Shown here: positions 1 to 64,000 of the stretch, piece by piece
Layout: the number at the start of each line of letters is the position of its first letter
Position numbering within the stretch: the first letter of the stretch is position 1
NCBI RefSeq assembly: GCF_002287065.1
Contig: NZ_NSJZ01000002.1
Coordinates: forward strand, 248,001-312,000
Direction of reading: 5' to 3'
Length of the DNA: 64,000 nt
From: Paracoccus salipaludis
Lineage (GTDB): Bacteria; Pseudomonadota; Alphaproteobacteria; Rhodobacterales; Rhodobacteraceae
The notes under the pieces: generated by a model
Database searches by the model: none
What the model saw: the letters and a program-made list of their open reading frames with translations, nothing else
Told to the model about the DNA's origin: nothing
Program-made: the position numbers and the translations under genes

Positions 1-134
1 GCAGAGGAAATGCGCGACCTCCACCGGCGCCACTCCCGGCAGCAGTCATAGGACGGGTCACCTTGCATCCTGCACCCTGCGGTAGCATCCCCGTATGATC
101 CCCCGCGGTGCCAGCCGCTGCGGCGGAACCCCGC

Positions 135-152
135 AGCCCGAACCCTCGGGCT
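135..152 (+). terminator. Hairpin upstream of the DksA-like gene, possible terminator
   Basis: Seven-base arms AGCCCGA and TCGGGCT enclose a four-base loop. Only a short T-poor tail follows, so this is a weak terminator candidate for a gene to the left of the window. It could also lie in the 5' leader of the next gene. I see no gene in the first 215 bases. Confidence 0.3.
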
Positions 153-215
153 TGACGAAAGGGTAGCCTCCCGCTGATCTGGACTCCACCACAGCCAGCA
201 AGGGAAGGGCACACC

Positions 216-530
216 ATGACCCCCGAAGCCGCTAGGGACATCCTTCTCGCCCGCCGCACCGAACTGCTCGGCAACATTGCCCGCATCGAGGACCAGCTCG
301 ACGATCCCATGCCCAAGGACTGGGAGGACGCGGCCTCGGAACGTCAGGGGGACGAGGTGCTGACCGCGCTCGGCCATTCCGACCAGGCCGAGATCCGGCG
401 CATCGACGCGGCGCTCGCCCGGATCGAGGCGGGGGACTACGGCGACTGCGTGCGGTGCGGCAATCCCATCGCGGAAAAGCGGCTGCAGCTTCTGCCGGAC
501 ACGCCCTTCTGCGCCAACTGCTCGCCCTGA
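216..530 (+). CDS. TraR/DksA-family C4 zinc-finger protein
   Basis: This 104-aa protein has an N-terminal helical half (residues 1-72), likely a coiled coil. A C-terminal four-cysteine zinc finger follows (C78, C81, C99, C102; C-x2-C-x17-C-x2-C). That is the architecture of short DksA/TraR proteins, which enter the RNA polymerase secondary channel and modulate initiation, often with ppGpp. It is shorter than E. coli DksA (151 aa), so it is a DksA-like paralogue rather than certain DksA. A purine-rich RBS (AGGGAAGGG) precedes the ATG. It stands alone ahead of cytochrome b561. Family call is firm; the regulatory targets are unknown. Confidence 0.88.
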   Translation: MTPEAARDILLARRTELLGNIARIEDQLDDPMPKDWEDAASERQGDEVLTALGHSDQAEIRRIDAALARIEAGDYGDCVRCGNPIAEKRLQLLPDTPFCANCSP

Positions 531-598
531 GGCGGCCGTGGAACATTCGGGCCGCTGGTGCATTCCAGCCTGAGAGCCCCCTTTGCGAAGGCAACGCC

Positions 599-1135
599 AT
601 GCGTCACCCCGCCCGATACTCTGCCATCCAGATCGCGCTTCACTGGGGCGTCTTCGCCCTGGTCATCGTCCAGCTTCTCACCGGGGGGATGATGAGCGAA
701 TATTTCCGCGCCCTGATGCGGGCCGAAGACGGCCGGCCGATCATGGGCAACGCCGTCTGGCACATGGTGTCGGGCATCGCGATCCTGATCTTCATGCTGA
801 CCCGGCTGGCCCTGCGCTTCACCCATGGCGCGCCGCCGTCCAAGGCGGATTCGCCCGGCTGGGACAAGGTGCTGTCCAAGCTGAACCACTGGCTGTTCTA
901 TGTGGTGCTGATCGCCATGCCGGTCGTGGGGCTGGCCGCCTATCTTATCCCCAGCCGCGCGATGGGGAACCTGCACGAGAACACCGTGCCGGTCCTTCTG
1001 GCGCTGGTGGCGATGCATCTGGCGGGGGTTGTCTATCACCAGTTCATCCGCAGGGACGGGCTGATCCGGCGCATGACGCGGCCCGAGCAGGGGGTGGAAC
1101 GGGTGCCCCCCGTCAATCAGCGCCGCCGGGGCTGA
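599..1135 (+). CDS. Cytochrome b561-family membrane protein
   Basis: The product is 178 aa with four predicted membrane helices. Histidines H15, H55, H97 and H140 sit in or beside the helices and are the likely axial ligands of two b hemes, as in the YodB/YceJ cytochrome b561 family. Members pass electrons across the inner membrane between quinone and periplasmic acceptors. The start chosen (ATG at 599, after a GAAGG RBS) gives the typical MRHPARYS N-terminus; the longer reading frame overlaps the zinc-finger gene and is unlikely. The physiological partner cannot be deduced here. Confidence 0.88.
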   Translation: MRHPARYSAIQIALHWGVFALVIVQLLTGGMMSEYFRALMRAEDGRPIMGNAVWHMVSGIAILIFMLTRLALRFTHGAPPSKADSPGWDKVLSKLNHWLFYVVLIAMPVVGLAAYLIPSRAMGNLHENTVPVLLALVAMHLAGVVYHQFIRRDGLIRRMTRPEQGVERVPPVNQRRRG

Positions 1136-1201
1136 TCTGGATCAAGGCGAGGCCCGCCGCCGTGCGTTAGGCGGGCCTGAACGAGACGAAGAGGTTGGGC
1201 G

Positions 1202-1402
1202 ATGTCGCGGCTGTTCCTGTTTCTTGCAATGATGTCCGTGCCCACGCTGGCGGGCGTCGGCGTCATCATCATGCTGACGCTCGGCTATTACGACTGGCGC
1301 GCGATGCTGTCGGCTGCCGTTGTCGGCGCGGTCGGGGGCTTTTTGGTCGCCTGGCTGGTCGCAAAGCGCATCCAGGCGACCGACCCCAAGGACAGCCTCT
1401 GA
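1202..1402 (+). CDS. Small two-helix membrane protein
   Basis: This 66-aa protein has two hydrophobic segments (about residues 5-27 and 33-56) and a short charged C-terminus, so it is probably an inner-membrane hairpin. Similar short proteins in Rhodobacteraceae are sometimes mislabelled CTP synthetase; nothing here supports that enzyme. It ends 4 bases from the convergent hydrolase gene. Function unknown. Confidence 0.6.
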   Translation: MSRLFLFLAMMSVPTLAGVGVIIMLTLGYYDWRAMLSAAVVGAVGGFLVAWLVAKRIQATDPKDSL

Positions 1403-1405
1403 CGC

Positions 1406-2173
1406 TCAGCCGTTCAGGAAGTCCGCGACCCGGGGCGTGACCTGCCCCGGCTTTTCGGCGTGCAGCCAGTGGCCGGTGCCGGGGACCGCCTCGATGACGG
1501 CCTGCGGGAAGAACTCGCGGATCGCGTCCTCGCCCCGGTCGGTCACGTAATCGCTGTCGCCGCCGCGCAGGAACAGGGCGGGGCCGTCGAAGGGCGTGCC
1601 GCCCCCCGGCCAGCCGGTGAGGTTCTCCATGTTGGCGCGCAGGGCCGCGAGGTTCATCTTCCAGCGCGGCGGGCTGGCCTTGAGGTCCAGCGATTGCAGC
1701 AGGAAGGCGCGGACGCTGTGGTCGTCCAGTTGCTGGGCAAGAAGCGTGTCGGCGCCGCTGCGGCTGGTGGCGCTGGCGACATCCGTGGCTTCCAGCGCCT
1801 CGATGATGCCGTCCTGCGTGTGGCCATAGGCGAGCGGGGCGATGTCCAGGACGGCCAGCCGCCGGACCATGTCGCCGCGCGTCAGCGCCAGCCGCATCGC
1901 CGCCTTGCCGCCCATCGAATGCCCGACGACATCCGCCCGACCGCCATGCGCCGAAATCACCTCGGCCAGGTCGCCGGCCAGCGCGTCATAGTCGTGCCGG
2001 TCGTCCCAGGGCGAGTCGCCGTGGTTGCGCATGTCCACGGCCAGCACCTGCCGCGTTTCGGACAGGGCGCGCGAGATCACGCCGAGGTTCCGCGCCTGCC
2101 CGAACAGGCCATGCGCGACAAGGACGGGGGGCAGGGGACCGGGCTGGCCCGTGACGGTGAGCGACAGTTTCAT
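1406..2173 (-). CDS. Alpha/beta-fold hydrolase (YbfF/ABHD11-like esterase)
   Basis: This 255-aa protein has a canonical nucleophile elbow GHSMGG (Ser86), an oxyanion-region HG motif at residues 21-22, and a C-terminal catalytic histidine in GTGHWLH (about His235). The arrangement and length match the YbfF-type esterases that hydrolyse short acyl or thioester substrates. It is a single gene convergent with the small membrane protein, and its start lies about 80 bases from the divergent 127-aa gene. The substrate is not predictable from sequence. Confidence 0.85.
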   Translation of the reverse strand: MKLSLTVTGQPGPLPPVLVAHGLFGQARNLGVISRALSETRQVLAVDMRNHGDSPWDDRHDYDALAGDLAEVISAHGGRADVVGHSMGGKAAMRLALTRGDMVRRLAVLDIAPLAYGHTQDGIIEALEATDVASATSRSGADTLLAQQLDDHSVRAFLLQSLDLKASPPRWKMNLAALRANMENLTGWPGGGTPFDGPALFLRGGDSDYVTDRGEDAIREFFPQAVIEAVPGTGHWLHAEKPGQVTPRVADFLNG

Positions 2174-2255
2174 GCGGGCGATGCTAGCCCGTCTGGCGAA
2201 GCGCCCGCAAGCGACCTATCCTTTCGCCCGATCCGGAAGGGCAGGGGACAGGGGA

Positions 2256-2639
2256 ATGGCGCAGGACGACGTGCGGGCGATGGCCGACGAGGTGGCGGTG
2301 CTGATGGCGCAGCGGCTGGGCGGCGCGCGGCGGGGCACGCAGCCGGACCTTGCCACCATGCTGCGCCGCCGGGGCCGCGCCCTGCCGCGCCGCCAGCGCC
2401 GCGCGGCGGAGCTGCTGGCCCGGGCGCAGAAGCAGGCGGCGACGCCAAGGCTGGCGCGGCAGGTGGACGGCACGGCCGCCGCCAGGGCCCATGCCGAACT
2501 GATCCGCTATCTTCGCCCGCTGGGGGCCTCGGCCCGCTGGCAGGAGGGGGCGCTGAACGTGGCCGCCGCCGTCATGCTGGGGCTGCTGCTGGTCGGCGCC
2601 ATCGCCGTCTGGATCATGGTCCGGCGCGGGATGATCTGA
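2256..2639 (+). CDS. Unknown protein with C-terminal membrane anchor
   Basis: A 127-aa protein with an Arg/Ala-rich, helical N-terminal part and one transmembrane segment near residues 102-121, ending in a short basic tail. The pattern suggests a tail-anchored protein with a cytoplasmic positively charged domain. ATG 2256 follows a purine-rich stretch (GGGGACAGGGGA); the upstream in-frame extension runs antisense through the hydrolase gene and was discarded. I do not recognise the family. It lies between the divergent hydrolase and convergent glyA. Confidence 0.55.
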   Translation: MAQDDVRAMADEVAVLMAQRLGGARRGTQPDLATMLRRRGRALPRRQRRAAELLARAQKQAATPRLARQVDGTAAARAHAELIRYLRPLGASARWQEGALNVAAAVMLGLLLVGAIAVWIMVRRGMI

Positions 2640-2708
2640 AGGCGGTGGCAGGGCGGTGACGATGCCTGCGAGGCACGCGCCCTGCGATTGCGCGCCCGGG
2701 AAGATGGA

Positions 2709-2729
2709 CGCGCCGGACGGTCCGGCGCG
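2709..2729 (-). terminator. Intrinsic-type hairpin downstream of glyA
   Basis: A perfect 9-bp stem (CGCGCCGGA/TCCGGCGCG) with a 3-base loop lies just after the glyA stop on the minus strand, in the convergent gap. The T-tract is weak, so it may work in both directions. Confidence 0.6.
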
Positions 2730-2738
2730 CCTTGGTCC

Positions 2739-4022
2739 TTACAGCCCCTCGTAAAGCGGGAAGCGCGCGCAAAGCGCCTTGACCTCGCCCGCGACGCGGG
2801 CCTCGACCTCGGCATTGTCGTCCGGGCCGTTGGCGGCCAGGCCGTCCACGACCTCGACGATCCAGCGGCCGATCTGGCGGAACTCCTCCTCGCCGAAGCC
2901 GCGCGTGGTGCCTGCGGGCGAGCCCAGGCGGACGCCCGAGGTCACGGTCGGCTTTTCCGGGTCAAAGGGGATGCCGTTCTTGTTGCAGGTGATATGCGCG
3001 CGGCCCAGAGCATCCTCGGTCTGGTTGCCCTTCACGCCCTTGGGCCGCAGGTCGACCAGCATCAGGTGCGTGTCGGTGCCGCCGGTCACGATGTCCAGCC
3101 CGCCCTTCATCAGCTCGTCCGCCAGCGCCTGCGCGTTCAGGACGACCTGCTTGGCATAATCCTTGAACTCGGGCCGCAGCGCCTCGCCGAAGGCCACGGC
3201 CTTGGCGGCGATCACATGCATCAGCGGGCCGCCCTGGATGCCGGGGAAGATCGCCGAGTTGATCTTCTTGGCGATGTCGGCGTCGTTCGTCAGGATCATG
3301 CCGCCACGCGGCCCGCGCAGCGTCTTGTGCGTGGTCGTGGTCGCCACATGCGCGTGCGGGAAGGGCGAGGGGTAAAGCCCCGCCGCCACCAGCCCCGCGA
3401 AATGGGCCATGTCCACGATCAGCCAGGCGCCGACCTGGTCCGCGATCTGGCGCAGGCGGGCAAAGTCGATGATGCGCGGAATGGCCGAGCCGCCGGCGAT
3501 GATCGCCTTGGGCTTGTGTTCGTTCGCAAGCGCCTCGACCTGGTCATAGTCCAGCAGGCTGTCCTGCTTGCGCACGCCGTATTGCACCGCGTTGAACCAC
3601 TTGCCCGACTGGTTGGGCCTGGCGCCATGGGTCAGGTGCCCGCCCGCGTCGAGGCTCATCCCCAGGATGGTGTCGCCCGGCGTCAGCAGCGCCTGGTAGA
3701 CCCCCTGGTTCGCCTGGCTGCCCGAGTTCGGCTGGACGTTCACGAAGTCGCAGCCGAACAGCTGCTTCGCGCGGTCGATCGCCAGGTTCTCGGCGATGTC
3801 CACGAACTCGCAGCCGCCGTAATAGCGCTTGCCCGGATAGCCCTCGGCATACTTGTTCGTCATCACCGAGCCCTGCGCTTCCAGCACCGCGCGGCTGACG
3901 ATGTTTTCCGAGGCGATCAGCTCGATCTCGTCGCGCTGGCGGCCCAGTTCCTTGCGGATCGCGTCGAAGATCTCGGGGTCGCGGGTGGAAAGGGCTTCGG
4001 TGAAGAATGCGCTGTCGGTCAT
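2739..4022 (-). CDS. glyA: Serine hydroxymethyltransferase
   Basis: GlyA converts serine and tetrahydrofolate to glycine and 5,10-methylene-tetrahydrofolate, using PLP in the cytoplasm. The 427-aa product is full length. The PLP lysine is K233 in the TTTTHK motif, the PLP-ring aspartate is in VDMAHFAG (D204), and the N-terminal ELIASEN and [13 protein letters not shown] signatures are intact. A strong GGAGGA RBS precedes the ATG. It is transcribed alone, divergently from the NAD kinase gene, and ends at a hairpin. Confidence 0.97.
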
Positions 4023-4126
4023 GGAGTCCTCCGGGCCAGGGTCAGCGCCCTGTTAGCCACTTTGCGCCGGTCCTTCCAGCGCCTCGGCGCTGCCGAGGCT
4101 TGCCAAGGGCCGGGCGGGGTGCATGG

Positions 4127-4888
4127 ATGCGCCCCATGACCGCGATCCATTTTGCCGCCAACGAGACCGATGTCGCCCAGAATGCCCTTGGCCGGCTGAT
4201 GGAGCGTTACGGACAGGCCCCCGCCACCCGCGCCGACGTGGTGGTGGCGCTGGGGGGCGACGGCTTCCTTCTGTCCACGCTGCGCCAGAACCTCGGGCGT
4301 CCGGTCTACGGGATGAACCGGGGCACCGTGGGCTTCCTGATGAACAGCTACGACGAGGACGACCTGCCCGACCGCATCGCCCATGCCGAGGAAACCGTCA
4401 TCAACCCGTTGTCGATGGTGGCTGGCGCGATCGACGGCGACGAATACCGGGCGCTGGCGATCAACGAGGTGTCCATGCTGCGCGCGGGTCCGCAGGCCGC
4501 GCGCATCCGCATCAGCGTGGACGGCCGCGTGCGGATGGAGGAGATGGTCTGCGATGGCCTGCTGGTGGCGACGCCGGCCGGATCGACCGCCTACAACTAT
4601 TCGGCCGGCGGGCCGATCCTGCCGATGGGCTCGGACGTGCTGGCCCTGACGGCGCTGGCCCCTTTCCGCCCGCGCCGCTGGCGGGGCGCGATCCTGCGCA
4701 ACGATTCGGTGATCCGCATGGACGTGCTGGACCCCCGCAAGCGCCCCGTCATGGCCGATGCCGACGCCAAGCAGGTGGACCGCGTGCTGTGGGTCGAGAT
4801 CCGCACCGAGCCGCGCATCGCCCACCGCCTTCTGTTCGATCCCGGCCACGGGATGGAGGAGCGGATGCTGCGCGAACAGTTCACCTGA
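4127..4888 (+). CDS. nadK: NAD kinase
   Basis: NAD kinase phosphorylates NAD+ to NADP+ in the cytoplasm. The 253-aa product has the GGDG motif (residues 43-46) that binds the phosphate donor, the NE motif in AINEVSML, and the T-P-x-GSTAYN-x-SAGGP block that binds NAD. The length is typical of compact alphaproteobacterial NADK. ATG 4127 is preceded by a G-rich RBS-like stretch; ATG 4136 is an equally possible start three codons later. It is divergent from glyA and convergent with the next gene. Confidence 0.92.
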   Translation: MRPMTAIHFAANETDVAQNALGRLMERYGQAPATRADVVVALGGDGFLLSTLRQNLGRPVYGMNRGTVGFLMNSYDEDDLPDRIAHAEETVINPLSMVAGAIDGDEYRALAINEVSMLRAGPQAARIRISVDGRVRMEEMVCDGLLVATPAGSTAYNYSAGGPILPMGSDVLALTALAPFRPRRWRGAILRNDSVIRMDVLDPRKRPVMADADAKQVDRVLWVEIRTEPRIAHRLLFDPGHGMEERMLREQFT

Positions 4889-4956
4889 GGCGCTTCGAAC
4901 CCGTCACGGGGGCGGGAAGGCCAACCTCGCGTAATGATGTCTGAGGGGCAGGTGCC

Positions 4957-5640
4957 CTAGGGGTCGGGATCATGGCGGTCCGTGCCCAGTCCCATGCCCA
5001 TGCCGCCGCCCATCCCGCCGCCGCCCATGCCGCCCTCGCCCATTCCGCCGCCGCCTCCACGACCGCTGCCGCCGCCTTCGCCCCGGTTGCGGCTGCCCGC
5101 GCCCGTCGCGGGCCGGGCAGGGCCCTGGGGTGGAATGGCAAGGCTTGTGGGCACCGGGTCAAGGTCCAGCGCCTCGCGGATGAAGTTGCGCAGCAAGACG
5201 ACAAGCTCCTGCGTGTGGACCCTCCGGCCCTCGACCAGTTCGCGCGCGGCGCGCTCGGCCAGGCGCACCTGCTCCTCGGTTCCAAGCAGCAGGATGTCGG
5301 ACAGCGCGGCCTCGACGGCGTCGCGGATGCGGCGGCGGCGGTCGGCGCCCGGGCTGTCGGGTGCGTCGGGGGCACCGTCCTCCTCGGCCATGCGCTGGCG
5401 CAGGTCGCGCAGGTGGGTGGGGTCCACCGAAAGCTCGCCCGTGAATGACCCGCCGAGCGTCTTGTAGGCCGCGATCAGCAGCTTGAGCCGCTCGTTGATC
5501 TGCCGGTTCATCCGCTCGCGCCGCGCCTGAATGGTGAACATCAGAAGCAGCCGGATGCCGATTCCGATCAGCGCGAACAGCGCCACGCCGATCACGGCGG
5601 ACAGGAAGTCGTTCCAGGAGGTGATGCTGATGCCGCGCAT
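4957..5640 (-). CDS. Unknown membrane-anchored protein with Gly/Met-rich tail
   Basis: This 227-aa protein has one N-terminal transmembrane segment (about residues 13-34), then a charged, helical cytoplasmic region rich in Arg and Glu (to about residue 165). It ends in a low-complexity tail of repeating Gly-Gly-Met/Gly-Met units (about residues 185-220). The middle region resembles helical scaffold proteins more than an enzyme. I recognise no catalytic motif. It lies upstream of, and in the same direction as, nothing obvious; the lytic transglycosylase gene begins 60 bases further on. It could be a short envelope-organising protein. Function unknown. Confidence 0.65.
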   Translation of the reverse strand: MRGISITSWNDFLSAVIGVALFALIGIGIRLLLMFTIQARRERMNRQINERLKLLIAAYKTLGGSFTGELSVDPTHLRDLRQRMAEEDGAPDAPDSPGADRRRRIRDAVEAALSDILLLGTEEQVRLAERAARELVEGRRVHTQELVVLLRNFIREALDLDPVPTSLAIPPQGPARPATGAGSRNRGEGGGSGRGGGGGMGEGGMGGGGMGGGMGMGLGTDRHDPDP

Positions 5641-5702
5641 GTCGCCCAGGGCTTGCTACGCCTCCGAACGCGCGGCCGGGTGGCGCGTTCCGGGGCGGAC
5701 CC

Positions 5703-6194
5703 TCAGCGCAGCCCGGCTTCTTCCAGCAGGCCCTTGCGCTTGGCCTCGTAGTAATAGCCGCGCGAATACCACTTGACCGCGGCGTCGTGGTTGCCGTCCG
5801 CGACCAGGTAAGCGCCTCGCAGGTATTTCACGCCGTATTTCAGGTTCGTCTCGGCATCCAGCAGCCCCTGGGGCGAACCGCTATACCCCATGCCGCGCGC
5901 GGTCGCGGGCGCCATCTGCATCAGCCCGTAGTAGCGGCCGTTGCGGGCGCCCGGGCGATGCCGGCTTTCGCGAATGACGACGCGATGGACGAGGTCCTCG
6001 GGCACGCCATAAAGGGCCGAGTACTTGCGGATCAGCGCGCGCAGCTCGGGAGTCTCGTTGGGGTGCAGATCGGCTTGAGACACACGCGGCTGGGCCAGGT
6101 ACATCCGCTCCGACTTGCCGCCGCCGCTGCCGCAGGCCGCGAGAACTGTCACCAGCGCAAGCGCACTGAGGCGGGTTATGGTTCGGGTCATCAC
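5703..6194 (-). CDS. Lytic transglycosylase (SLT domain) lipoprotein
   Basis: The 163-aa protein begins with a lipoprotein signal peptide (lipobox LAAC, lipid-modified Cys21), so it should be anchored in the outer or inner membrane facing the periplasm. The SLT/goose-lysozyme-like fold follows, with catalytic Glu76 in the IRES motif, then GLMQMAPATA and the tyrosine-rich C-terminal block (KWYSRGYYYEAK). Such enzymes cleave peptidoglycan glycan strands, forming 1,6-anhydro-MurNAc. It is a small member limited to the catalytic domain. It is transcribed alone, downstream of the lpd terminator. Confidence 0.88.
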   Translation of the reverse strand: MMTRTITRLSALALVTVLAACGSGGGKSERMYLAQPRVSQADLHPNETPELRALIRKYSALYGVPEDLVHRVVIRESRHRPGARNGRYYGLMQMAPATARGMGYSGSPQGLLDAETNLKYGVKYLRGAYLVADGNHDAAVKWYSRGYYYEAKRKGLLEEAGLR

Positions 6195-6305
6195 TGTCCT
6201 GCCGGATTCTGGTTATGGCTGCGCCGGACGATAGCCGCACATCACCCTCGCGCCAGCGGCAAAGCGGACCGCCGCCACGGCCGGCCATTCCATCGGCAAG
6301 AAAAC

Positions 6306-6331
6306 GCCGAAGGATCGCGCGACCCTTCGGC
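6306..6331 (-). terminator. Terminator of the odhB-lpd transcript
   Basis: An 8-bp stem (GCCGAAGG/CCTTCGGC) with a 10-base loop is followed on the minus strand by GTTTTCTT. On the plus strand it is followed by TTCTTTCT, so it may work both ways. It lies about 60 bases after the lpd stop. Confidence 0.8.
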
Positions 6332-6359
6332 TTCTTTCTCACCCAAATACCCCCGCCGG
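6332..6359 (-). repeat. Copy A of dispersed GGGATATTT...AAGAA intergenic element
   Basis: Read on the minus strand this is CCGGCGGGGGTATTTGGG followed by TGAGAAAGAA. It matches the consensus also seen at 41954, 42135 and 47298. It sits between the lpd stop and its terminator hairpin. Confidence 0.55.
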
Positions 6360-6391
6360 AGGCCAGGCCGGGCACCGCCCGGCCTTTCCGG

Positions 6392-7780
6392 TCACACGTG
6401 GATCGCGCCGTCGCCGCAGGCGAGCGCCGCCTCGCGCACCGCCTCGCTGACCGTGGGATGGGCGTGGCAGGTAAGCGCCAGGTCCTGCGCGGCCGCGCCG
6501 AACTCCATCGCCACGCAGACCTCGTGGATGATCTCGCCCGCGCCGGGGCCGATGATGTGGCAGCCCAGGATGCGGTCGGTGTCCGCGTCCGCGATCAGCT
6601 TCACGAAGCCTTCCGCCTGCAGCATCGCCTTGGCGCGCGCGTTGCCCATCAGGGGGAACTTGCCGACCTTGACCTTGCGGCCCGAGGCCTTGGCGCCTTC
6701 CTCGGTCAGGCCCACGGCCGCGACCTCGGGCGTCGTGTAGATCACGCCGGGGATCACGTCGTAGTTCACATGGCCCTGCTTGCCGGCAATGATCTCGGCC
6801 ACGGCCATGCCCTCGTCCTCGGCCTTGTGGGCCAGCATCGGGCCCGGCACCGCATCGCCGATGGCGTAGACGCCCGGCACGCTGGTGGCGAAGTGGCTGT
6901 CGATGGCGATCTGCCCGCGATCCGTCAGGGTGACACCCAGCGCATCAAGGCCCAGGCCGTCGTGATACGGACGGCGGCCCGTGGCGACCAGCACCACGTC
7001 GGCGTCAAGCGTCTGGGCGTCGCCGCCCTTCTTCGGGCTGTAGGTGACGGTGGCGCGGCCGTCTGCGACCTCAACCCCCGAGACGGCGGCGCCGAGGATG
7101 AACTTGAGCCCCTGCTTGGACAGGATGCGCTGGAACTGCTTCTGCACCTCGCCGTCCATGCCGGGGGTGATGGCGTCCAGGTATTCCACCACCGTGACAT
7201 CGGTGCCGAGGCGGCTGTAGACCGAGCCGAGTTCCAGCCCGATCACGCCCGCGCCGATCACGACCATGGTCTGCGGGATCTTCTTCAGCGCCAGCGCGCC
7301 GGTGGAATCGACCACGATGCCCGCGTCGTTGTCCACCTCGACGCCCTTCAGCGAGGTCGCGGCCGAGCCCGAGGCGATGACGATGTTCTTCGTCTCGTAG
7401 GTCTGGTCGCCCACCTGGACCTTGCCCGCGGCCGGGATGGTGGCCCAGCCCTTGAGCCAGTCGATCTTGTTCTTCTTGAACAGGAACTCGATGCCCTTGG
7501 TGTTGGTGCCCACGGTCTCGGCCTTGTAGGCCTGCATCCGGTCCCAGTCGATGTCGGCATGGGCGTTCATCAGGCCCATCTTGGCGAAGTTCTCGTGCAT
7601 CTCGTGGGCCATGTGGCTCGCGTGCAGCAGCGCCTTCGAGGGGATGCAGCCGACGTTCAGGCAGGTGCCGCCCAGCGTCTCGCGCCCCTCGACGCAGGCG
7701 ACCTTCAGGCCCAGCTGCGCGGCGCGGATGGCGCAGACATAGCCCCCGGGGCCGGCGCCGATCACGATCAGATCATACAT
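6392..7780 (-). CDS. lpdA: Dihydrolipoyl dehydrogenase (E3)
   Basis: E3 reoxidises the dihydrolipoyl groups of the 2-oxoglutarate dehydrogenase complex (and possibly other complexes), reducing NAD+. The 462-aa product has the N-terminal FAD motif GAGPGG, the redox disulfide C40/C45 in [13 protein letters not shown], a central NAD-binding [10 protein letters not shown], and the C-terminal catalytic pair His441/Glu446 in HAHPTVSE. It is the last gene of the odhA-odhB transcription unit, 93 bases after the MAPEG gene, and is followed by a terminator. Confidence 0.96.
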
Positions 7781-7808
7781 GACATCGTCCTTTGTTCTTG
7801 GCCGCCGG

Positions 7809-7859
7809 ACCGGGGCTTCGCGCCCCCATCGTCGTGGACGACGATCCCGCGGGATATTT
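7809..7859. repeat. Copy B of a structured spacer repeat (paired with 41914-41967)
   Basis: About 51 bases match the element at 41914-41967 almost end to end: a GGGGC-TTCGC-GCCCC hairpin, a second hairpin (ATCGTCG-TGGA-CGACGAT), then the palindrome ATCCCGCGGGAT and ATTT. In both places it lies in a minus-strand operon spacer just upstream of the next start codon (here lpd, at 41894 the GST gene). The middle hairpin differs in sequence but keeps its pairing. Confidence 0.75.
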
Positions 7860-7873
7860 GCGACCGCCCGGAC

Positions 7874-8272
7874 TCAGAAGAGCGCGGTCAGGATCATCAG
7901 CATCGTGGCGAGAAACCCCACCCCGAAGATCAGCGAGCGCCAGGGCGACCAGCCGAGCGCATAGGCCGGGACATAAAGGACGCGGGCGAACAGGTAGAGC
8001 CAGGCGCAGGTGGCGGTCAGGCCACCGTTCGACTGGGTGAACTGGACCAGGACGACGGCGATGGTGAAGAAGGCCAGCGCCTCGAAATGGTTGTTCACCG
8101 CGCGCCGCAGCCGCCCCGTCCGGGGCGAGAACTGCGGCTCGGCGTCGCGGGGGCCGGCGTTCCACCCGCTCAGCCCGTCCCGGCCCATCGACCAGCCGGC
8201 AAGCCCGATCTGGATCGCCTGCAGGATCGCGGCGAGGCCCAGGACCACCAGTTCGGGCGAGGGTGGGATCAT
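7874..8272 (-). CDS. MAPEG-family membrane protein
   Basis: The 132-aa protein has four predicted helices and the MAPEG-like RAVNNHFEALAFF segment (about residues 57-69) and a late RVLYVPAYALG segment. MAPEG proteins include glutathione transferases and related membrane enzymes; bacterial short members are mostly uncharacterised. Its ATG overlaps the stop of the upstream 86-aa gene by 4 bases (ATGA), so the two are translationally coupled. It sits between odhB and lpd in the same operon. Catalytic activity is not established. Confidence 0.8.
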   Translation of the reverse strand: MIPPSPELVVLGLAAILQAIQIGLAGWSMGRDGLSGWNAGPRDAEPQFSPRTGRLRRAVNNHFEALAFFTIAVVLVQFTQSNGGLTATCAWLYLFARVLYVPAYALGWSPWRSLIFGVGFLATMLMILTALF

Positions 8273-8529
8273 GCCGTCTGCACCACGTGATAGTCCGCGT
8301 CCTGCACGCCGGCGCGACCATTCAAGACCTGCGCCGCGCCTTGCAGGTAGTCCAGCGCGCGCTTGCCGTCCGCGACCTGATACAGCACCCAGACCCGTCC
8401 CGTCCCCTCGCGCCAGATCTGCAGCACCGACAGCGAGGCGTTGCCGCGGTCCTCGGCATCCGCGTCGAACTCGGCCCGGAACTGGGCATAGTCGGCGATG
8501 TCGTAGCGGGCGATGATCTGGTTGGTCAT
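8269..8529 (-). CDS. Unknown 86-aa protein in the odh operon
   Basis: A short soluble protein whose alternating strand/helix pattern (MTNQIIARYDI, then FRAEFD, then a strand-rich SVLQIWREGTGRVWVLYQV) suggests a ferredoxin-like or dimeric alpha/beta-barrel fold such as the ABM/EthD type. I see no catalytic signature. It starts 58 bases after odhB and is coupled by ATGA overlap to the MAPEG gene. That placement suggests the pair acts together or is carried as a unit. Function unknown. Confidence 0.7.
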   Translation of the reverse strand: MTNQIIARYDIADYAQFRAEFDADAEDRGNASLSVLQIWREGTGRVWVLYQVADGKRALDYLQGAAQVLNGRAGVQDADYHVVQTA

Positions 8530-8586
8530 GGGTATGGTCCTTTCTTCGGAACGGGGCGTTCAGCGGTCCGAACGCCCCGGACCGGA

Positions 8587-10203
<1,617 letters not shown>

Positions 10204-10204
10204 C

Positions 10205-13180
10205 TCAGGCTCCGATCGTGATGGCGTCGTGCACCAGCGCGTCCTGTTCCGCCTTGTGGCGGCTGGCCAGGCCCGTGGCGACCGAGGCCTGGGCCACGCG
10301 GCCGACATAGCGCGCGCGCGTGTGGCTGGCGCCCACGCGGTTCAGGACCCACTCGAGGTTCGGCTCGACGAAGCTCCAGGCGCCCTGGTTCTTGGGCTCT
10401 TCCTGGCACCAGACGATCTCGGCCCCCTTGAAGCGTTCCAGCTCCTTGGACATCGACTGCGCGGGGAAGGGATAGAACTGTTCCAGCCGCAGCAGATAGA
10501 CGTCCTTGGCCCCCGCCTCGTTCCGGGCGGCCAGAAGGTCGTAATAGACCTTGCCCGAGCAGATCACGACGCGGCGAATCTGGTCGTCGGGGGCCAGCTG
10601 GAAGTCCACCTTGCCGCGGTCCGCGTCGTCATGCAGCACGCGGTGGAAGGTCGAGCCCGTCTGGAACTCGTCCGCCGTCGAGACCGCCTGCGGATGGCGC
10701 AGCAGCGACTTGGGCGTCATCAGGATCAGCGGCTTGCGGAAGCCCCGGTGCAGCTGGCGGCGCAGGATGTGGAAGTAGTTGGCCGGGGTCGTCAGGTTGG
10801 CGACGATCCAGTTGTCCTCGGCCGACATCTGCAACCAGCGCTCCAGCCGGGCCGAGGAGTGTTCCGGTCCCTGGCCCTCGAAGCCGTGGGGCATCAGGAC
10901 GACCAGGCCCGACATCCGCAGCCATTTCTTCTCGCCCGACGAGATGAACTGGTCGAACATGATCTGCGCGCCGTTGGCGAAGTCGCCGAACTGGGCTTCC
11001 CACAGCGTCAGCGCGTTCGGCTCGGCCATGGAATAGCCGTATTCGAAGCCCAGCACCGCGTATTCCGACAGCATCGAGTCGATGACCTCATACCGCGCCT
11101 GTCCGTCGCGGATGTGGTTCAGCGGGTAATGCCGGTCCTCGGTGGTCTGGTCGATGAAGGCCGAATGGCGCTGGCTGAAGGTGCCGCGCGTGGAATCCTG
11201 GCCCGCCAGGCGGACCGGATGCCCTTCGACCAGCAGCGAGCCGAAGGCCAGCGCCTCGCCCGTGGCCCAGTCGAAGCCGCGCCCGGTCTCGAACATGGCG
11301 CGCTTGCTGTCCAGCAGGCGGCTCACCGTCCTGTGCAGGTCGAAGCCCTCGGGCACGCGGGTCAGGGCCGCGCCCACCTGCGCCATCGTCTCGGGCGAGA
11401 TGCCGGTCTCGCCGGGGTGATATTCGGACCCTTCGGGCTTGAGGCCCGACCACTTGCCGTCCAGCCAGTCGGCCTTGTTCGGCTTGAAGGTCTTGCCCAG
11501 CTCGAATTCCTCGTTGAGCGTCGCCTGGAAGGCGGCCTTCATGTCCTCGATCTCGCCCTCGGGGATCAGGCCGTCCTTGACCAGCCGCTCGGTGTACAGC
11601 TGCAGCGTCGTCTTGTGGCCCTTGATGTGCTTGTACATCGTCGGGTTGGTGAACATCGGCTCGTCGCCTTCGTTGTGACCGAAGCGGCGATAGCAGAAGA
11701 TGTCGATGACCACGTCCTTGTGGAACTGCTGGCGGAACTCGGTCGCGACCTTGGCGGCATGGACCACGGCCTCGGGGTCGTCGCCGTTCACGTGGAAGAT
11801 CGGCGCCTCGACCATCAGGGCGATGTCGGTCGGATAGGGCGAGGTCCGGCTGAAATGCGGGGCCGTGGTGAAGCCGATCTGGTTGTTGACGATGATGTGG
11901 ATCGTCCCGCCCGTGCGGTGGCCGCGGATGCCCGACAGCTGCAGGCATTCCGCCACCACGCCCTGGCCCGCGAAGGCCGCGTCGCCGTGCAGCAGCACGG
12001 GGATGGCCGAGGTGCGGTCGGTGTGGTCGTTGTACTGGTCCTGCTTGGCGCGGACCTTGCCCAGCACCACCGGGTTCACGGCTTCCAGGTGCGAGGGGTT
12101 CGCCGTCAGCGACAGGTGGACGCTGTTGCCGTCGAACTCGCGGTCCGACGAGGCGCCGAGGTGGTATTTCACGTCGCCCGAGCCGTCCACGTCCTCGGGC
12201 TTGTAGCTGCCGCCCTGGAATTCGTGGAAGATCGCGCGGAAGGGCTTGCCCATCACGTTGGCCAGCACCGACAGGCGGCCCCGGTGGGGCATCCCGATGA
12301 CGACCTCTTTCGCGCCCAGCGCGCCGCCGCGCTTGATGATCTGCTCCATCGCCGGGATCAGCGCCTCGCCGCCGTCAAGGCCGAAGCGCTTGGTGCCCAT
12401 GTATTTCACATGGAGGAACTTCTCGAAGCCCTCGGCCTCGACCAGCTTGTTCAGGATCGCCTTGCGGCCTTCCTGGGTGAAGGCGATCTCCTTCCCGTAG
12501 CCCTCGATGCGTTCCTTCAGCCAGGCGGCCTGCTCGGGGTCCGAGATGTGCATGAACTGCAGCGCGAAGGTGCCGCAATAGGTGCGCTTCATCAGTTCGG
12601 TGATCTGGCGGATCGACGCGACCTGAAGGCCCAGCACGTTGTCGATGAAGATCGGCCGGTCCATGTCCGAGGCGGTGAAGCCGTAGGTCGCCGGGTCAAG
12701 CTCGCCCAGGGGCGGCATCTCGCGCATCCCCAGCGGGTCGAGGTCGGCGTGCAGGTGCCCGCGGATGCGATAGGCGCGGATCAGCATGATCGCCCGGACG
12801 CTGTCCAGCACGGCGCGCTGAAGCTGTTCGTCCGACAGCGACACGCCCTTTTCGTCGGCCTTGGCGGTGATCTTCTTGATCGCGGCCTTCGCCTCGGCCT
12901 GCGAGGCCATCGGCCATTCGCCCGTCAGCGCAGCGGTGTTCTCGTCCGCGGGCATCGGCGGCCAGTCGGGGCGCGCCCAGCTTGCGCCCTGGGCACCCCG
13001 CGCGGCGGTCGCCTGCGCCTCGCCCAGGCTGCGGAAGTATTCGTCCCAGGCGTGGTCCACGGCGGCCGGATCCTTCGCCCACTGACCGTAGAGCTGTTCC
13101 ACATAGGCCGCGTTCGCCCCCTGCAGGAAGGACGTGTCGCGGAAGGCGGAGTTCGGGGATTGATCGTTCATGACGGACAC
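10205..13180 (-). CDS. sucA: 2-oxoglutarate dehydrogenase E1
   Basis: E1 decarboxylates 2-oxoglutarate with thiamine diphosphate and succinylates the E2 lipoyl groups. The 991-aa product is full length. The N-terminal [14 protein letters not shown] segment that contacts E2/E3 is present, as are the ThDP-binding [13 protein letters not shown] and NNQIGFTT motifs, catalytic-histidine GMPHRGRL, and the C-terminal transketolase-like region. It follows sucD after about 100 bases and abuts odhB (one base between). Also called odhA. Confidence 0.97.
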
Positions 13181-13280
13181 CTGACCATATGGCCTTGTGA
13201 AAAGGGCAGGGGCCTCGCGCCGCGCCCGGGGAAAGTCTTGCCGCCCCTACCTAAGCAGGGACGGCCCGTTATCAACAGCC

Positions 13281-14165
13281 TTACCGGCCCATGGCCTTCA
13301 GCACCGCCTCGCCCAAGCCCGCGGGGCTATCGGCGACGATGATGCCGGCGGCCTTCATCGCGGCGATCTTGGATTCCGCGTCGCCCTTGCCGCCCGAGAC
13401 GATGGCGCCGGCATGGCCCATGCGGCGGCCGGGGGGCGCGGTGCGGCCCGCGATGAAGCCGGCGGTCGGCTTCCAGCGGCCGCGCTTCTTCTCGTCGGCC
13501 AGGAACTGCGCCGCGTCTTCCTCGGCCGCGCCGCCGATCTCGCCGATCATGATGATGGCGTCGGTCTCGTCGTCGGCCAGGAACATTTCCAGCACGTCGA
13601 TGTGCTCCATCCCCTTGATCGGGTCGCCGCCAATGCCGACGGCCGAGGACTGGCCGAGGCCCACGTCCGAGGTCTGCTTGACCGCCTCATAGGTCAGCGT
13701 GCCCGAGCGCGAGACCACGCCCACGCGGCCGCGCTTGAAGATCGAACCCGGCATGATGCCGATCTTGCATTCGTCGGGCGTCATGATGCCGGGGCAGTTC
13801 GGCCCGATCAGGCGCGAGGACGAGCCTTCCAGCGCGCGCTTGACCTTCATCATGTCCAGCACCGGAATGCCTTCCGTGATGCAGACGATCAGCGGCACCT
13901 GCGCGTCGATCGCCTCAAGGATCGAGTCCGCCGCGAAGGGCGGGGGGACGTAGATGACCGAGGCATTCGCGCCGGTCTTCTCGACGGCCTCATGAACCGA
14001 GTTGAAGACGGGCAGGTCCAGATGCGTCGTGCCGCCCTTTCCGGGGGTCACGCCGCCGACCATCTGCGTGCCATAGGCAATCGCCTGCTCGGTGTGGAAG
14101 GTCCCCTGCGAGCCGGTGATGCCCTGCGTGATGACCTTGGTGTTCTTGTCGACGAGAATGGCCAT
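13281..14165 (-). CDS. sucD: Succinyl-CoA synthetase alpha subunit
   Basis: The alpha subunit binds CoA and carries the phosphohistidine of the reaction succinyl-CoA + NDP + Pi to succinate + CoA + NTP. The 294-aa product has the N-terminal CoA-binding [12 protein letters not shown] motif and the active-site histidine (about H251) in [17 protein letters not shown]. It pairs with sucC, but here a 186-aa secreted protein gene is inserted between them; sucD begins 53 bases after that gene's stop. Confidence 0.97.
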
Positions 14166-14218
14166 AGTGGCTTTCCTTGATCAGCGTTTCTGTCGGGCGT
14201 CCGAGGCGGCCCGTGATT

Positions 14219-14779
14219 TCATTGTGCGGCGATCGCGCGTTTCAGCGCGACCGTCACAACTGGCGGGTTCATCGTCACCATCAGCGAGGCAGGAGGAGGA
14301 AACCCCGGCGCAACCCATTGCATTGCGGAACCTTCGGGAATGCTCTCGCCCTGCCAGCGACCACCAAGCGCAATCGGCTCAGCGCTCAGCAGGTCAGGTG
14401 CCCGTTCTGCCACAAGTGCGGGTAGATCTGTATAGGCGCCAGCCGTTGGGTTCAGGACCTCCAGCGTGCAGGCGAGCAGTCGCCCTTGCGGCAGGGTGCT
14501 GGCGGTAATCGTCATTGATGCCGGGCTACCCTTCTCCGTCAGCTCAGGCACAAAGCCGCTCCACATTGCGAGCTTTCCGTCGGCCGTGACAACTCCCCGG
14601 GAATCCGGAATTACGGGTGCATTCAGAGAGGCCGGGTCTGCGGCCGCTGCGTCGCAGGCGGCGGCCAAGCGTTCCAGCCACACGGCTGTCGGGGCCTGTG
14701 CCACCGATGCCGTGGAGCCGAAGGTCAGCGCGACCCCCGTTATCAGAGAGACGGGAAGACGACCGAGACCCAGTGTCAT
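14219..14779 (-). CDS. Unknown secreted protein inserted between sucC and sucD
   Basis: The 186-aa product begins with a Sec signal peptide, probably cleaved after SVAQA (residue 29). The mature part has two widely spaced cysteines (about C38 and C103) that could form a disulfide. I recognise no domain. Its ATG lies two bases after the sucC stop, so translation is probably coupled, and sucD follows 53 bases on. The stretch appears less GC-rich than its neighbours, which suggests later acquisition. A periplasmic protein has no obvious role in a cytoplasmic succinyl-CoA synthetase operon. Confidence 0.75.
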
Positions 14780-14781
14780 CC

Positions 14782-15975
<1,194 letters not shown>

Positions 15976-16077
15976 GGGAACCTCGCAAGGAAACTGGGGT
16001 TCCTGTGCCAGAACGCGCGTGCAAAGCAAAGCCGCGCGTTCAGCTTTTGGTGCATGGCCATGCTTTTTGCAGGTTCC

Positions 16078-16106
16078 GTGATCACAGGCCGCCGGCGTGT
16101 GATCAC
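16078..16106. promoter_or_regulatory. Paired GTGATCAC palindromes upstream of sucC
   Basis: Two perfect 8-bp palindromes (16078-16085 and 16099-16106) start 21 bp apart, two helical turns. The same pair with the same spacing lies upstream of sdhC at 22345-22373. The second copy is extended to TGTGATCACA. They are 103-131 bases ahead of the sucC start, a plausible operator position. The binding protein is not identified. Confidence 0.7.
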
Positions 16107-16173
16107 ACTGTTGATGTACCTTTGCATGCCGTGCTTCGGGCAGGCGGTCTCCGTCCGTCCGCACCAAGGGAAA

Positions 16174-16197
16174 GGGCCGCCCCGGAAGGGGCGGCCC
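16174..16197 (-). terminator. Terminator downstream of mdh
   Basis: A perfect 10-bp GC stem (GGGCCGCCCC/GGGGCGGCCC) with a four-base loop, followed on the minus strand by TTTCCCTT. It lies 26 bases after the mdh stop and separates mdh from the sucC operator region. Confidence 0.85.
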
Positions 16198-16223
16198 TAA
16201 GCCTCGGACGGGGATGCCGCGCC

Positions 16224-18058
<1,835 letters not shown>

Positions 18059-18088
18059 GGCCGGGCCCGCACGGCGGCGGGCCCGGCC
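18059..18088. terminator. Bidirectional hairpin between convergent tauE and DUF892 genes
   Basis: A perfect 12-bp stem (GGCCGGGCCCGC/GCGGGCCCGGCC) encloses a 6-base loop directly after the tauE stop. There is no T-tract on either side, but its strength and convergent position fit a shared terminator. Confidence 0.65.
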
Positions 18089-18095
18089 ACGCGGA

Positions 18096-18635
18096 TCATT
18101 CCTGTTCTTCGTCCTCGTCGTCCAGGTCGTCGGGCGACTCGCCCGCCGCCATCGGATTGGCGCGGTCCTCGGCGATCTCGGACAGAAGCTCGTCGGCGGC
18201 CTCTTCCTGTTCCAGGATGTCGTTCATCAGGTCGGCGACCTGGTCCAGGCCCAGCAGTTCCGCATAGGCGCGCAGGCTGCCGTAGCGGGCGATCTCGTAA
18301 TGCTCGACCGCCTGGCAGGAGAAGATGATGGCCGCGTCGCCCGCCGCCGTTCCGCCAAAGTCCTGCAGCAGCGAATCGCCCTCCTTGAGGATGCCGTCCA
18401 TCGCGTCGCATTTCTCGGACCGGGGCTTTTCGCCCATCGCCTCGAAGGCTTCCTCGAGCATGGTGATCTGCTCGGCGGTTTCCTCAAGGTGGCGTTCCAG
18501 GCCGCGCTTGAGTTCCTCGTCCTGGGCCGCCGCGATCATCTTGGGCAGGGCCTTCTGGATGCGCGCCTCGGCGTAATACATGTCCTCGAGCCCATGCTTG
18601 AGCAGGTCGGTCAGTCCCATCTCTTCACTCGCCAT
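18096..18635 (-). CDS. DUF892 (YciE/YciF-type) ferritin-like protein
   Basis: The 179-aa product is helical, with repeating acidic/His helix motifs of the ferritin-like DUF892 fold (EDMYYAEARIQKALPKM, ERHLEETAEQI, AVEHYEIARYGSLRAYAE, LEQEEAADELLSE) and a very acidic C-terminal tail. YciE/YciF proteins are stress-induced in enterobacteria, and a metal site is possible. Upstream, GGAAC at 18702-18706 followed 17 bases later by GCTT (not CGTT) is only a partial ECF-type promoter. The gene is divergent from the malyl-CoA thioesterase gene. Biochemical role unknown. Confidence 0.85.
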   Translation of the reverse strand: MASEEMGLTDLLKHGLEDMYYAEARIQKALPKMIAAAQDEELKRGLERHLEETAEQITMLEEAFEAMGEKPRSEKCDAMDGILKEGDSLLQDFGGTAAGDAAIIFSCQAVEHYEIARYGSLRAYAELLGLDQVADLMNDILEQEEAADELLSEIAEDRANPMAAGESPDDLDDEDEEQE

Positions 18636-18806
18636 GTGTTGTCCTTTCGAGGTTGTGCGGAGCAGGTCATCGGACGTGGAAAGCCCGACGAAGGCGGTCG
18701 GGTTCCACTAACAAACTCTAACGGCCGGCACGGAACGCCCTTGCCGAGGGCAGGGCGAGTGGGCACTCATCGCGGGGACTTTTTTCAAGCAGGAGAGCTT
18801 GCCGCC

Positions 18807-19646
18807 ATGTCGCGCCCCTACCGCTCGGTCCTCTACATTCCCGCGGCCAACCAGCGTGCGATGGAAAAGGCGCGAACGCTTGCCGCCGACGCGATCATCT
18901 TCGACCTCGAGGACGCGGTGGCCCCGGCCGAGAAGGCCGGCGCGCGCGAGCTGCTGAAGGCGGCGCTGGCGCAGGATTACGGCGGGCGGGCGCGGATCGT
19001 GCGCATCAACGGCTTCGACACCGAATGGGGCCGGGACGACGCGGCGGCCTTCGCCACCGGCGCGGACGCGGTGCTGGTGCCCAAGGTCAGCCACCCCGGG
19101 GACCTGGACGCGGTCGCGGCCATCGTGCCGGACACGCCGCTGTGGGCGATGATGGAAACCGCGCTGGGAATGCTGAACGCCGCCGCCATCGCGGCGCATC
19201 CCCGCCTTCAGGGCATGGTGATGGGGACCAACGACCTTGCCAAGGAACTGGGCAGCCGCAACCGCCCCGACCGGCTGGCGATGCAGGCGGGCCTCGGGCT
19301 CTGCCTGCTGGCGGCGCGCGCGCATGGGCGGGTGATCGTGGACGGGGTCTTCAACGCCTTCAAGGACGACGAGGGCCTGCGCGCCGAATGCGAGCAGGGC
19401 CGCGACATGGGCTTTGACGGCAAGACCCTGATCCACCCCGCGCAGCTTGACATCGCCAACGCCGCCTTTGCGCCGACCGAGGCCGAGGTGGACCTGTCCC
19501 GCCGCCAGATCGAGGCCTACGAGGCCGCCATCGCGGAAGGCAAGGCGGTCGCCGTGGTGGACGGCCGCATCGTCGAGAACCTGCATGTCGAGACAGCACG
19601 CCGCACCCTGGCGAAGGCGCAGGCGATTGCCGCCCTGGCGGGCTGA
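18807..19646 (+). CDS. mcl2: CitE/HpcH-family lyase, probable (3S)-malyl-CoA thioesterase (Mcl2)
   Basis: The 279-aa product belongs to the HpcH/HpaI aldolase-citrate lyase (TIM-barrel) family: RSVLYIPAANQRAMEKA start, FDLEDAV metal-ligand motif, VRIN, and GKTLIHPAQL near the end. The position two genes before mesaconyl-CoA hydratase matches the Rhodobacter mcl2-mch cluster, where the enzyme hydrolyses (3S)-malyl-CoA to malate in the ethylmalonyl-CoA pathway. A malyl-CoA or citramalyl-CoA lyase role is the alternative. Start ATG 18807 was chosen over an earlier in-frame start that overlaps the DUF892 gene on the opposite strand. Confidence 0.75.
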   Translation: MSRPYRSVLYIPAANQRAMEKARTLAADAIIFDLEDAVAPAEKAGARELLKAALAQDYGGRARIVRINGFDTEWGRDDAAAFATGADAVLVPKVSHPGDLDAVAAIVPDTPLWAMMETALGMLNAAAIAAHPRLQGMVMGTNDLAKELGSRNRPDRLAMQAGLGLCLLAARAHGRVIVDGVFNAFKDDEGLRAECEQGRDMGFDGKTLIHPAQLDIANAAFAPTEAEVDLSRRQIEAYEAAIAEGKAVAVVDGRIVENLHVETARRTLAKAQAIAALAG

Positions 19647-19685
19647 TGGCAGGGTGGCGCGAAACCGCATGAAGGATGCCCTCGC

Positions 19686-20231
19686 ATGATCCTGCTGATC
19701 CTCGGTGTCGCGCTCTGGTGGGGGGCGCATCTCTACAAGCGCATCGCCCCTCATCCCGGGCCGGACAACCGGCGCAAGGGCATCGTCACCGTGGCGCTGG
19801 TCCTGTCGGTGATCCTGATGACGGTCGGCTACAAGCGGGCCGACGTGACGATGTGGTGGGCTGCCGGCCCGGCGCTGAAGGGGATCAACAACCTGCTGGT
19901 GCTGGTGGGCTTCTTCCTGTTCGCCTCGGCCGGGATAAAGAACCGCATCGGCACCCAGATGCGGCACCCGCAGCTGACGGGCTTCGCGCTGTGGGCCTTC
20001 GCGCATCTGCTGGTGAACGGCGACCTGCCGTCCTTTGTGCTGTTCGGCGGGCTGCTTCTGTGGGCGCTGGTCGAGATGGCCGTCATCAACCGCGCCGAGC
20101 CGAACTGGGTGCGCCCGCCGCACCAGACCGTGATGCGCAAGGAAGTCATGGCCGCCGTCGGCGCCGTGGCCGCCTATCTGGTCGTCGGCCTGATCCACGC
20201 TTGGCTCGGCTACAACCCGTTCGGAGCCTGA
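19686..20231 (+). CDS. NnrU-family membrane protein
   Basis: The 181-aa protein has about five membrane helices and the NnrU-like HLYKRIAPHPGPDNRRKG loop and GFALWAFAHLLVNGD motif. NnrU was first described in denitrifiers near nitric/nitrous oxide reduction genes, but its function is unclear and many homologues lie elsewhere. Here it is embedded between mcl2 and mch, 2 bases from the DUF1737 gene, so it is probably co-transcribed with the ethylmalonyl-CoA pathway genes rather than with denitrification genes. Confidence 0.85.
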   Translation: MILLILGVALWWGAHLYKRIAPHPGPDNRRKGIVTVALVLSVILMTVGYKRADVTMWWAAGPALKGINNLLVLVGFFLFASAGIKNRIGTQMRHPQLTGFALWAFAHLLVNGDLPSFVLFGGLLLWALVEMAVINRAEPNWVRPPHQTVMRKEVMAAVGAVAAYLVVGLIHAWLGYNPFGA

Positions 20232-20233
20232 GG

Positions 20234-20440
20234 ATGCCCCAGATCTACCGCCTGCTGACCGAGGACGACACCTCGGCCTTCTGCCACAAGGTCAGCCTCG
20301 CGCTGTCGAAGGGCTGGGCGCTGCACGGCGCGCCCTCGATCGCCTTCGACCCGACCCGCGGCATCATGCGCTGCGCCCAGGCGGTCACGAAGGAGATCGA
20401 GGCCGACTATCACCCCGACATGAAGCTGGGCGAGCAGTGA
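20234..20440 (+). CDS. DUF1737 domain protein
   Basis: A 68-aa small soluble protein with the DUF1737 layout: MPQIYRLLTEDDTSAFCHKV, then WALHGAPSIAFD, then CAQAVTKE. The fold is predicted as a short helix plus strands. It starts 2 bases after the NnrU stop and ends 5 bases before mch, so it is in the same operon. No activity is known for the domain. Confidence 0.8.
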   Translation: MPQIYRLLTEDDTSAFCHKVSLALSKGWALHGAPSIAFDPTRGIMRCAQAVTKEIEADYHPDMKLGEQ

Positions 20441-20445
20441 GGACC

Positions 20446-21483
20446 ATGGCGACCAAGACCAACGCAGGCCGTTTCTTCGAGGATTACCGCATCGGCGAGG
20501 TGATCCCCCACGCCGTCCCCCGCACGCTTTCGGGCGGCGAGCGGGCGCTGTATCACGCGCTCTACCCCGCGCGGCACGCGCTGCATTCCTCGGACGACTT
20601 CGCGCGGGCCTGCGGGCTGGCCGCCTCGCCGCTGGATGACCTGATCGCCTTCCACACGGTCTTCGGCAAGACGGTCCCGGACGTGTCGCTGAACGCGGTG
20701 GCGAACCTGGGCTATGCCGAGGGGCGCTGGCTGGAACCCGTCTGGCCCGGCGACACCCTTCGCGCGGAATCCGAGGTGATCGGGCTCAAGCAGAACTCGA
20801 ACGGGGCTTCGGGGAACGTTTATGTCCGCACGCGCGGGCTGAACCAGCGCGACGTGCCGGTGCTGGAATATGTCCGCTGGGTGATGGTGCGCAAGCGCGA
20901 CGCCGCCAGCCCCGCGCCCGACGAGGTGGTGCCCAGGCTCGACCGCGTGGTGCTGCCGCAGGCGCTGGTGATCCCCGACGGGCTCGACTTCAGCGACTAC
21001 GACTTTACCCTTGCCGGAGAGCCGCACCGCTGGGGCGACTACCAGGTGGGCGAGGTCATCGACCACGTGGATGCCGTGACGGTGGAAGAGGCCGAGCACA
21101 TGCTCGCCACCCGGCTGTGGCAGAACACGGCCAAGGTCCACTTCGACGCGACCTTCCGCGAGGACGGCAAGCGCCTGATCTATGGCGGCCATGTCATCAG
21201 CCTGGCCCGCGCGCTCAGCTTCAACGGGCTGGCCAATGCCCAGCTGATCGTGGCGCTGAATGCGGGCGCCCACGCCAACCCCTGCTTTGCGGGCGACACC
21301 GTGCGCGCCTGGTCAGAGGTGCTGGACCGCGCGCCGACCAACGCCCCCGGCGTGGGCGCCGTCCGGCTGCGGCTGGTCGCCCACAAGGGCCCGGCGGGCG
21401 ACCTGACGCTGAAGCGCGAGGACGGCCGCTATGCGCCGCATGTGCTGCTCGATCTCGACTACTGGGCGCTGATGCCGCTGTGA
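20446..21483 (+). CDS. mch: Mesaconyl-CoA hydratase (double MaoC/hot-dog)
   Basis: In the ethylmalonyl-CoA pathway this enzyme hydrates mesaconyl-CoA to beta-methylmalyl-CoA. The 345-aa product contains two hot-dog (MaoC-like) halves; the N-terminal NAGRFFEDYRIGEVIPH and ERALYHALYPARHALHSSDDFA segments match the Rhodobacter Mch family as I know it. ATG 20446 follows the GGA of a GTG-start alternative at 20437. It ends in a 4-base overlap with the next gene. Together with mcl2 it indicates acetate assimilation without isocitrate lyase, or as a supplement to it. Confidence 0.85.
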   Translation: MATKTNAGRFFEDYRIGEVIPHAVPRTLSGGERALYHALYPARHALHSSDDFARACGLAASPLDDLIAFHTVFGKTVPDVSLNAVANLGYAEGRWLEPVWPGDTLRAESEVIGLKQNSNGASGNVYVRTRGLNQRDVPVLEYVRWVMVRKRDAASPAPDEVVPRLDRVVLPQALVIPDGLDFSDYDFTLAGEPHRWGDYQVGEVIDHVDAVTVEEAEHMLATRLWQNTAKVHFDATFREDGKRLIYGGHVISLARALSFNGLANAQLIVALNAGAHANPCFAGDTVRAWSEVLDRAPTNAPGVGAVRLRLVAHKGPAGDLTLKREDGRYAPHVLLDLDYWALMPL

Positions 21484-22340
21484 GGCGGAGGCTTGCCCCG
21501 GCGGCCCTGGCCGTCGGGCTGGTGGTCCTGGCCGCGACCTATGCGGGCGCGCTGCACCCGGCGGGCGACTCGCTGGGGGTGGGACGGCCGTTCCTGGCGG
21601 CGCTGCTGGTGGTGGCCGGGCTGGTCATCCGGGGAGGGATGGGCTGGGCGGCCGTTGCGGGCGGGCTGCTGGCGCTGGCGCCGGTCCTGTGGGCCATGCG
21701 GCCGATCGAGGCCCCGGGGCAGGGGATCATCGTCTACCAGAAGAACCTGCTTTATTCCGTTGACGATCCTTCGGAAATCGCGGCCGACATCCAAGACAGC
21801 GGGACCGATGTGGCGCTGTTGCAGGAACTGAGTGCGCAGAACGGCGCACTGAGAAAGATGCTGGCCGAGGTGCTGCCGCACCAGGGGGTCTGTCCCTCGA
21901 ACACGCCCGGCACGGTGGCGATCCTGTCGCGCTGGCCCTTCGAGGGCGATCTGCATTGTGCGACCGGGGTAGGGCTTGCGTGGGTGCAACTGATGCTGCC
22001 GCAGGGACAGGCGGCTGTCGTGTCGCTGCACCTGGACTGGCCCTGGCCGCAGGGCCAGCCGGAACAGGTCGCGCAACTGCTGCCCCGGCTGCGCGAGGTG
22101 CCGCGCCCCGTGATCCTCGCGGGCGACTTCAACGCCATGCCGTGGTCGCAGACGGTCGCCAGCATCGCCGAGGCGACCGGCACGCACCGCGCGGGCCCCC
22201 TGCGGCCCAGCTTCTCGCTGCTGGGTCTGCCGATCACCATCGACCATGTGCTTGCCCCGGAAGGCTGGACGGCCGTCACCGCGATGCGTCCGCGCCTCGG
22301 ATCTGACCACCGCGGGCAGAGGGCGGTGCTGGCTCCGTGA
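21480..22340 (+). CDS. Membrane-anchored endonuclease/exonuclease/phosphatase-family protein
   Basis: The 286-aa protein starts with GTG 21480, whose last bases form the mch stop (GTGA overlap), so it is translationally coupled to mch. Three hydrophobic segments (about residues 5-70) precede an EEP (Mg-dependent phosphoesterase) domain with VALLQELS, HLDWPWPQ, GDFNAMPWS and a final GSDHRG motif; the metal-binding and catalytic residues appear intact. The domain would face the periplasm. Substrate (nucleic acid, phospholipid or other) unknown. sdhC follows 170 bases later. Confidence 0.75.
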   Translation: MRRRLAPAALAVGLVVLAATYAGALHPAGDSLGVGRPFLAALLVVAGLVIRGGMGWAAVAGGLLALAPVLWAMRPIEAPGQGIIVYQKNLLYSVDDPSEIAADIQDSGTDVALLQELSAQNGALRKMLAEVLPHQGVCPSNTPGTVAILSRWPFEGDLHCATGVGLAWVQLMLPQGQAAVVSLHLDWPWPQGQPEQVAQLLPRLREVPRPVILAGDFNAMPWSQTVASIAEATGTHRAGPLRPSFSLLGLPITIDHVLAPEGWTAVTAMRPRLGSDHRGQRAVLAP

Positions 22341-22344
22341 CTTT

Positions 22345-22373
22345 GTGATCACTGTCTCGCGGCTTGTGATCAC
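22345..22373. promoter_or_regulatory. Paired GTGATCAC palindromes upstream of sdhC
   Basis: Two perfect GTGATCAC palindromes at 22345-22352 and 22366-22373, exactly 21 bp apart, each preceded by TT. The identical pair precedes sucC. They lie 138 to 166 bases ahead of the sdhC start. A dimeric or tetrameric regulator binding two adjacent turns of the helix is a plausible reader. Confidence 0.72.
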
Positions 22374-22510
22374 GATTGGCGCTAACAGCGCGAAAGCCTG
22401 CCCGGGACTTGAACAATCCCGTGACAGCGACGAAAGGATGGCTAGAGAGACTCCGATTTCAAGCCAGCCCGCGCGCCAGCTTGGCCCGCGCTTTTCGGAC
22501 AGGAGCGCCC

Positions 22511-22900
22511 ATGGCAGACATCCCCCGCGGCAACCGCCCGCTTTCGCCTCACCTGAGCGTCTATCGCCTGCCGATGGCGGCGGTCACCTCGATCATGACC
22601 CGCATCACCGGGCAGGCCCTGCTGGCCGGGCTTCTGCTGATCGTCTGGTGGCTGGTCGCGGCTGCGACCGGGCCCCGCGCCTTCGCCACCGCCGATTGGG
22701 TGGTGCGCAGCTGGATCGGCTACCTGGTGCTGCTCGGCTCGGCCTGGGCGCTGTGGTTCCACTTCCTGTCCGGCATCCGGCACCTGTGCTATGACTCGGG
22801 CCTGCTGCTGACCCGCGACGACGCGCAGCGCGCAAGCTGGGTGCTGATCATCGGCTCGGTGGTGCTGACGCTCATCACCGTCATCCTGTTCGCGTTCTGA
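22511..22900 (+). CDS. sdhC: Succinate dehydrogenase cytochrome b556 subunit
   Basis: This 129-aa membrane anchor has three transmembrane helices. The N-terminal RPLSPHLSVYR signature and the heme-ligand histidine in the FHFLSGIRHLCYD helix are present. With SdhD it binds heme b and ubiquinone and anchors SdhAB to the cytoplasmic membrane (complex II). ATG 22511 follows an AGGAG RBS. It is the first gene of the sdh operon, 11 bases before sdhD. Confidence 0.95.
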   Translation: MADIPRGNRPLSPHLSVYRLPMAAVTSIMTRITGQALLAGLLLIVWWLVAAATGPRAFATADWVVRSWIGYLVLLGSAWALWFHFLSGIRHLCYDSGLLLTRDDAQRASWVLIIGSVVLTLITVILFAF

Positions 22901-22911
22901 GGAACCGTCCC

Positions 22912-23328
22912 ATGCGCTACATCACCCCCCGCAAGGCCGCCCGGGGCCTCGGCGCCGCCGGTCCCAGCACGGGCACCGCGCAGCACTGGTCCATGACCGT
23001 GACCTCGGTCGCGCTGCTGATCCTGACGCCCGCCTTCATCTTCGTCGTCGCCACGGCCCTGGGCCTGCCGCATCACGCGGTGTTCGCCTATTTCAGCCGT
23101 CCCTATCCGGCGATCGTCACCGCGCTGTTCCTGATCGTGGGGATGCTCCACTACATCAACGGCACCCGCATCATGATCGACGACTATGCCGATCACACCG
23201 AGCGCCGCGTCGCCATCATCGCCTCGCAGCTGTTCGGCTGGGCGGTGATCGCCGCCGCCGTCTATGCGCTGGCGCGCATGGCGCTGTCCCCCGTGGTCGC
23301 GCCCGTCGCCGCCGTCGTCGTCAACTGA
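22912..23328 (+). CDS. sdhD: Succinate dehydrogenase membrane anchor subunit
   Basis: The 138-aa product has three transmembrane helices and the family [17 protein letters not shown] segment, in which a histidine ligates heme b and an aspartate-tyrosine pair lies at the quinone site. It starts 11 bases after sdhC and ends 7 bases before sdhA. Confidence 0.93.
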
Positions 23329-23335
23329 GGTTTCC

Positions 23336-25138
23336 ATGTCCGCTTACGAATATCAGACGCACGACTATGACGTGGTGGTGGTTGGCGCGGGCGGCGCGGG
23401 CCTGCGCGCCACCCTCGGCATGGCCGAGCAGGGCTTCCGCACCGCCTGCGTGACCAAGGTCTTCCCGACGCGCAGCCACACCGTCGCGGCCCAGGGCGGC
23501 ATCGCCGCCTCGCTGTCGAACATGGGCCCCGACAACTGGCAGTGGCACCTTTACGACACCGTGAAGGGGTCCGACTGGCTGGGCGACACCGACGCGATGG
23601 AATACCTCGCGCGCAGCGCCCCCGCCGCGGTCTATGAGCTGGAACACTACGGCGTGCCCTTCTCGCGCACCGAGGAAGGCAAGATCTACCAGCGTCCCTT
23701 CGGCGGCCACACGACCGAGTTCGGCGAAGGCCCGCCCGTCCAGCGCACCTGCGCCGCCGCCGACCGCACCGGCCACGCCATCCTGCACACGCTGTATGGG
23801 CAAAGCCTCAAGGAAAAGGCCGAGTTCTTCATCGAGTACTTCGCGCTCGACCTGATCATCACGGACGGGGCCTGCACGGGCGTCGTCTGCTGGAAGCTGG
23901 ACGACGGCACGATCCACGTCTTCAACGCCAAGATGGTGGTGCTGGCGACCGGCGGCTATGGCCGCGCCTATTTCAGCGCGACCTCGGCCCACAGCTGCAC
24001 CGGCGACGGCGGCGGCATGGTGGCCCGCGCGGGCCTTCCCCTGCAGGACATGGAGTTCGTGCAGTTCCACCCGACCGGCATCTACGGCTCGGGCTGCCTC
24101 ATCACCGAAGGGGCGCGGGGCGAGGGCGGCTACCTGACCAACTCGGAAGGCGAGCGGTTCATGGAGCGCTATGCGCCCACCTACAAGGATCTCGCCTCTC
24201 GCGACGTGGTCAGCCGCTGCATGACCATGGAGATCCGCGAAGGCCGCGGCGTGGGCGAGCAGAAGGACCACATCTTCCTGCATCTGTCGCACCTGCCCCC
24301 CGAAACGCTGCACGAACGTCTGCCGGGCATCAGCGAATCCGCCAAGATCTTCGCGGGCGTCGATGTCACGCGCGAACCGATCCCGGTGCTGCCGACCGTC
24401 CATTACAACATGGGCGGCATCCCCACGAACTACTGGGGCGAGGTGCTGGCCCCCGAGCAGGGCAACCCCGACCGCGTCTTCCCCGGCCTGATGGCGGTGG
24501 GCGAGGCGGGCTGCGCTTCGGTCCACGGGGCGAACCGCCTGGGGTCGAACAGCCTGATCGACCTTGTGGTCTTCGGCCGCGCCGCCGCGATCCGGGCCGG
24601 CGACGTCATCGACCGCGCCAGCGCGATCCCCTCGACCAACAAGGCCGAGGTCGAGCGCGCGCTCGACCGCTTCGACTCGCTGCGCCACGCCCAGGGCGGC
24701 ACGCCCACGGCGGTGCTGCGCGACCGGATGCAGCGCACGATGCAGTCGGACGCGGCGGTGTTCCGCACCGACAAGACGCTGGCCGAGGGCGTGGACAAGA
24801 TGCGCGAGATCGCGCTGGGCCTGGATGACCTGCGCGTCACCGACCGCAGCCTGATCTGGAACAGCGACCTGATGGAAACGCTGGAGCTGACGAACCTGAT
24901 GCCGAACGCGCTGGCGACCATCGTCGCCGCCGAAGCGCGCAAGGAATCGCGCGGGGCGCACGCGCACGAGGACTACCCCGAGCGGGATGACGCCAACTGG
25001 CGCAAGCATTCGCTTGCGTGGGTCGATGGAAATGACGTCAAACTCGCCTATCGGCCCGTCCACCTCGAGCCTTTGACGAAGCACGAGGACGGCGGGATCG
25101 ATCCAAAGAAGATCGCACCGAAAGCGAGGGTCTACTGA
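23336..25138 (+). CDS. sdhA: Succinate dehydrogenase flavoprotein subunit
   Basis: SdhA oxidises succinate to fumarate and passes electrons to FAD. The 600-aa product has the N-terminal FAD motif [10 protein letters not shown], the covalent FAD histidine H48 in [10 protein letters not shown], the [21 protein letters not shown] active-site stretch (split here into HPTGIYGSG and TEGARGEGG), and the C-terminal RSLIWNSDL region. Start ATG 23336. Its TGA overlaps the start of a lipoprotein gene (TGATG), where most bacteria place sdhB next. Confidence 0.97.
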
Positions 25139-25509
25139 TGCGTCTTTCCGTTCTCCCCGTCCTGGCCGTGGCCGCCGCGCTGGCGGGCTGCGTGGCGGTT
25201 CCGCCGCCTGCCGTCGCCCCCGGGCCCGTCGTCGTGGCGCCGCCCGCCGGTGGCGCGGTCGTCGTGACGCCACCCACGGCCACGCCGAACAATGCGGCCG
25301 CCCGCCAGGTCATCAACGCCGAGATGGCGCGCCGCCTGCCGGGCCGCAACGTCGGGCCGCTGACCGACTGCGTCGTGTCGAACGCGACCATGGCGGAACT
25401 GGCCGACATCGCGGCGCAGCAGGGCCAGCCGGGTGCGGCGGGCGCGGTGGCCTCGGTCGTGTCGCGTCCCGCGACCTCGCAGTGCATCGCCCGGGCGGCG
25501 ACCGCCTGA
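25138..25509 (+). CDS. Small lipoprotein between sdhA and sdhB
   Basis: The 123-aa product has a lipobox LAGC (lipid-modified Cys18), then a Pro/Val-rich low-complexity spacer (residues 20-45) and a helical C-terminal part with two cysteines (about C82 and C117). Its ATG shares one base with the sdhA stop, and its own stop overlaps the next ATG, so three genes are chained. No domain recognised. The role may be in the periplasm or at the outer membrane. Confidence in coding is high because of signal sequence and overlaps; function is unknown. Confidence 0.75.
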   Translation: MRLSVLPVLAVAAALAGCVAVPPPAVAPGPVVVAPPAGGAVVVTPPTATPNNAAARQVINAEMARRLPGRNVGPLTDCVVSNATMAELADIAAQQGQPGAAGAVASVVSRPATSQCIARAATA

Positions 25510-25832
25510 TGATCGCCCGCGCGCATCCCGCCCTCGCGGCGCTGCTTTCGCTGGGCACGGGGGTCGCGGCCTGCGGGCCGGTCCCCGTGGACCAGGCGGA
25601 ACGCAGCTGCCTCAGGGATGCGCGCGACGCCACGGCCCCGCGCAGCGAGGTTGCACTGGGCGTGGGCACCGACGGGGATGACGTGGGGGTGCTGGCGGGC
25701 TTCAGCGTCTCGGTGTCCTCGGACTACATCAGGGGCCGCGACCCGGCGGTGGTGTTCCACGACTGCGTCGTGCGGCGCTCGGGCCAGGTGCCGACCCGTC
25801 CCCTGCACGAGCAGCCGGGCTACAGGAGCTGA
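25509..25832 (+). CDS. Second small lipoprotein between sdhA and sdhB
   Basis: A 107-aa protein with a signal peptide and lipobox VAAC (Cys22). The mature part contains two further cysteines (C34 and one in FHDCVV) and short beta-strand-like segments (SEVALGVG, VGVLAGFSVSVSSDYI), suggesting a small beta-rich periplasmic domain. It starts in the TGATG overlap with the previous gene and ends 2 bases before the glycosyltransferase-like gene. No family recognised. Confidence 0.7.
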   Translation: MIARAHPALAALLSLGTGVAACGPVPVDQAERSCLRDARDATAPRSEVALGVGTDGDDVGVLAGFSVSVSSDYIRGRDPAVVFHDCVVRRSGQVPTRPLHEQPGYRS

Positions 25833-25834
25833 AC

Positions 25835-26599
25835 ATGCCGGACAGCCGCATCCCCCGCCCTGACGGCGCCCCCATGGGCCTGGTGCGGGCCCATCTGGCG
25901 ACCTTTCCGGGCCGCGCAGGCATCTTCCGGCAGGTGGTGAAGGCCATCCTGCCGCAGGTGGACCGGCTGGTTATCGTCTTCAACGAGATGGATCAGGCGC
26001 CCGCCGACTTGCAGGCCGATCCCCGCATCGAGGCGATCACCACCGACCGCGACACCAAGGATCTGGGTCGGTTCCTTGTCCGTCCCCAGCCCGACGACAT
26101 CGTTTTCCTGATCGACGACGACATCGCCTATCCGGCCGACTACGTGGCCCGCTCGATCGAGCGGGCGACCGCGATCGGCTGGGAGGGCAATGTCTTCGGC
26201 TATGCCGCTTCGGATTTTCGGCACGGCGGCGAAGGCGAGCGCGGCTGGCGCCGGATCCGTCCCGACGCCGCCCTGCCGCAGCCCCTGGGCGTGCGGATGC
26301 TGGGCACCGGCACCGTTCTGGCACGCGGCGACGCGATCCCCGCGATCAGCGGCATGGCGCCCTATCTCGGCCATGCCGACGTGGGATTCGCCCTGCTGAA
26401 CCACCGCGCGGGCCGCCGCGCCTGGGCGCTGCCGCGGGAAAGCCGCTGGCTGGCGGACCTGCCGGGGAAAGGGCAGGAGGGCCTGTCCCTCAGCCGCAGG
26501 GAGCCTTCGCTGCCCGTGGTGGCGGGCATCCGCGAACTCATCGACGGAAGGCCGGAGCACGCTGACCAACCGCAACAGCCTGCCGTCTCACGATCCTGA
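25835..26599 (+). CDS. Glycosyltransferase-like (GT-A fold) protein in the sdh operon
   Basis: A 254-aa soluble protein with a GT-A-like start: GLVRAHLATFPGR, then IFNEM-type strand (VIVFNEMDQAP), and a clear metal-binding DDD motif in VFLIDDDIAYPADYV (about residues 90-95). A late HADVGFALL segment may hold the catalytic acid. Donor and acceptor cannot be read. It follows the lipoproteins by 2 bases and lies upstream of a second glycosyltransferase. Its presence between sdhA and sdhB is unusual; it could glycosylate an envelope component. Confidence 0.72.
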   Translation: MPDSRIPRPDGAPMGLVRAHLATFPGRAGIFRQVVKAILPQVDRLVIVFNEMDQAPADLQADPRIEAITTDRDTKDLGRFLVRPQPDDIVFLIDDDIAYPADYVARSIERATAIGWEGNVFGYAASDFRHGGEGERGWRRIRPDAALPQPLGVRMLGTGTVLARGDAIPAISGMAPYLGHADVGFALLNHRAGRRAWALPRESRWLADLPGKGQEGLSLSRREPSLPVVAGIRELIDGRPEHADQPQQPAVSRS

Positions 26600-26629
26600 T
26601 CGGGACGCAGGTAACTTGCCGCAGATGTC

Positions 26630-28360
26630 ATGACCCGAGCCGCAGAATCCGTCGCCCCTGATGTCCCGCTGAAGGATGGCGAGTCGGTCCGTGCCGGACG
26701 GCAGGTGCCTTCCGGGTCGAAGGGCGCGGTTCCCGGCACCTGTCTTTTCTCGGCGGTGCGCAACGAGGCGCCGTTCCTGATCGAGTGGATCGCCTATCAC
26801 AAGGTCATCGGTTTCGAGAGATTTCTCATCTTCGCGAATCCTTCGACCGATGGAACGGACGAGTTGCTGGCGGCGCTGCACGATGCGGGCGAGATCACCT
26901 ATGTCCCGCATGAGCCGCCCGCAGGAGTCGCAGCCCAGCCCAACGCGGTCCGGCTTGCCAACGAAGGGAATTACATCCCCGACGGCGCATGGGTCGCGTG
27001 GCTGGACGCGGACGAGTTCCTGAACATCCACCACGCCGACGGCCGGCTGGATTCGCTGATCGAGTGGATGGGCGACCGCGTCTGCATGCTGATCCAGTGG
27101 AAGGTGTTCGGCGACAACGGCCACGCCGGCTTCGGCGGGCGGTTTGTATCCGGTGACTTCGTGAAGGCCGCCACTCCGGACGATCCCGTGAATGACGAGA
27201 TCAAGTCCTTCTTCAGGAAGGGCAACGGCATCACGGGCTTTTCGTCGACGGACATACATCGTCCTGCCGTTTCGCGGAACAGGCACCTGACCCCTGCGGC
27301 TGTCGCGACCGGTTCCGGGCGGCAACTGCTGTCCAACCGGCGCTCGAAGGCCTGGCTTTCCGGAAAGGCAGGCGGGCACAACAAGACCGCGCCTGCCGAT
27401 CGCGGCTTCGAGATCGCCCAGGTGAACCACTACACGGTGCGGACGCCCGAATTCTTCCTGCTGAAGCGCGTCCGGGGGGCCGGGTACAGGGCAGACCAGG
27501 AAGGCGTGGTCAACCCGCGTCATCGTGCAAGCTATTACCGCACATACAACCGCAACGAAGCCGAAGACCGCAGCATCCTGCGCTGGGAAGCCGCATGTGG
27601 CCGCGAGATGGCGCGCCTTCTGGCAATCCCCTCCGTCCGCGCGGCGCATGACGCGGCAATGGAAAAGGTGCGGCAGGAGATTTCCCGGCTGTCGGCCGAG
27701 GCGCTGGCCGAACTGACGGGCGACCGCCCGCAGGAGGAAGTGACCGGACCCGCCCCCGAGGAGCCCCCGGCCCCGGCGCAGCCCGGATTCCGCCTGACCT
27801 TGCCGGATCAGGAAGCCGAGGCGCTGGAACGGGCCTATGCCTCGGCCCGGGTGGTGCTGGAATACGGCAGCGGCGGCTCGACCTTTCTTGCGCTGCGTTC
27901 GGGGGCCGAGTTCGTGATGTCGGTGGAAAGCGACAAGGCCTGGTCCGAACGGATCGGCGCGGCCCTGGGCGCCGAGTTCCCCGCGGACCGCTTCCTTGTC
28001 CATCACGCCGACATCGGCCCGACCGGCCCCTGGGGCCGTCCCGCCGGAAGCGGGGCCTACCGGCGGTTCCACCTTTACGCCACGGGCATCTGGGACCGTC
28101 CCGGTTTCCGCCATCCCGATGTCGTGCTGATCGACGGGCGCTTCCGGGTGGCCTGTTTCCTGGCCGCGATGATCCGCTGCACGCGGCCTGTCACCGTGCT
28201 GTTCGATGACTATATCGACCGCAAGTACTACCACTGGATCGAGGAGCTGATCCCCCGCGACGAACTGACCGGGCGGATGGCGCGCTTCACGGTCTGTCCC
28301 CAATCCCTGCCGCCCGAGCAGCTGACACGCTTCGCGGGCGCCTTCACCGACCCGCGCTGA
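26630..28360 (+). CDS. Fusion: family-2 glycosyltransferase plus methyltransferase-like domain
   Basis: A 576-aa protein. Residues about 38-330 match the Glyco_tranf_2_4 type: LFSAVRNEAPFLIEWIAYHK, GFERFLIF, the WLDADEF metal motif and a late VNHYTVRTPEFFLLK block. After a Pro/Glu-rich linker (about 360-385), residues 395-576 have an EYGSGGSTFLAL glycine-rich loop, a VMSVESDKAW acidic strand and PDVVLIDGRFRVACF, resembling a class I SAM-dependent methyltransferase or its degenerate relative. Base composition seems slightly lower in GC than the sdh genes. sdhB starts 44 bases after its stop. Sugar and target unknown. Confidence 0.75.
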   Translation: MTRAAESVAPDVPLKDGESVRAGRQVPSGSKGAVPGTCLFSAVRNEAPFLIEWIAYHKVIGFERFLIFANPSTDGTDELLAALHDAGEITYVPHEPPAGVAAQPNAVRLANEGNYIPDGAWVAWLDADEFLNIHHADGRLDSLIEWMGDRVCMLIQWKVFGDNGHAGFGGRFVSGDFVKAATPDDPVNDEIKSFFRKGNGITGFSSTDIHRPAVSRNRHLTPAAVATGSGRQLLSNRRSKAWLSGKAGGHNKTAPADRGFEIAQVNHYTVRTPEFFLLKRVRGAGYRADQEGVVNPRHRASYYRTYNRNEAEDRSILRWEAACGREMARLLAIPSVRAAHDAAMEKVRQEISRLSAEALAELTGDRPQEEVTGPAPEEPPAPAQPGFRLTLPDQEAEALERAYASARVVLEYGSGGSTFLALRSGAEFVMSVESDKAWSERIGAALGAEFPADRFLVHHADIGPTGPWGRPAGSGAYRRFHLYATGIWDRPGFRHPDVVLIDGRFRVACFLAAMIRCTRPVTVLFDDYIDRKYYHWIEELIPRDELTGRMARFTVCPQSLPPEQLTRFAGAFTDPR

Positions 28361-28404
28361 ACCAGCAACAACATGGGGCAGACGCGCCCTGAAAGGATAG
28401 CCAG

Positions 28405-29184
28405 ATGGTCCAGTTCAACCTTCCCAAGAACAGCCGCATCCGGGTCGGAAAGACCTGGCCCAAGCCCGAGGGCGCGACGAACCTGCGCCGCTTCAACATC
28501 TACCGCTGGGACCCGGACACCGGCGAGAACCCGCGGCTGGACACCTACTGGATCGACCTCGACAAGTGCGGTCCGATGGTCCTGGACGCGCTGATCAAGA
28601 TCAAGAACGAGATCGACCCGACGCTGACCTTCCGCCGGTCCTGCCGCGAGGGGATCTGCGGGTCCTGCGCGATGAACATCGACGGCGGCAACCATCTCGC
28701 CTGCATCTACGGCATGGACGAGATCAAGGGCGACGTGAACATCTACCCGCTGCCGCACATGCCGGTGGTCAAGGACCTGATCCCGGACCTGACGCATTTC
28801 TATGCCCAGCACGCGGCGGTGCACCCCTACCTGATCACCGAGACGCCCGCGCCGGGCAAGGAATGGCGCCAGTCGATCGAGGACCGCAAGAAGCTCGACG
28901 GCCTGTATGAATGCATCCTCTGCGCCTCCTGCTCGACGGCCTGCCCGTCCTACTGGTGGAACCAGGACCGCTTCATGGGGCCTGCGGCGCTGCTGACCGC
29001 CTATCGCTGGATCATCGATTCCCGCGACGAGGCCACGGGCGAGCGGCTGGACGAGCTGGAGGACCCCTTCAAGGTCTACCGCTGCCACACGATCATGAAC
29101 TGCACCAACACCTGCCCGAAGGGCCTGAACCCGGCGAAGGCCATCGCCGAGATCAAGCACATGATGGTCGAGCGCGCGATCTGA
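28405..29184 (+). CDS. sdhB: Succinate dehydrogenase iron-sulfur subunit
   Basis: SdhB carries electrons from FAD to ubiquinone through [2Fe-2S], [4Fe-4S] and [3Fe-4S] clusters. The 259-aa product has the first cluster cysteines C80, C85, C88 and C100, the [17 protein letters not shown] motif and the C-terminal [17 protein letters not shown] motif. ATG 28405 follows a GAAAGGAT RBS. It is separated from sdhA by four genes, about 3.3 kb, and ends at a strong terminator, so the operon probably runs sdhC to sdhB. Confidence 0.97.
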
Positions 29185-29203
29185 TCGCAGCGCATTTGTC
29201 CGG

Positions 29204-29229
29204 AAGGCCGCCCCTTGGGGCGGCCTTTT
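29204..29229 (+). terminator. Terminator after sdhB
   Basis: An 11-bp stem (AAGGCCGCCCC/GGGGCGGCCTT) with a 2-base loop is followed by TT. It lies 19 bases after the sdhB stop and is a strong intrinsic terminator of the sdh operon. Confidence 0.88.
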
Positions 29230-29348
29230 GCATTGCGGCTATGCGCTGGGGCGGACGTGACCGCGCGTCACGCGCATGGCGAATGCTGCACTGCAGCACT
29301 ATATCGAGGGCAAGGGAGGACTGTCCTCTAGCGAAGTGAGACACCGAT

Positions 29349-29531
29349 ATGGACCGCACCGACAATGCCGAACGCCCGCAGGGCCTGATGGCCGATCTTG
29401 AGAACCGCGCCCGTCCCGTGCGCCGCCTGCCGAACACCCGTGCCCTGGACGTCCTGAACCAGATGTACGCTTACCACGACATCCAGGCGCCCGCGGGGCA
29501 GGTGGAATCCGCCTACGACCACGCGGCCTGA
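29349..29531 (+). CDS. Small unknown protein, 60 aa
   Basis: A 60-aa soluble, charged protein (MDRTDNAERPQGLMADL start), with no membrane segment and no recognisable motif. It is flanked by the sdhB terminator and by its own terminator at 29556-29579, so it is probably a monocistronic unit. The preceding 150 bases hold only this gene's leader. Function unknown. Confidence 0.6.
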   Translation: MDRTDNAERPQGLMADLENRARPVRRLPNTRALDVLNQMYAYHDIQAPAGQVESAYDHAA

Positions 29532-29555
29532 TCCGCGACCGTCGCACTTGAAACG

Positions 29556-29579
29556 GGGCCGGACAACCGGCCCTTTTTT
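29556..29579 (+). terminator. Intrinsic terminator of the 60-aa gene
   Basis: Seven-base stem GGGCCGG/CCGGCCC with loop ACAA followed by six T. The T-run reaches the stop codon of the convergent ArsR gene. It is the textbook form of a Rho-independent terminator. Confidence 0.9.
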
Positions 29580-29926
29580 CATGCCTGCTCGTCGGGGGGC
29601 ATGTGCAACTCGGCCGCAAGGAAGCGCTCGAAGTCGTCGAGGTCGAGCGGATCGACCAGCCCGAAGGCGCGCATCCAGACGGCCGCCGGGCGCATCCCCT
29701 CGGGGTCGAGCTTGCACCAGGTGATCCGCCCCCGGCGCTCCTGCTGGATCAGCCCGGCCGAGGCGAGCGTCCCGAGGTGTTTCGAGATCGCGGCCAGGCT
29801 GATGCCGAAGGGCGCCGCCACGTCCGTCACCGCCATGTCGTCCTCCAGCAGCATCGACAGGATCGCGCGCCGCGTCGGGTCGGCAAGCGCCGCGAAGATG
29901 GCGTCGAGGTCGGGATCGCGGCTCAT
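29579..29926 (-). CDS. ArsR/SmtB-family repressor
   Basis: A 115-aa winged-helix regulator: ALADPTRRAILSMLLEDDMAVTDVA (first helices), then the recognition region GISLAAISKHLGTLASAGLI, then a QQERRGRITW beta-wing. No metal-binding cysteines are seen in the usual positions, so it is probably a non-metal ArsR. A palindrome TTCAAC-N6-GTTGAA (29935-29952) lies 8 bases ahead of its start, a likely autoregulatory operator. It is divergent from atpI. Many ArsR proteins of this type are paired with an SRPBCC (AHSA1) gene; none is in the adjacent genes. Confidence 0.85.
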   Translation of the reverse strand: MSRDPDLDAIFAALADPTRRAILSMLLEDDMAVTDVAAPFGISLAAISKHLGTLASAGLIQQERRGRITWCKLDPEGMRPAAVWMRAFGLVDPLDLDDFERFLAAELHMPPDEQA

Positions 29927-29934
29927 GACTCACG

Positions 29935-29952
29935 TTCAACTGTGCGGTTGAA
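29935..29952. promoter_or_regulatory. ArsR-type operator palindrome
   Basis: Arms TTCAAC and GTTGAA are perfect inverted repeats with a 6-base spacer (TGTGCG). It lies just upstream of the ArsR start codon, in the position expected for autorepression. Confidence 0.72.
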
Positions 29953-30096
29953 TGATGGCCCGCCGGTGCCATGGCCGCAACCCGCCAGCGGGCGCGCGGC
30001 TAAGCCGTTGAAGATCAACAGGATGAAACAGGCGGCGCGATGGTTGACTCGGGGCAGGGGACTGCCTATCAGCACCGCAACTCGAAGGGGGCAGGC

Positions 30097-30486
30097 GTGT
30101 CTGACGACGGCGACGACGGCGTCCACCAGGCGCGGGACGCCGAACGGCTGAAGGCGCTGGAAGAACGGCTGGCGCAGGCCCGCCGCGACGACCGGCTGAC
30201 GCCTCCGGGAATGGACAAGTTCGCCCATGCCAACCAGGCGTGGCGGATGGTCATCGAGCTTGTGGCCGGCCTCGCCGTGGGGTTCGGCGTGGGCTTCGGG
30301 CTGGACCGGCTGCTCGGCACGACGCCGATCCTGCTGGTGATCTTCATCTTCCTCGGCTTCGCGGCCGGCGTGAAGACAATGCTGCGGACCGCCGCCGAGA
30401 TGGGCAGGGCCGCAACGGGAACAGGGCCGGCCAAGCCGGCGGACGACAGGCCGGCGGGTGACCCGGCGAAGGACGAAAGGGACTGA
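30097..30486 (+). CDS. atpI: ATP synthase-associated protein I (AtpI)
   Basis: A 129-aa protein with two transmembrane helices (about residues 51-72 and 77-95), the typical AtpI layout; AtpI assists assembly of the Fo c-ring. The start is taken as GTG 30097 behind an AGGGGGCAGG RBS; an in-frame ATG 57 bases upstream would add 19 residues and lacks a better RBS. It heads the Fo operon and ends 2 bases from atpB. Confidence 0.9.
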
Positions 30487-30488
30487 GC

Positions 30489-31235
30489 GTGGCGACTGAA
30501 GAAAGCACGGGCCTGGTGTTCCATCCGATGGACCAGTTCATCGTCCGTCCGCTGTTCGGCGACGGCCCGATCCACTGGTACACGCCCACCAACGTGACGC
30601 TGTGGCTGATGCTGGCGGTGCTGGTGGTGTGGCTGCTGTTCGTCGCGGGCACCTCGGGCCGGTCGCTGATCCCCTCGCGCGTGCAGTCGATGGCGGAACT
30701 GTCGTACGGCATGGTCCACAAGATGATCGAGGAAGTGTCGGGCAAGGAAGGCCTGCGCTACTTCCCCTACATCTTCACGCTGTTCTGCTTCATCCTCTTC
30801 TCGAACCTGCTGGGCCTGCTGCCCAAGTCCTTCACCACGACCTCGCACATCGCCGTCACGGGCGTGCTGGCGGTGCTGGTGTTCCTGGGCGTCACCATCC
30901 TGGGCTTCGTGCTGAACGGCACCCATTTCCTCGGCCTCTTCTGGGTCAAGTCTGCGCCGCTGGCGCTGCGCCCGGTGCTGGCCGTGATCGAACTGATCTC
31001 GTACTTCGTGCGCCCCGTCAGCCACTCGATCCGACTTGCGGGCAACCTGCTGGCCGGCCACGCCGTGATCAAGGTCTTTGCCGCCTTTGCCGCCATCGCG
31101 GTCGTGGCGCCGGTCTCGATCCTCGCCATCGTCGGCATGTATGCCTTCGAGGTCATGGTGTCCGTGATCCAGGCCTATGTCTTCACCATCCTGACCTGCG
31201 TGTACCTCAAGGACGCGCTGCACCCGGGCCACTGA
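30489..31235 (+). CDS. atpB: ATP synthase Fo subunit a
   Basis: Subunit a provides the proton half-channels against the c-ring. The 248-aa product has about five helices, with the essential stator arginine in the [13 protein letters not shown] motif (around residue 180). GTG 30489 start, 2 bases after atpI. Confidence 0.95.
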
Positions 31236-31288
31236 CGCCCGAGCGGGATCTCACTTTCCAACCGTTTCCAAGCCTCAAGGAGCATATC

Positions 31289-31531
31289 ATGGAAAACGTC
31301 GCGACCTACGCCGAACTGGGCAAATACCTGGGTGCTGGCCTGGCCTGCATCGGCATGGCGGGCGCCGCCATGGGCGTGGGGAACGTCGCCGGCAACTACC
31401 TGGCGGGCGCCCTGCGCAACCCTTCGGCCGCCGCGTCGCAGACCGCCACGCTGTTCATCGGCATGGCCTTCGCCGAAGCCCTGGGCATCTTCTCGTTCCT
31501 GGTCGCCCTGCTGCTGCTGTTCGCAGCCTGA
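31289..31531 (+). CDS. atpE: ATP synthase Fo subunit c
   Basis: An 80-aa hairpin of two helices. The polar loop contains RNPSA (Arg43), and the proton-carrying carboxylate is Glu63 in the FAEALGIF segment. It forms the rotating c-ring. ATG 31289 follows an AAGGAGC RBS; it is 53 bases downstream of atpB. Confidence 0.96.
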
Positions 31532-31608
31532 TCCCGGCGCCACTCCTTGCTTTTGGGCGGGTGCCTGACGCGCCCGCCCGATTGCCAACCGCAGGCCAGG
31601 GATAGGAT

Positions 31609-32517
31609 ATGTTCAGCCTCTTGCAGCAGACCGCCCCGACCGCGGTCGAAACGACCACCCCCACCACGGCCCCCGCCGATCAGGGTTCCACGGTGACGAC
31701 GATCACCGTGCCGCTGAACGGCGAGGCCGCGTCCTCCGGTGCGGCTCCCGCCGCGCCTGCCGGGCATGACGCGCATGTCGAGCAGGGCACGCCTGCCGCT
31801 GCGGAATCGACCGCGGCCCAGACGCACGCGACCGACTCGATCATCGTGCCGAACGCCAGCGGCGCCGAGCACGCGCCCGCCACCGCCGAGGACGGGGAAG
31901 GCCACCTGCCGACCTCGGCCGTCATCGAGCATGCCGACGGCACCACCGAGCACGTGGGCGCCGCCGTTCCGGGCACCGACGACACCCACGCGGTCGTCGA
32001 GGATCACGGCGCTGCCGAATCCGCCGGGATGCCGCAGCTCGACTTCGCCACCTTCGGCAACCAGATTTTCTGGCTGCTGGTTGCGCTGGCGCTGATCTAC
32101 TTCATCCTGTCGCGCGTGGCGCTGCCGCGCATCGGCCGCATCCTGGGCGACCGGCAGGGGCTGATGACCGCGGACCTGGCCGCGGCCGAGGACTTCAAGC
32201 GCAAGGCGCGCGAGGCCGAGGCGGCTTACGAAAAGGCGCTGGCAGATGCCCGCGCCGAGGCCAACAAGATCGTCGCCGCCAACAAGGCCGAGATCGACGC
32301 CGAGCTGAAGGGCGCCATCGCCCGCGCCGATGCCGAGATCGCCGCCCGGACGCAGGAATCCGAACGGCGCATCGCCGAGATCCGGCAGTCGGCTGCCTCG
32401 GACGCCCGCACCGTCGCGCGCGACGTGGCTGCCGATCTGGTGCGCGCCTTCGGCGGCAACCCCGACGGGGCCATCGACCAGGCCGTTGACGCCCGCATCA
32501 AGGGAGTTGTGCTATGA
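31609..32517 (+). CDS. atpF': ATP synthase Fo subunit b' with long N-terminal extension
   Basis: The 302-aa product is much longer than typical b' proteins (about 160-180 aa). Residues 1 to about 142 form a low-complexity Ala/Thr/Glu/His-rich region; the b'-type segment starts near MPQLDFATFGNQIFW, with one transmembrane helix at about 152-170. A charged coiled-coil stalk follows. Subunits b and b' form the peripheral stator stalk of F1Fo. The stop overlaps the next start (ATGA). Confidence 0.88.
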   Translation: MFSLLQQTAPTAVETTTPTTAPADQGSTVTTITVPLNGEAASSGAAPAAPAGHDAHVEQGTPAAAESTAAQTHATDSIIVPNASGAEHAPATAEDGEGHLPTSAVIEHADGTTEHVGAAVPGTDDTHAVVEDHGAAESAGMPQLDFATFGNQIFWLLVALALIYFILSRVALPRIGRILGDRQGLMTADLAAAEDFKRKAREAEAAYEKALADARAEANKIVAANKAEIDAELKGAIARADAEIAARTQESERRIAEIRQSAASDARTVARDVAADLVRAFGGNPDGAIDQAVDARIKGVVL

Positions 32518-33074
32518 TCGCCCGTCTGACCGCCGTGGCGGCCGCCCTGGCCGCAAGCCCCGCGCTGGCCGCGACCGGGCCCTTCTTCTCGCTGCGCAAC
32601 ACGGACTTCATCGTCCTGCTGGCGTTCCTCGTCTTCATCGGCATCCTTCTGTACTACCGGGTGCCGTCGGCCATCGGGCGGATGCTCGACAAGCGGGCCG
32701 AAGGGATCAAGGCGGATATCGCCGAGGCCCGCCGCCTGCGGGACGAGGCGCAGGAAATCTACGCCAACTACGAGCGCCGCCAGCGCGAGGTGCAGGGTCA
32801 GGCCGATGCCATCGTGGCGAACGCCCGCCGCGAGGCGCTGGCCCAGGCCGACAAGGCCAAGGTGGACCTGCAGACCTCGATCGATCGCCGCCTGCAAACG
32901 GCGCAGGACCAGATCTCGGCCGCCGAGACCGAGGCCGTGCGCGCCGTCCGCAACCAGGCGATCCAGGTCGCCATGGCTGCGGCGACCGAGGTGCTGGGCC
33001 GCCAGATGGGTCCGCAGGATCGCAGCGCCGGCATCGACCGTGCCATCGACGACGTGGCCCGCCACCTGAACTGA
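32514..33074 (+). CDS. atpF: ATP synthase Fo subunit b
   Basis: The 186-aa product begins with a short hydrophobic, signal-like segment (AAALAASPALAA), then the membrane helix DFIVLLAFLVFIGILLYY and a coiled-coil stalk. It pairs with b' as the peripheral stalk. Its ATG is in a 4-base overlap with the b' stop. Last Fo gene before a terminator; the F1 genes are not in this window. Confidence 0.94.
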   Translation: MIARLTAVAAALAASPALAATGPFFSLRNTDFIVLLAFLVFIGILLYYRVPSAIGRMLDKRAEGIKADIAEARRLRDEAQEIYANYERRQREVQGQADAIVANARREALAQADKAKVDLQTSIDRRLQTAQDQISAAETEAVRAVRNQAIQVAMAAATEVLGRQMGPQDRSAGIDRAIDDVARHLN

Positions 33075-33099
33075 GCGCCGCCTTCCGGCAGGAACAGGA

Positions 33100-33125
33100 A
33101 ACCCCCGGTGTCGCCACCGGGGGTT
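33100..33125 (+). terminator. Terminator of the atpIBEF'F operon
   Basis: An 11-bp stem (AACCCCCGGTG/CACCGGGGGTT) with loop TCGC is followed by CTTG. It lies 25 bases after the atpF stop and also close to the end of the convergent OmpA-family gene. Confidence 0.85.
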
Positions 33126-33144
33126 CTTGCATGTCCGGCCCGGC

Positions 33145-33810
33145 TCAGCGGGTGGGGCGGATGATGATCTCGACCCGGCGGTTCTGCGCGCGGCCCGCCT
33201 CGCTGGCGTTCGAGGCGACCGGCTGGCTTGACCCCATGCCGCTGGTGGCGATCCGGTTGGGCGCCACGCCGCCCGAGGTGAGGATGGCCGCGACCGAGCG
33301 CGCCCGGCGCTGCGACAGGTCCATGTTGTAGGACGCCGCACCCGTCGAGTCGGTATGGCCGATCACCTGCACCGTTGAATTCGGATACTGCTGCAGGTTC
33401 CGTGCCAGGGCGTAAAGGTCGTTCTGGGCCGGGCCCGAGACGGCGGCGCTGTCGAAGGCGAACAGCACGCCTTCGGGCAGGGTCACGTTCAGCGTCTGCC
33501 CGGTGTTGACCACCTGCACGCCGGGCGTGGTCATCTGGCTTTGCAGCGCGCGCGCCTGCGCGTCGAGGACCGAGCCGACCAGGCCGCCGGCCGCGCCGCC
33601 CACGATCGCGCCCCGGGCGATGTCGCGGCCGCGGTTGTTGCTGTCGTCGTCACGGACCGCCCCAAGGATCGCGCCCGTCGCGGCGCCGGCAAGGACGCCC
33701 TGCTGCGTGCGGCTCATGTTGGTGGGCTGGCCATAGGGATCGGTCGCGCAGGCGCTCAGCGCCATGGCGCCGGTCACGGCGAGGATCACGGGAACGCGGC
33801 GTGTCATCAT
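33145..33810 (-). CDS. OmpA-family lipoprotein with glycine-zipper domain
   Basis: A 221-aa protein with a lipoprotein signal (lipobox LSAC, about Cys21), a glycine-rich zipper region (GAATGAILGAV, ARGAIVGGAAGGLVG), and a C-terminal OmpA-like peptidoglycan-binding domain (GHTDSTGAASYNMDLSQRRA, RVEIIIRP). It resembles YiaD-type envelope proteins. A GGAAC-N17-CGTT promoter match, the general-stress sigma (EcfG) consensus, lies about 60 bases upstream on its strand (33874-33899). It may be a stress-induced envelope protein; convergent with atpF. Confidence 0.9.
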   Translation of the reverse strand: MMTRRVPVILAVTGAMALSACATDPYGQPTNMSRTQQGVLAGAATGAILGAVRDDDSNNRGRDIARGAIVGGAAGGLVGSVLDAQARALQSQMTTPGVQVVNTGQTLNVTLPEGVLFAFDSAAVSGPAQNDLYALARNLQQYPNSTVQVIGHTDSTGAASYNMDLSQRRARSVAAILTSGGVAPNRIATSGMGSSQPVASNASEAGRAQNRRVEIIIRPTR

Positions 33811-33873
33811 GCTGTCCTTTCATGGGCAAGGGTCGAGCCGTGAGGCTCTTGCGGCACTCCGTTCGACCGGGGG

Positions 33874-33899
33874 AACGGTGGCAGGCTTGCAGAAGTTCC
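33874..33899 (-). promoter_or_regulatory. EcfG-type (general stress sigma) promoter for the OmpA-family gene
   Basis: On the minus strand GGAAC (33899-33895) is followed after exactly 17 bases by CGTT (33877-33874). This matches the alphaproteobacterial sigma-EcfG consensus GGAAC-N16/17-CGTT. It is about 65 bases upstream of the start codon. Confidence 0.6.
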
Positions 33900-33994
33900 G
33901 TTGATCGGCCAGCGGAACCCGCTGATCGCGCGTCACTTTCCCTCGACCGGCCGAAAGGGTTGCGCCGCCGTCCAAGGCCGGGCATCACCACCTG

Positions 33995-34726
33995 ATGGCC
34001 CAGGACCCGACGCCCACCCCCTTGGCACCCCGCACCCGGCGCGCCGCAGCTGCGCGGGCCCCGGCGGGGCGGCTGCCGCCACCCCTGCCATATGCCGAGC
34101 AGGTGGCGATCTTCACCATTCTGCGGGCAAGCAACCCGCGGCCGGTGACGGAGCTGCAGTATCGCGACGCCTTCACGCTGCTGGTCGCGGTTGCCCTGTC
34201 GGCGCAGGCGACCGATGTCGGCGTGAACAAGGTCACGCCCGCGCTGTTCGACGCCGCGCCCACGCCGCAGGCCATGGTCGCGCTGGGGGTCGAGGGCGTG
34301 ACCGACTACATCAGGACCATCGGGCTTTTCCGGCAAAAGGCCAAGAACGTGGTCGCCCTGTCCCAGCGGCTGATCGACGTCTACGGGGGCGAGGTGCCCT
34401 CGTCGCGGGCGGCGCTGATGACGCTGCCGGGGGTGGGGCGCAAGACGGCGAACGTGGTGCTGAACTCGGTCTGGCGGGTGCCCGCGCAGGCGGTGGACAC
34501 CCATATCTTCCGGGTCGGCAACCGCACCCGCATCGCGCCGGGCCGCGACGAGGCGGAAGTCGAGCGCGCCATCGAGGACAATGTGCCCGCCCCGTTCCAG
34601 CAGGACGCCCATCACTGGCTGATCCTGCACGGCCGCTATGTCTGCCAGGCCCGCCGACCGCGCTGCCCGATCTGCCCGATCCGCGCGCATTGCCCTTATG
34701 AGCCCAAGACGACCGATCCCGTCTGA
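33995..34726 (+). CDS. nth: Endonuclease III (DNA glycosylase/AP lyase)
   Basis: Removes oxidised pyrimidines and cleaves at AP sites in base-excision repair. The 243-aa product has the helix-hairpin-helix LPGVGRKTANVV with catalytic lysine K150, the catalytic aspartate D168 in VDTHIFRV, and the [4Fe-4S] motif C-x6-C-x2-C-x5-C at the C-terminus (CQARRPRCPICPIRAHC). It has an extra basic N-terminal stretch of about 30 residues. ATG 33995. A PfkB kinase gene follows 64 bases on. Confidence 0.95.
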   Translation: MAQDPTPTPLAPRTRRAAAARAPAGRLPPPLPYAEQVAIFTILRASNPRPVTELQYRDAFTLLVAVALSAQATDVGVNKVTPALFDAAPTPQAMVALGVEGVTDYIRTIGLFRQKAKNVVALSQRLIDVYGGEVPSSRAALMTLPGVGRKTANVVLNSVWRVPAQAVDTHIFRVGNRTRIAPGRDEAEVERAIEDNVPAPFQQDAHHWLILHGRYVCQARRPRCPICPIRAHCPYEPKTTDPV

Positions 34727-34790
34727 GGCGGCCCCTTGCTGCGGCGGCTGCGCCCCGGTTTAAACGCGGAAACAGCCAGGGGGACAGCGC

Positions 34791-35777
34791 ATGGCATATC
34801 AGGTGATCGGCATCGGCAATGCGGTCATGGACGTGATCTCGACGGCAGCGGATGCGCAGCTGGACCGGCTGGGGGTGCAGAAGGGCATCATGCAGCTGAT
34901 CGAGCGTGACCGCGCCGAGGTGCTGACCCACGCCAGCAACGGCGCGCGGCTGATCCCCGGCGGCTCGGTCGCCAACACGCTGGCGGGGCTGGGGCGGCTG
35001 GGGCTGTCCACGGCCTTCATCGGCCGCGTGGCCGGGGACGACCTTGGCCTGGCCTATGCGCGAGACATGGGGGCGGACGGGACAGATTTCGTGAACGCGC
35101 CGCTGGACGGGGCGGACCTGCCGACCTCGCGGTCCATCATCTTCGTGACGCCCGACGGCGAGCGGTCGATGAACACCTATCTGGGCATCTCGGCCGAACT
35201 GGACGAAAGGGACGTGGATGCCGGCCTCTTCTCGGGCGGAAGCTGGCTGTTCCTGGAAGGCTACCTGTTCGACAAGGACAAGGGAAAGGCCGCCTTCCTG
35301 AAGGCCGCCGAGGCCTGCCATGCCGCGGGCGGGCAGGCGGGCATCGCGCTGAGCGATCCGTTCTGCGTCGATCGCCATCGCGAGGATTTCCGCCGCCTTG
35401 TCGCAGGGCCGATGGACTACGTCATCGGAAACATCCACGAATGGCAGGCGCTTTATCAGGTCGAGGACCTCGAGGAGGCGCTGCGGCTTGCCTCGGCCGA
35501 TTGCGGCACGGTGATCTGCACCCGCTCGGGCGAGGACGCGATCCTGATCCGGGGCGGAGAGCGGGTGACGGCGCCGGTCCACCGGGTGACGCCCGTGGAC
35601 GCGACCGGCGCAGGGGACCAGTTCGCGGCCGGCCTGATCTACGGGCTGGCCCAGGGCAGGCCGCTTGCGGTCGCGGGCCGGATGGGATGCATCGCCGCCG
35701 CCGAGGTGATCGGCCATGTCGGCGCCCGCCCCGAGGCGGACGTCATGGCGCTGTTCCGGGCCGAAGGGCTGGCCTGA
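34791..35777 (+). CDS. PfkB-family sugar/nucleoside kinase (adenosine kinase-like)
   Basis: A 328-aa ribokinase-fold protein: N-terminal GNAVMDVIS, the GGSVANTLAGLGRLG sugar-binding region, and the catalytic aspartate (about D276) in DATGAGDQFAAG. Rhodobacteraceae versions are often annotated as adenosine kinase, which is plausible here but not demonstrated. It stands alone and ends 3 bases from the convergent dehydrogenase gene. Confidence 0.85.
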   Translation: MAYQVIGIGNAVMDVISTAADAQLDRLGVQKGIMQLIERDRAEVLTHASNGARLIPGGSVANTLAGLGRLGLSTAFIGRVAGDDLGLAYARDMGADGTDFVNAPLDGADLPTSRSIIFVTPDGERSMNTYLGISAELDERDVDAGLFSGGSWLFLEGYLFDKDKGKAAFLKAAEACHAAGGQAGIALSDPFCVDRHREDFRRLVAGPMDYVIGNIHEWQALYQVEDLEEALRLASADCGTVICTRSGEDAILIRGGERVTAPVHRVTPVDATGAGDQFAAGLIYGLAQGRPLAVAGRMGCIAAAEVIGHVGARPEADVMALFRAEGLA

Positions 35778-35780
35778 GCC

Positions 35781-37292
35781 TTACTGCCCGGCTGCCGGTG
35801 CCGGTCCGGGTGCAGCAGGCTCGGGGGCGGCCGGGGGGACGGGCTCACCAGCAGCAGGCGCCACGGCCTCGGGCGCAGCAGCGGTCGTCGCGGGCGCGGC
35901 TGGGGCGGGTGTCACCGGCCCGGGCGTCGCGGGGGCTGCCGCCGGAGGCGTGACCGGGGCGGGGGCAGCCGTGGCCGCGACAGGCTCGGGCGCTGCGGGC
36001 TGGTCCGGCGTGATCCGCCAGATCGTGTTGGACAGGTCGTCGGCCACGATCACCGCGCCGCGCGGATCGACGGTGACGCCGACGGGGCGGCCGCGCGTGT
36101 TGTCGGCGTCCTGCAGGAAGCCCGTGACGAAGTCGATCGGCTCTCCGGCGGGCCGGCCGTCCCGGAAGGGGATGAAGACGACCTTGTACCCGGCCGGCGG
36201 GTTGCGGTTCCAGCTGCCATGCTGGCCCACGAAGACGCCCTCGGCGAACTCGGCGCCCATCTCGGGCACCGAGAAATCCACGCCCAGCGCCGCGACATGC
36301 GAGCCCAGCGCATAGTCCGGCACGATGGCCGAGGCGACCTTTTCGGGGTCCTGCGGCTGGGCGCGGACATCGACGTTCTGTCCCCAGTAGCTGAAGGGCC
36401 AGCCGTAGAAGCCTCCCTCCTGCACCGAGGTCAGGTAGTCGGGCACGAGGTTGTCGCCGATCTCGTCCCGCTCGTTCACCACCGCCCAGAGCTGTCCGGT
36501 GCCCGGCTGGATCGTCAGCGCCGTGGGGTTGCGAAGGCCGGTCGCATATTGCCGGTGCATCCCCGTTTCCACGTCGATCTGCCAGATCATGGCGCGGTCT
36601 TCCTCGGCCTCCATCCCGCGCTCGGTGATGTTGCTGTTCGACCCGATGCCCACATACAGGAAGCGGCCGTCCTCGCTGGCCGTCATGGCCTTGGTCCAGT
36701 GGTGGTTGATGACCGAGGGCAGTTTCGTCAGCACCTCGGGCGGGCCGCTCGCCTCGGCCTGGCCTTCGGCATAGTCGAAGCGGACCACGGCATCCTGGTT
36801 GGCGACGTAGATGGCGCCGTTTACGAAGGCGAGCCCGTAGGGAGAGTTCAGGTTTTCGGCAAAGATCCCCCTTGTTTCGTAGGCGCCATCGCCATCCGCG
36901 TCGCGCAGCAGGGTCAGGCGGTTGCCGCCGGAAACCGAGCTTTTCCCCCAGCCCTTGATGATCCCGGCGATAAGATCCTTGGGGCGCAGCGCCGGGGCGC
37001 CCTGACCCTTGCCCTCGGCCACGAGGATGTCGCCGTTGGGCAGGATCAGCATCTGGCGCGGGATCATCAGGTCGGTGGCAATGGGCTGGATCGTGAAGCC
37101 CTCGGGCACCACGGGGCGGTCGTCCCCCCACAGCGCGGGGCGGGGGATCTTCATGGTGGGCAGCAGGCCCCGCTGCGGTTCCACCAGGGTCGGGTTGGGG
37201 CCGTATTGCGGGGTCTGGTCCTGCGCGGATGCGCCGGTCGCCAGGGTGCCGATCGCGGCGGCGGTGCCAAGCAGATGAAGCAGGCGCATCAT
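35781..37292 (-). CDS. L-sorbosone dehydrogenase-like secreted beta-propeller oxidoreductase
   Basis: The 503-aa product starts with a signal peptide (cleavage near GASAQ). The body is a six-bladed propeller of the PQQ glucose/sorbosone dehydrogenase family, with the typical MIPRQMLILPNGDILVAEG, GLRNPTALTIQPGTGQLW and FVGQHGSWNRNPPAGYK motifs. It should act in the periplasm on aldoses or related compounds with PQQ. The last 80-odd residues are an Ala/Pro-rich tail with no fold. The start ATG 37292 is 2 bases downstream of the DUF2231 stop, so the two genes are co-transcribed. Confidence 0.85.
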   Translation of the reverse strand: MMRLLHLLGTAAAIGTLATGASAQDQTPQYGPNPTLVEPQRGLLPTMKIPRPALWGDDRPVVPEGFTIQPIATDLMIPRQMLILPNGDILVAEGKGQGAPALRPKDLIAGIIKGWGKSSVSGGNRLTLLRDADGDGAYETRGIFAENLNSPYGLAFVNGAIYVANQDAVVRFDYAEGQAEASGPPEVLTKLPSVINHHWTKAMTASEDGRFLYVGIGSNSNITERGMEAEEDRAMIWQIDVETGMHRQYATGLRNPTALTIQPGTGQLWAVVNERDEIGDNLVPDYLTSVQEGGFYGWPFSYWGQNVDVRAQPQDPEKVASAIVPDYALGSHVAALGVDFSVPEMGAEFAEGVFVGQHGSWNRNPPAGYKVVFIPFRDGRPAGEPIDFVTGFLQDADNTRGRPVGVTVDPRGAVIVADDLSNTIWRITPDQPAAPEPVAATAAPAPVTPPAAAPATPGPVTPAPAAPATTAAAPEAVAPAAGEPVPPAAPEPAAPGPAPAAGQ

Positions 37293-37293
37293 G

Positions 37294-37719
37294 TCACCCT
37301 TCGGTCTGGATGCCGGAAAAGCCGATCCATGCCGCCACGAAGGCCAGCAGCGCCGAGGCCGACGACAACCAGATCGCCTCGGGCATGATGGCCCAGGCGT
37401 CCTTGGCATGGACAAGGGCGTTGAGCAGCCCGAGCACCCACGCGGCCAGCAGGGCCACGAAGTAGAGGGTCGTGCGGCGCTGGCCGCGCGTTTCCCGGCG
37501 GAACAGGTTGATCAGCGCCCAGAGCCCGGCAAAGGCGCCCACGAGCAGGCCTCCGGCGTTCAGCCATTGCGCGAAGTTGTGCCACTGGATCTGGAAGGTC
37601 GCGCGATAGGCGAGGTCGCTGGCAAGGGTTCCAAGGAACAGCGGGAAAGGGAAGGACAGAAGGATCGCGTGCAGCGGGTGGATCGGCCTCGGGTCGGCCG
37701 GACCATAAAGTGCAACCAT
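37294..37719 (-). CDS. DUF2231 membrane protein
   Basis: The 141-aa product has four transmembrane helices. The DUF2231 signature IHPLHAILLSFPFPLFLG starts at about residue 13, and a LNALVHAKDAW segment lies near the third helix; the family is thought to bind heme or interact with cytochromes in some cases. Start ATG 37719 was chosen over longer in-frame starts, which overlap non-coding spacer. It is directly upstream of the sorbosone dehydrogenase-like gene, so it may provide the electron acceptor side for it. Confidence 0.85.
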   Translation of the reverse strand: MVALYGPADPRPIHPLHAILLSFPFPLFLGTLASDLAYRATFQIQWHNFAQWLNAGGLLVGAFAGLWALINLFRRETRGQRRTTLYFVALLAAWVLGLLNALVHAKDAWAIMPEAIWLSSASALLAFVAAWIGFSGIQTEG

Positions 37720-37799
37720 GTCTGCGTCCTCGCCGTTTTCCTTGGGTTGCGAACGCAGGCCCTCGCGGGGGGGTTCCCCCATGAGTTGCAAAAGGCAAC

Positions 37800-37825
37800 G
37801 GGCGCCGGAGTTTCCCCCGGCGCCC
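37800..37825 (-). terminator. Terminator of the fatty-acid oxidation operon
   Basis: A 9-bp stem (GGGCGCCGG/CCGGCGCCC) with an 8-base loop is followed on the minus strand by GTTGCCTTTTGC. It lies 30 bases after the FadJ-like stop. Confidence 0.8.
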
Positions 37826-37854
37826 GCCACTGGTCCTGTTGCCTCGGGTTTGCC

Positions 37855-40038
37855 TTACGCGGCCTGCTTCTGCCCGCCGAAACGGCCGTAGAAGCTTTCG
37901 CCCTTGGCCGCCATGTCGCGCACCAGGGCAGGCGGGGCGAAGCGGTCGCCATGCTCGGCCGCCAGCTTGTCGGCAAGTTCCACCACGCGCTCGGCGCCCA
38001 GCATGTCCAGCCAGCCGAAGGGCCCGCCGGTCCACGGCGCGAAGCCCCAGCCCAGAATGGCGCCCACGTCGCCCTCGCGGATGTCGGTCAGCACGCCCTG
38101 CTCCAGCGCGCGCACGGCTTCCAGCGCCTGCACGAACATCAGGCGGTGCTGGACCTCGGTCAGCTCGGGCTGGTCCTCGGCGCGCGGCCAGTTTCCGGAC
38201 AGGCCCGACCACAGGTCCTGGCGCTTGCCGGCCTCGTCATAGTCGTAGAAGCCGGCCTTGGCCTTGCGGCCCATCCGGCCCTCGTCGGCCAGCTTGAAGA
38301 TGACCGCGTCCACGTCCTGATCGGCATAGGCGTCGCCCATGGCGGCCCGGGTGGCCTTGGCGATCTTGACGCCCAGGTCGATCGAGGTCTCGTCCACCAG
38401 TTGCAGCGGCCCCAGCGGCATCCCCATCAGCTTGGCCGCGTTCTCGACCAGCGTGGGGTTCACCCCTTCGCCGACCATGCGGATGCCTTCGTTGATGTAG
38501 GGGATGATGCAGCGGTTGGCGTAGAAGAAGCGCGCGTCGTTGACGACGATCGGCGTCTTGCGGATCTGCCGCACGAAGTCGAGCGCCTTGGCCACCGCGC
38601 GGTCGCCGGTCTGCTGGCCCCGGATGATTTCCACCAGCGCCATCTTGTCCACGGGGCTGAAGAAGTGGATGCCGATGAACTGCTCGGGCCGCGTGCTGGC
38701 CTTCGCCAGGTCGCTGATCGGCAGGGTCGAGGTGTTGGTGGCGAAGATCGCGTCGGCAGGGATCACCGCCTCGGCCTTGGCAGTCACGCCGGCCTTGACG
38801 GCAGGGTCCTCGAACACCGCCTCGACGATCAGGTCGCAGCCTTCCAGCGCGGCATAGTCGGTGGTGGCGGTGATGCGGCCCAGGACCTCGGCCTTCTTCT
38901 CCTCGGTGACCTTCCGGCGGCTGATGCCCTTGTCCAGAAGCCCGGTCGAATAGGACTTGCCCCGGTCGGCCGCTTCCTGGGTGGAATCGATCAGCACGAC
39001 CTCGATGCCCGCGTTGGCCGAGACATAGGCGATGCCCGCGCCCATCATGCCCGCGCCGAGGACGCCGACCTTGCGGACGCGCTGGTCGGGCGCCTCGGGA
39101 CGGTTCGCGCCCTTTTCCAGCGCCTCCTTGTTGATGAAGAGGCTGCGGATCATGTTGCCCGAGGACGGGTTCATCAGCACATGGGTGAACCAGCGCGCCT
39201 CGATCCGCAGCGCGCTGTCGAAGTCCACCAGCGAGCCTTCATAGACCGCCGACAGCAGCGCCTTGGCGGCCGGATAGACGCCCATCGTCTTGCCGTGGAC
39301 CATCGCCGCGGCACCGAGGAAGGTCATGAAGCCGCCCGGGGTATAGGGCGAGCCGCCGGGCATCTTGTAGCTCTTCTGCTCCCACGGCTTGACCAGGTCG
39401 GCGTCGGTGGCCTGAAGGACCCAGGCCTTCGCGGCGGCGAGCGGGTCCTCGACCACTTCGTCGATGATGCCCGCCCCCTTGGCCTTCGCCGGTTCGTTCA
39501 TCTTGCCTTCCAGCAGCAGCGGAGCCGCCGCCATCGCGCCCAGCTTGCGGATCAGCCGCGTGGTGCCGCCCGCGCCGGGGAAGATGCCGACCATGATCTC
39601 GGGCAGACCGATCTTGGCCTTGGGGTTGTTCGCGGCGAAGATGCGGTGGGTCGCCAGCGGCAGTTCCAGCCCGATCCCCAGCGCAGTGCCGGGCAGGGCG
39701 GCGGCGATGGGCTTGCCGCCCTTCTGTGTCTTGCGGTCCATGCCCGCCAGCTCGATCTTGCGCAGCAGGTGGTGCAGGCTCATCACCCCGTCGAAGACCG
39801 CCTTTGCGCCGCCTTCCTTCATCTGCGCCAGCACGTTCAGGTCCATGCCGGCCGCGAAATCCGCCTTGCCGCTGGTGATGACGATGCCTTTCACGGCCGC
39901 GTCGGCCAGGGCGTCGTCGATCAGGTTGTTCAGTTCCGCCGCGCCGTCCATGGACAGCACGTTCATCGACTTGCCGGGAACGTCCCAGGTGATGACGGCG
40001 ACTCCGTCGTCGCCCTTCTGCATCGTGAAATCGGTCAT
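37855..40038 (-). CDS. fadJ: Bifunctional enoyl-CoA hydratase/3-hydroxyacyl-CoA dehydrogenase
   Basis: The 727-aa product combines a crotonase domain (residues 1 to about 200; ALGIGLELPLATH and LPEIMVGIFPGAGGTTR, with both catalytic glutamates) and an NAD-dependent 3-hydroxyacyl-CoA dehydrogenase (GVLGAGMMGAGIAYVSA near residue 330, catalytic HFFSPVDKM, C-terminal domain). It performs two steps of beta-oxidation, with the next gene's thiolase completing the cycle. Called FadJ-like or FadB-like; these differ mainly in partner. Seven bases from the thiolase gene. Confidence 0.92.
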   Translation of the reverse strand: MTDFTMQKGDDGVAVITWDVPGKSMNVLSMDGAAELNNLIDDALADAAVKGIVITSGKADFAAGMDLNVLAQMKEGGAKAVFDGVMSLHHLLRKIELAGMDRKTQKGGKPIAAALPGTALGIGLELPLATHRIFAANNPKAKIGLPEIMVGIFPGAGGTTRLIRKLGAMAAAPLLLEGKMNEPAKAKGAGIIDEVVEDPLAAAKAWVLQATDADLVKPWEQKSYKMPGGSPYTPGGFMTFLGAAAMVHGKTMGVYPAAKALLSAVYEGSLVDFDSALRIEARWFTHVLMNPSSGNMIRSLFINKEALEKGANRPEAPDQRVRKVGVLGAGMMGAGIAYVSANAGIEVVLIDSTQEAADRGKSYSTGLLDKGISRRKVTEEKKAEVLGRITATTDYAALEGCDLIVEAVFEDPAVKAGVTAKAEAVIPADAIFATNTSTLPISDLAKASTRPEQFIGIHFFSPVDKMALVEIIRGQQTGDRAVAKALDFVRQIRKTPIVVNDARFFYANRCIIPYINEGIRMVGEGVNPTLVENAAKLMGMPLGPLQLVDETSIDLGVKIAKATRAAMGDAYADQDVDAVIFKLADEGRMGRKAKAGFYDYDEAGKRQDLWSGLSGNWPRAEDQPELTEVQHRLMFVQALEAVRALEQGVLTDIREGDVGAILGWGFAPWTGGPFGWLDMLGAERVVELADKLAAEHGDRFAPPALVRDMAAKGESFYGRFGGQKQAA

Positions 40039-40045
40039 GGCTGCC

Positions 40046-41257
40046 TCACACCCGCTCGATGATCGTTGCCGCGCCCATGCCGGACGCGATGCACAGGGTC
40101 GCCAGACCCGTTTCCTTGTCCTGCCGTTCCAGTTCGTCCAGCAGCGTGCCGATGATGATGGCGCCGGTCGCGCCCAGCGGATGGCCCATCGCCATCGCCC
40201 CGCCGTTCACGTTGACGCGCGCCGGATCGACCTGGAAGGCCTGCATGAAGCGCAGCACGACCGAGGCAAAGGCCTCGTTCACCTCGAACAGGTCGATGTC
40301 CGAGATCGACATCCCGCTGTCGCGCAGGATCTTGTCGGTGACGGGCACCGGTCCGGTCAGCATGATCGTGGGATCGGTGCCGATCTTGGCGGTCGCGCGG
40401 ATGCGCGCCCGGGGCTTGAGGCCGCGTGCCTCGCCCCATTCCCTGCTGCCGATCAGGACCGCCGCGGCCCCGTCCACGATGCCCGACGAGTTGCCGGCGT
40501 GGTGGATATGCTCGATCCGGTCGAGATGGGGGTATTTCAGCAGCGCGACCTTGTCGAAGCCGGGCATGACCTCGCCCATCTCCTTGAAGGCGGGCTTCAG
40601 CTTGGCCAGATCCTCCATCGTCGTGCCGGGACGCATGTATTCGTCATGGTCGAGGATCAGGACGCCGTTCTGGTCGCGCACCGGAACGATGGACTTCGCG
40701 AAGCGGCCTTCTTCCCAGGCCTTCGCGGCGCGGCGCTGGGATTCAAGGGCCAGCGCGTCGGCTTCATCCCGGGTGAAGCCGTATTCGGTGGCGATGATGT
40801 CGGCGGAAATGCCCTGCGGGACGAAATAGGTCTTCATGGCAAGGCTGGGGTCCACGGCGATCGCCGCCCCGTCCGAGCCCATCGCCACGCGGCCCATCAT
40901 CTCGACGCCGCCGGCGATATAGGCGCCGCCCGCGCCCGCCTTGACCTGGTTGGCGGCAAGGTTCACCGCCTCCATGCCGCTGGCGCAGAAGCGGTTGATC
41001 GACAGGCCGGGGATGCTTTCGTCCAAGTTTGACAGCAGCACGGCGGACCGGGCAAGACAGCCGCCCTGTTCGCCGACCTGGGTCACGTTGCCCCAGATCA
41101 CGTCCTCGACCGCCTGGCCGTCCAGCCCGTTGCGTTCCTTGACCGCGTTCAGCAGGCGCGCGGACAGGGCCACCGAGGTGACCTCGTGCAGGCTGCCGTC
41201 CTTGCGGCCCTTGCCGCGCGGCGTGCGGGCCGCGTCATAGATGTAGGCGTCGGTCAT
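40046..41257 (-). CDS. fadI: Acetyl-CoA C-acyltransferase (3-ketoacyl-CoA thiolase)
   Basis: The 403-aa product has the nucleophilic Cys91 in NRFCASGMEA, the second catalytic cysteine near the C-terminus (C389, CIASGMGA), His359 in GHPLGATGA and the NEAFA motif. It cleaves 3-ketoacyl-CoA with CoA to acetyl-CoA and a shortened acyl-CoA. It is coupled to the FadJ-like gene (7-base gap) and lies 10 bases after the GST gene. The FadI versus FadA label is not certain. Confidence 0.9.
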   Translation of the reverse strand: MTDAYIYDAARTPRGKGRKDGSLHEVTSVALSARLLNAVKERNGLDGQAVEDVIWGNVTQVGEQGGCLARSAVLLSNLDESIPGLSINRFCASGMEAVNLAANQVKAGAGGAYIAGGVEMMGRVAMGSDGAAIAVDPSLAMKTYFVPQGISADIIATEYGFTRDEADALALESQRRAAKAWEEGRFAKSIVPVRDQNGVLILDHDEYMRPGTTMEDLAKLKPAFKEMGEVMPGFDKVALLKYPHLDRIEHIHHAGNSSGIVDGAAAVLIGSREWGEARGLKPRARIRATAKIGTDPTIMLTGPVPVTDKILRDSGMSISDIDLFEVNEAFASVVLRFMQAFQVDPARVNVNGGAMAMGHPLGATGAIIIGTLLDELERQDKETGLATLCIASGMGAATIIERV

Positions 41258-41267
41258 GCGTCCTCCT

Positions 41268-41894
41268 TCAGGCCCGGTCGGCAGGGCTGCCGGGCATCAG
41301 ATCATAGGGGTGCTTCCAGCCCGGCAGACCCGCGATGCGGTCCAGCCAGGCGTCGATATGGGGCCAGTCGGCGCGGTCGAAGCCGAAGGGCTCGGGGTAA
41401 TACAGATAGCCGCAGCAGGCGAAGTCGGCGATCGTGGGCTCGGCGTCGGCCACCCACCCGCGGGATGCGAGATGGTCGTTCAGCACCTGGTAGGCGGCTT
41501 TAAGGCGGCCCTGCTGGAAGGCGATCACCTCGGCGGGGCGCTTCTCGGGGGGCAGGAAGTTCGACAGGAAGCGCGTCGAGCCCGCAAGGCCCGAAAGCTT
41601 GTGGTTGTCCCAGAAGAGCCAGCGCAGGACCTCGCTGCGGTCCGTGCCGCCGAAGCGGCCGGTGCGCCCGGCCACGTGCAGCTGGATCACGGCGGACTGG
41701 GTCAGCGTCAGGTCGCCGTCCCGCAGGACCGGCACCTCGCCCATCGGGTTCAGGGCGCGGAAGGCGGGGCTGCGCGCCTCGCCGTTGAAGAAATCGACCT
41801 TGACGGGCTCCCAGGGGAAGCCTGCCAGTTCCATGGTCAGCGCGGCCTTGTAGGCGTTGCCAGATTCACCGAAGCACCAGAGTTGCGCCGTCAT
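41268..41894 (-). CDS. Glutathione S-transferase family protein
   Basis: A 208-aa protein with a thioredoxin-like N-terminal domain (MTAQLWCFGESGNAYKAAL, VPVLRDGDL) and a helical C-terminal domain. It lies between the acyl-CoA dehydrogenase and thiolase genes. ATG 41894 was chosen over an ATG seven codons upstream. Neither physiological substrate nor reason for its place in a beta-oxidation operon is clear; detoxification of reactive enoyl intermediates is one possibility. Confidence 0.85.
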   Translation of the reverse strand: MTAQLWCFGESGNAYKAALTMELAGFPWEPVKVDFFNGEARSPAFRALNPMGEVPVLRDGDLTLTQSAVIQLHVAGRTGRFGGTDRSEVLRWLFWDNHKLSGLAGSTRFLSNFLPPEKRPAEVIAFQQGRLKAAYQVLNDHLASRGWVADAEPTIADFACCGYLYYPEPFGFDRADWPHIDAWLDRIAGLPGWKHPYDLMPGSPADRA

Positions 41895-41913
41895 TCCTGC
41901 CCCCGTCGTTGCC

Positions 41914-41980
41914 ACCGGGGGCTTCGCGCCCCCATCGTGATATATGACGATCCCCCGCGGGATATTTCCGCGAAGAAGAA
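41914..41980. repeat. Copy C of structured spacer repeat, with A/D/E-type tail
   Basis: The gap between the GST start and the acyl-CoA dehydrogenase stop (41895-42200, 306 bases) holds no gene. It contains this element: 41914-41967 matches copy B at 7809-7859 (two hairpins and CCCGCGGG), then CCGCGAAGAAGAA to 41980. Farther along lies copy D at 42135-42162. The rest (about 41981-42134) shows a small hairpin (TCTCGTGAGA) and no obvious signal. Confidence 0.75.
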
Positions 41981-42134
41981 TCTCGTGAGAGATTAACCGT
42001 TTCTCAAGGTTTCGCCTTCAGCATTGTTTTCACGGTACAGGCTGGGAAGCCGATGACCGTCGAAGGAGAAGGACGCCTCGGTCCGCCAGAGATGCCCAAG
42101 GGCCGCGCGGGCCGAGGCCGCAGTCCGGCCTGCG

Positions 42135-42162
42135 TTCTTCTTCGCCCAAACATCCCCGCCGG
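42135..42162 (-). repeat. Copy D of dispersed GGGATATTT...AAGAA element
   Basis: Minus-strand CCGGCGGGGATGTTTGGG then CGAAGAAGAA, 38 bases downstream of the acyl-CoA dehydrogenase stop. It matches copies A, C-tail and E. Confidence 0.55.
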
Positions 42163-42200
42163 AGGCTCCGGCCGTGCCGCCGGCGGGGAGGGTGGGCACC

Positions 42201-43976
42201 TCAGAACTGCTCGGCCGCCAGCGCCATCACCGTGTCCGAGCCCGACTGGATGCGGGCCAGGTGCGTCGCGGTCATCGGCAGTTGCCGCTTCATGTAGTAG
42301 CGGCCGGTCGCCAGCTTGGTCCGGTAGAACTCGGCGTCCCCACGGCCTTCGTCCAGCGCCTTCTGCGCGGCGACGGCCATCCGCCCCCACATCAGGCCCA
42401 GCACCGTGTGCCCGAAGAGGTGCATGAAGTCGTAGGAACCCGCCAGCGCGTCGTTCGGGTTCTTCATGCCGCGTTCCATGAAGAACATGGCCGCCGACTG
42501 AAGGTCCTTGGACGCGGCCTTCAGGGGCTCGAGGAAGTCGGCCTTCAGCGCCGCGTTGCCCTCGTTCTCGCGGATGAAGCCCTTGACCATCTCGAAGAAG
42601 CCCATGACGTGCTTGCCGCCGTCCAGCGCCAGCTTGCGTCCCACGAGGTCCAGCGCCTGGATGCCGTTCGCGCCCTCGTAGATCATGGCGATGCGGGCGT
42701 CGCGCACGAACTGCGACATGCCCCATTCCTCGATATAGCCGTGGCCGCCATAGACCTGCTGGGCCTGCACCGTGCCCTCGAAGCCCTTGTCGGTCAGGAA
42801 GCCCTTGATGACGGGGGTCAGCAGCGAAACGAGGCCCTCGGCCTGCGCGTCGCCCGCATGGCCGCGGTCGATCAGGTCGGCGCCCCAGAAGGTCAGCGCG
42901 CGGGCGCCTTCCAGGAGGGATTTCTGGTCCATCAGCGCGCGGCGGATGTCGGGGTGGACGATCAGCGGGTCGGCGGGACCCGACGGGTTCTGCGCGCCTG
43001 TCACCGCGCGGCCCTGCAGGCGGTCGCGGGCATAGATGACGGCGTTCTGATAGGCGGCCTCGGCCACCGCATAGCCCTGCAGGCCCACGCCCAGCCGCGC
43101 CTCGTTCATCATGGTGAACATGGCGCGCATGCCCTTGTGCAGATCGCCCAGGAGCCAGCCCTTCGCCCCGTCATAGTTCATGACGCAGGTCGAGTTGCCG
43201 TGGATGCCCATCTTCTCCTCGATCTTGCCGACCGAGACGGGCTGGCGCTCGCCCAAGCTGCCGTCCTCGTTCACCAGGAACTTCGGCACGATGAACAGGC
43301 TGATGCCCTTGGTGCCCTCGCCGCCGCCCGGCGCCTTGGCCAGCACCAGGTGGATGACGTTCTCCGACATGTCATGGTCGCCGGCCGAGATGAAGATCTT
43401 CTGGCCGGTGATCAGGTAGCTGCCATCCTCCTGCGGCTCGGCGCGGGTCCGCAGCATCCCCAGGTCCGTGCCGCAATGGGGCTCGGTCAGGTTCATGGTG
43501 CCGGTCCAGTCGCAGGAAACCATCTTCGGCAGGTAGGTGCGCTTCTGCTCGTCCGTGCCATGGGCATGGATGGCGGAATAGGCGCCATGGGTCAGGCCCT
43601 GGTACATGTTGAAGGCCATGTTGGCCGCCACGAAGATCTCGCCCGTGGCCACGCCCATGACATAGGCCATTCCCTGGCCGCCGTATTCGGGATCGCAGTC
43701 GAGGCCGGTCCAGCCGCCCTCCTTCACGGCCTCGAAGGCGGCCTTGAAGCCTTCGGGCGTGCGGACGACGCCGTTTTCCAGCACGCAGCCCTGCTGGTCG
43801 CCGACGGCGTTCAGGGGCGCCAGCACCTCGCTGGCCAGCTGGCCGGCGGCCTCCAGGATCGCCTCGGTGAACGAGGGCTCCAGGTCGGTGCGGCCGGGCA
43901 GGTCCGAGGCGGATACCTCAAGGACGTCATGCAGCAGGAACTGCATGTCGCGGATCGGGGCGTTGTAGGCGGTCAT
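42201..43976 (-). CDS. Acyl-CoA dehydrogenase (DmdC/long-form type)
   Basis: A 591-aa FAD enzyme with an extended C-terminal domain, the length of DmdC-like acyl-CoA dehydrogenases rather than the usual 380-aa form. The FAD-linked motifs ([26 protein letters not shown]) and the catalytic-region [13 protein letters not shown] are present. It starts beta-oxidation by introducing the 2,3-double bond; an alternative substrate is 3-methylmercaptopropionyl-CoA (DmdC). Its ATG is in a 4-base overlap with the stop of a small ORF. Confidence 0.92.
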
Positions 43977-44116
43977 GGGGCCTCCACGGCAGATGTCGGG
44001 GATGCGGGCGACGCCCGCCCCGGCCTTGCGGCGGGCGCGTTCGGGGTGCGCTGCATCCACGGGATCACGTCGGATGGCTGCCGTGGCGGACGGACGGACA
44101 GCAGAACGTCGGACAT
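43973..44116 (-). CDS. Unannotated 47-codon ORF coupled to acyl-CoA dehydrogenase
   Basis: On the minus strand a 47-aa Pro/Arg/Ala-rich ORF starts at ATG 44116 ([20 protein letters not shown]) behind a strong Shine-Dalgarno GGGGAGGAG eight bases upstream, and ends at a TGA whose ATGA overlap is the acyl-CoA dehydrogenase start. That spacing and overlap are typical of translational coupling. It is too short and low-complexity for domain recognition. It may be a leader peptide controlling the operon, or a small protein. Confidence 0.6.
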
Positions 44117-44217
44117 CGCTGAACTCCTCCCCTCGTCAGCCTTGCGGGACAAGAGTTACAGCGCGCCCGCCGCTTCGCCAGCGGAGACGCTGCGTCATCG
44201 CCGCGCTTGCCGGGACG

Positions 44218-44631
44218 TCAGTTCGCCGGGGCCTCGGGGCGGCTGTCGTCGGGGGGCATGTCTTCCAGCAACTGCACCGTTTCGGCACGCAGCTTGCGCA
44301 GGTCGGCCATGGAGGCCTCGATTTCCTCGCGCTGGGCGGCCAGCACGTCCAGCTGGCGGGTGGCCAGGTCCAGCCAGACCTCATACTGCGCGCGCGTGCC
44401 CTGCTGCTGGTAGATCAGCAGCCACTGGCGAATATCTTCCAGGCTGAAGCCGAAGCGGCGGCCGCGCATGATCAGCTTCATGCGGGCGATCTCGCGCGGG
44501 CCATACCAGCGCGCGCGGCCCTCGCGGCGCGGGCTGAGCAGCTCGATATACTCGTAATAGCGCAGCGTGCGTGGAGTCACGTCGAACCGGGCGCACATGT
44601 CCTTGAAACTGATCCAGCTTTCGTCCGGCAT
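44218..44631 (-). CDS. MerR-family regulator of the fatty-acid oxidation operon
   Basis: The 137-aa product has an N-terminal MerR helix-turn-helix (ISFKDMCARFDVTPRTLRYYEYIELLSPRREG), then a coiled-coil dimerisation segment rich in Glu and Arg. It lacks effector-binding cysteines of metal sensors. It is the first gene of the minus-strand unit, immediately before the 47-codon ORF and acyl-CoA dehydrogenase, so it probably regulates them. Start ATG 44631 was chosen over an earlier in-frame start with a poorer N-terminus. Confidence 0.85.
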   Translation of the reverse strand: MPDESWISFKDMCARFDVTPRTLRYYEYIELLSPRREGRARWYGPREIARMKLIMRGRRFGFSLEDIRQWLLIYQQQGTRAQYEVWLDLATRQLDVLAAQREEIEASMADLRKLRAETVQLLEDMPPDDSRPEAPAN

Positions 44632-44755
44632 TCCTTGCGTCCCCGTGCGTCGTGCCGCAACGTAACGCAGCACGACGCAGACCTCAACCGCAACGGGTGG
44701 CGCATCTGCAGCCTTGCGGGGCGGCGGCGGGCAGGGCAGTCATCCCCGAGGCGAC

Positions 44756-45208
44756 ATGGCGAGGACGAGGATGGAACTTCTGCCCGGCACCCGGACCGAG
44801 GACGTGGCCGAGATGGCCCGCATCTTCATGACCGTCATCCCCCATGCCCGCGCCCTGGGGATGGAACTGGTCGAGGCCACCCCCGGCGTGGTCGAGATCG
44901 CGATGCCCTGGAGCGAGGAGTTCGTCGGCGACCCCCGCACAGGCGTCCTGCACGGGGGCGTGATCTCGGCCCTGATGGACACCTGCTGCGGGGCCGCGGT
45001 GATGACCCACCCCACGCGGCCCGCCACGACGGCGACCATCGACCTGAGGATCGACTACCTGCGCTCGGCCACGCCGGGCCAGCGCGTGCGGACGCGGGCC
45101 GAGTGCTTTCACATGACGCGCTCGGTCGCCTTTGTGCGCGCCGTGGCGCGGGACGAGGGCGACACGCTTGTGGCCACGGCCACGGGCAGCTTCACGGTCG
45201 GGGGCTGA
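44756..45208 (+). CDS. PaaI-type hot-dog thioesterase 1
   Basis: A 150-aa hot-dog protein (ATPGVVEIAMPW, GVLHGGVISALMDTCCG, IDLRIDYLRSATPGQ). The acyl-CoA thioesterase motif HGG is intact. ATG 44756 is used; ATG 44771 (MELLPG) is an alternative. It is divergent from the MerR regulator and ends one base before the second thioesterase gene, so the two probably act as a pair or heteromeric hot-dog. Confidence 0.85.
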   Translation: MARTRMELLPGTRTEDVAEMARIFMTVIPHARALGMELVEATPGVVEIAMPWSEEFVGDPRTGVLHGGVISALMDTCCGAAVMTHPTRPATTATIDLRIDYLRSATPGQRVRTRAECFHMTRSVAFVRAVARDEGDTLVATATGSFTVGG

Positions 45209-45209
45209 G

Positions 45210-45671
45210 ATGGGCGAGACAGAGATGACGCGCGAATCGGTGATCGACCGGCTGCTGGCGCGGGTGCCCTATGTCCGCTGGCTGGGGGTCACGGTGGACC
45301 GCCGGGGGGACGAGCTGACGGCCGTGCTGCCCTTTTCCGACAAGCTGATCGGCAACCCGGTGCTGCCCGCCCTGCATGGCGGCGTCACGGCGGCCTTTCT
45401 TGAGACAACGGCAGTGCTGGGCCTGCTCTGGGCCACGCTGGACGGCAGGCACGGCCTGCCGGACGGGGACGAGGGGCTGCCGCGGCTGCCCAAGACCATC
45501 GACTTCACGGTGGACTACCTGCGCTCCGGCACGGCACGGGACGCTTACGCGCGGGCCCGCGTGGTGCGGCTGGGGCGACGCTATGCCAGCGTGCAGGTCG
45601 AGGCCTGGCAGGACAGCCGCGACCGTCCCTTCGCCCAGGCCAACGGGCATTTCCTGATGCCGCAGGGGTAA
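45210..45671 (+). CDS. PaaI-type hot-dog thioesterase 2
   Basis: A 153-aa hot-dog protein with the core GNPVLPALHGGVTAAFLETTAVLG and IDFTVDYLRSG segments. It lies one base after thioesterase 1, so both are probably translated together and may form a mixed oligomer. Alternative start ATG 45225. Ends upstream of a bidirectional terminator. Substrate unknown. Confidence 0.82.
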   Translation: MGETEMTRESVIDRLLARVPYVRWLGVTVDRRGDELTAVLPFSDKLIGNPVLPALHGGVTAAFLETTAVLGLLWATLDGRHGLPDGDEGLPRLPKTIDFTVDYLRSGTARDAYARARVVRLGRRYASVQVEAWQDSRDRPFAQANGHFLMPQG

Positions 45672-45699
45672 GCTGCCCGGAGCGGCCCGAGCCAGAAAA

Positions 45700-45723
45700 A
45701 AGGCCCCCTGAAGGGGGCCTTTG
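45700..45723. terminator. Bidirectional terminator between thioesterase and zeta-like genes
   Basis: An 11-bp stem (AAAGGCCCCCT/AGGGGGCCTTT) with a 2-base loop between convergent genes, with A-tract before it (AGAAAAAA) and T after it. Confidence 0.88.
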
Positions 45724-45740
45724 CGCCGTTTGCGGGCCGC

Positions 45741-46055
45741 TCAGGCTTCCGAGGCGATCTGGCGGCGTGCTTCCTCGCGCAGTTCGACCATCTTGGCGCG
45801 GATCGTCGCCTCGTCGGTGCGGCCGGCCAGGTCCTCGCTGAGCTTGCGGAACACGTCGTCCTCGCCCGGCTCCTCGAAGTCCGAGGTCACGACGGTCAGC
45901 GCATAGGTCCGCGCCTCGTCGCCGTTCTTCCCCAGCAGGCCCGCCGCCCATTCGCCCAGCAGGCGGTTGCGGCGCGCCTCGGCCTTGAAGCGCAGTTCGG
46001 CGTCATGGGCGAACTTGGTTTCAAAGGACCGTTCGCGGTCGTCGAAGGTGGTCAT
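45741..46055 (-). CDS. DUF1476 protein, F1-ATPase inhibitor zeta subunit type
   Basis: A 104-aa helical protein (MTTFDDRERSFETKFAHDAE start, LGEWAAGLLGKNGDEARTYA, VRKxLS-like DDVFRKLSEDLAG). It matches the zeta subunit of Paracoccus denitrificans, which inhibits the ATPase activity of the F1 sector in the hydrolytic direction. Encoded far from the Fo genes (30.1-33.1 kb), as I recall for related genomes. It is divergent from purC. Confidence 0.88.
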   Translation of the reverse strand: MTTFDDRERSFETKFAHDAELRFKAEARRNRLLGEWAAGLLGKNGDEARTYALTVVTSDFEEPGEDDVFRKLSEDLAGRTDEATIRAKMVELREEARRQIASEA

Positions 46056-46189
46056 CGCGGCCTCCGTTGCAAGATTGCGCCTGATATGCCCATGCGGCCT
46101 GACTCAAGCAAGCCCGTATTGCCCCCGCAGGGCGAACGGCGTTATGGGTGCGGCGAGTTCCCCAGCTTTCCCGGACGAAAGGCGCGATC

Positions 46190-46948
46190 ATGGCCCCCAG
46201 GCGCAAGAAGATCTATGAGGGCAAGGCCAAGATCCTTTACGAAGGCACCGAGCCCGGCACCCTGATCCAGTATTTCAAGGATGACGCCACCGCCTTCAAC
46301 GCACAGAAGAAGGCCGTGATCGAGGGAAAGGGCGTGCTGAACAACCGCCTGTCCGAGTTCTTCATGCAGGGCCTGGGCAACATCGGCGTGCCGACCCATT
46401 TCATCCGCCGCATCAACATGCGCGAGCAGCTGATCCGGCAGGTCGAGATCATCCCGCTGGAGGTGATCGTGCGGAACTTCGCCGCCGGGTCCATCGCCAA
46501 GCGGCTGGGGATGGAGGAGGGGACCCAGCTGCCCCGTCCCATCGTCGAATACAGCTACAAGAACGACGAGCTGGGCGACCCCATGGTGTCCGAGGAATAC
46601 GTGATCGCCTTCGGCTGGGCGACCCAGCAGGACCTGGACGACATCGTCAGCCTCGCGCTGCGCGTCAACGACTTCCTGTCGGGCGTCTTCTACGGCGTCG
46701 GCATCAAGCTGATCGACTTCAAGATCGAGATCGGCCGCATCTGGGACGGCGATTTCATGCGGCTGGTCGTGGCCGACGAGATCAGCCCCGACAGCTGCCG
46801 GCTGTGGGACGTCAAGACCGGGCAGAAGCTGGACAAGGACGTGTTCCGCCGCGACCTGGGCAGCCTGACCGACGCTTATACCGAGGTCGCGCGTCGCCTG
46901 GGCGTGATGCCGGCCGCAGCCCCCGTCAAGCCCACGCTGATCAACTGA
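46190..46948 (+). CDS. purC: Phosphoribosylaminoimidazole-succinocarboxamide synthase
   Basis: SAICAR synthetase, step 8 of purine synthesis. The 252-aa product has the N-terminal [12 protein letters not shown], the [15 protein letters not shown] segment, the [17 protein letters not shown] block and the C-terminal [12 protein letters not shown] motif. ATG 46190. purS follows after 13 bases. Confidence 0.95.
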
Positions 46949-46961
46949 AGGAACGCCGCGC

Positions 46962-47201
46962 ATGAAAGCGAAAGTCACGATCATGCTGAAGAACGGCGTC
47001 CTCGATCCCCAGGGCGAGGCGATCCGCCACGCGCTGGGCATGCTGGGCTTTTCCGGCGTGAACGGCGTCCGGCAGGGCAAGGTGATCGAACTGGACCTGG
47101 CCGCCGAGGATCGCGCCGCGGCCGAGGCCGAGGTGGGCCGGATGTGCGAAACGCTGCTGGCCAACACGGTCATCGAAAGCTGGCGCGTCGAGATCCTGTG
47201 A
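46962..47201 (+). CDS. purS: Phosphoribosylformylglycinamidine synthase subunit PurS
   Basis: A 79-aa protein, full length for PurS (MKAKVTIMLKNGVLDPQGEAI, GFSGVNGVRQGKVIEL). It bridges PurL and PurQ in formylglycinamidine ribonucleotide synthase. In many relatives purQ follows directly; here a terminator and the LysR gene come next. It starts 13 bases after purC. Confidence 0.93.
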   Translation: MKAKVTIMLKNGVLDPQGEAIRHALGMLGFSGVNGVRQGKVIELDLAAEDRAAAEAEVGRMCETLLANTVIESWRVEIL

Positions 47202-47261
47202 GCGCCTGCCGGCGCGGGCCGGGGCGCTGCCCCGCTCGGGCCGTGCCCCTTGCTCGCCCGG

Positions 47262-47281
47262 AACCGTCCACCGGACGGTTT
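47262..47281 (+). terminator. Hairpin downstream of purS
   Basis: An 8-bp stem (AACCGTCC/GGACGGTT) with a 3-base loop, followed by T. It lies 60 bases after the purS stop, and ends a purCS transcript. Confidence 0.65.
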
Positions 47282-47297
47282 CGCGGGCGCCCGCAAG

Positions 47298-47322
47298 CCC
47301 GGGATATTCGGGCGAAGAAGAA
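47298..47322 (+). repeat. Copy E of dispersed GGGATATTT...AAGAA element
   Basis: Plus-strand CCCGGGATATTCGGG followed by CGAAGAAGAA, after the purS terminator and before the LysR start. It matches copies A, C-tail and D. Confidence 0.55.
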
Positions 47323-47340
47323 CAAGCTGGGGTCGGGTCC

Positions 47341-48210
47341 ATGATCGACCGGCTTCACGCCTTCATGGTGCTGGCGCGCGAGCGGCATTTCGGCCGCGCG
47401 GCCGAGGCGCTGGGGGTCACCCAGCCCTCGCTGTCCTCGGCGCTGAAGTCGCTGGAGGATCAGCTGGGCGTGCAGCTTGTGCGCCGCGGGTCCCGTTTCC
47501 TCGGGCTGACGCCCGAAGGCGAGCGGGTGCTCGAATGGGCGCGGCGCATCGTGGGCGACGTCCGCACCATGCAGGCGGAACTGCGGGCGACGCGCAGCGG
47601 CGTGTCGGGGCGGCTGCGGCTGGGCGTGATCCCGACGGCGATGCCGCGCATCGCGGAACTGACGGCGCCCTTCCTGGCGCGCCATCCCGCCGCCGAGGTC
47701 ACGATCCTGTCGCGGTCGTCGGACGAAATCCGCGACCAGATCGCCGCGCTGGAACTGGACGCGGGCGTGACCTACCTGGACGGCGAGCATCTGGGGCGGC
47801 TGCGGACGATCCCCCTGTTCCTGGAAACGCTGTGCCTGGTAGACCGGACAGAGGAGGGCGGGCCGGTGTCCTGGGCCGAGGCGGCGCGGCGGCCCCTGTG
47901 CCTGCTGACGCCCGACATGCAGAACCGCCGGATCGTGGCCGCGCGACTGGCCGAGGCGGACGCGCCGGCGGTGCCGCGGGTGGAATCCAACTCGATGCTG
48001 GCGATCCTGTCCCACGTGGCAGCCGGCGGCTGGGCCGCGATCCTGCCGCAGGCGCTGGCGGACGGGCTGCCCTTGCCCCCGGGTGTCAGGGCCCGGCCGC
48101 TGTCGGGCGGGCCGGGAAACATGGTCGGGCTGGTGCTGGCCGCGCGGGAGCCGCTGCCGCCCTTGCTTGAGGCCATGGTGCAGGTGACGGGGCATGCATT
48201 CGATAGATAG
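47341..48210 (+). CDS. LysR-family regulator, probable formate dehydrogenase activator (FdsR-like)
   Basis: The 289-aa product has an N-terminal winged HTH (MIDRLHAFMVLARERHFGRAAEALGVTQPSLSSALKSLE) split here into LARERHFGRAAEALG and VTQPSLSSALKSLED. A periplasmic-binding-like effector domain follows, with GRLRLGVIPTAMP. It lies 89 bases upstream of fdsG and runs in the same direction. A LysR box lies at its 3' end, overlapping its stop codon. In Cupriavidus a LysR regulator (FdsR) sits by the fds operon. Regulation of fds here is inferred, not shown. Confidence 0.85.
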   Translation: MIDRLHAFMVLARERHFGRAAEALGVTQPSLSSALKSLEDQLGVQLVRRGSRFLGLTPEGERVLEWARRIVGDVRTMQAELRATRSGVSGRLRLGVIPTAMPRIAELTAPFLARHPAAEVTILSRSSDEIRDQIAALELDAGVTYLDGEHLGRLRTIPLFLETLCLVDRTEEGGPVSWAEAARRPLCLLTPDMQNRRIVAARLAEADAPAVPRVESNSMLAILSHVAAGGWAAILPQALADGLPLPPGVRARPLSGGPGNMVGLVLAAREPLPPLLEAMVQVTGHAFDR

Positions 48211-48252
48211 GCCCTATCGCTGGACGATAGTTCAGGATTGATCAGCCTATCG
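48203..48252. promoter_or_regulatory. LysR-type operator for the fds operon
   Basis: ATAG-N7-CTAT (48203-48217) is a perfect T-N11-A LysR box. It sits in a cluster of four GATAG/CTATC half-sites (48201, 48214, 48225, 48247), forming an inverted repeat CTATCG-N5-CGATAG in the middle. It overlaps the end of the lysR gene and lies about 50 to 95 bases before fdsG. Confidence 0.7.
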
Positions 48253-48298
48253 CCCGGGCTTAACCCTGTGATGCCAGCGGCCATCCCGGAGCAAGCCC

Positions 48299-48814
48299 AT
48301 GCAGTCACCCGCCAATGCGTCCCATCCTCCGAACACGCCGAAGGTTGCGGTTCTGGATGGCGAGGGGCTTGAGCGGCTGCATGCGATCATCGCGCGCCAT
48401 GCGGGGTCCGAGGGACCGCTGCTGCCCATCCTGCATGACGTGCAGGCGGAATGGGGCATGATCCCCGAAGCCGCGCAGCCGATCATCGGCAGCGCGCTGG
48501 GGATGAGCCGCGCCGAGGTTTACGGCGTCGTCAGCTTCTACCACGATTTCCGCGAGGCCCCTGCGGGGCGCCACGTCCTGCGCCTGTGCCGGGCCGAGGC
48601 CTGCCAGTCGGTGGGCGCGGACGCGCTGGCCGAACAGGTGCGGGGGGCTCTGGGGCTGGACTGGCACGAGACGAGCGCGGACGGGCGGCTGACGCTTGAG
48701 CCCGTGTTCTGCCTCGGCCTCTGCGCCTGCGCGCCCGCCGCGCAGATGAATGACCGGCTGGTTGGACGGGCAACCGTGCAGCGTGTCGTCGCGCTGGCCG
48801 AGGGGGCGCGGTGA
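48299..48814 (+). CDS. fdsG: NAD-dependent formate dehydrogenase gamma subunit
   Basis: A 171-aa NuoE-like subunit with a [2Fe-2S] cluster: CRAEACQS and CLGLCAC hold the four cysteines. It links FdsB and FdsA. Its stop shares one base with the fdsB start. First gene of the fds operon. Confidence 0.93.
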   Translation: MQSPANASHPPNTPKVAVLDGEGLERLHAIIARHAGSEGPLLPILHDVQAEWGMIPEAAQPIIGSALGMSRAEVYGVVSFYHDFREAPAGRHVLRLCRAEACQSVGADALAEQVRGALGLDWHETSADGRLTLEPVFCLGLCACAPAAQMNDRLVGRATVQRVVALAEGAR

Positions 48815-50343
48815 TGCGGGTCTGGGTTCCGGTCGATGCCGCCGCCCGGGCGCTGGGCGCGGACGAGGTGGCCGAGGCGGTGCGGCGCGAGATGGGGGTG
48901 GCGCCCACGCGCAACGGTTCTCGCGGGATGATCTGGCTCGAGCCGCTGGTGGAGGTCGAGATCGGCGGGGTGCGGCATGGCTTCGGGCCGGTGGCGCCCG
49001 AGGACGTGCCCGCGATCCTTGCCGAGCTTAAGGGCCACCCGCTGGCGTTGGGGCCGGTGGATGACCTGCCCTGGATGAAGCGGCAGACGCGGCTGACCTT
49101 CGCCCGCGTGGGCGTGATCGACCCGCTGTCGCTGGACGACTACAAGGCGCATGGGGGCCTTGAGGGGCTGAAGGCCGCGCTGGCCGCGCCCGACCGGATT
49201 GTCGCGGAAGTCACGGAATCCGGCCTGCGCGGGCGGGGCGGGGCGGGCTTTCCGACCGGCATCAAATGGGCGACCGTCGCCCGAGCCGCCGCCGACCGGA
49301 AGTATGTCGTCTGCAACGCCGACGAGGGCGACAGCGGCACCTTCGCCGACCGGATGCTGATGGAAGGCGACCCCTTCACCCTGATCGAGGGCATGGCGAT
49401 CGCGGGCATCGCCGTGGGCGCCGCGCAGGGCTATGTCTATATCCGCAGCGAATACCCCGATGCGATCCGCGCCATGCGCGCCGCCATCGACATCGCGCGG
49501 GCGGCGGGGGTGCTTGGCCCGTCGATCCTCGGCTCGGCCCATGCCTTCGACATGGAGGTGCGGGTGGGCGCGGGCGCCTATGTCTGCGGCGAGGAAACCA
49601 GCCTGCTCAACAGCCTGGAAGGCAAGCGCGGCATCGTGCGCGCCAAGCCCCCGATCCCGGCGCTGGAGGGCTTCCTCGGCAAGCCCACGGTCGTCAACAA
49701 CGTGCTGTCGCTGGCCACCGTGCCGTGGATCTTGGCGAACGGGGCCGCGGCTTACGCCGTCCACGGCATCGGCCGGTCGCGCGGGACCATGCCCTTGCAG
49801 ATCGCCGGCAACGTGAAGCACGGCGGGCTGTTCGAGGTCGCCTTCGGCCTTTCGCTGGGCGAGATCGTGGACGGGATCGGCGGCGGCACCGCCTCGGGGC
49901 GGCCCGTGAAGGCGGTGCAGGTCGGCGGCCCGCTGGGCGCCTATTTTCCGCGCGCGCTGTTCGACACGCCCTTCGGCTATGAGGAGTTCGCGGGGAAAGA
50001 GGGCCTTGTCGGCCACGCCGGCATCGTCGTCTTCGACGACACGGCCGACATGCTGTCGCTCGCCCGCTTCGCGATGGAGTTCTGCGCCATCGAGTCCTGC
50101 GGGAAATGCACGCCCTGCCGCATCGGCTCGACGCGCGGGGTGGAAACAATCAACCGGATCGCGGGCGGGGATCTTGAAGCGATCCCGGTCCTTTCCGATC
50201 TTTGCAACACGATGAAATGGGGAAGCCTCTGCGCACTGGGGGGCTTTGCGCCCTATCCGGTCATGTCCGCGCTGACGCATTTCCCCGAGGATTTCACCGG
50301 GCCCTCGGCGGGAACGGGTGTCCGGGTGGAGGCTGCCGAATGA
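48814..50343 (+). CDS. fdsB: NAD-dependent formate dehydrogenase beta subunit
   Basis: The 509-aa product is NuoF-like: an N-terminal ferredoxin/thioredoxin-like segment without the cluster cysteines, an FMN/NADH-binding GRGGAGFPTG motif, and the [4Fe-4S] motif ESCGKCTPCRIGS with a distal cysteine. It takes electrons from FdsA and reduces NAD+. ATG 48814 was taken; GTG 48811 is in-frame just upstream. The stop overlaps fdsA by ATGA. Confidence 0.94.
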   Translation: MRVWVPVDAAARALGADEVAEAVRREMGVAPTRNGSRGMIWLEPLVEVEIGGVRHGFGPVAPEDVPAILAELKGHPLALGPVDDLPWMKRQTRLTFARVGVIDPLSLDDYKAHGGLEGLKAALAAPDRIVAEVTESGLRGRGGAGFPTGIKWATVARAAADRKYVVCNADEGDSGTFADRMLMEGDPFTLIEGMAIAGIAVGAAQGYVYIRSEYPDAIRAMRAAIDIARAAGVLGPSILGSAHAFDMEVRVGAGAYVCGEETSLLNSLEGKRGIVRAKPPIPALEGFLGKPTVVNNVLSLATVPWILANGAAAYAVHGIGRSRGTMPLQIAGNVKHGGLFEVAFGLSLGEIVDGIGGGTASGRPVKAVQVGGPLGAYFPRALFDTPFGYEEFAGKEGLVGHAGIVVFDDTADMLSLARFAMEFCAIESCGKCTPCRIGSTRGVETINRIAGGDLEAIPVLSDLCNTMKWGSLCALGGFAPYPVMSALTHFPEDFTGPSAGTGVRVEAAE

Positions 50344-53219
50344 AGGACTTCATCATTCCTGACGACCGAGACTTCGGCACGCCCGCGTCGCACTCGGACA
50401 TCGCCGTCACGCTGACGGTGGACGGCATCCCCGTCTCGGTCCCTGCGGGGACCAGTGTCATGCGCGCCGCCGCCATCGCCGGGATCACGGTGCCGAAGCT
50501 CTGCGCGACCGACCACCTGACCGCCTTCGGCTCCTGCCGGCTGTGTGTCGTCCAGATCGACGGGATGCGGGGAACGCCCGCCTCCTGCACGACTCCGGTC
50601 GCCGAGGGCATGGTGGTCCGCACCCAGACCGACGAGGTCGCGCGCATCCGGCGCGGGGTGATGGAACTGTATATCTCGGACCACCCGCTCGACTGCCTGA
50701 CCTGCGCGGCCAACGGCGACTGCGAGCTGCAGGACATGGCCGGCGCCGTGGGCCTGCGCGAGGTCCGCTATGAGCCCGGCAAGAACCATTTTCAGCGCCG
50801 CGAGAATGACGAGCCGAATCCGGAATGGCGGGCCAAGGACCATTCCAACCCTTACTTCACCTTCGATCCGGCGAAATGCATCGTCTGCTCGCGCTGCGTG
50901 CGGGCCTGCGAGGAGGTGCAGGGCACCTTCGCGCTGACCATCGACGGGCGAGGCTTCGACAGCCGCGTCAGCGCGGGGATGGCGTCCGACAGCTTCCTCA
51001 GCTCGGACTGCGTGTCCTGCGGCGCCTGCGTGCAGGTCTGCCCGACCGCCACGCTGATCGAGAACAAGGTGATCGAGGTCGGCACGCCCGAGCGCATCGT
51101 CAAGACGACCTGCGCCTATTGCGGCGTCGGCTGTTCCTTCGACGCCCATATGCGCGGCGAGACGGTCGTGAAGATGGTGCCCTCGAAGGACGGCAAGGCC
51201 AACCGCGGGCATTCCTGCGTCAAGGGCCGCTTTGCCTGGGGCTATGCGACCCATGCCGAGCGCATCCTGAACCCGATGATCCGCGAGCATTACACCGACC
51301 CGTGGCGCGTGGTGTCCTGGGAGGAGGCGATCCGCTTCGCCGCCGACCGCCTGCGCGCGGCGCAGGAAAGGCACGGGCGGGATTCGGTCGGGGTCATCAC
51401 CTCGTCGCGCTGCACCAACGAGGAAACCTATCTGGTGCAGAAGCTCGCCCGCGCGGTCTTCGGCAACAACAACACCGACACCTGCGCCCGCGTCTGCCAT
51501 TCGCCCACGGGCTATGGCCTCAAGACCGCCTTCGGCACCTCGGCGGGGACGCATGACTTCGACTCGGTGGAACACACCGACCTCGCGCTGGTGATCGGGG
51601 CGAATCCGACCGAAGGGCACCCGGTCTTCGGCTCGCGCCTGCGCCGCCGTCTGCGGGAAGGGGCGGGGCTGATCGTGATCGACCCGCGCCACATCGACCT
51701 GCTGGACAGCGTCCACCGGAACGACGCGATCCACCTGCCGCTGCTGCCCGGCACCAATGTCGCCGTGCTGACCGCGATGGCCCATGTGATCGCGGCCGAA
51801 GGCCTTTACGACGAGGCCTATATCCGCGAGCGCTGCGACTGGGACGAGTTCCTGGAATACCGCGACTTCCTGCTGGACCCCCGCCATTCGCCCGAGGAGG
51901 TCGAGCGGCAGAGCCACGTCCCCGCCGACCTGATCCGGCAGGCGGCCCGCGCCTATGCGAAAGCGCCGCGTGCCTCGATCTATTACGGGCTGGGCGTGAC
52001 GGAACATTCGCAGGGGTCCACGACCGTCATGGCGATCGCCAACCTTGCGATGATGACAGGCAACATCGGCAAGCCCGGCACCGGGGTGAACCCGCTGCGC
52101 GGCCAGAACAACGTGCAGGGATCGTGCGACATGGGGTCCTTCCCGCACGAGTTCCCCGGCTATCGCCATGTGACCGACATCGAGACGCGCAAGCTCTACG
52201 AGCAGGCCTGGGGCGTGCCGCTGTCGGACGAACCCGGCCTGCGCATCCCCAACATGTTCGACGCGGCGACGCAGGGGCGCTTCAAGGGCCTGTATTGCCA
52301 GGGCGAGGACGTGCTGCAGTCCGACCCCGACACCAGCCATGTCCAGTCGGCGCTGGCGAACCTCGATATCCTGATCGTCCACGACCTGTTCCTGAACGAG
52401 ACCTCGAACTACGCCCATGTCTTCCTGCCGGGGTCGAGCTTCCTGGAAAAGGACGGGACCTTCACCAACGCGGAACGCCGGATCAACATGGTCCGCCGCG
52501 CCATGACCCCCCTGAACGGCCATGCCGACTGGGAGATCACGGTGATGCTGGCGAATGCGCTGGGCGCGGGCTGGGACTATGGCCATCCGTCCGAGATCAT
52601 GGACGAGATCGCGCTGACCACGCCCAGCTTCTCGGGCGTCAGCTACGCCCTTCTGGACCGCGAGCAGTCGGTCCAGTGGCCCTGCAACGAAAAGGCTCCG
52701 CTGGGCACGCCCGTGATGCACATCGACGGCTTCGTGCGCGGCAAGGGCAAGTTCATCAACACCGAATACGTACCCTCAGAGGAACGCACCGGCGGGCGCT
52801 TCCCGCTGCTGCTGACCACCGGGCGGACGCTGACGCAGTACAACGTCGGGGCCCAGACCCGGCGCACCGACAACACCGTCTGGCATCCCGAGGACGTGCT
52901 GGAGATCCATCCCCATGACGCCGAGCAGCGCGGCATCCGCGAGGGCGACTATGTGCGCGTGGCCAGCCGCGCGGGCGACACGACGATCCGCGCGAAGATC
53001 ACGGAACGGGTCGCACCGGGTGTCGTCTACACGACCTTCCACCACCCGACGACGCAGGCCAATGTGGTGACAACTGACAATTCGGACTGGGCCACCAACT
53101 GCCCCGAGTTCAAGGTGACGGCGGTGCAGGTCAGCCCCTCGAACGGGCCCTCGGAATGGCAGGAGCAGTACCGCAGCCATTCCGAGCTTTCGCGCCGCAT
53201 CCTGCCGGCCGCGGAATGA
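50340..53219 (+). CDS. fdsA: NAD-dependent formate dehydrogenase alpha (catalytic) subunit
   Basis: The 959-aa product has an N-terminal [2Fe-2S]/[4Fe-4S] ferredoxin region (CRLCVVQID, CLTCAANGDCELQ, CIVCSRCVRACEE, CVSCGACVQVCP), a [4Fe-4S] motif CAYCGVGC-SF, then the bis-MGD molybdopterin domain. The Mo-ligand is the cysteine in ARVCHSPTG, not selenocysteine. It oxidises formate to CO2. ATG 50340 is in a 4-base overlap with fdsB; the long upstream frame was rejected. FdhD follows by ATGA overlap. Confidence 0.95.
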   Translation: MKDFIIPDDRDFGTPASHSDIAVTLTVDGIPVSVPAGTSVMRAAAIAGITVPKLCATDHLTAFGSCRLCVVQIDGMRGTPASCTTPVAEGMVVRTQTDEVARIRRGVMELYISDHPLDCLTCAANGDCELQDMAGAVGLREVRYEPGKNHFQRRENDEPNPEWRAKDHSNPYFTFDPAKCIVCSRCVRACEEVQGTFALTIDGRGFDSRVSAGMASDSFLSSDCVSCGACVQVCPTATLIENKVIEVGTPERIVKTTCAYCGVGCSFDAHMRGETVVKMVPSKDGKANRGHSCVKGRFAWGYATHAERILNPMIREHYTDPWRVVSWEEAIRFAADRLRAAQERHGRDSVGVITSSRCTNEETYLVQKLARAVFGNNNTDTCARVCHSPTGYGLKTAFGTSAGTHDFDSVEHTDLALVIGANPTEGHPVFGSRLRRRLREGAGLIVIDPRHIDLLDSVHRNDAIHLPLLPGTNVAVLTAMAHVIAAEGLYDEAYIRERCDWDEFLEYRDFLLDPRHSPEEVERQSHVPADLIRQAARAYAKAPRASIYYGLGVTEHSQGSTTVMAIANLAMMTGNIGKPGTGVNPLRGQNNVQGSCDMGSFPHEFPGYRHVTDIETRKLYEQAWGVPLSDEPGLRIPNMFDAATQGRFKGLYCQGEDVLQSDPDTSHVQSALANLDILIVHDLFLNETSNYAHVFLPGSSFLEKDGTFTNAERRINMVRRAMTPLNGHADWEITVMLANALGAGWDYGHPSEIMDEIALTTPSFSGVSYALLDREQSVQWPCNEKAPLGTPVMHIDGFVRGKGKFINTEYVPSEERTGGRFPLLLTTGRTLTQYNVGAQTRRTDNTVWHPEDVLEIHPHDAEQRGIREGDYVRVASRAGDTTIRAKITERVAPGVVYTTFHHPTTQANVVTTDNSDWATNCPEFKVTAVQVSPSNGPSEWQEQYRSHSELSRRILPAAE

Positions 53220-54169
53220 ACAGGGGCGCCTTGGCAACGCAGGGGCAAAAGCCCTTGCGGGATTCGGATGCGATGCCGCCGGGTGAGGCAACGCCGTCCC
53301 CGGACGGCACGGCGGCTGCATCCGAGGACGCGGGGCCGCGCGGGGAAATCCCCCGCGCGGCCGACCCCGTCACCGTGCCTCGCCGCTGGTCGGGCAGCGG
53401 ATGGGTGCAGGCCGACGCACCTGCCGCGCCGGAAGAAGCCGCGGTCGCCATCGTCATCGACGGCACCAGCCAGGCGGTCCTGATGGCGACCCCGCACGAC
53501 CTGGCCGACTTCGCGCTGGGCTTTGCCCTGACCGAGGGGCTGATCGCCTCGCCCGCCGACGTGACCGACCGCGAGATCGCCCAGGTCCGTCCGCCCGCGC
53601 AACTGCCGGGCGTCCCCGCCTATGAGGCGCGGCTGTGGCTGCGCCCCGGCCTCGCCTCGGGTCTGGCCGAGCGGCGGCGCAGCATGGTCGGTCCCGTGGG
53701 CTGCGGCCTTTGCGGCGTGGACAGCATCGCGGCGGCCCTGCCGCAGGTGGTGCGGGTGGCCGAGGGCGCGCGCTTCTCGCCGCAGGATGTCGGCCGCGCG
53801 ATGCAGGCCCTGTCCGAAGGCCAGCGCCGCTGGCGCGAGACGCCCGCGATCCATGCGGCGGGCTTCTGGTCGCCCGAAGGCGCCACCGTGCGCGAGGACG
53901 TGGGGCGCCACAATGCGCTCGACAAGCTCGCCGGGGCGCTGGCGGACCGGGGCGTTGACGCAAGGGCAGGGGCCATCGTCATGTCCTCGCGCCTGTCCGT
54001 CGACCTTGTGCAGAAGACCGCGCGCATCGGCGCCCCGGTGCTGATCGGCGCCAGCACCCCCACGCGGCTGGCCATCGCCTGGGCCGAGGCGGCGGGCATC
54101 ACCCTGATCGGCCGGGCGCGGGGCGACGCCTTCGACCTTTACACCCATCCCCAGCGCATGAAGGGCTGA
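53216..54169 (+). CDS. fdhD: Formate dehydrogenase accessory sulfurtransferase FdhD
   Basis: The 317-aa product transfers sulfur to the molybdenum cofactor of FdsA, needed for activity. The catalytic cysteine pair is in PVGCGLCGVDS, and the MSSRLSVDLVQKTARIGAPVL region binds the cofactor. An extra Pro/Asp-rich N-terminal stretch of about 60 residues is present. Also called fdsC by position. Overlaps fdsA by 4 bases. Confidence 0.94.
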   Translation: MNRGALATQGQKPLRDSDAMPPGEATPSPDGTAAASEDAGPRGEIPRAADPVTVPRRWSGSGWVQADAPAAPEEAAVAIVIDGTSQAVLMATPHDLADFALGFALTEGLIASPADVTDREIAQVRPPAQLPGVPAYEARLWLRPGLASGLAERRRSMVGPVGCGLCGVDSIAAALPQVVRVAEGARFSPQDVGRAMQALSEGQRRWRETPAIHAAGFWSPEGATVREDVGRHNALDKLAGALADRGVDARAGAIVMSSRLSVDLVQKTARIGAPVLIGASTPTRLAIAWAEAAGITLIGRARGDAFDLYTHPQRMKG

Positions 54170-54173
54170 CGCG

Positions 54174-54452
54174 TTGTCCGAAGTCTCCGAGCACACGCCG
54201 CATGAGAAGCTGATCCGCATGGCGAACCAGATCGCCACCTTCTTCCGCAGCCAGCCGGGCCAGCCCGAGATTGCCGTGGCAGGCCACATCAACGACTTCT
54301 GGACCTACCGGATGCGGATGGACCTGCTGGCCGCCCTGCGCGCGGGCGAGGCGGTGGACCCCATCGTCCGCGCCACCGCCCCCCATATCCGCCTGCCGCA
54401 CGAGACGACCGAGGGCGTGAAGCCGGTCGATCCGCTGTCGCATCAGGAATAG
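54174..54452 (+). CDS. fdsD: NAD-dependent formate dehydrogenase delta subunit
   Basis: A 92-aa helical protein (HEKLIRMANQIATFFRSQPG, AGHINDFWTYRMRM) that stabilises the Fds complex or helps maturation. The only workable start is TTG 54174, 4 bases after the FdhD stop. The next in-frame start, ATG 54219, lies inside the conserved N-terminal helix. Last gene of the operon. Confidence 0.9.
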   Translation: MSEVSEHTPHEKLIRMANQIATFFRSQPGQPEIAVAGHINDFWTYRMRMDLLAALRAGEAVDPIVRATAPHIRLPHETTEGVKPVDPLSHQE

Positions 54453-54602
54453 GGGCCGGGTCCGACCGCAAGGCCGGGCGGCCGGGGCCGCGTGAAGACC
54501 TGTCGTTCCCCGCAGAAATGGCCCGCCTGCATCCAGCGGCGCGGCGCCTGTTCCCCGGCGCGTGAAGGCGCCGCATGAACGCGGCCCCAGCCTCGCGCGG
54601 TT

Positions 54603-55307
54603 TCACTCGGCCGAGGCGAAGCGGTAGCCGATGCCCGGTTCGGTGAAGATCATCCTCGGCGCCGCCGCGTCGTCGCCGAGCTTTTCGCGCAGGTGGCCGA
54701 CGGCGATGCGCAGGTAATGGCTGTCGCCCAGATGCGCGGGGCCCCAGACGGTCCGCAACAGTTCGTGGTGCGTCAGCAGCCGGCCCGCGTTGCGCGCCAG
54801 AAGCGCCAGCACGTCGAACTCCTTCCGGGTCAGGCGCACGGGCATCCCGGCCATCGTCACCGTGCGGGCGGCCAGGTCGATGCTCAGCCCGCCATTGGTC
54901 AGCACAAGCGGGACCTTCTCGGCGCTGCGGCGGCGGGCCAGGGCGCGCAGGCGGGCGAGAAGCTCGGCGGGGGCGAAGGGCTTGGTGACGTAGTCGTCGG
55001 CCCCGGCGTCCAGCGCGGCGACGATCTCGGCCTCGGCCGAGCGCACCGAGACGACCACGATCGGCACGTCGGACCATTCGCGGATGGCGGCGATCACCGC
55101 CTTGCCGTCCATGTCGGGAAGGCCGAGGTCCAGCACCACGGCCGACGGGGCGCCGGTCGCGGCGCGCTCGATCCCCTCGCGCCCGCGCGCCGCCTCGTCC
55201 ATGACATGGCCCGCGCCTTCCAGCACGATGCGCAGGAAGCGCCTGATCGGGGCCTCGTCCTCGATCACCAGCAGGCGAAGGGGCGCGGAAGGGTCAGGCA
55301 TCGGCAT
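54603..55307 (-). CDS. kdpE: KdpE response regulator
   Basis: A 234-aa OmpR-family regulator: phosphoacceptor D60 in VVLDLGLPDMDG, receiver switch lysine in VTKPF, and a winged-helix C-terminal domain (LTRKEFDVLALLARNAGRLLTH split across). It activates kdpFABC under low K+ or turgor stress. Its start overlaps the kdpD end by 14 bases, so they are coupled. No strong terminator was identified in the 150-base gap before fdsD. Confidence 0.96.
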   Translation of the reverse strand: MPMPDPSAPLRLLVIEDEAPIRRFLRIVLEGAGHVMDEAARGREGIERAATGAPSAVVLDLGLPDMDGKAVIAAIREWSDVPIVVVSVRSAEAEIVAALDAGADDYVTKPFAPAELLARLRALARRRSAEKVPLVLTNGGLSIDLAARTVTMAGMPVRLTRKEFDVLALLARNAGRLLTHHELLRTVWGPAHLGDSHYLRIAVGHLREKLGDDAAAPRMIFTEPGIGYRFASAE

Positions 55308-58002
55308 CCTCGGGTGCGGCGGGAAGGATCATGCGGATCGCCGCGCCGCGCCCGCCGGGCGGGTCGATGGCGGCGACGCTGCCTTCGTTGGCTTCCACCA
55401 TGCCCTTGACGATGGCAAGGCCAAGCCCGGTGCCCGCCGGATGCCCGTCCCCCTGCACGGCACGGTGGAAGATGTCGAACACCCGGCCGCGCTCCGTCTC
55501 GGGGATGCCGGGCCCCTCGTCGGCCACGGTCAGCGCCACGCCCGCGGGGACCGGCTCGGCCATGACGCGGATGGCGCTGCCCTCGGGGGCGTATTTCGTG
55601 GCATTCTCAAGCAGGTTGACAAGGGCCTGGCCGATCAGCACCGGGTCGGCGAAGACGGGCGGCGTGCCCGGTGCGACCTCGGCCGTCACGCGGAAGGGGG
55701 CCAGCACGCGCGACAGGTCGGCACGCGCCCGGCCGATCAGCTCGGCCACCTCGACCGTCCCGCGCCGCGGCACCAGCGCGCCATGCCCGAGGCGGGTCAT
55801 GTTGAGCAGGTTGCCCACGAAGCGGTCGAGCCGGCGCGCCTCGTCCAGCGCCTCGGCGACCAGCTCGCGGTTCTGCGCCGGCGCCAGCGTGCCGTCCGCC
55901 ACCGCCGATAGTGCGCCGATCACCGTCACAAGCGGCGTGCGCAGGTCGTGGCTGACGCTGTTGAGCAGGGCCGCGCGCAGCTTTTCCGTTTCGGACACCA
56001 GCCGCGCCCGTTCCAGGTCGCTTTCGACGGCGATGCGTTCCACCGCGACGGCGATCTGGTCCTCGACCGCGGCCAGCAGGCGGCGCGTCTCGGGGTCGAG
56101 CCGCCGCGAGGGATCGAGGAAGCGCAGCCCCACCGCGCCCATCGGCGCGCCCTGCGTGGCCAGCGGAAGGAACATCCAGTCCGCCGCGGGCAGCGTGTCG
56201 GTGTCCCGCCCGGCCGGCCGGTTCTTCTGATAGGCCCAGAGCGCGGCGGCCTGCGAATGGGGATCGAGGCTTTCCTCGATGGCGGGAAAGCCCTGCACCT
56301 GCTCGAGCGCGCCGCCCAGGCCCGGCATCAGGATCAGCGAATGGCATTCCAGCGTGTGCGCGATATGGGCGGCGGCGGCCCACAGGACGTCGTCCGTCGC
56401 CGTGGCCGAGGCGATCTTGCGGGCAAAGTCGTAAAGCGTCTCGGTCCGTGCCTGGGTGGCGCGCATGAACTCGACCTGCCGCTTGAGCCGGCCCGCAAGG
56501 CTTCCGGTGAACAGCGCCGAGACGGTGAAGACCATCAGCGCCACAAAGGACTCCTCGGCCGCCACGCGCAGCGAGAAGAAGGGCTCGGTGAAGAAATAGT
56601 TGTAGGCGAGAAAACCGAGGATGCTGGCCGCGATCGCCCCGGCGGTCCCCAGGCGCATCGCCACGGCCAGCACGCCGACCAGGTAGATCACCGCCAGCGA
56701 GGCGACCGGCAGGATGTGCCACAAGGGCCAGGCGATCAGCGTGGCCACGGCGGTGGCCAGGGCGGAATGGGCAAGGACGCGGACCCAGGCACGGGTTCTT
56801 GCCCGCGGCCGGCGGGCGGGCGGCACGGGGGCGGGCGCGTGCCCGTTGGTGGCGGGATCGAGAATGGTGACCTCGAACCCCTCGGCCCGGGATAGCAGCC
56901 GCTGGGAGGGCGTCGGGCGGACCAGTGCGGCAAGCCGCGTCCTCCATCCGCCGGGTGCGGCGCGCCCGAGGATCAGCCGCGTGACGTTCAACTGCCGCGC
57001 GGCTTCTAGGAAGGCATCGGCCACGTCGCCTTCGGACCGCAGGGTGCGGGTGTCGGCGCCCAGACGCTCGGCCAGTTGCAGCGCGTCGGTCATGGCCCCC
57101 GCGGCGGAAGGGCCGCGCGCCTCGACCGCCGGGGTCACGACCATCGCCACGACCCATGGGATGCGGGCACGGTCGGTCATCCGGCGCCCGGCCCGGACCA
57201 GCCCCTTGGCCGTCGCCGGATCGTCGAGGCAGACCATCAGCCTGTCCTGCGAGGCCGCCTGCCCCGTGCCCCGCCGCAGCGCCAGCATCTCGGCATCGAC
57301 GCGGCTGGCCGCGGTGCGCAGGGCCAATTCCCGCAGCGCGGTCAGGTTGGGCCGGGAAAAGAAGTTGCCGAGCGCGCGTCCCGCCTCGGCGGGCATGTAG
57401 ACCTTGCCCTCGCGCATCCGCTGGATCAGGTCCTCGGGCGGAAGGTCGATCAGCTTGATCTCGCCGGCCATCTGCAGGACCGTGTCGGGCACCGTTTCCT
57501 GCACCCGCACCCCGGTGATCCGCGCGACGAGGTCGTTGAGGCTTTCGATATGCTGGATGTTCAGCGTCGAATAAACGTCGATGCCCGCGGCCAGCACCTC
57601 CTCGACGTCCTGCCAGCGTTTGGGGTGGCGGCTGCCGGGCACGTTGGTATGCGCCAGCTCGTCGATCAGCGCGAGCTGCGGGCGGCGGGCGAGCAGCGCG
57701 TCCAGGTCCATCTCGGCCAGCTGTCGCCCGCGATAGGTGATGATGCGGCGGGGGATCTGGACGAGATGCGCCAGAAGCGCCGCGGTTTCCTGCCGGCCGT
57801 GGGTTTCGGCCAGCGCCACCACGACGTCGGTCCCGGCGCGGGCGCGGGCGGCGGCCTCCTCCAGCATGGCATAGGTCTTGCCGACACCCGGCGAGGCGCC
57901 CAGGAAGATCTTGAGCCGTCCGCGCCCCGGCACGGCGCCGCCGGCTTCGGCCTTGGCCTCGGCCAGGAAACGCTCGGGGTCGGGGCGCGCGTCGTCGGTC
58001 AT
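55294..58002 (-). CDS. kdpD: KdpD sensor histidine kinase
   Basis: The 902-aa membrane sensor has, in order: the N-terminal KdpD ATP-binding domain (GASPGVGKTYAMLEEA), a universal stress protein-type domain, four transmembrane helices (residues 405-510, DUF4118), a GAF-like region, the HisKA domain with NSVSHDLRTPLVTVIG, and the HATPase domain (DEGPGIPETERG, GTGLGLAIVKGM). It senses K+ supply and phosphorylates KdpE. Starts 9 bases after kdpC. Confidence 0.96.
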   Translation of the reverse strand: MTDDARPDPERFLAEAKAEAGGAVPGRGRLKIFLGASPGVGKTYAMLEEAAARARAGTDVVVALAETHGRQETAALLAHLVQIPRRIITYRGRQLAEMDLDALLARRPQLALIDELAHTNVPGSRHPKRWQDVEEVLAAGIDVYSTLNIQHIESLNDLVARITGVRVQETVPDTVLQMAGEIKLIDLPPEDLIQRMREGKVYMPAEAGRALGNFFSRPNLTALRELALRTAASRVDAEMLALRRGTGQAASQDRLMVCLDDPATAKGLVRAGRRMTDRARIPWVVAMVVTPAVEARGPSAAGAMTDALQLAERLGADTRTLRSEGDVADAFLEAARQLNVTRLILGRAAPGGWRTRLAALVRPTPSQRLLSRAEGFEVTILDPATNGHAPAPVPPARRPRARTRAWVRVLAHSALATAVATLIAWPLWHILPVASLAVIYLVGVLAVAMRLGTAGAIAASILGFLAYNYFFTEPFFSLRVAAEESFVALMVFTVSALFTGSLAGRLKRQVEFMRATQARTETLYDFARKIASATATDDVLWAAAAHIAHTLECHSLILMPGLGGALEQVQGFPAIEESLDPHSQAAALWAYQKNRPAGRDTDTLPAADWMFLPLATQGAPMGAVGLRFLDPSRRLDPETRRLLAAVEDQIAVAVERIAVESDLERARLVSETEKLRAALLNSVSHDLRTPLVTVIGALSAVADGTLAPAQNRELVAEALDEARRLDRFVGNLLNMTRLGHGALVPRRGTVEVAELIGRARADLSRVLAPFRVTAEVAPGTPPVFADPVLIGQALVNLLENATKYAPEGSAIRVMAEPVPAGVALTVADEGPGIPETERGRVFDIFHRAVQGDGHPAGTGLGLAIVKGMVEANEGSVAAIDPPGGRGAAIRMILPAAPEDADA

Positions 58003-58011
58003 GGGTGCCGT

Positions 58012-58566
58012 TTAGCCTCCCGCGGCGTCCAGCGCGAGATTGGCGCCAAGAACGTTCACGATCGGCTCGCCCACAAAGCCGAAGGCCGGGCCGGTCGCCG
58101 CCCCCAGGATCGCGCCCTGGACGGCCGCGCCGGGAACGCCCCGCGCGGCGGCGATGCGGTCCACCTGCCGCAGGGCCGCATCCAGGGTGATGTGCGGGTC
58201 AAGCCCCGACCCCGAGGCGGTCGCCATTCCCGAGGGCACCGGCGCGGGGCCCTGGCCCGCCGCGCGGTCCCTGACCTGCGCCAGCAGCGCGGCCGAGGAC
58301 GGGCCCAGGTTCGAGCCGGTCGATGCCCCCGCGTTGTAGGCGGGGTCGGTCGCCGTGGGCCGCGAGTGGAGGTACTCGGGCCGGGTGAAGGACTGCCCGA
58401 TCAGGGCCGAGCCGACGACCGTGCCGTTGCGCTCGACCAGCGAGCCGTCGGCCTGCCCGGGCATCGCCACCTGGGCGACCCCGGTCATCGCCAGGGGATA
58501 GCCGAGCCCCAGCAGGACCGTGAAGGCACCGGTCATCACCAGCGCGGGGCGGAGTTGCGAGATCAT
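58012..58566 (-). CDS. kdpC: Potassium-transporting ATPase subunit C
   Basis: The 184-aa subunit has one N-terminal transmembrane helix and a periplasmic domain with the family SGSGLDPHITLDAALRQVDRIA motif (split as SGSGLDPHIT). It assists K+ entry with KdpA. Starts 9 bases after kdpB. Confidence 0.94.
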   Translation of the reverse strand: MISQLRPALVMTGAFTVLLGLGYPLAMTGVAQVAMPGQADGSLVERNGTVVGSALIGQSFTRPEYLHSRPTATDPAYNAGASTGSNLGPSSAALLAQVRDRAAGQGPAPVPSGMATASGSGLDPHITLDAALRQVDRIAAARGVPGAAVQGAILGAATGPAFGFVGEPIVNVLGANLALDAAGG

Positions 58567-58575
58567 GGCGTCACC

Positions 58576-60615
<2,040 letters not shown>

Positions 60616-60624
60616 GATGGGGCC

Positions 60625-62310
60625 TCAGAACGCCTGCCCGGCCGCGATCGAGACATGCTCGGCGACCGGGCCAAGGGCCAGAACAGGAAGGAAGGTCAGC
60701 GCGCCGACGATCAGGATCGTCACGACGAGCAGCACGGTGAAGGCGACGCCATGGGTCGGGAAGGTGCCCGCCGTGGCCTCGGCCCGCGTCTTGCCCGCAA
60801 GGCCGCCCGCGATGGCCAGGACCGGGATGATGTAGCCCCAGCGGCCGATCAGCATCGCCAGCCCGATCATGGTGTTGTGCCAGACCGTGTTGGCGCTGAA
60901 GCCCGCGAAGGCCGAGCCGTTGTTGGCCGTCCCCGAGGTGTAGGCATAGATCAGTTCGGTCAGCCCGTGGGGACCCGCGTCCTGCACCGCCGTCTGCGCA
61001 TTGCCGGTCAGGATAGACGCCGCCGACAGGATCAGCACGCCCACGGGCATGACAAGCAGCGTCAGGGCGGCCAGCTTCATCTCGCGCGCCTCGATCTTCT
61101 TGCCCAGCCACTCGGGGGTGCGCCCGACCATCAGCCCGGCGATGAAGACCGTCAGGACGACATACAGCACCATGCCGTAGAAGCCCGCGCCGACGCCGCC
61201 ATAGATGATCTCGCCCAGAAGCATGTTGAACAGCGGGATCATGCCGCCCAGCGCCATCAGGCTGTCGTGCATCGCGTTCACGGCCCCGCAGGAGGCGACG
61301 GTGGTGGCGACCACGAACAGCACCGTCTGCGCCAGGCCGAAGCGGGTTTCCTTGCCCTCCATGCTGACGCCCGGCTCGGTGATGCCGGCATGCAGCGGGT
61401 TGCCCGCGGCCTCGGCGAAATAGGCGGCCAGCAGCACGGCCACGAACATCACGCTCATCGCGGCGAAGATCGCCCAGCCCTGCCGGCGGTCGCCGACCAT
61501 GCGGCCGAAGAAGAACGGAAAGGCCGCGGGGATGACGAGGATGGCGTAGATCTGCACCAGGTTCGTCAGGGCGGTGGCGTTCTCGTAAGGATGGGCGGCG
61601 TTGGCGTTGAAGAAGCCGCCGCCGTTGGTGCCCAGCATCTTGATCGCCGCCTGGCTGGCGACCGGCCCCTGGGCGATCACCTGCTGGGCGCCTTCCAGCG
61701 TGGTCGCCGTCACGCCCGCCGCCAGCGTCTGCGGCATCCCCTGCCAGACCAGCACCAGCGTGATCAGCACCGCGCCGGGCAGCAGCAGATACAGCGTGGC
61801 CCGCGTCAGATCGACCCAGAAGTTGCCCAGGTCCGCCACCGAGCGCGCGGCAAGGCCCCGCACCACGGCGACCGCCACCGCGATCCCCGTGGCGGCCGAG
61901 ACGAAGTTCTGCACGGTCAGCCCGGCCATCTGGGTGAAATGGCTGAGGGTGGTCTCGCCGCCGTAGCTCTGCCAGTTGGTGTTGGTCATGAAGCTGACGG
62001 CGGTGTTGAAGGCCTGGCTGGATTCCATCGCGCCGAAGCCCTGCGAGTTGAACGGCAAGACCCCCTGCAGGCGAAGGATCAGGTACAGCAGCACGAAGCC
62101 CGCCGCGTTGAAGGCCAGCACCGCGGCGGCATAGCCCGTCCAGCGCTGCCCCCGGCCCGTGACGCCCGCGGCGCGGTAAAGCGCCCGCTCGACCGGCGCG
62201 AGCAGGCGGGCCCTGCCGGTGAAGACCCGCGCCATCCAGGGCCCGAGCGCCATCCCCATGAGGGTCAGGCCTGCCAGGAACAGCGCAAAGAAGATCAGAT
62301 CCGCGGCCAT
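60625..62310 (-). CDS. kdpA: Potassium-transporting ATPase K+-binding subunit
   Basis: The 561-aa subunit has about ten transmembrane helices, with selectivity-filter type GG(N/D)xG-like repeats ([41 protein letters not shown]). It binds and transports K+. It lies one base after kdpF. Confidence 0.95.
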
Positions 62311-62311
62311 G

Positions 62312-62401
62312 TCAGAACCGCTCCGGCGCCAGAAGCGCCAACAGGAAATAGACCAGCAGCAGGACCGCGAGGCCGCCGCCCAGGACGAGTTCGATGGTCA
62401 T
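62312..62401 (-). CDS. kdpF: Potassium-transporting ATPase subunit F
   Basis: A 29-aa peptide with a single transmembrane helix ([20 protein letters not shown]) and a short charged end (APERF), the typical KdpF. It lies one base from kdpA and stabilises the complex. A second tiny ORF lies immediately upstream. Confidence 0.88.
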
Positions 62402-62408
62402 CGCGTCC

Positions 62409-62495
62409 TCACAGCCGGTCGGCGCCGCGCACGGCGAGGCCGGCCAGCAGGAAGACCGCCAGCCCGCCCAGAATGAAAAGAATGTCGGACAGCAT
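62409..62495 (-). CDS. 28-codon single-helix ORF ahead of kdpF
   Basis: On the minus strand, a 28-aa ORF (MLSDILFILGGLAVFLLAGL...) with one hydrophobic segment and a short charged tail starts at ATG 62495, preceded by an AAGGGGG RBS at good spacing. It ends 7 bases before kdpF. Its size and shape match KdpF itself, so it may be a duplicated subunit or an additional Kdp-associated peptide. Coding status is inferred from RBS, position and hydrophobicity. Confidence 0.6.
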   Translation of the reverse strand: MLSDILFILGGLAVFLLAGLAVRGADRL

Positions 62496-63007
62496 TCCAT
62501 GCCCCCTTTGGTTCGGATCGCAGGAATATGTGCGGGGATGGCGTAAAGCCGCGATATGGAAGGCGGGCCAGTGCGTAATGCAGGCGTAAAGGACCCGGCC
62601 GCGATGCGGCCTGTGTTCCTTCTTCCTGCCCTTGGGCGGCGCCCCAGTTCCGAACCTCGCCTTCGTGGGGCGCGGCGAGCGGGAAGACAGGACAGGAGCT
62701 TGCGGCGAGAGCCCCGCGTCCCGCGTCATGCCAATCCCGGCCGATGGCCCCAGTGCATTTCCCTTGCGGAAGCCTTCACGCCCCTGACGCGACCGGCCGT
62801 ATCCTCACATCCGGGCGGCAACGGGGAAGGAGCGGCTATCCCTCAGGCGGCATTCCGCACCAAGACCTGCGGAGGAGGACTTGGCGCGATCGGACAGGGC
62901 CGCCATGCGGGCGCGACCGGGCCTCAGGCGGGTCCGGGCCATGGCCGATGGACATGCGCCATGATGCCCGTTCGTGCTGCCGGAACAGCGGGCAGAAGCA
63001 CCCCGCC
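62496..63007. other. Intergenic region between kdp and nrdJ
   Basis: A stretch of 512 bases without a supported gene. It contains three TTACGC-type sites (see 62541-62589) near the kdp end. The part from about 62600 to 63007 shows no clear open frame with an RBS, no strong terminator for the nrdJ gene and no RNA signature that I can recognise. Confidence 0.6.
62541..62589 (-). promoter_or_regulatory. TTACGC direct repeats, candidate KdpE operator
   Basis: On the minus strand TTACGC occurs at 62589-62584 and 62578-62573, exactly 11 bases apart, one helical turn. A third copy lies at 62546-62541, 32 bases away, about three turns. OmpR-family regulators bind direct repeats at one-turn spacing. 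The array sits 46 to 94 bases upstream of the 28-codon ORF, a plausible KdpE site. Confidence 0.6.
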
Positions 63008-64000
63008 TCAGCCGCAGCGCGAATGGCCGCAACTGGGGCAGGTCATGCAGCCCTCGATCATCCGCATCCCCGGCGTGCCGCAGGCCGGGCAGGAGGGGCC
63101 GACCGGGGCGCTGCCGCCGCCTGCATGGGGGTCGGCCTTGAGGCCCGCGCCCTCGCCCGACAGGAAGCCGATGGCGATCATGTGGCGCTCGATCACCCCG
63201 CCGATCGCGGCCAGGATCGAGGGGACATAGCGCCCCTCCATCCACGCTCCGCCGCGGGGATCGAAGACGGCCTTCAGCTCCTCGACCACGAAGCTCACGT
63301 CGCCGCCGCGGCGGAAGACGGCGGAAATCATCCGCGTCAGCGCGACGGTCCAGGCGTAATGCTCCATGTTCTTCGAGTTGATGAAGACCTCGAAGGGACG
63401 CCGCCTGCCGCCATCGTCGATGTCGTTGACGGTGATGTAGATCGCGTGCTCGCTGCCGGGGAACTTGAGCTTGTAGGTCGCGCCCCCCAGCGACACCGGA
63501 CGGTCCATCGGCTTGTCCAGCGACGCGGCCGCGGGGGCGGGCTTGTCCACCGACAGGACGGACCCCGTGACCTCGTTCGGGCGATAGGTGGTGCAGCCCT
63601 TGCAGCCCTGGTCCCAGGCGGCAAGGTAGACGTCCTTGAAGGCTTCGAAGGAAATGTCCTCGGGGCAGTTGATCGTCTTGGAAATCGAGCTGTCCACCCA
63701 TTCCTGCGCCGCCGCCTGCATGGCGACGTGGTCCAGCGGCGACAGCGTCTGGGCGTCCACGAACCAGTCGGGGAAGGGCGCCTCGCCCATGCGGTCGCGC
63801 CACAGCCGGGCGGCGTAATCGACGACCTCCTCCTCGGTGCGGGTGCCGTCCTTCTGCAGGACCTTGCGGGTGTAGCTGTGGGCGAAGACCGGCTCGATCC
63901 CCGAACTGACGTTGCCGGCATAAAGGCTGATCGTGCCGGTGGGGGCCACGCTGGTCAGCAGGGCGTTGCGGATGCCATGCGCGCGGACGGCCTCGCGCAC
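63008..64000 (-). CDS. nrdJ: Vitamin B12-dependent ribonucleotide reductase, C-terminal part
   Basis: The 330 residues here are the C-terminal part of a class II (adenosylcobalamin-dependent) ribonucleotide reductase; the gene continues past the right edge, so the true start is not seen. The NALLTSVAPTGTISLYAGN signature, a SKTINCPEDISFE block and a C-terminal zinc-ribbon-like tail with CPACG, CMTCPSCG and a final Cys are present. It reduces ribonucleotides to deoxyribonucleotides, independent of oxygen. Confidence 0.93.
   Translation of the reverse strand: MREAVRAHGIRNALLTSVAPTGTISLYAGNVSSGIEPVFAHSYTRKVLQKDGTRTEEEVVDYAARLWRDRMGEAPFPDWFVDAQTLSPLDHVAMQAAAQEWVDSSISKTINCPEDISFEAFKDVYLAAWDQGCKGCTTYRPNEVTGSVLSVDKPAPAAASLDKPMDRPVSLGGATYKLKFPGSEHAIYITVNDIDDGGRRRPFEVFINSKNMEHYAWTVALTRMISAVFRRGGDVSFVVEELKAVFDPRGGAWMEGRYVPSILAAIGGVIERHMIAIGFLSGEGAGLKADPHAGGGSAPVGPSCPACGTPGMRMIEGCMTCPSCGHSRCG

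Follow-up and report, generated by a model that had tools for sequence, protein, structure and literature searches.

Do the identical pairs of GTGATCAC palindromes that precede sdhC and sucC in this 64,000-nt stretch of Paracoccus salipaludis DNA (hereafter the window) place succinate dehydrogenase, succinyl-CoA synthetase and 2-oxoglutarate dehydrogenase under one regulator and, if so, under which? An exact-match search of the window returned exactly four copies of the box, and these resolve into two pairs, each with 13 bases between its boxes and a period of 21 bp. The pair at 16078-16106 consists of a promoter-proximal box (16078..16085) and a promoter-distal box (16099..16106, conserved before sucC in relatives), and it lies within the gap between mdh and sucC, 102 bp upstream of the sucC start. 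The pair at 22345-22373 consists of a promoter-distal box (22345..22352) and a promoter-proximal box (22366..22373, conserved before sdhC in relatives), 137 bp upstream of the sdhC start; the preceding frame (21117-22340) ends 5 bases before this pair begins.

Identical palindrome pairs at the heads of two TCA-cycle operons

The suc operon is headed, on the reverse strand, by sucC (succinyl-CoA ligase beta subunit; 14782..15975, NCBIfam NF001913) and includes on the same strand sucD (alpha subunit; 13281..14165, NF004230), sucA (2-oxoglutarate dehydrogenase E1; 10205..13180, NF006914) and sucB (E2; 8587..10308, NF004309), the start codons of the latter two being approximate. The malate dehydrogenase gene mdh (16224..17201, reverse strand, NF004863) lies upstream of the sucC pair. 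On the forward strand, sdhC (cytochrome b556 subunit of succinate dehydrogenase; 22511..22900, TIGR02970) precedes sdhD (membrane anchor; 22912..23328, TIGR02968 with 36.9 bits, below the cut-off of 41.8), sdhA (flavoprotein subunit; 23264..25138, TIGR01816, approximate start codon) and sdhB (iron-sulfur subunit; 28405..29184, Pfam Fer2_3 and Fer4), whose product is 91% identical to a match downstream of sdhA in P. denitrificans. The original prediction of paired identical palindromes with a 21-bp period before sdhC and sucC is exact, and the NCBIfam assignments give the genes as it had named them.

Two features of gene order are recorded here in their own right. The end of sdhA (25138) and the start of sdhB (28405) are about 3.3 kb apart, compared with an SdhA-SdhB gap of 756 bp in P. 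denitrificans, and the interval holds a glycosyltransferase-2-like gene (26630-28360) along with frames without a Pfam match. Between mdh and the gene before sdhC (17312-21483) lie genes for a TauE-like exporter, an HpcH/HpaI-type lyase, an NnrU protein and a mesaconyl-CoA-hydratase-like MaoC protein.

Shuffled versions of the window contained a mean of 0.97 single GTGATCAC boxes (maximum 3), in agreement with the earlier estimate of about one perfect 8-mer per 65 kb, and a pair with a 21-bp period arose in none of 100 shuffles. Extending the search to the whole 3.67-Mb genome revealed no further pairs with 10-16 bases between boxes. Arithmetic from the shuffle rate gives a chance expectation of ~0.001 pairs at one exact spacing per 3.67 Mb and ~56 single boxes genome-wide. 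The claim that two such pairs are unlikely to arise by chance is borne out by the shuffles and by the restriction of such pairs, at these spacings, to the two loci.

The pair is conserved before sdhC and sucC across the family

A search for GTGATCAC pairs with 12-14 bases between boxes found the pair in 89 of the 91 genomes from the same genus, this one included, and in 266 of 295 genomes of a family draw comprising about one genome per genus, mostly exactly twice per genome, and in 1 of 57 genomes from other families of the class. A reversed control pattern was absent from all 295 family genomes. Of the 75 forward matches listed by a wider search of 71 genomes, which admitted periods between 11 and 41, period 21 accounts for 61 (counted by eye), the remainder having a period of 20 (three), 22 (one) or scattered values (ten).

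To identify the downstream genes, as the original prediction had proposed, we surveyed 40 stretches from 35 other genera, chosen by their listed pair coordinates, together with 32 own, same-genus and other-family loci. The 102 pairs in this survey precede sdhC (52), sucC (46), sucA (1) or none of these (3), such that 99 of the 102 lie upstream of one of the three genes, at 99-191 bp from its start codon. The single sucA case (locus L081), where the start of sucA and not of sucC follows the pair, is the arrangement predicted for an operator that goes with the head of the operon. The spacer between the boxes varies freely across relatives while the boxes are constant, indicating that the conservation is not simple sequence identity of the promoters. 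Random placement away from TCA-cycle genes and absence from orthologous promoters, the two outcomes that had been named as speaking against a regulatory role, were both sought in these related-genome samples and neither was found.

We then inspected Paracoccus genomes with a single exact pair, using a sample of 21 that comprised 17 of the 23 single-pair genomes of the 91 and four named genomes (at least two of these four also belong to the 91-genome set, as judged by identical coordinates), to which two genomes without a pair (G061 and G086) and two controls carrying two exact pairs each (G016 and G022) were added, making 25 in all. Three of the 25 gave no sucC match (G019, G061 and G086). A match was obtained in 20 of the 21 single-pair genomes, and in each of these 20 a pair of period 21 precedes sucC, four of the pairs being exact and 16 having one mismatch. 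The sucC pair is likewise present in the two controls.

Eight genomes of the 295-genome draw have three pairs. In G281, G337 and G431 a row of three boxes in 21-bp steps lies upstream of sucC, and in two genera a third pair precedes fumC (G188, period 21; G411, period 22). No TCA-cycle gene adjoins the third pairs at loci L275 (G384), L286 (G376) and L319 (G422), and we do not claim these as members of the regulon. The L275 pair falls in coding DNA, in a folC-like frame named by eye; the other two (L286:1501-1528 and L319:1658-1686) lie between predicted frames, near queuosine-precursor-transporter-like and PotF-like binding protein genes, and may reflect chance or a wider regulon. Likewise, no TCA-cycle gene was found beside the pairs at L003 (from another family) and L014 (period 22), or beside pairs at other periods (L324-L329), none of which are claimed. 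In P. denitrificans, P. kondratievae and P. versutus (L279, L280 and L281), an additional single GTGATCAC lies ~214-225 bp upstream of the sdhC pair.

A GntR-family protein is the candidate regulator

The genome contains 16 FCD-domain matches, and among the corresponding FCD-GntR loci (~3 kb each) only one, L050 on contig C112, harbors a GTGATCAC box. The gene at this locus (L050:1989-2663) encodes a protein of 224 aa with a GntR wing-helix (PF00392, residues 17-69) and an FCD domain (PF07729, residues 87-206), both above cut-off, which is the N-terminal and C-terminal arrangement of the FadR/FCD subfamily, and the protein is 98% identical to its P. chinensis counterpart. The box ends 9 bases upstream of the ATG. 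A box is found within 250 bp upstream of the gene, usually ~8-10 bases ahead of an ATG, in 71 of its 80 nearest relatives from named genomes, which are mainly those of Paracoccus; among the best 30 regulator matches across family genomes, the box at the gene's own start is present in 15 and absent in 15. The regulator gene of G333 (L205) has two GTGATCAC boxes before its start at a 13-bp period, unlike the 21-bp pairs.

According to a passage of PMC6365646, GTGATCAC is a reported motif of AkgR from Rhodobacter sphaeroides, which is termed there a transcriptional activator. In the portion of PMC4344238 that deals with these genes, a prediction from 2015 places sucCD, sdh (listed as RSP_0974-6) and the genes for 2-oxoglutarate dehydrogenase under the control of RSP_0981, an R. 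sphaeroides protein of the GntR family. A single RpiR-family match that had been considered as AkgR was dropped, as PMC6365646 and PMC4344238 indicate a GntR protein. In 13 of 40 pair-positive genomes the regulator match lies ~8-18 kb from the suc or sdh pair, and in the other 27 the regulator is absent, on another contig or further off. Such linkage is consistent with the R. sphaeroides locus numbers, in which RSP_0981 falls close to the sdh genes. We take RSP_0981 to be AkgR, in keeping with its family and targets, and the primary paper on the AkgR regulon is reportedly that of Imam et al. (2015) in mBio. The features of the AkgR regulon recur here, namely a GTGATCAC operator, sucCD, 2-oxoglutarate dehydrogenase and sdh as targets, and a co-inherited GntR-family protein. 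On the basis of family, motif, targets and gene linkage, the L050 protein is a candidate orthologue of RSP_0981, and the regulator of both pairs is most likely the Paracoccus orthologue of AkgR.

Of the single boxes elsewhere in the genome we inspected 12, three of which lie less than 100 bp before a start codon, at the GntR gene (L050), a formate dehydrogenase gene (L051) and an AbrB-family gene (L061); the others fall within predicted frames, at frame ends or away from any start. Among the inspected single-box genes we claim the GntR gene alone as a member of the regulon. At L051 (2137-2148; C13:85136-85147) a perfect 12-bp palindrome, TTGTGATCACAA, lies between selD and the gene for the formate dehydrogenase-N alpha subunit, which has an in-frame TGA that probably encodes selenocysteine; this site may be a further target of the L050 protein or of a related GntR protein. 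At L061 (1552-1559; contig C35) a single box lies 9 bases before the start of a gene for an AbrB-family membrane protein, matching the spacing seen at the GntR gene, and the AbrB-family gene adjoins TctC-/TctA-like tricarboxylate transporter genes; this box is either a chance match or a carboxylate-uptake target.

Regulator and pair are for the most part co-inherited and co-lost

We next compared the distribution of the regulator, counted as present at no less than 60% identity over its full length, with that of the pair, taking as pair-positive the 40 genomes with pair coordinates among the matches listed. The regulator is present in 38 of these 40 genomes and in 6 of the 29 that are pair-negative (Fisher p = 9e-11, with the qualification that related genomes are not independent). 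Seven regulator matches contain one stop; in each it coincides with the usual end of the gene, near residue 217 of 224.

As a search of the pair-negatives with up to three mismatches gave as many as 119 matches per genome among the matches listed, their sucC promoters were instead inspected directly. This was done for 22 of the 29, leaving out G347 (cut upstream), G168, G293 and G312 (sucC matches ~50% identical) and G268, G301 and G318 (no match). The sucC promoter was evaluable in two of the six regulator-bearing negatives, G186 and G437, and in both of them a pair of period 21 that departs from the exact form by one mismatch precedes sucC. In the 20 evaluated negatives without a full regulator at that identity, the best sucC stretch has 5-7 mismatches in 18, four in G303 and three in G164. 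G303 retains a regulator remnant with five stops alongside its decayed pair, and in G255 the regulator match is partial and the pair absent. The regulator relatives of G427 (49%) and G200 (44%) are found without a pair. Exceptions occur on both sides: G260 has the pairs and no regulator above 39% identity (its assembly comprises ~320 contigs), G179 has the pair with a best regulator relative of 49%, and G164 has no regulator match, yet a pair-like stretch with three mismatches before sucC. Judged from these genome sequences, regulator and pair appear to have been largely inherited and lost together.

The pair is phased with a putative -35-like element at sdhC

Alignment of 51 sdhC and 42 sucC promoters with period 21 revealed that the outer flanks of the pair favour T before it and A after it. 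In the window, a putative -35-like element of the sdhC promoter, GTGACA (22421..22426, forward strand), begins 47 bases after the pair, and a tentative -10-like element, TAGAGA (22443..22448, forward strand), was assigned by eye 16 bases after GTGACA; a generic sigma-70 scan at sdhC found no promoter. Of the 51 sdhC promoters, 43 have a GTGAC[ACT] motif 47-79 bases downstream of the pair, compared with a mean of 2.6 and a maximum of 8 in 200 shuffles. Its distances after the pair are 47-48 (16 promoters), 57-60 (24), 69 (1) and 78-79 (2). Among the other eight promoters, a one-letter variant is present at 46-48 or 58 in five and at 76 in L082, leaving two with none. Since these distance classes step by ~10-11 bp, we read them as holding the -35-like element and the pair to one face of the helix, an arrangement that would suit an activator contacting RNA polymerase from the upstream side. 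By eye, the classes seem to follow clades, so that they may represent only about four independent changes.

The A/T richness of the DNA from pair to promoter has a best period of 10.0 bp at sdhC and 9.5 bp at sucC, a periodicity reached by at most 0.06% of column or block permutations of the same profiles. At sucC, a conserved T-run lies ~48 bp after the pair, and no clear -10 element of the core promoter was found in the aligned promoters.

Discussion

We propose that AkgR-type dimers very probably occupy both pairs and raise transcription of sdhC and sucC. Both pairs would serve as operators for the AkgR orthologue encoded at L050, a GntR-family protein with an FCD ligand domain, each GTGATCAC (in its extended form, TTTGTGATCACA) presumably binding one dimer. 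The two dimers would then be neighbours on one face of the DNA, separated by two turns of the helix, and would lie upstream of the core promoters of sdhCDAB and sucCD-sucAB, with the boxes of the sdhC pair at roughly -85 and -106 from the predicted transcription start. Because the sdhC pair lies 47 bp before the -35-like element, an upstream-activator position, we infer joint activation of the steps from 2-oxoglutarate to fumarate, such that 2-oxoglutarate dehydrogenase, succinyl-CoA synthetase and succinate dehydrogenase would rise together. Shared control is the more certain part of this proposal; that its direction is activation we regard as probable, on the strength of the R. sphaeroides sentence in PMC6365646. 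The single box 9 bases before the start codon of the regulator suggests autorepression, through which the regulator would limit itself. We guess from the FCD domain that the ligand is an acid of the TCA cycle. We entertain more tentatively, and with some doubt, the notion that a fixed two-dimer platform on one helix face, phased with the promoter in complete helical turns and linked to it by A/T tracts at ~10 bp that bend or wrap the DNA, defines TCA-cycle control throughout the family, and not the box by itself.

Many FCD-GntR proteins are repressors, and the same GntR protein might bind the pairs as a repressor or as a ligand-dependent switch able to repress. The box at the regulator's own start codon is in a repressor position, and GlcR provides a precedent for a GntR repressor in P. 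denitrificans in the part of PMC11323563 devoted to it. We nevertheless consider repression unlikely at the pairs, as the sdhC pair lies at least 47 bases ahead of the -35-like element and not over it, and as AkgR is called an activator in the relevant passage of PMC6365646. An origin of the pairs by chance, or as part of a dispersed repeat with no regulatory function, is exceedingly improbable: although an 8-mer palindrome occurs about once per 64 kb by chance and the third pair at L275 falls in coding DNA, genomes usually have two pairs at near-fixed spacing before the same genes, the spacer varies while the boxes stay, and imperfect pairs keep their place.

It is also conceivable that another regulator acts on the pairs, be it a different FCD-GntR paralogue, NtrC or the LacI-family protein CceR, which we take to be RSP_1663. 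The genome has FCD paralogues to offer (the 16 matches above), RSP_1663 and NtrC are also among the predicted regulators of sdh in R. sphaeroides in the section of PMC4344238 on these targets, and a Pseudomonas GntR protein 32% identical to AkgR was proposed to recognize the same palindrome in the corresponding passage of PMC6365646. However, the box is found at just one of the 16 FCD loci and it is the presence of that gene that tracks the pair, the RSP_1663 motif given in that section of PMC4344238 (GTT-N6-8-AAC) differs, and the CceR regulon of P. denitrificans, where the pairs exist, lacks sdh and 2-oxoglutarate dehydrogenase in the portion of PMC11323563 that describes it. We therefore deem this alternative very unlikely. 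Coordination of the suc/2-oxoglutarate dehydrogenase genes and sdh by one regulator, as originally predicted, remains the best-supported reading in view of the sites, their conservation and the co-inheritance, with binding itself a deduction from these.

The proposed AkgR control resembles several described systems to differing degrees. It shares with the AkgR regulon of R. sphaeroides the GntR family, the GTGATCAC motif and the succinyl-CoA synthetase, 2-oxoglutarate dehydrogenase and succinate dehydrogenase targets, as far as the relevant passages of PMC4344238 and PMC6365646 describe them, and differs in extending to Paracoccus and the family at large, in the 21-bp pair, in the helix phasing, in the co-loss and in fumC in two genera. 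The GntR protein PS417_07240 of Pseudomonas simiae likewise has GTGATCAC near its own gene (-47 to -40), but the excerpt of PMC6365646 on this protein describes a single box, proposes a deoxyribonate catabolic cluster as the target and gives 32% identity to AkgR. GlcR, grouped with the PdhR/LldR-type clades of the FadR subfamily in the section of PMC11323563 concerned, has the same combination of GntR wing-helix and FCD; by contrast, it represses glycolate oxidase, and the targets of GlcR and of PdhR/LldR-type proteins differ from sdh and suc. CceR is similar in being a global regulator of central carbon metabolism, and the predicted targets of RSP_1663 include sdh and mdh in the portion of PMC4344238 that lists them, whereas CceR belongs to the LacI family, has another motif and, in the description of its P. 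denitrificans regulon in PMC11323563, does not include sdh or 2-oxoglutarate dehydrogenase. The boxes themselves do not match GTT-N6-8-AAC, the CceR operator. CRP/FNR-type sites have the form TGTGA-N6-TCACA or TTGAT-N4-ATCAA, and GTGATCAC, which on reading has no spacer between GTGA and TCAC, is not of this type.

For R. sphaeroides, then, the prediction of the regulon and the motif are already in print. What is added here is the fixed two-turn pairing, the helix-phased distance to the sdhC promoter element, the co-decay of regulator and pair, fumC in two genera and the assignment to Paracoccus. A partial search of the literature found no published description of the 21-bp pairing or of AkgR in Paracoccus, and we make no claim that these are unpublished.

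In P. denitrificans, sdh, 2-oxoglutarate dehydrogenase and fumarase were placed outside the CceR regulon in 2024 and other mechanisms were suggested, according to the part of PMC11323563 on these genes. This species has an exact sdhC pair, a sucC pair with one mismatch and a boxed regulator gene (L323, L304 and L150). The two-dimer platform, if that reading is true, would supply the Paracoccus TCA-cycle control that is absent from CceR. The practical gain lies in P. denitrificans, which with both pairs and the boxed regulator lends itself to work on the TCA-cycle genes outside the CceR regulon. More broadly, the pair constitutes a widespread family marker of coordinated control of the lower TCA cycle and points to its likely regulator in Paracoccus.
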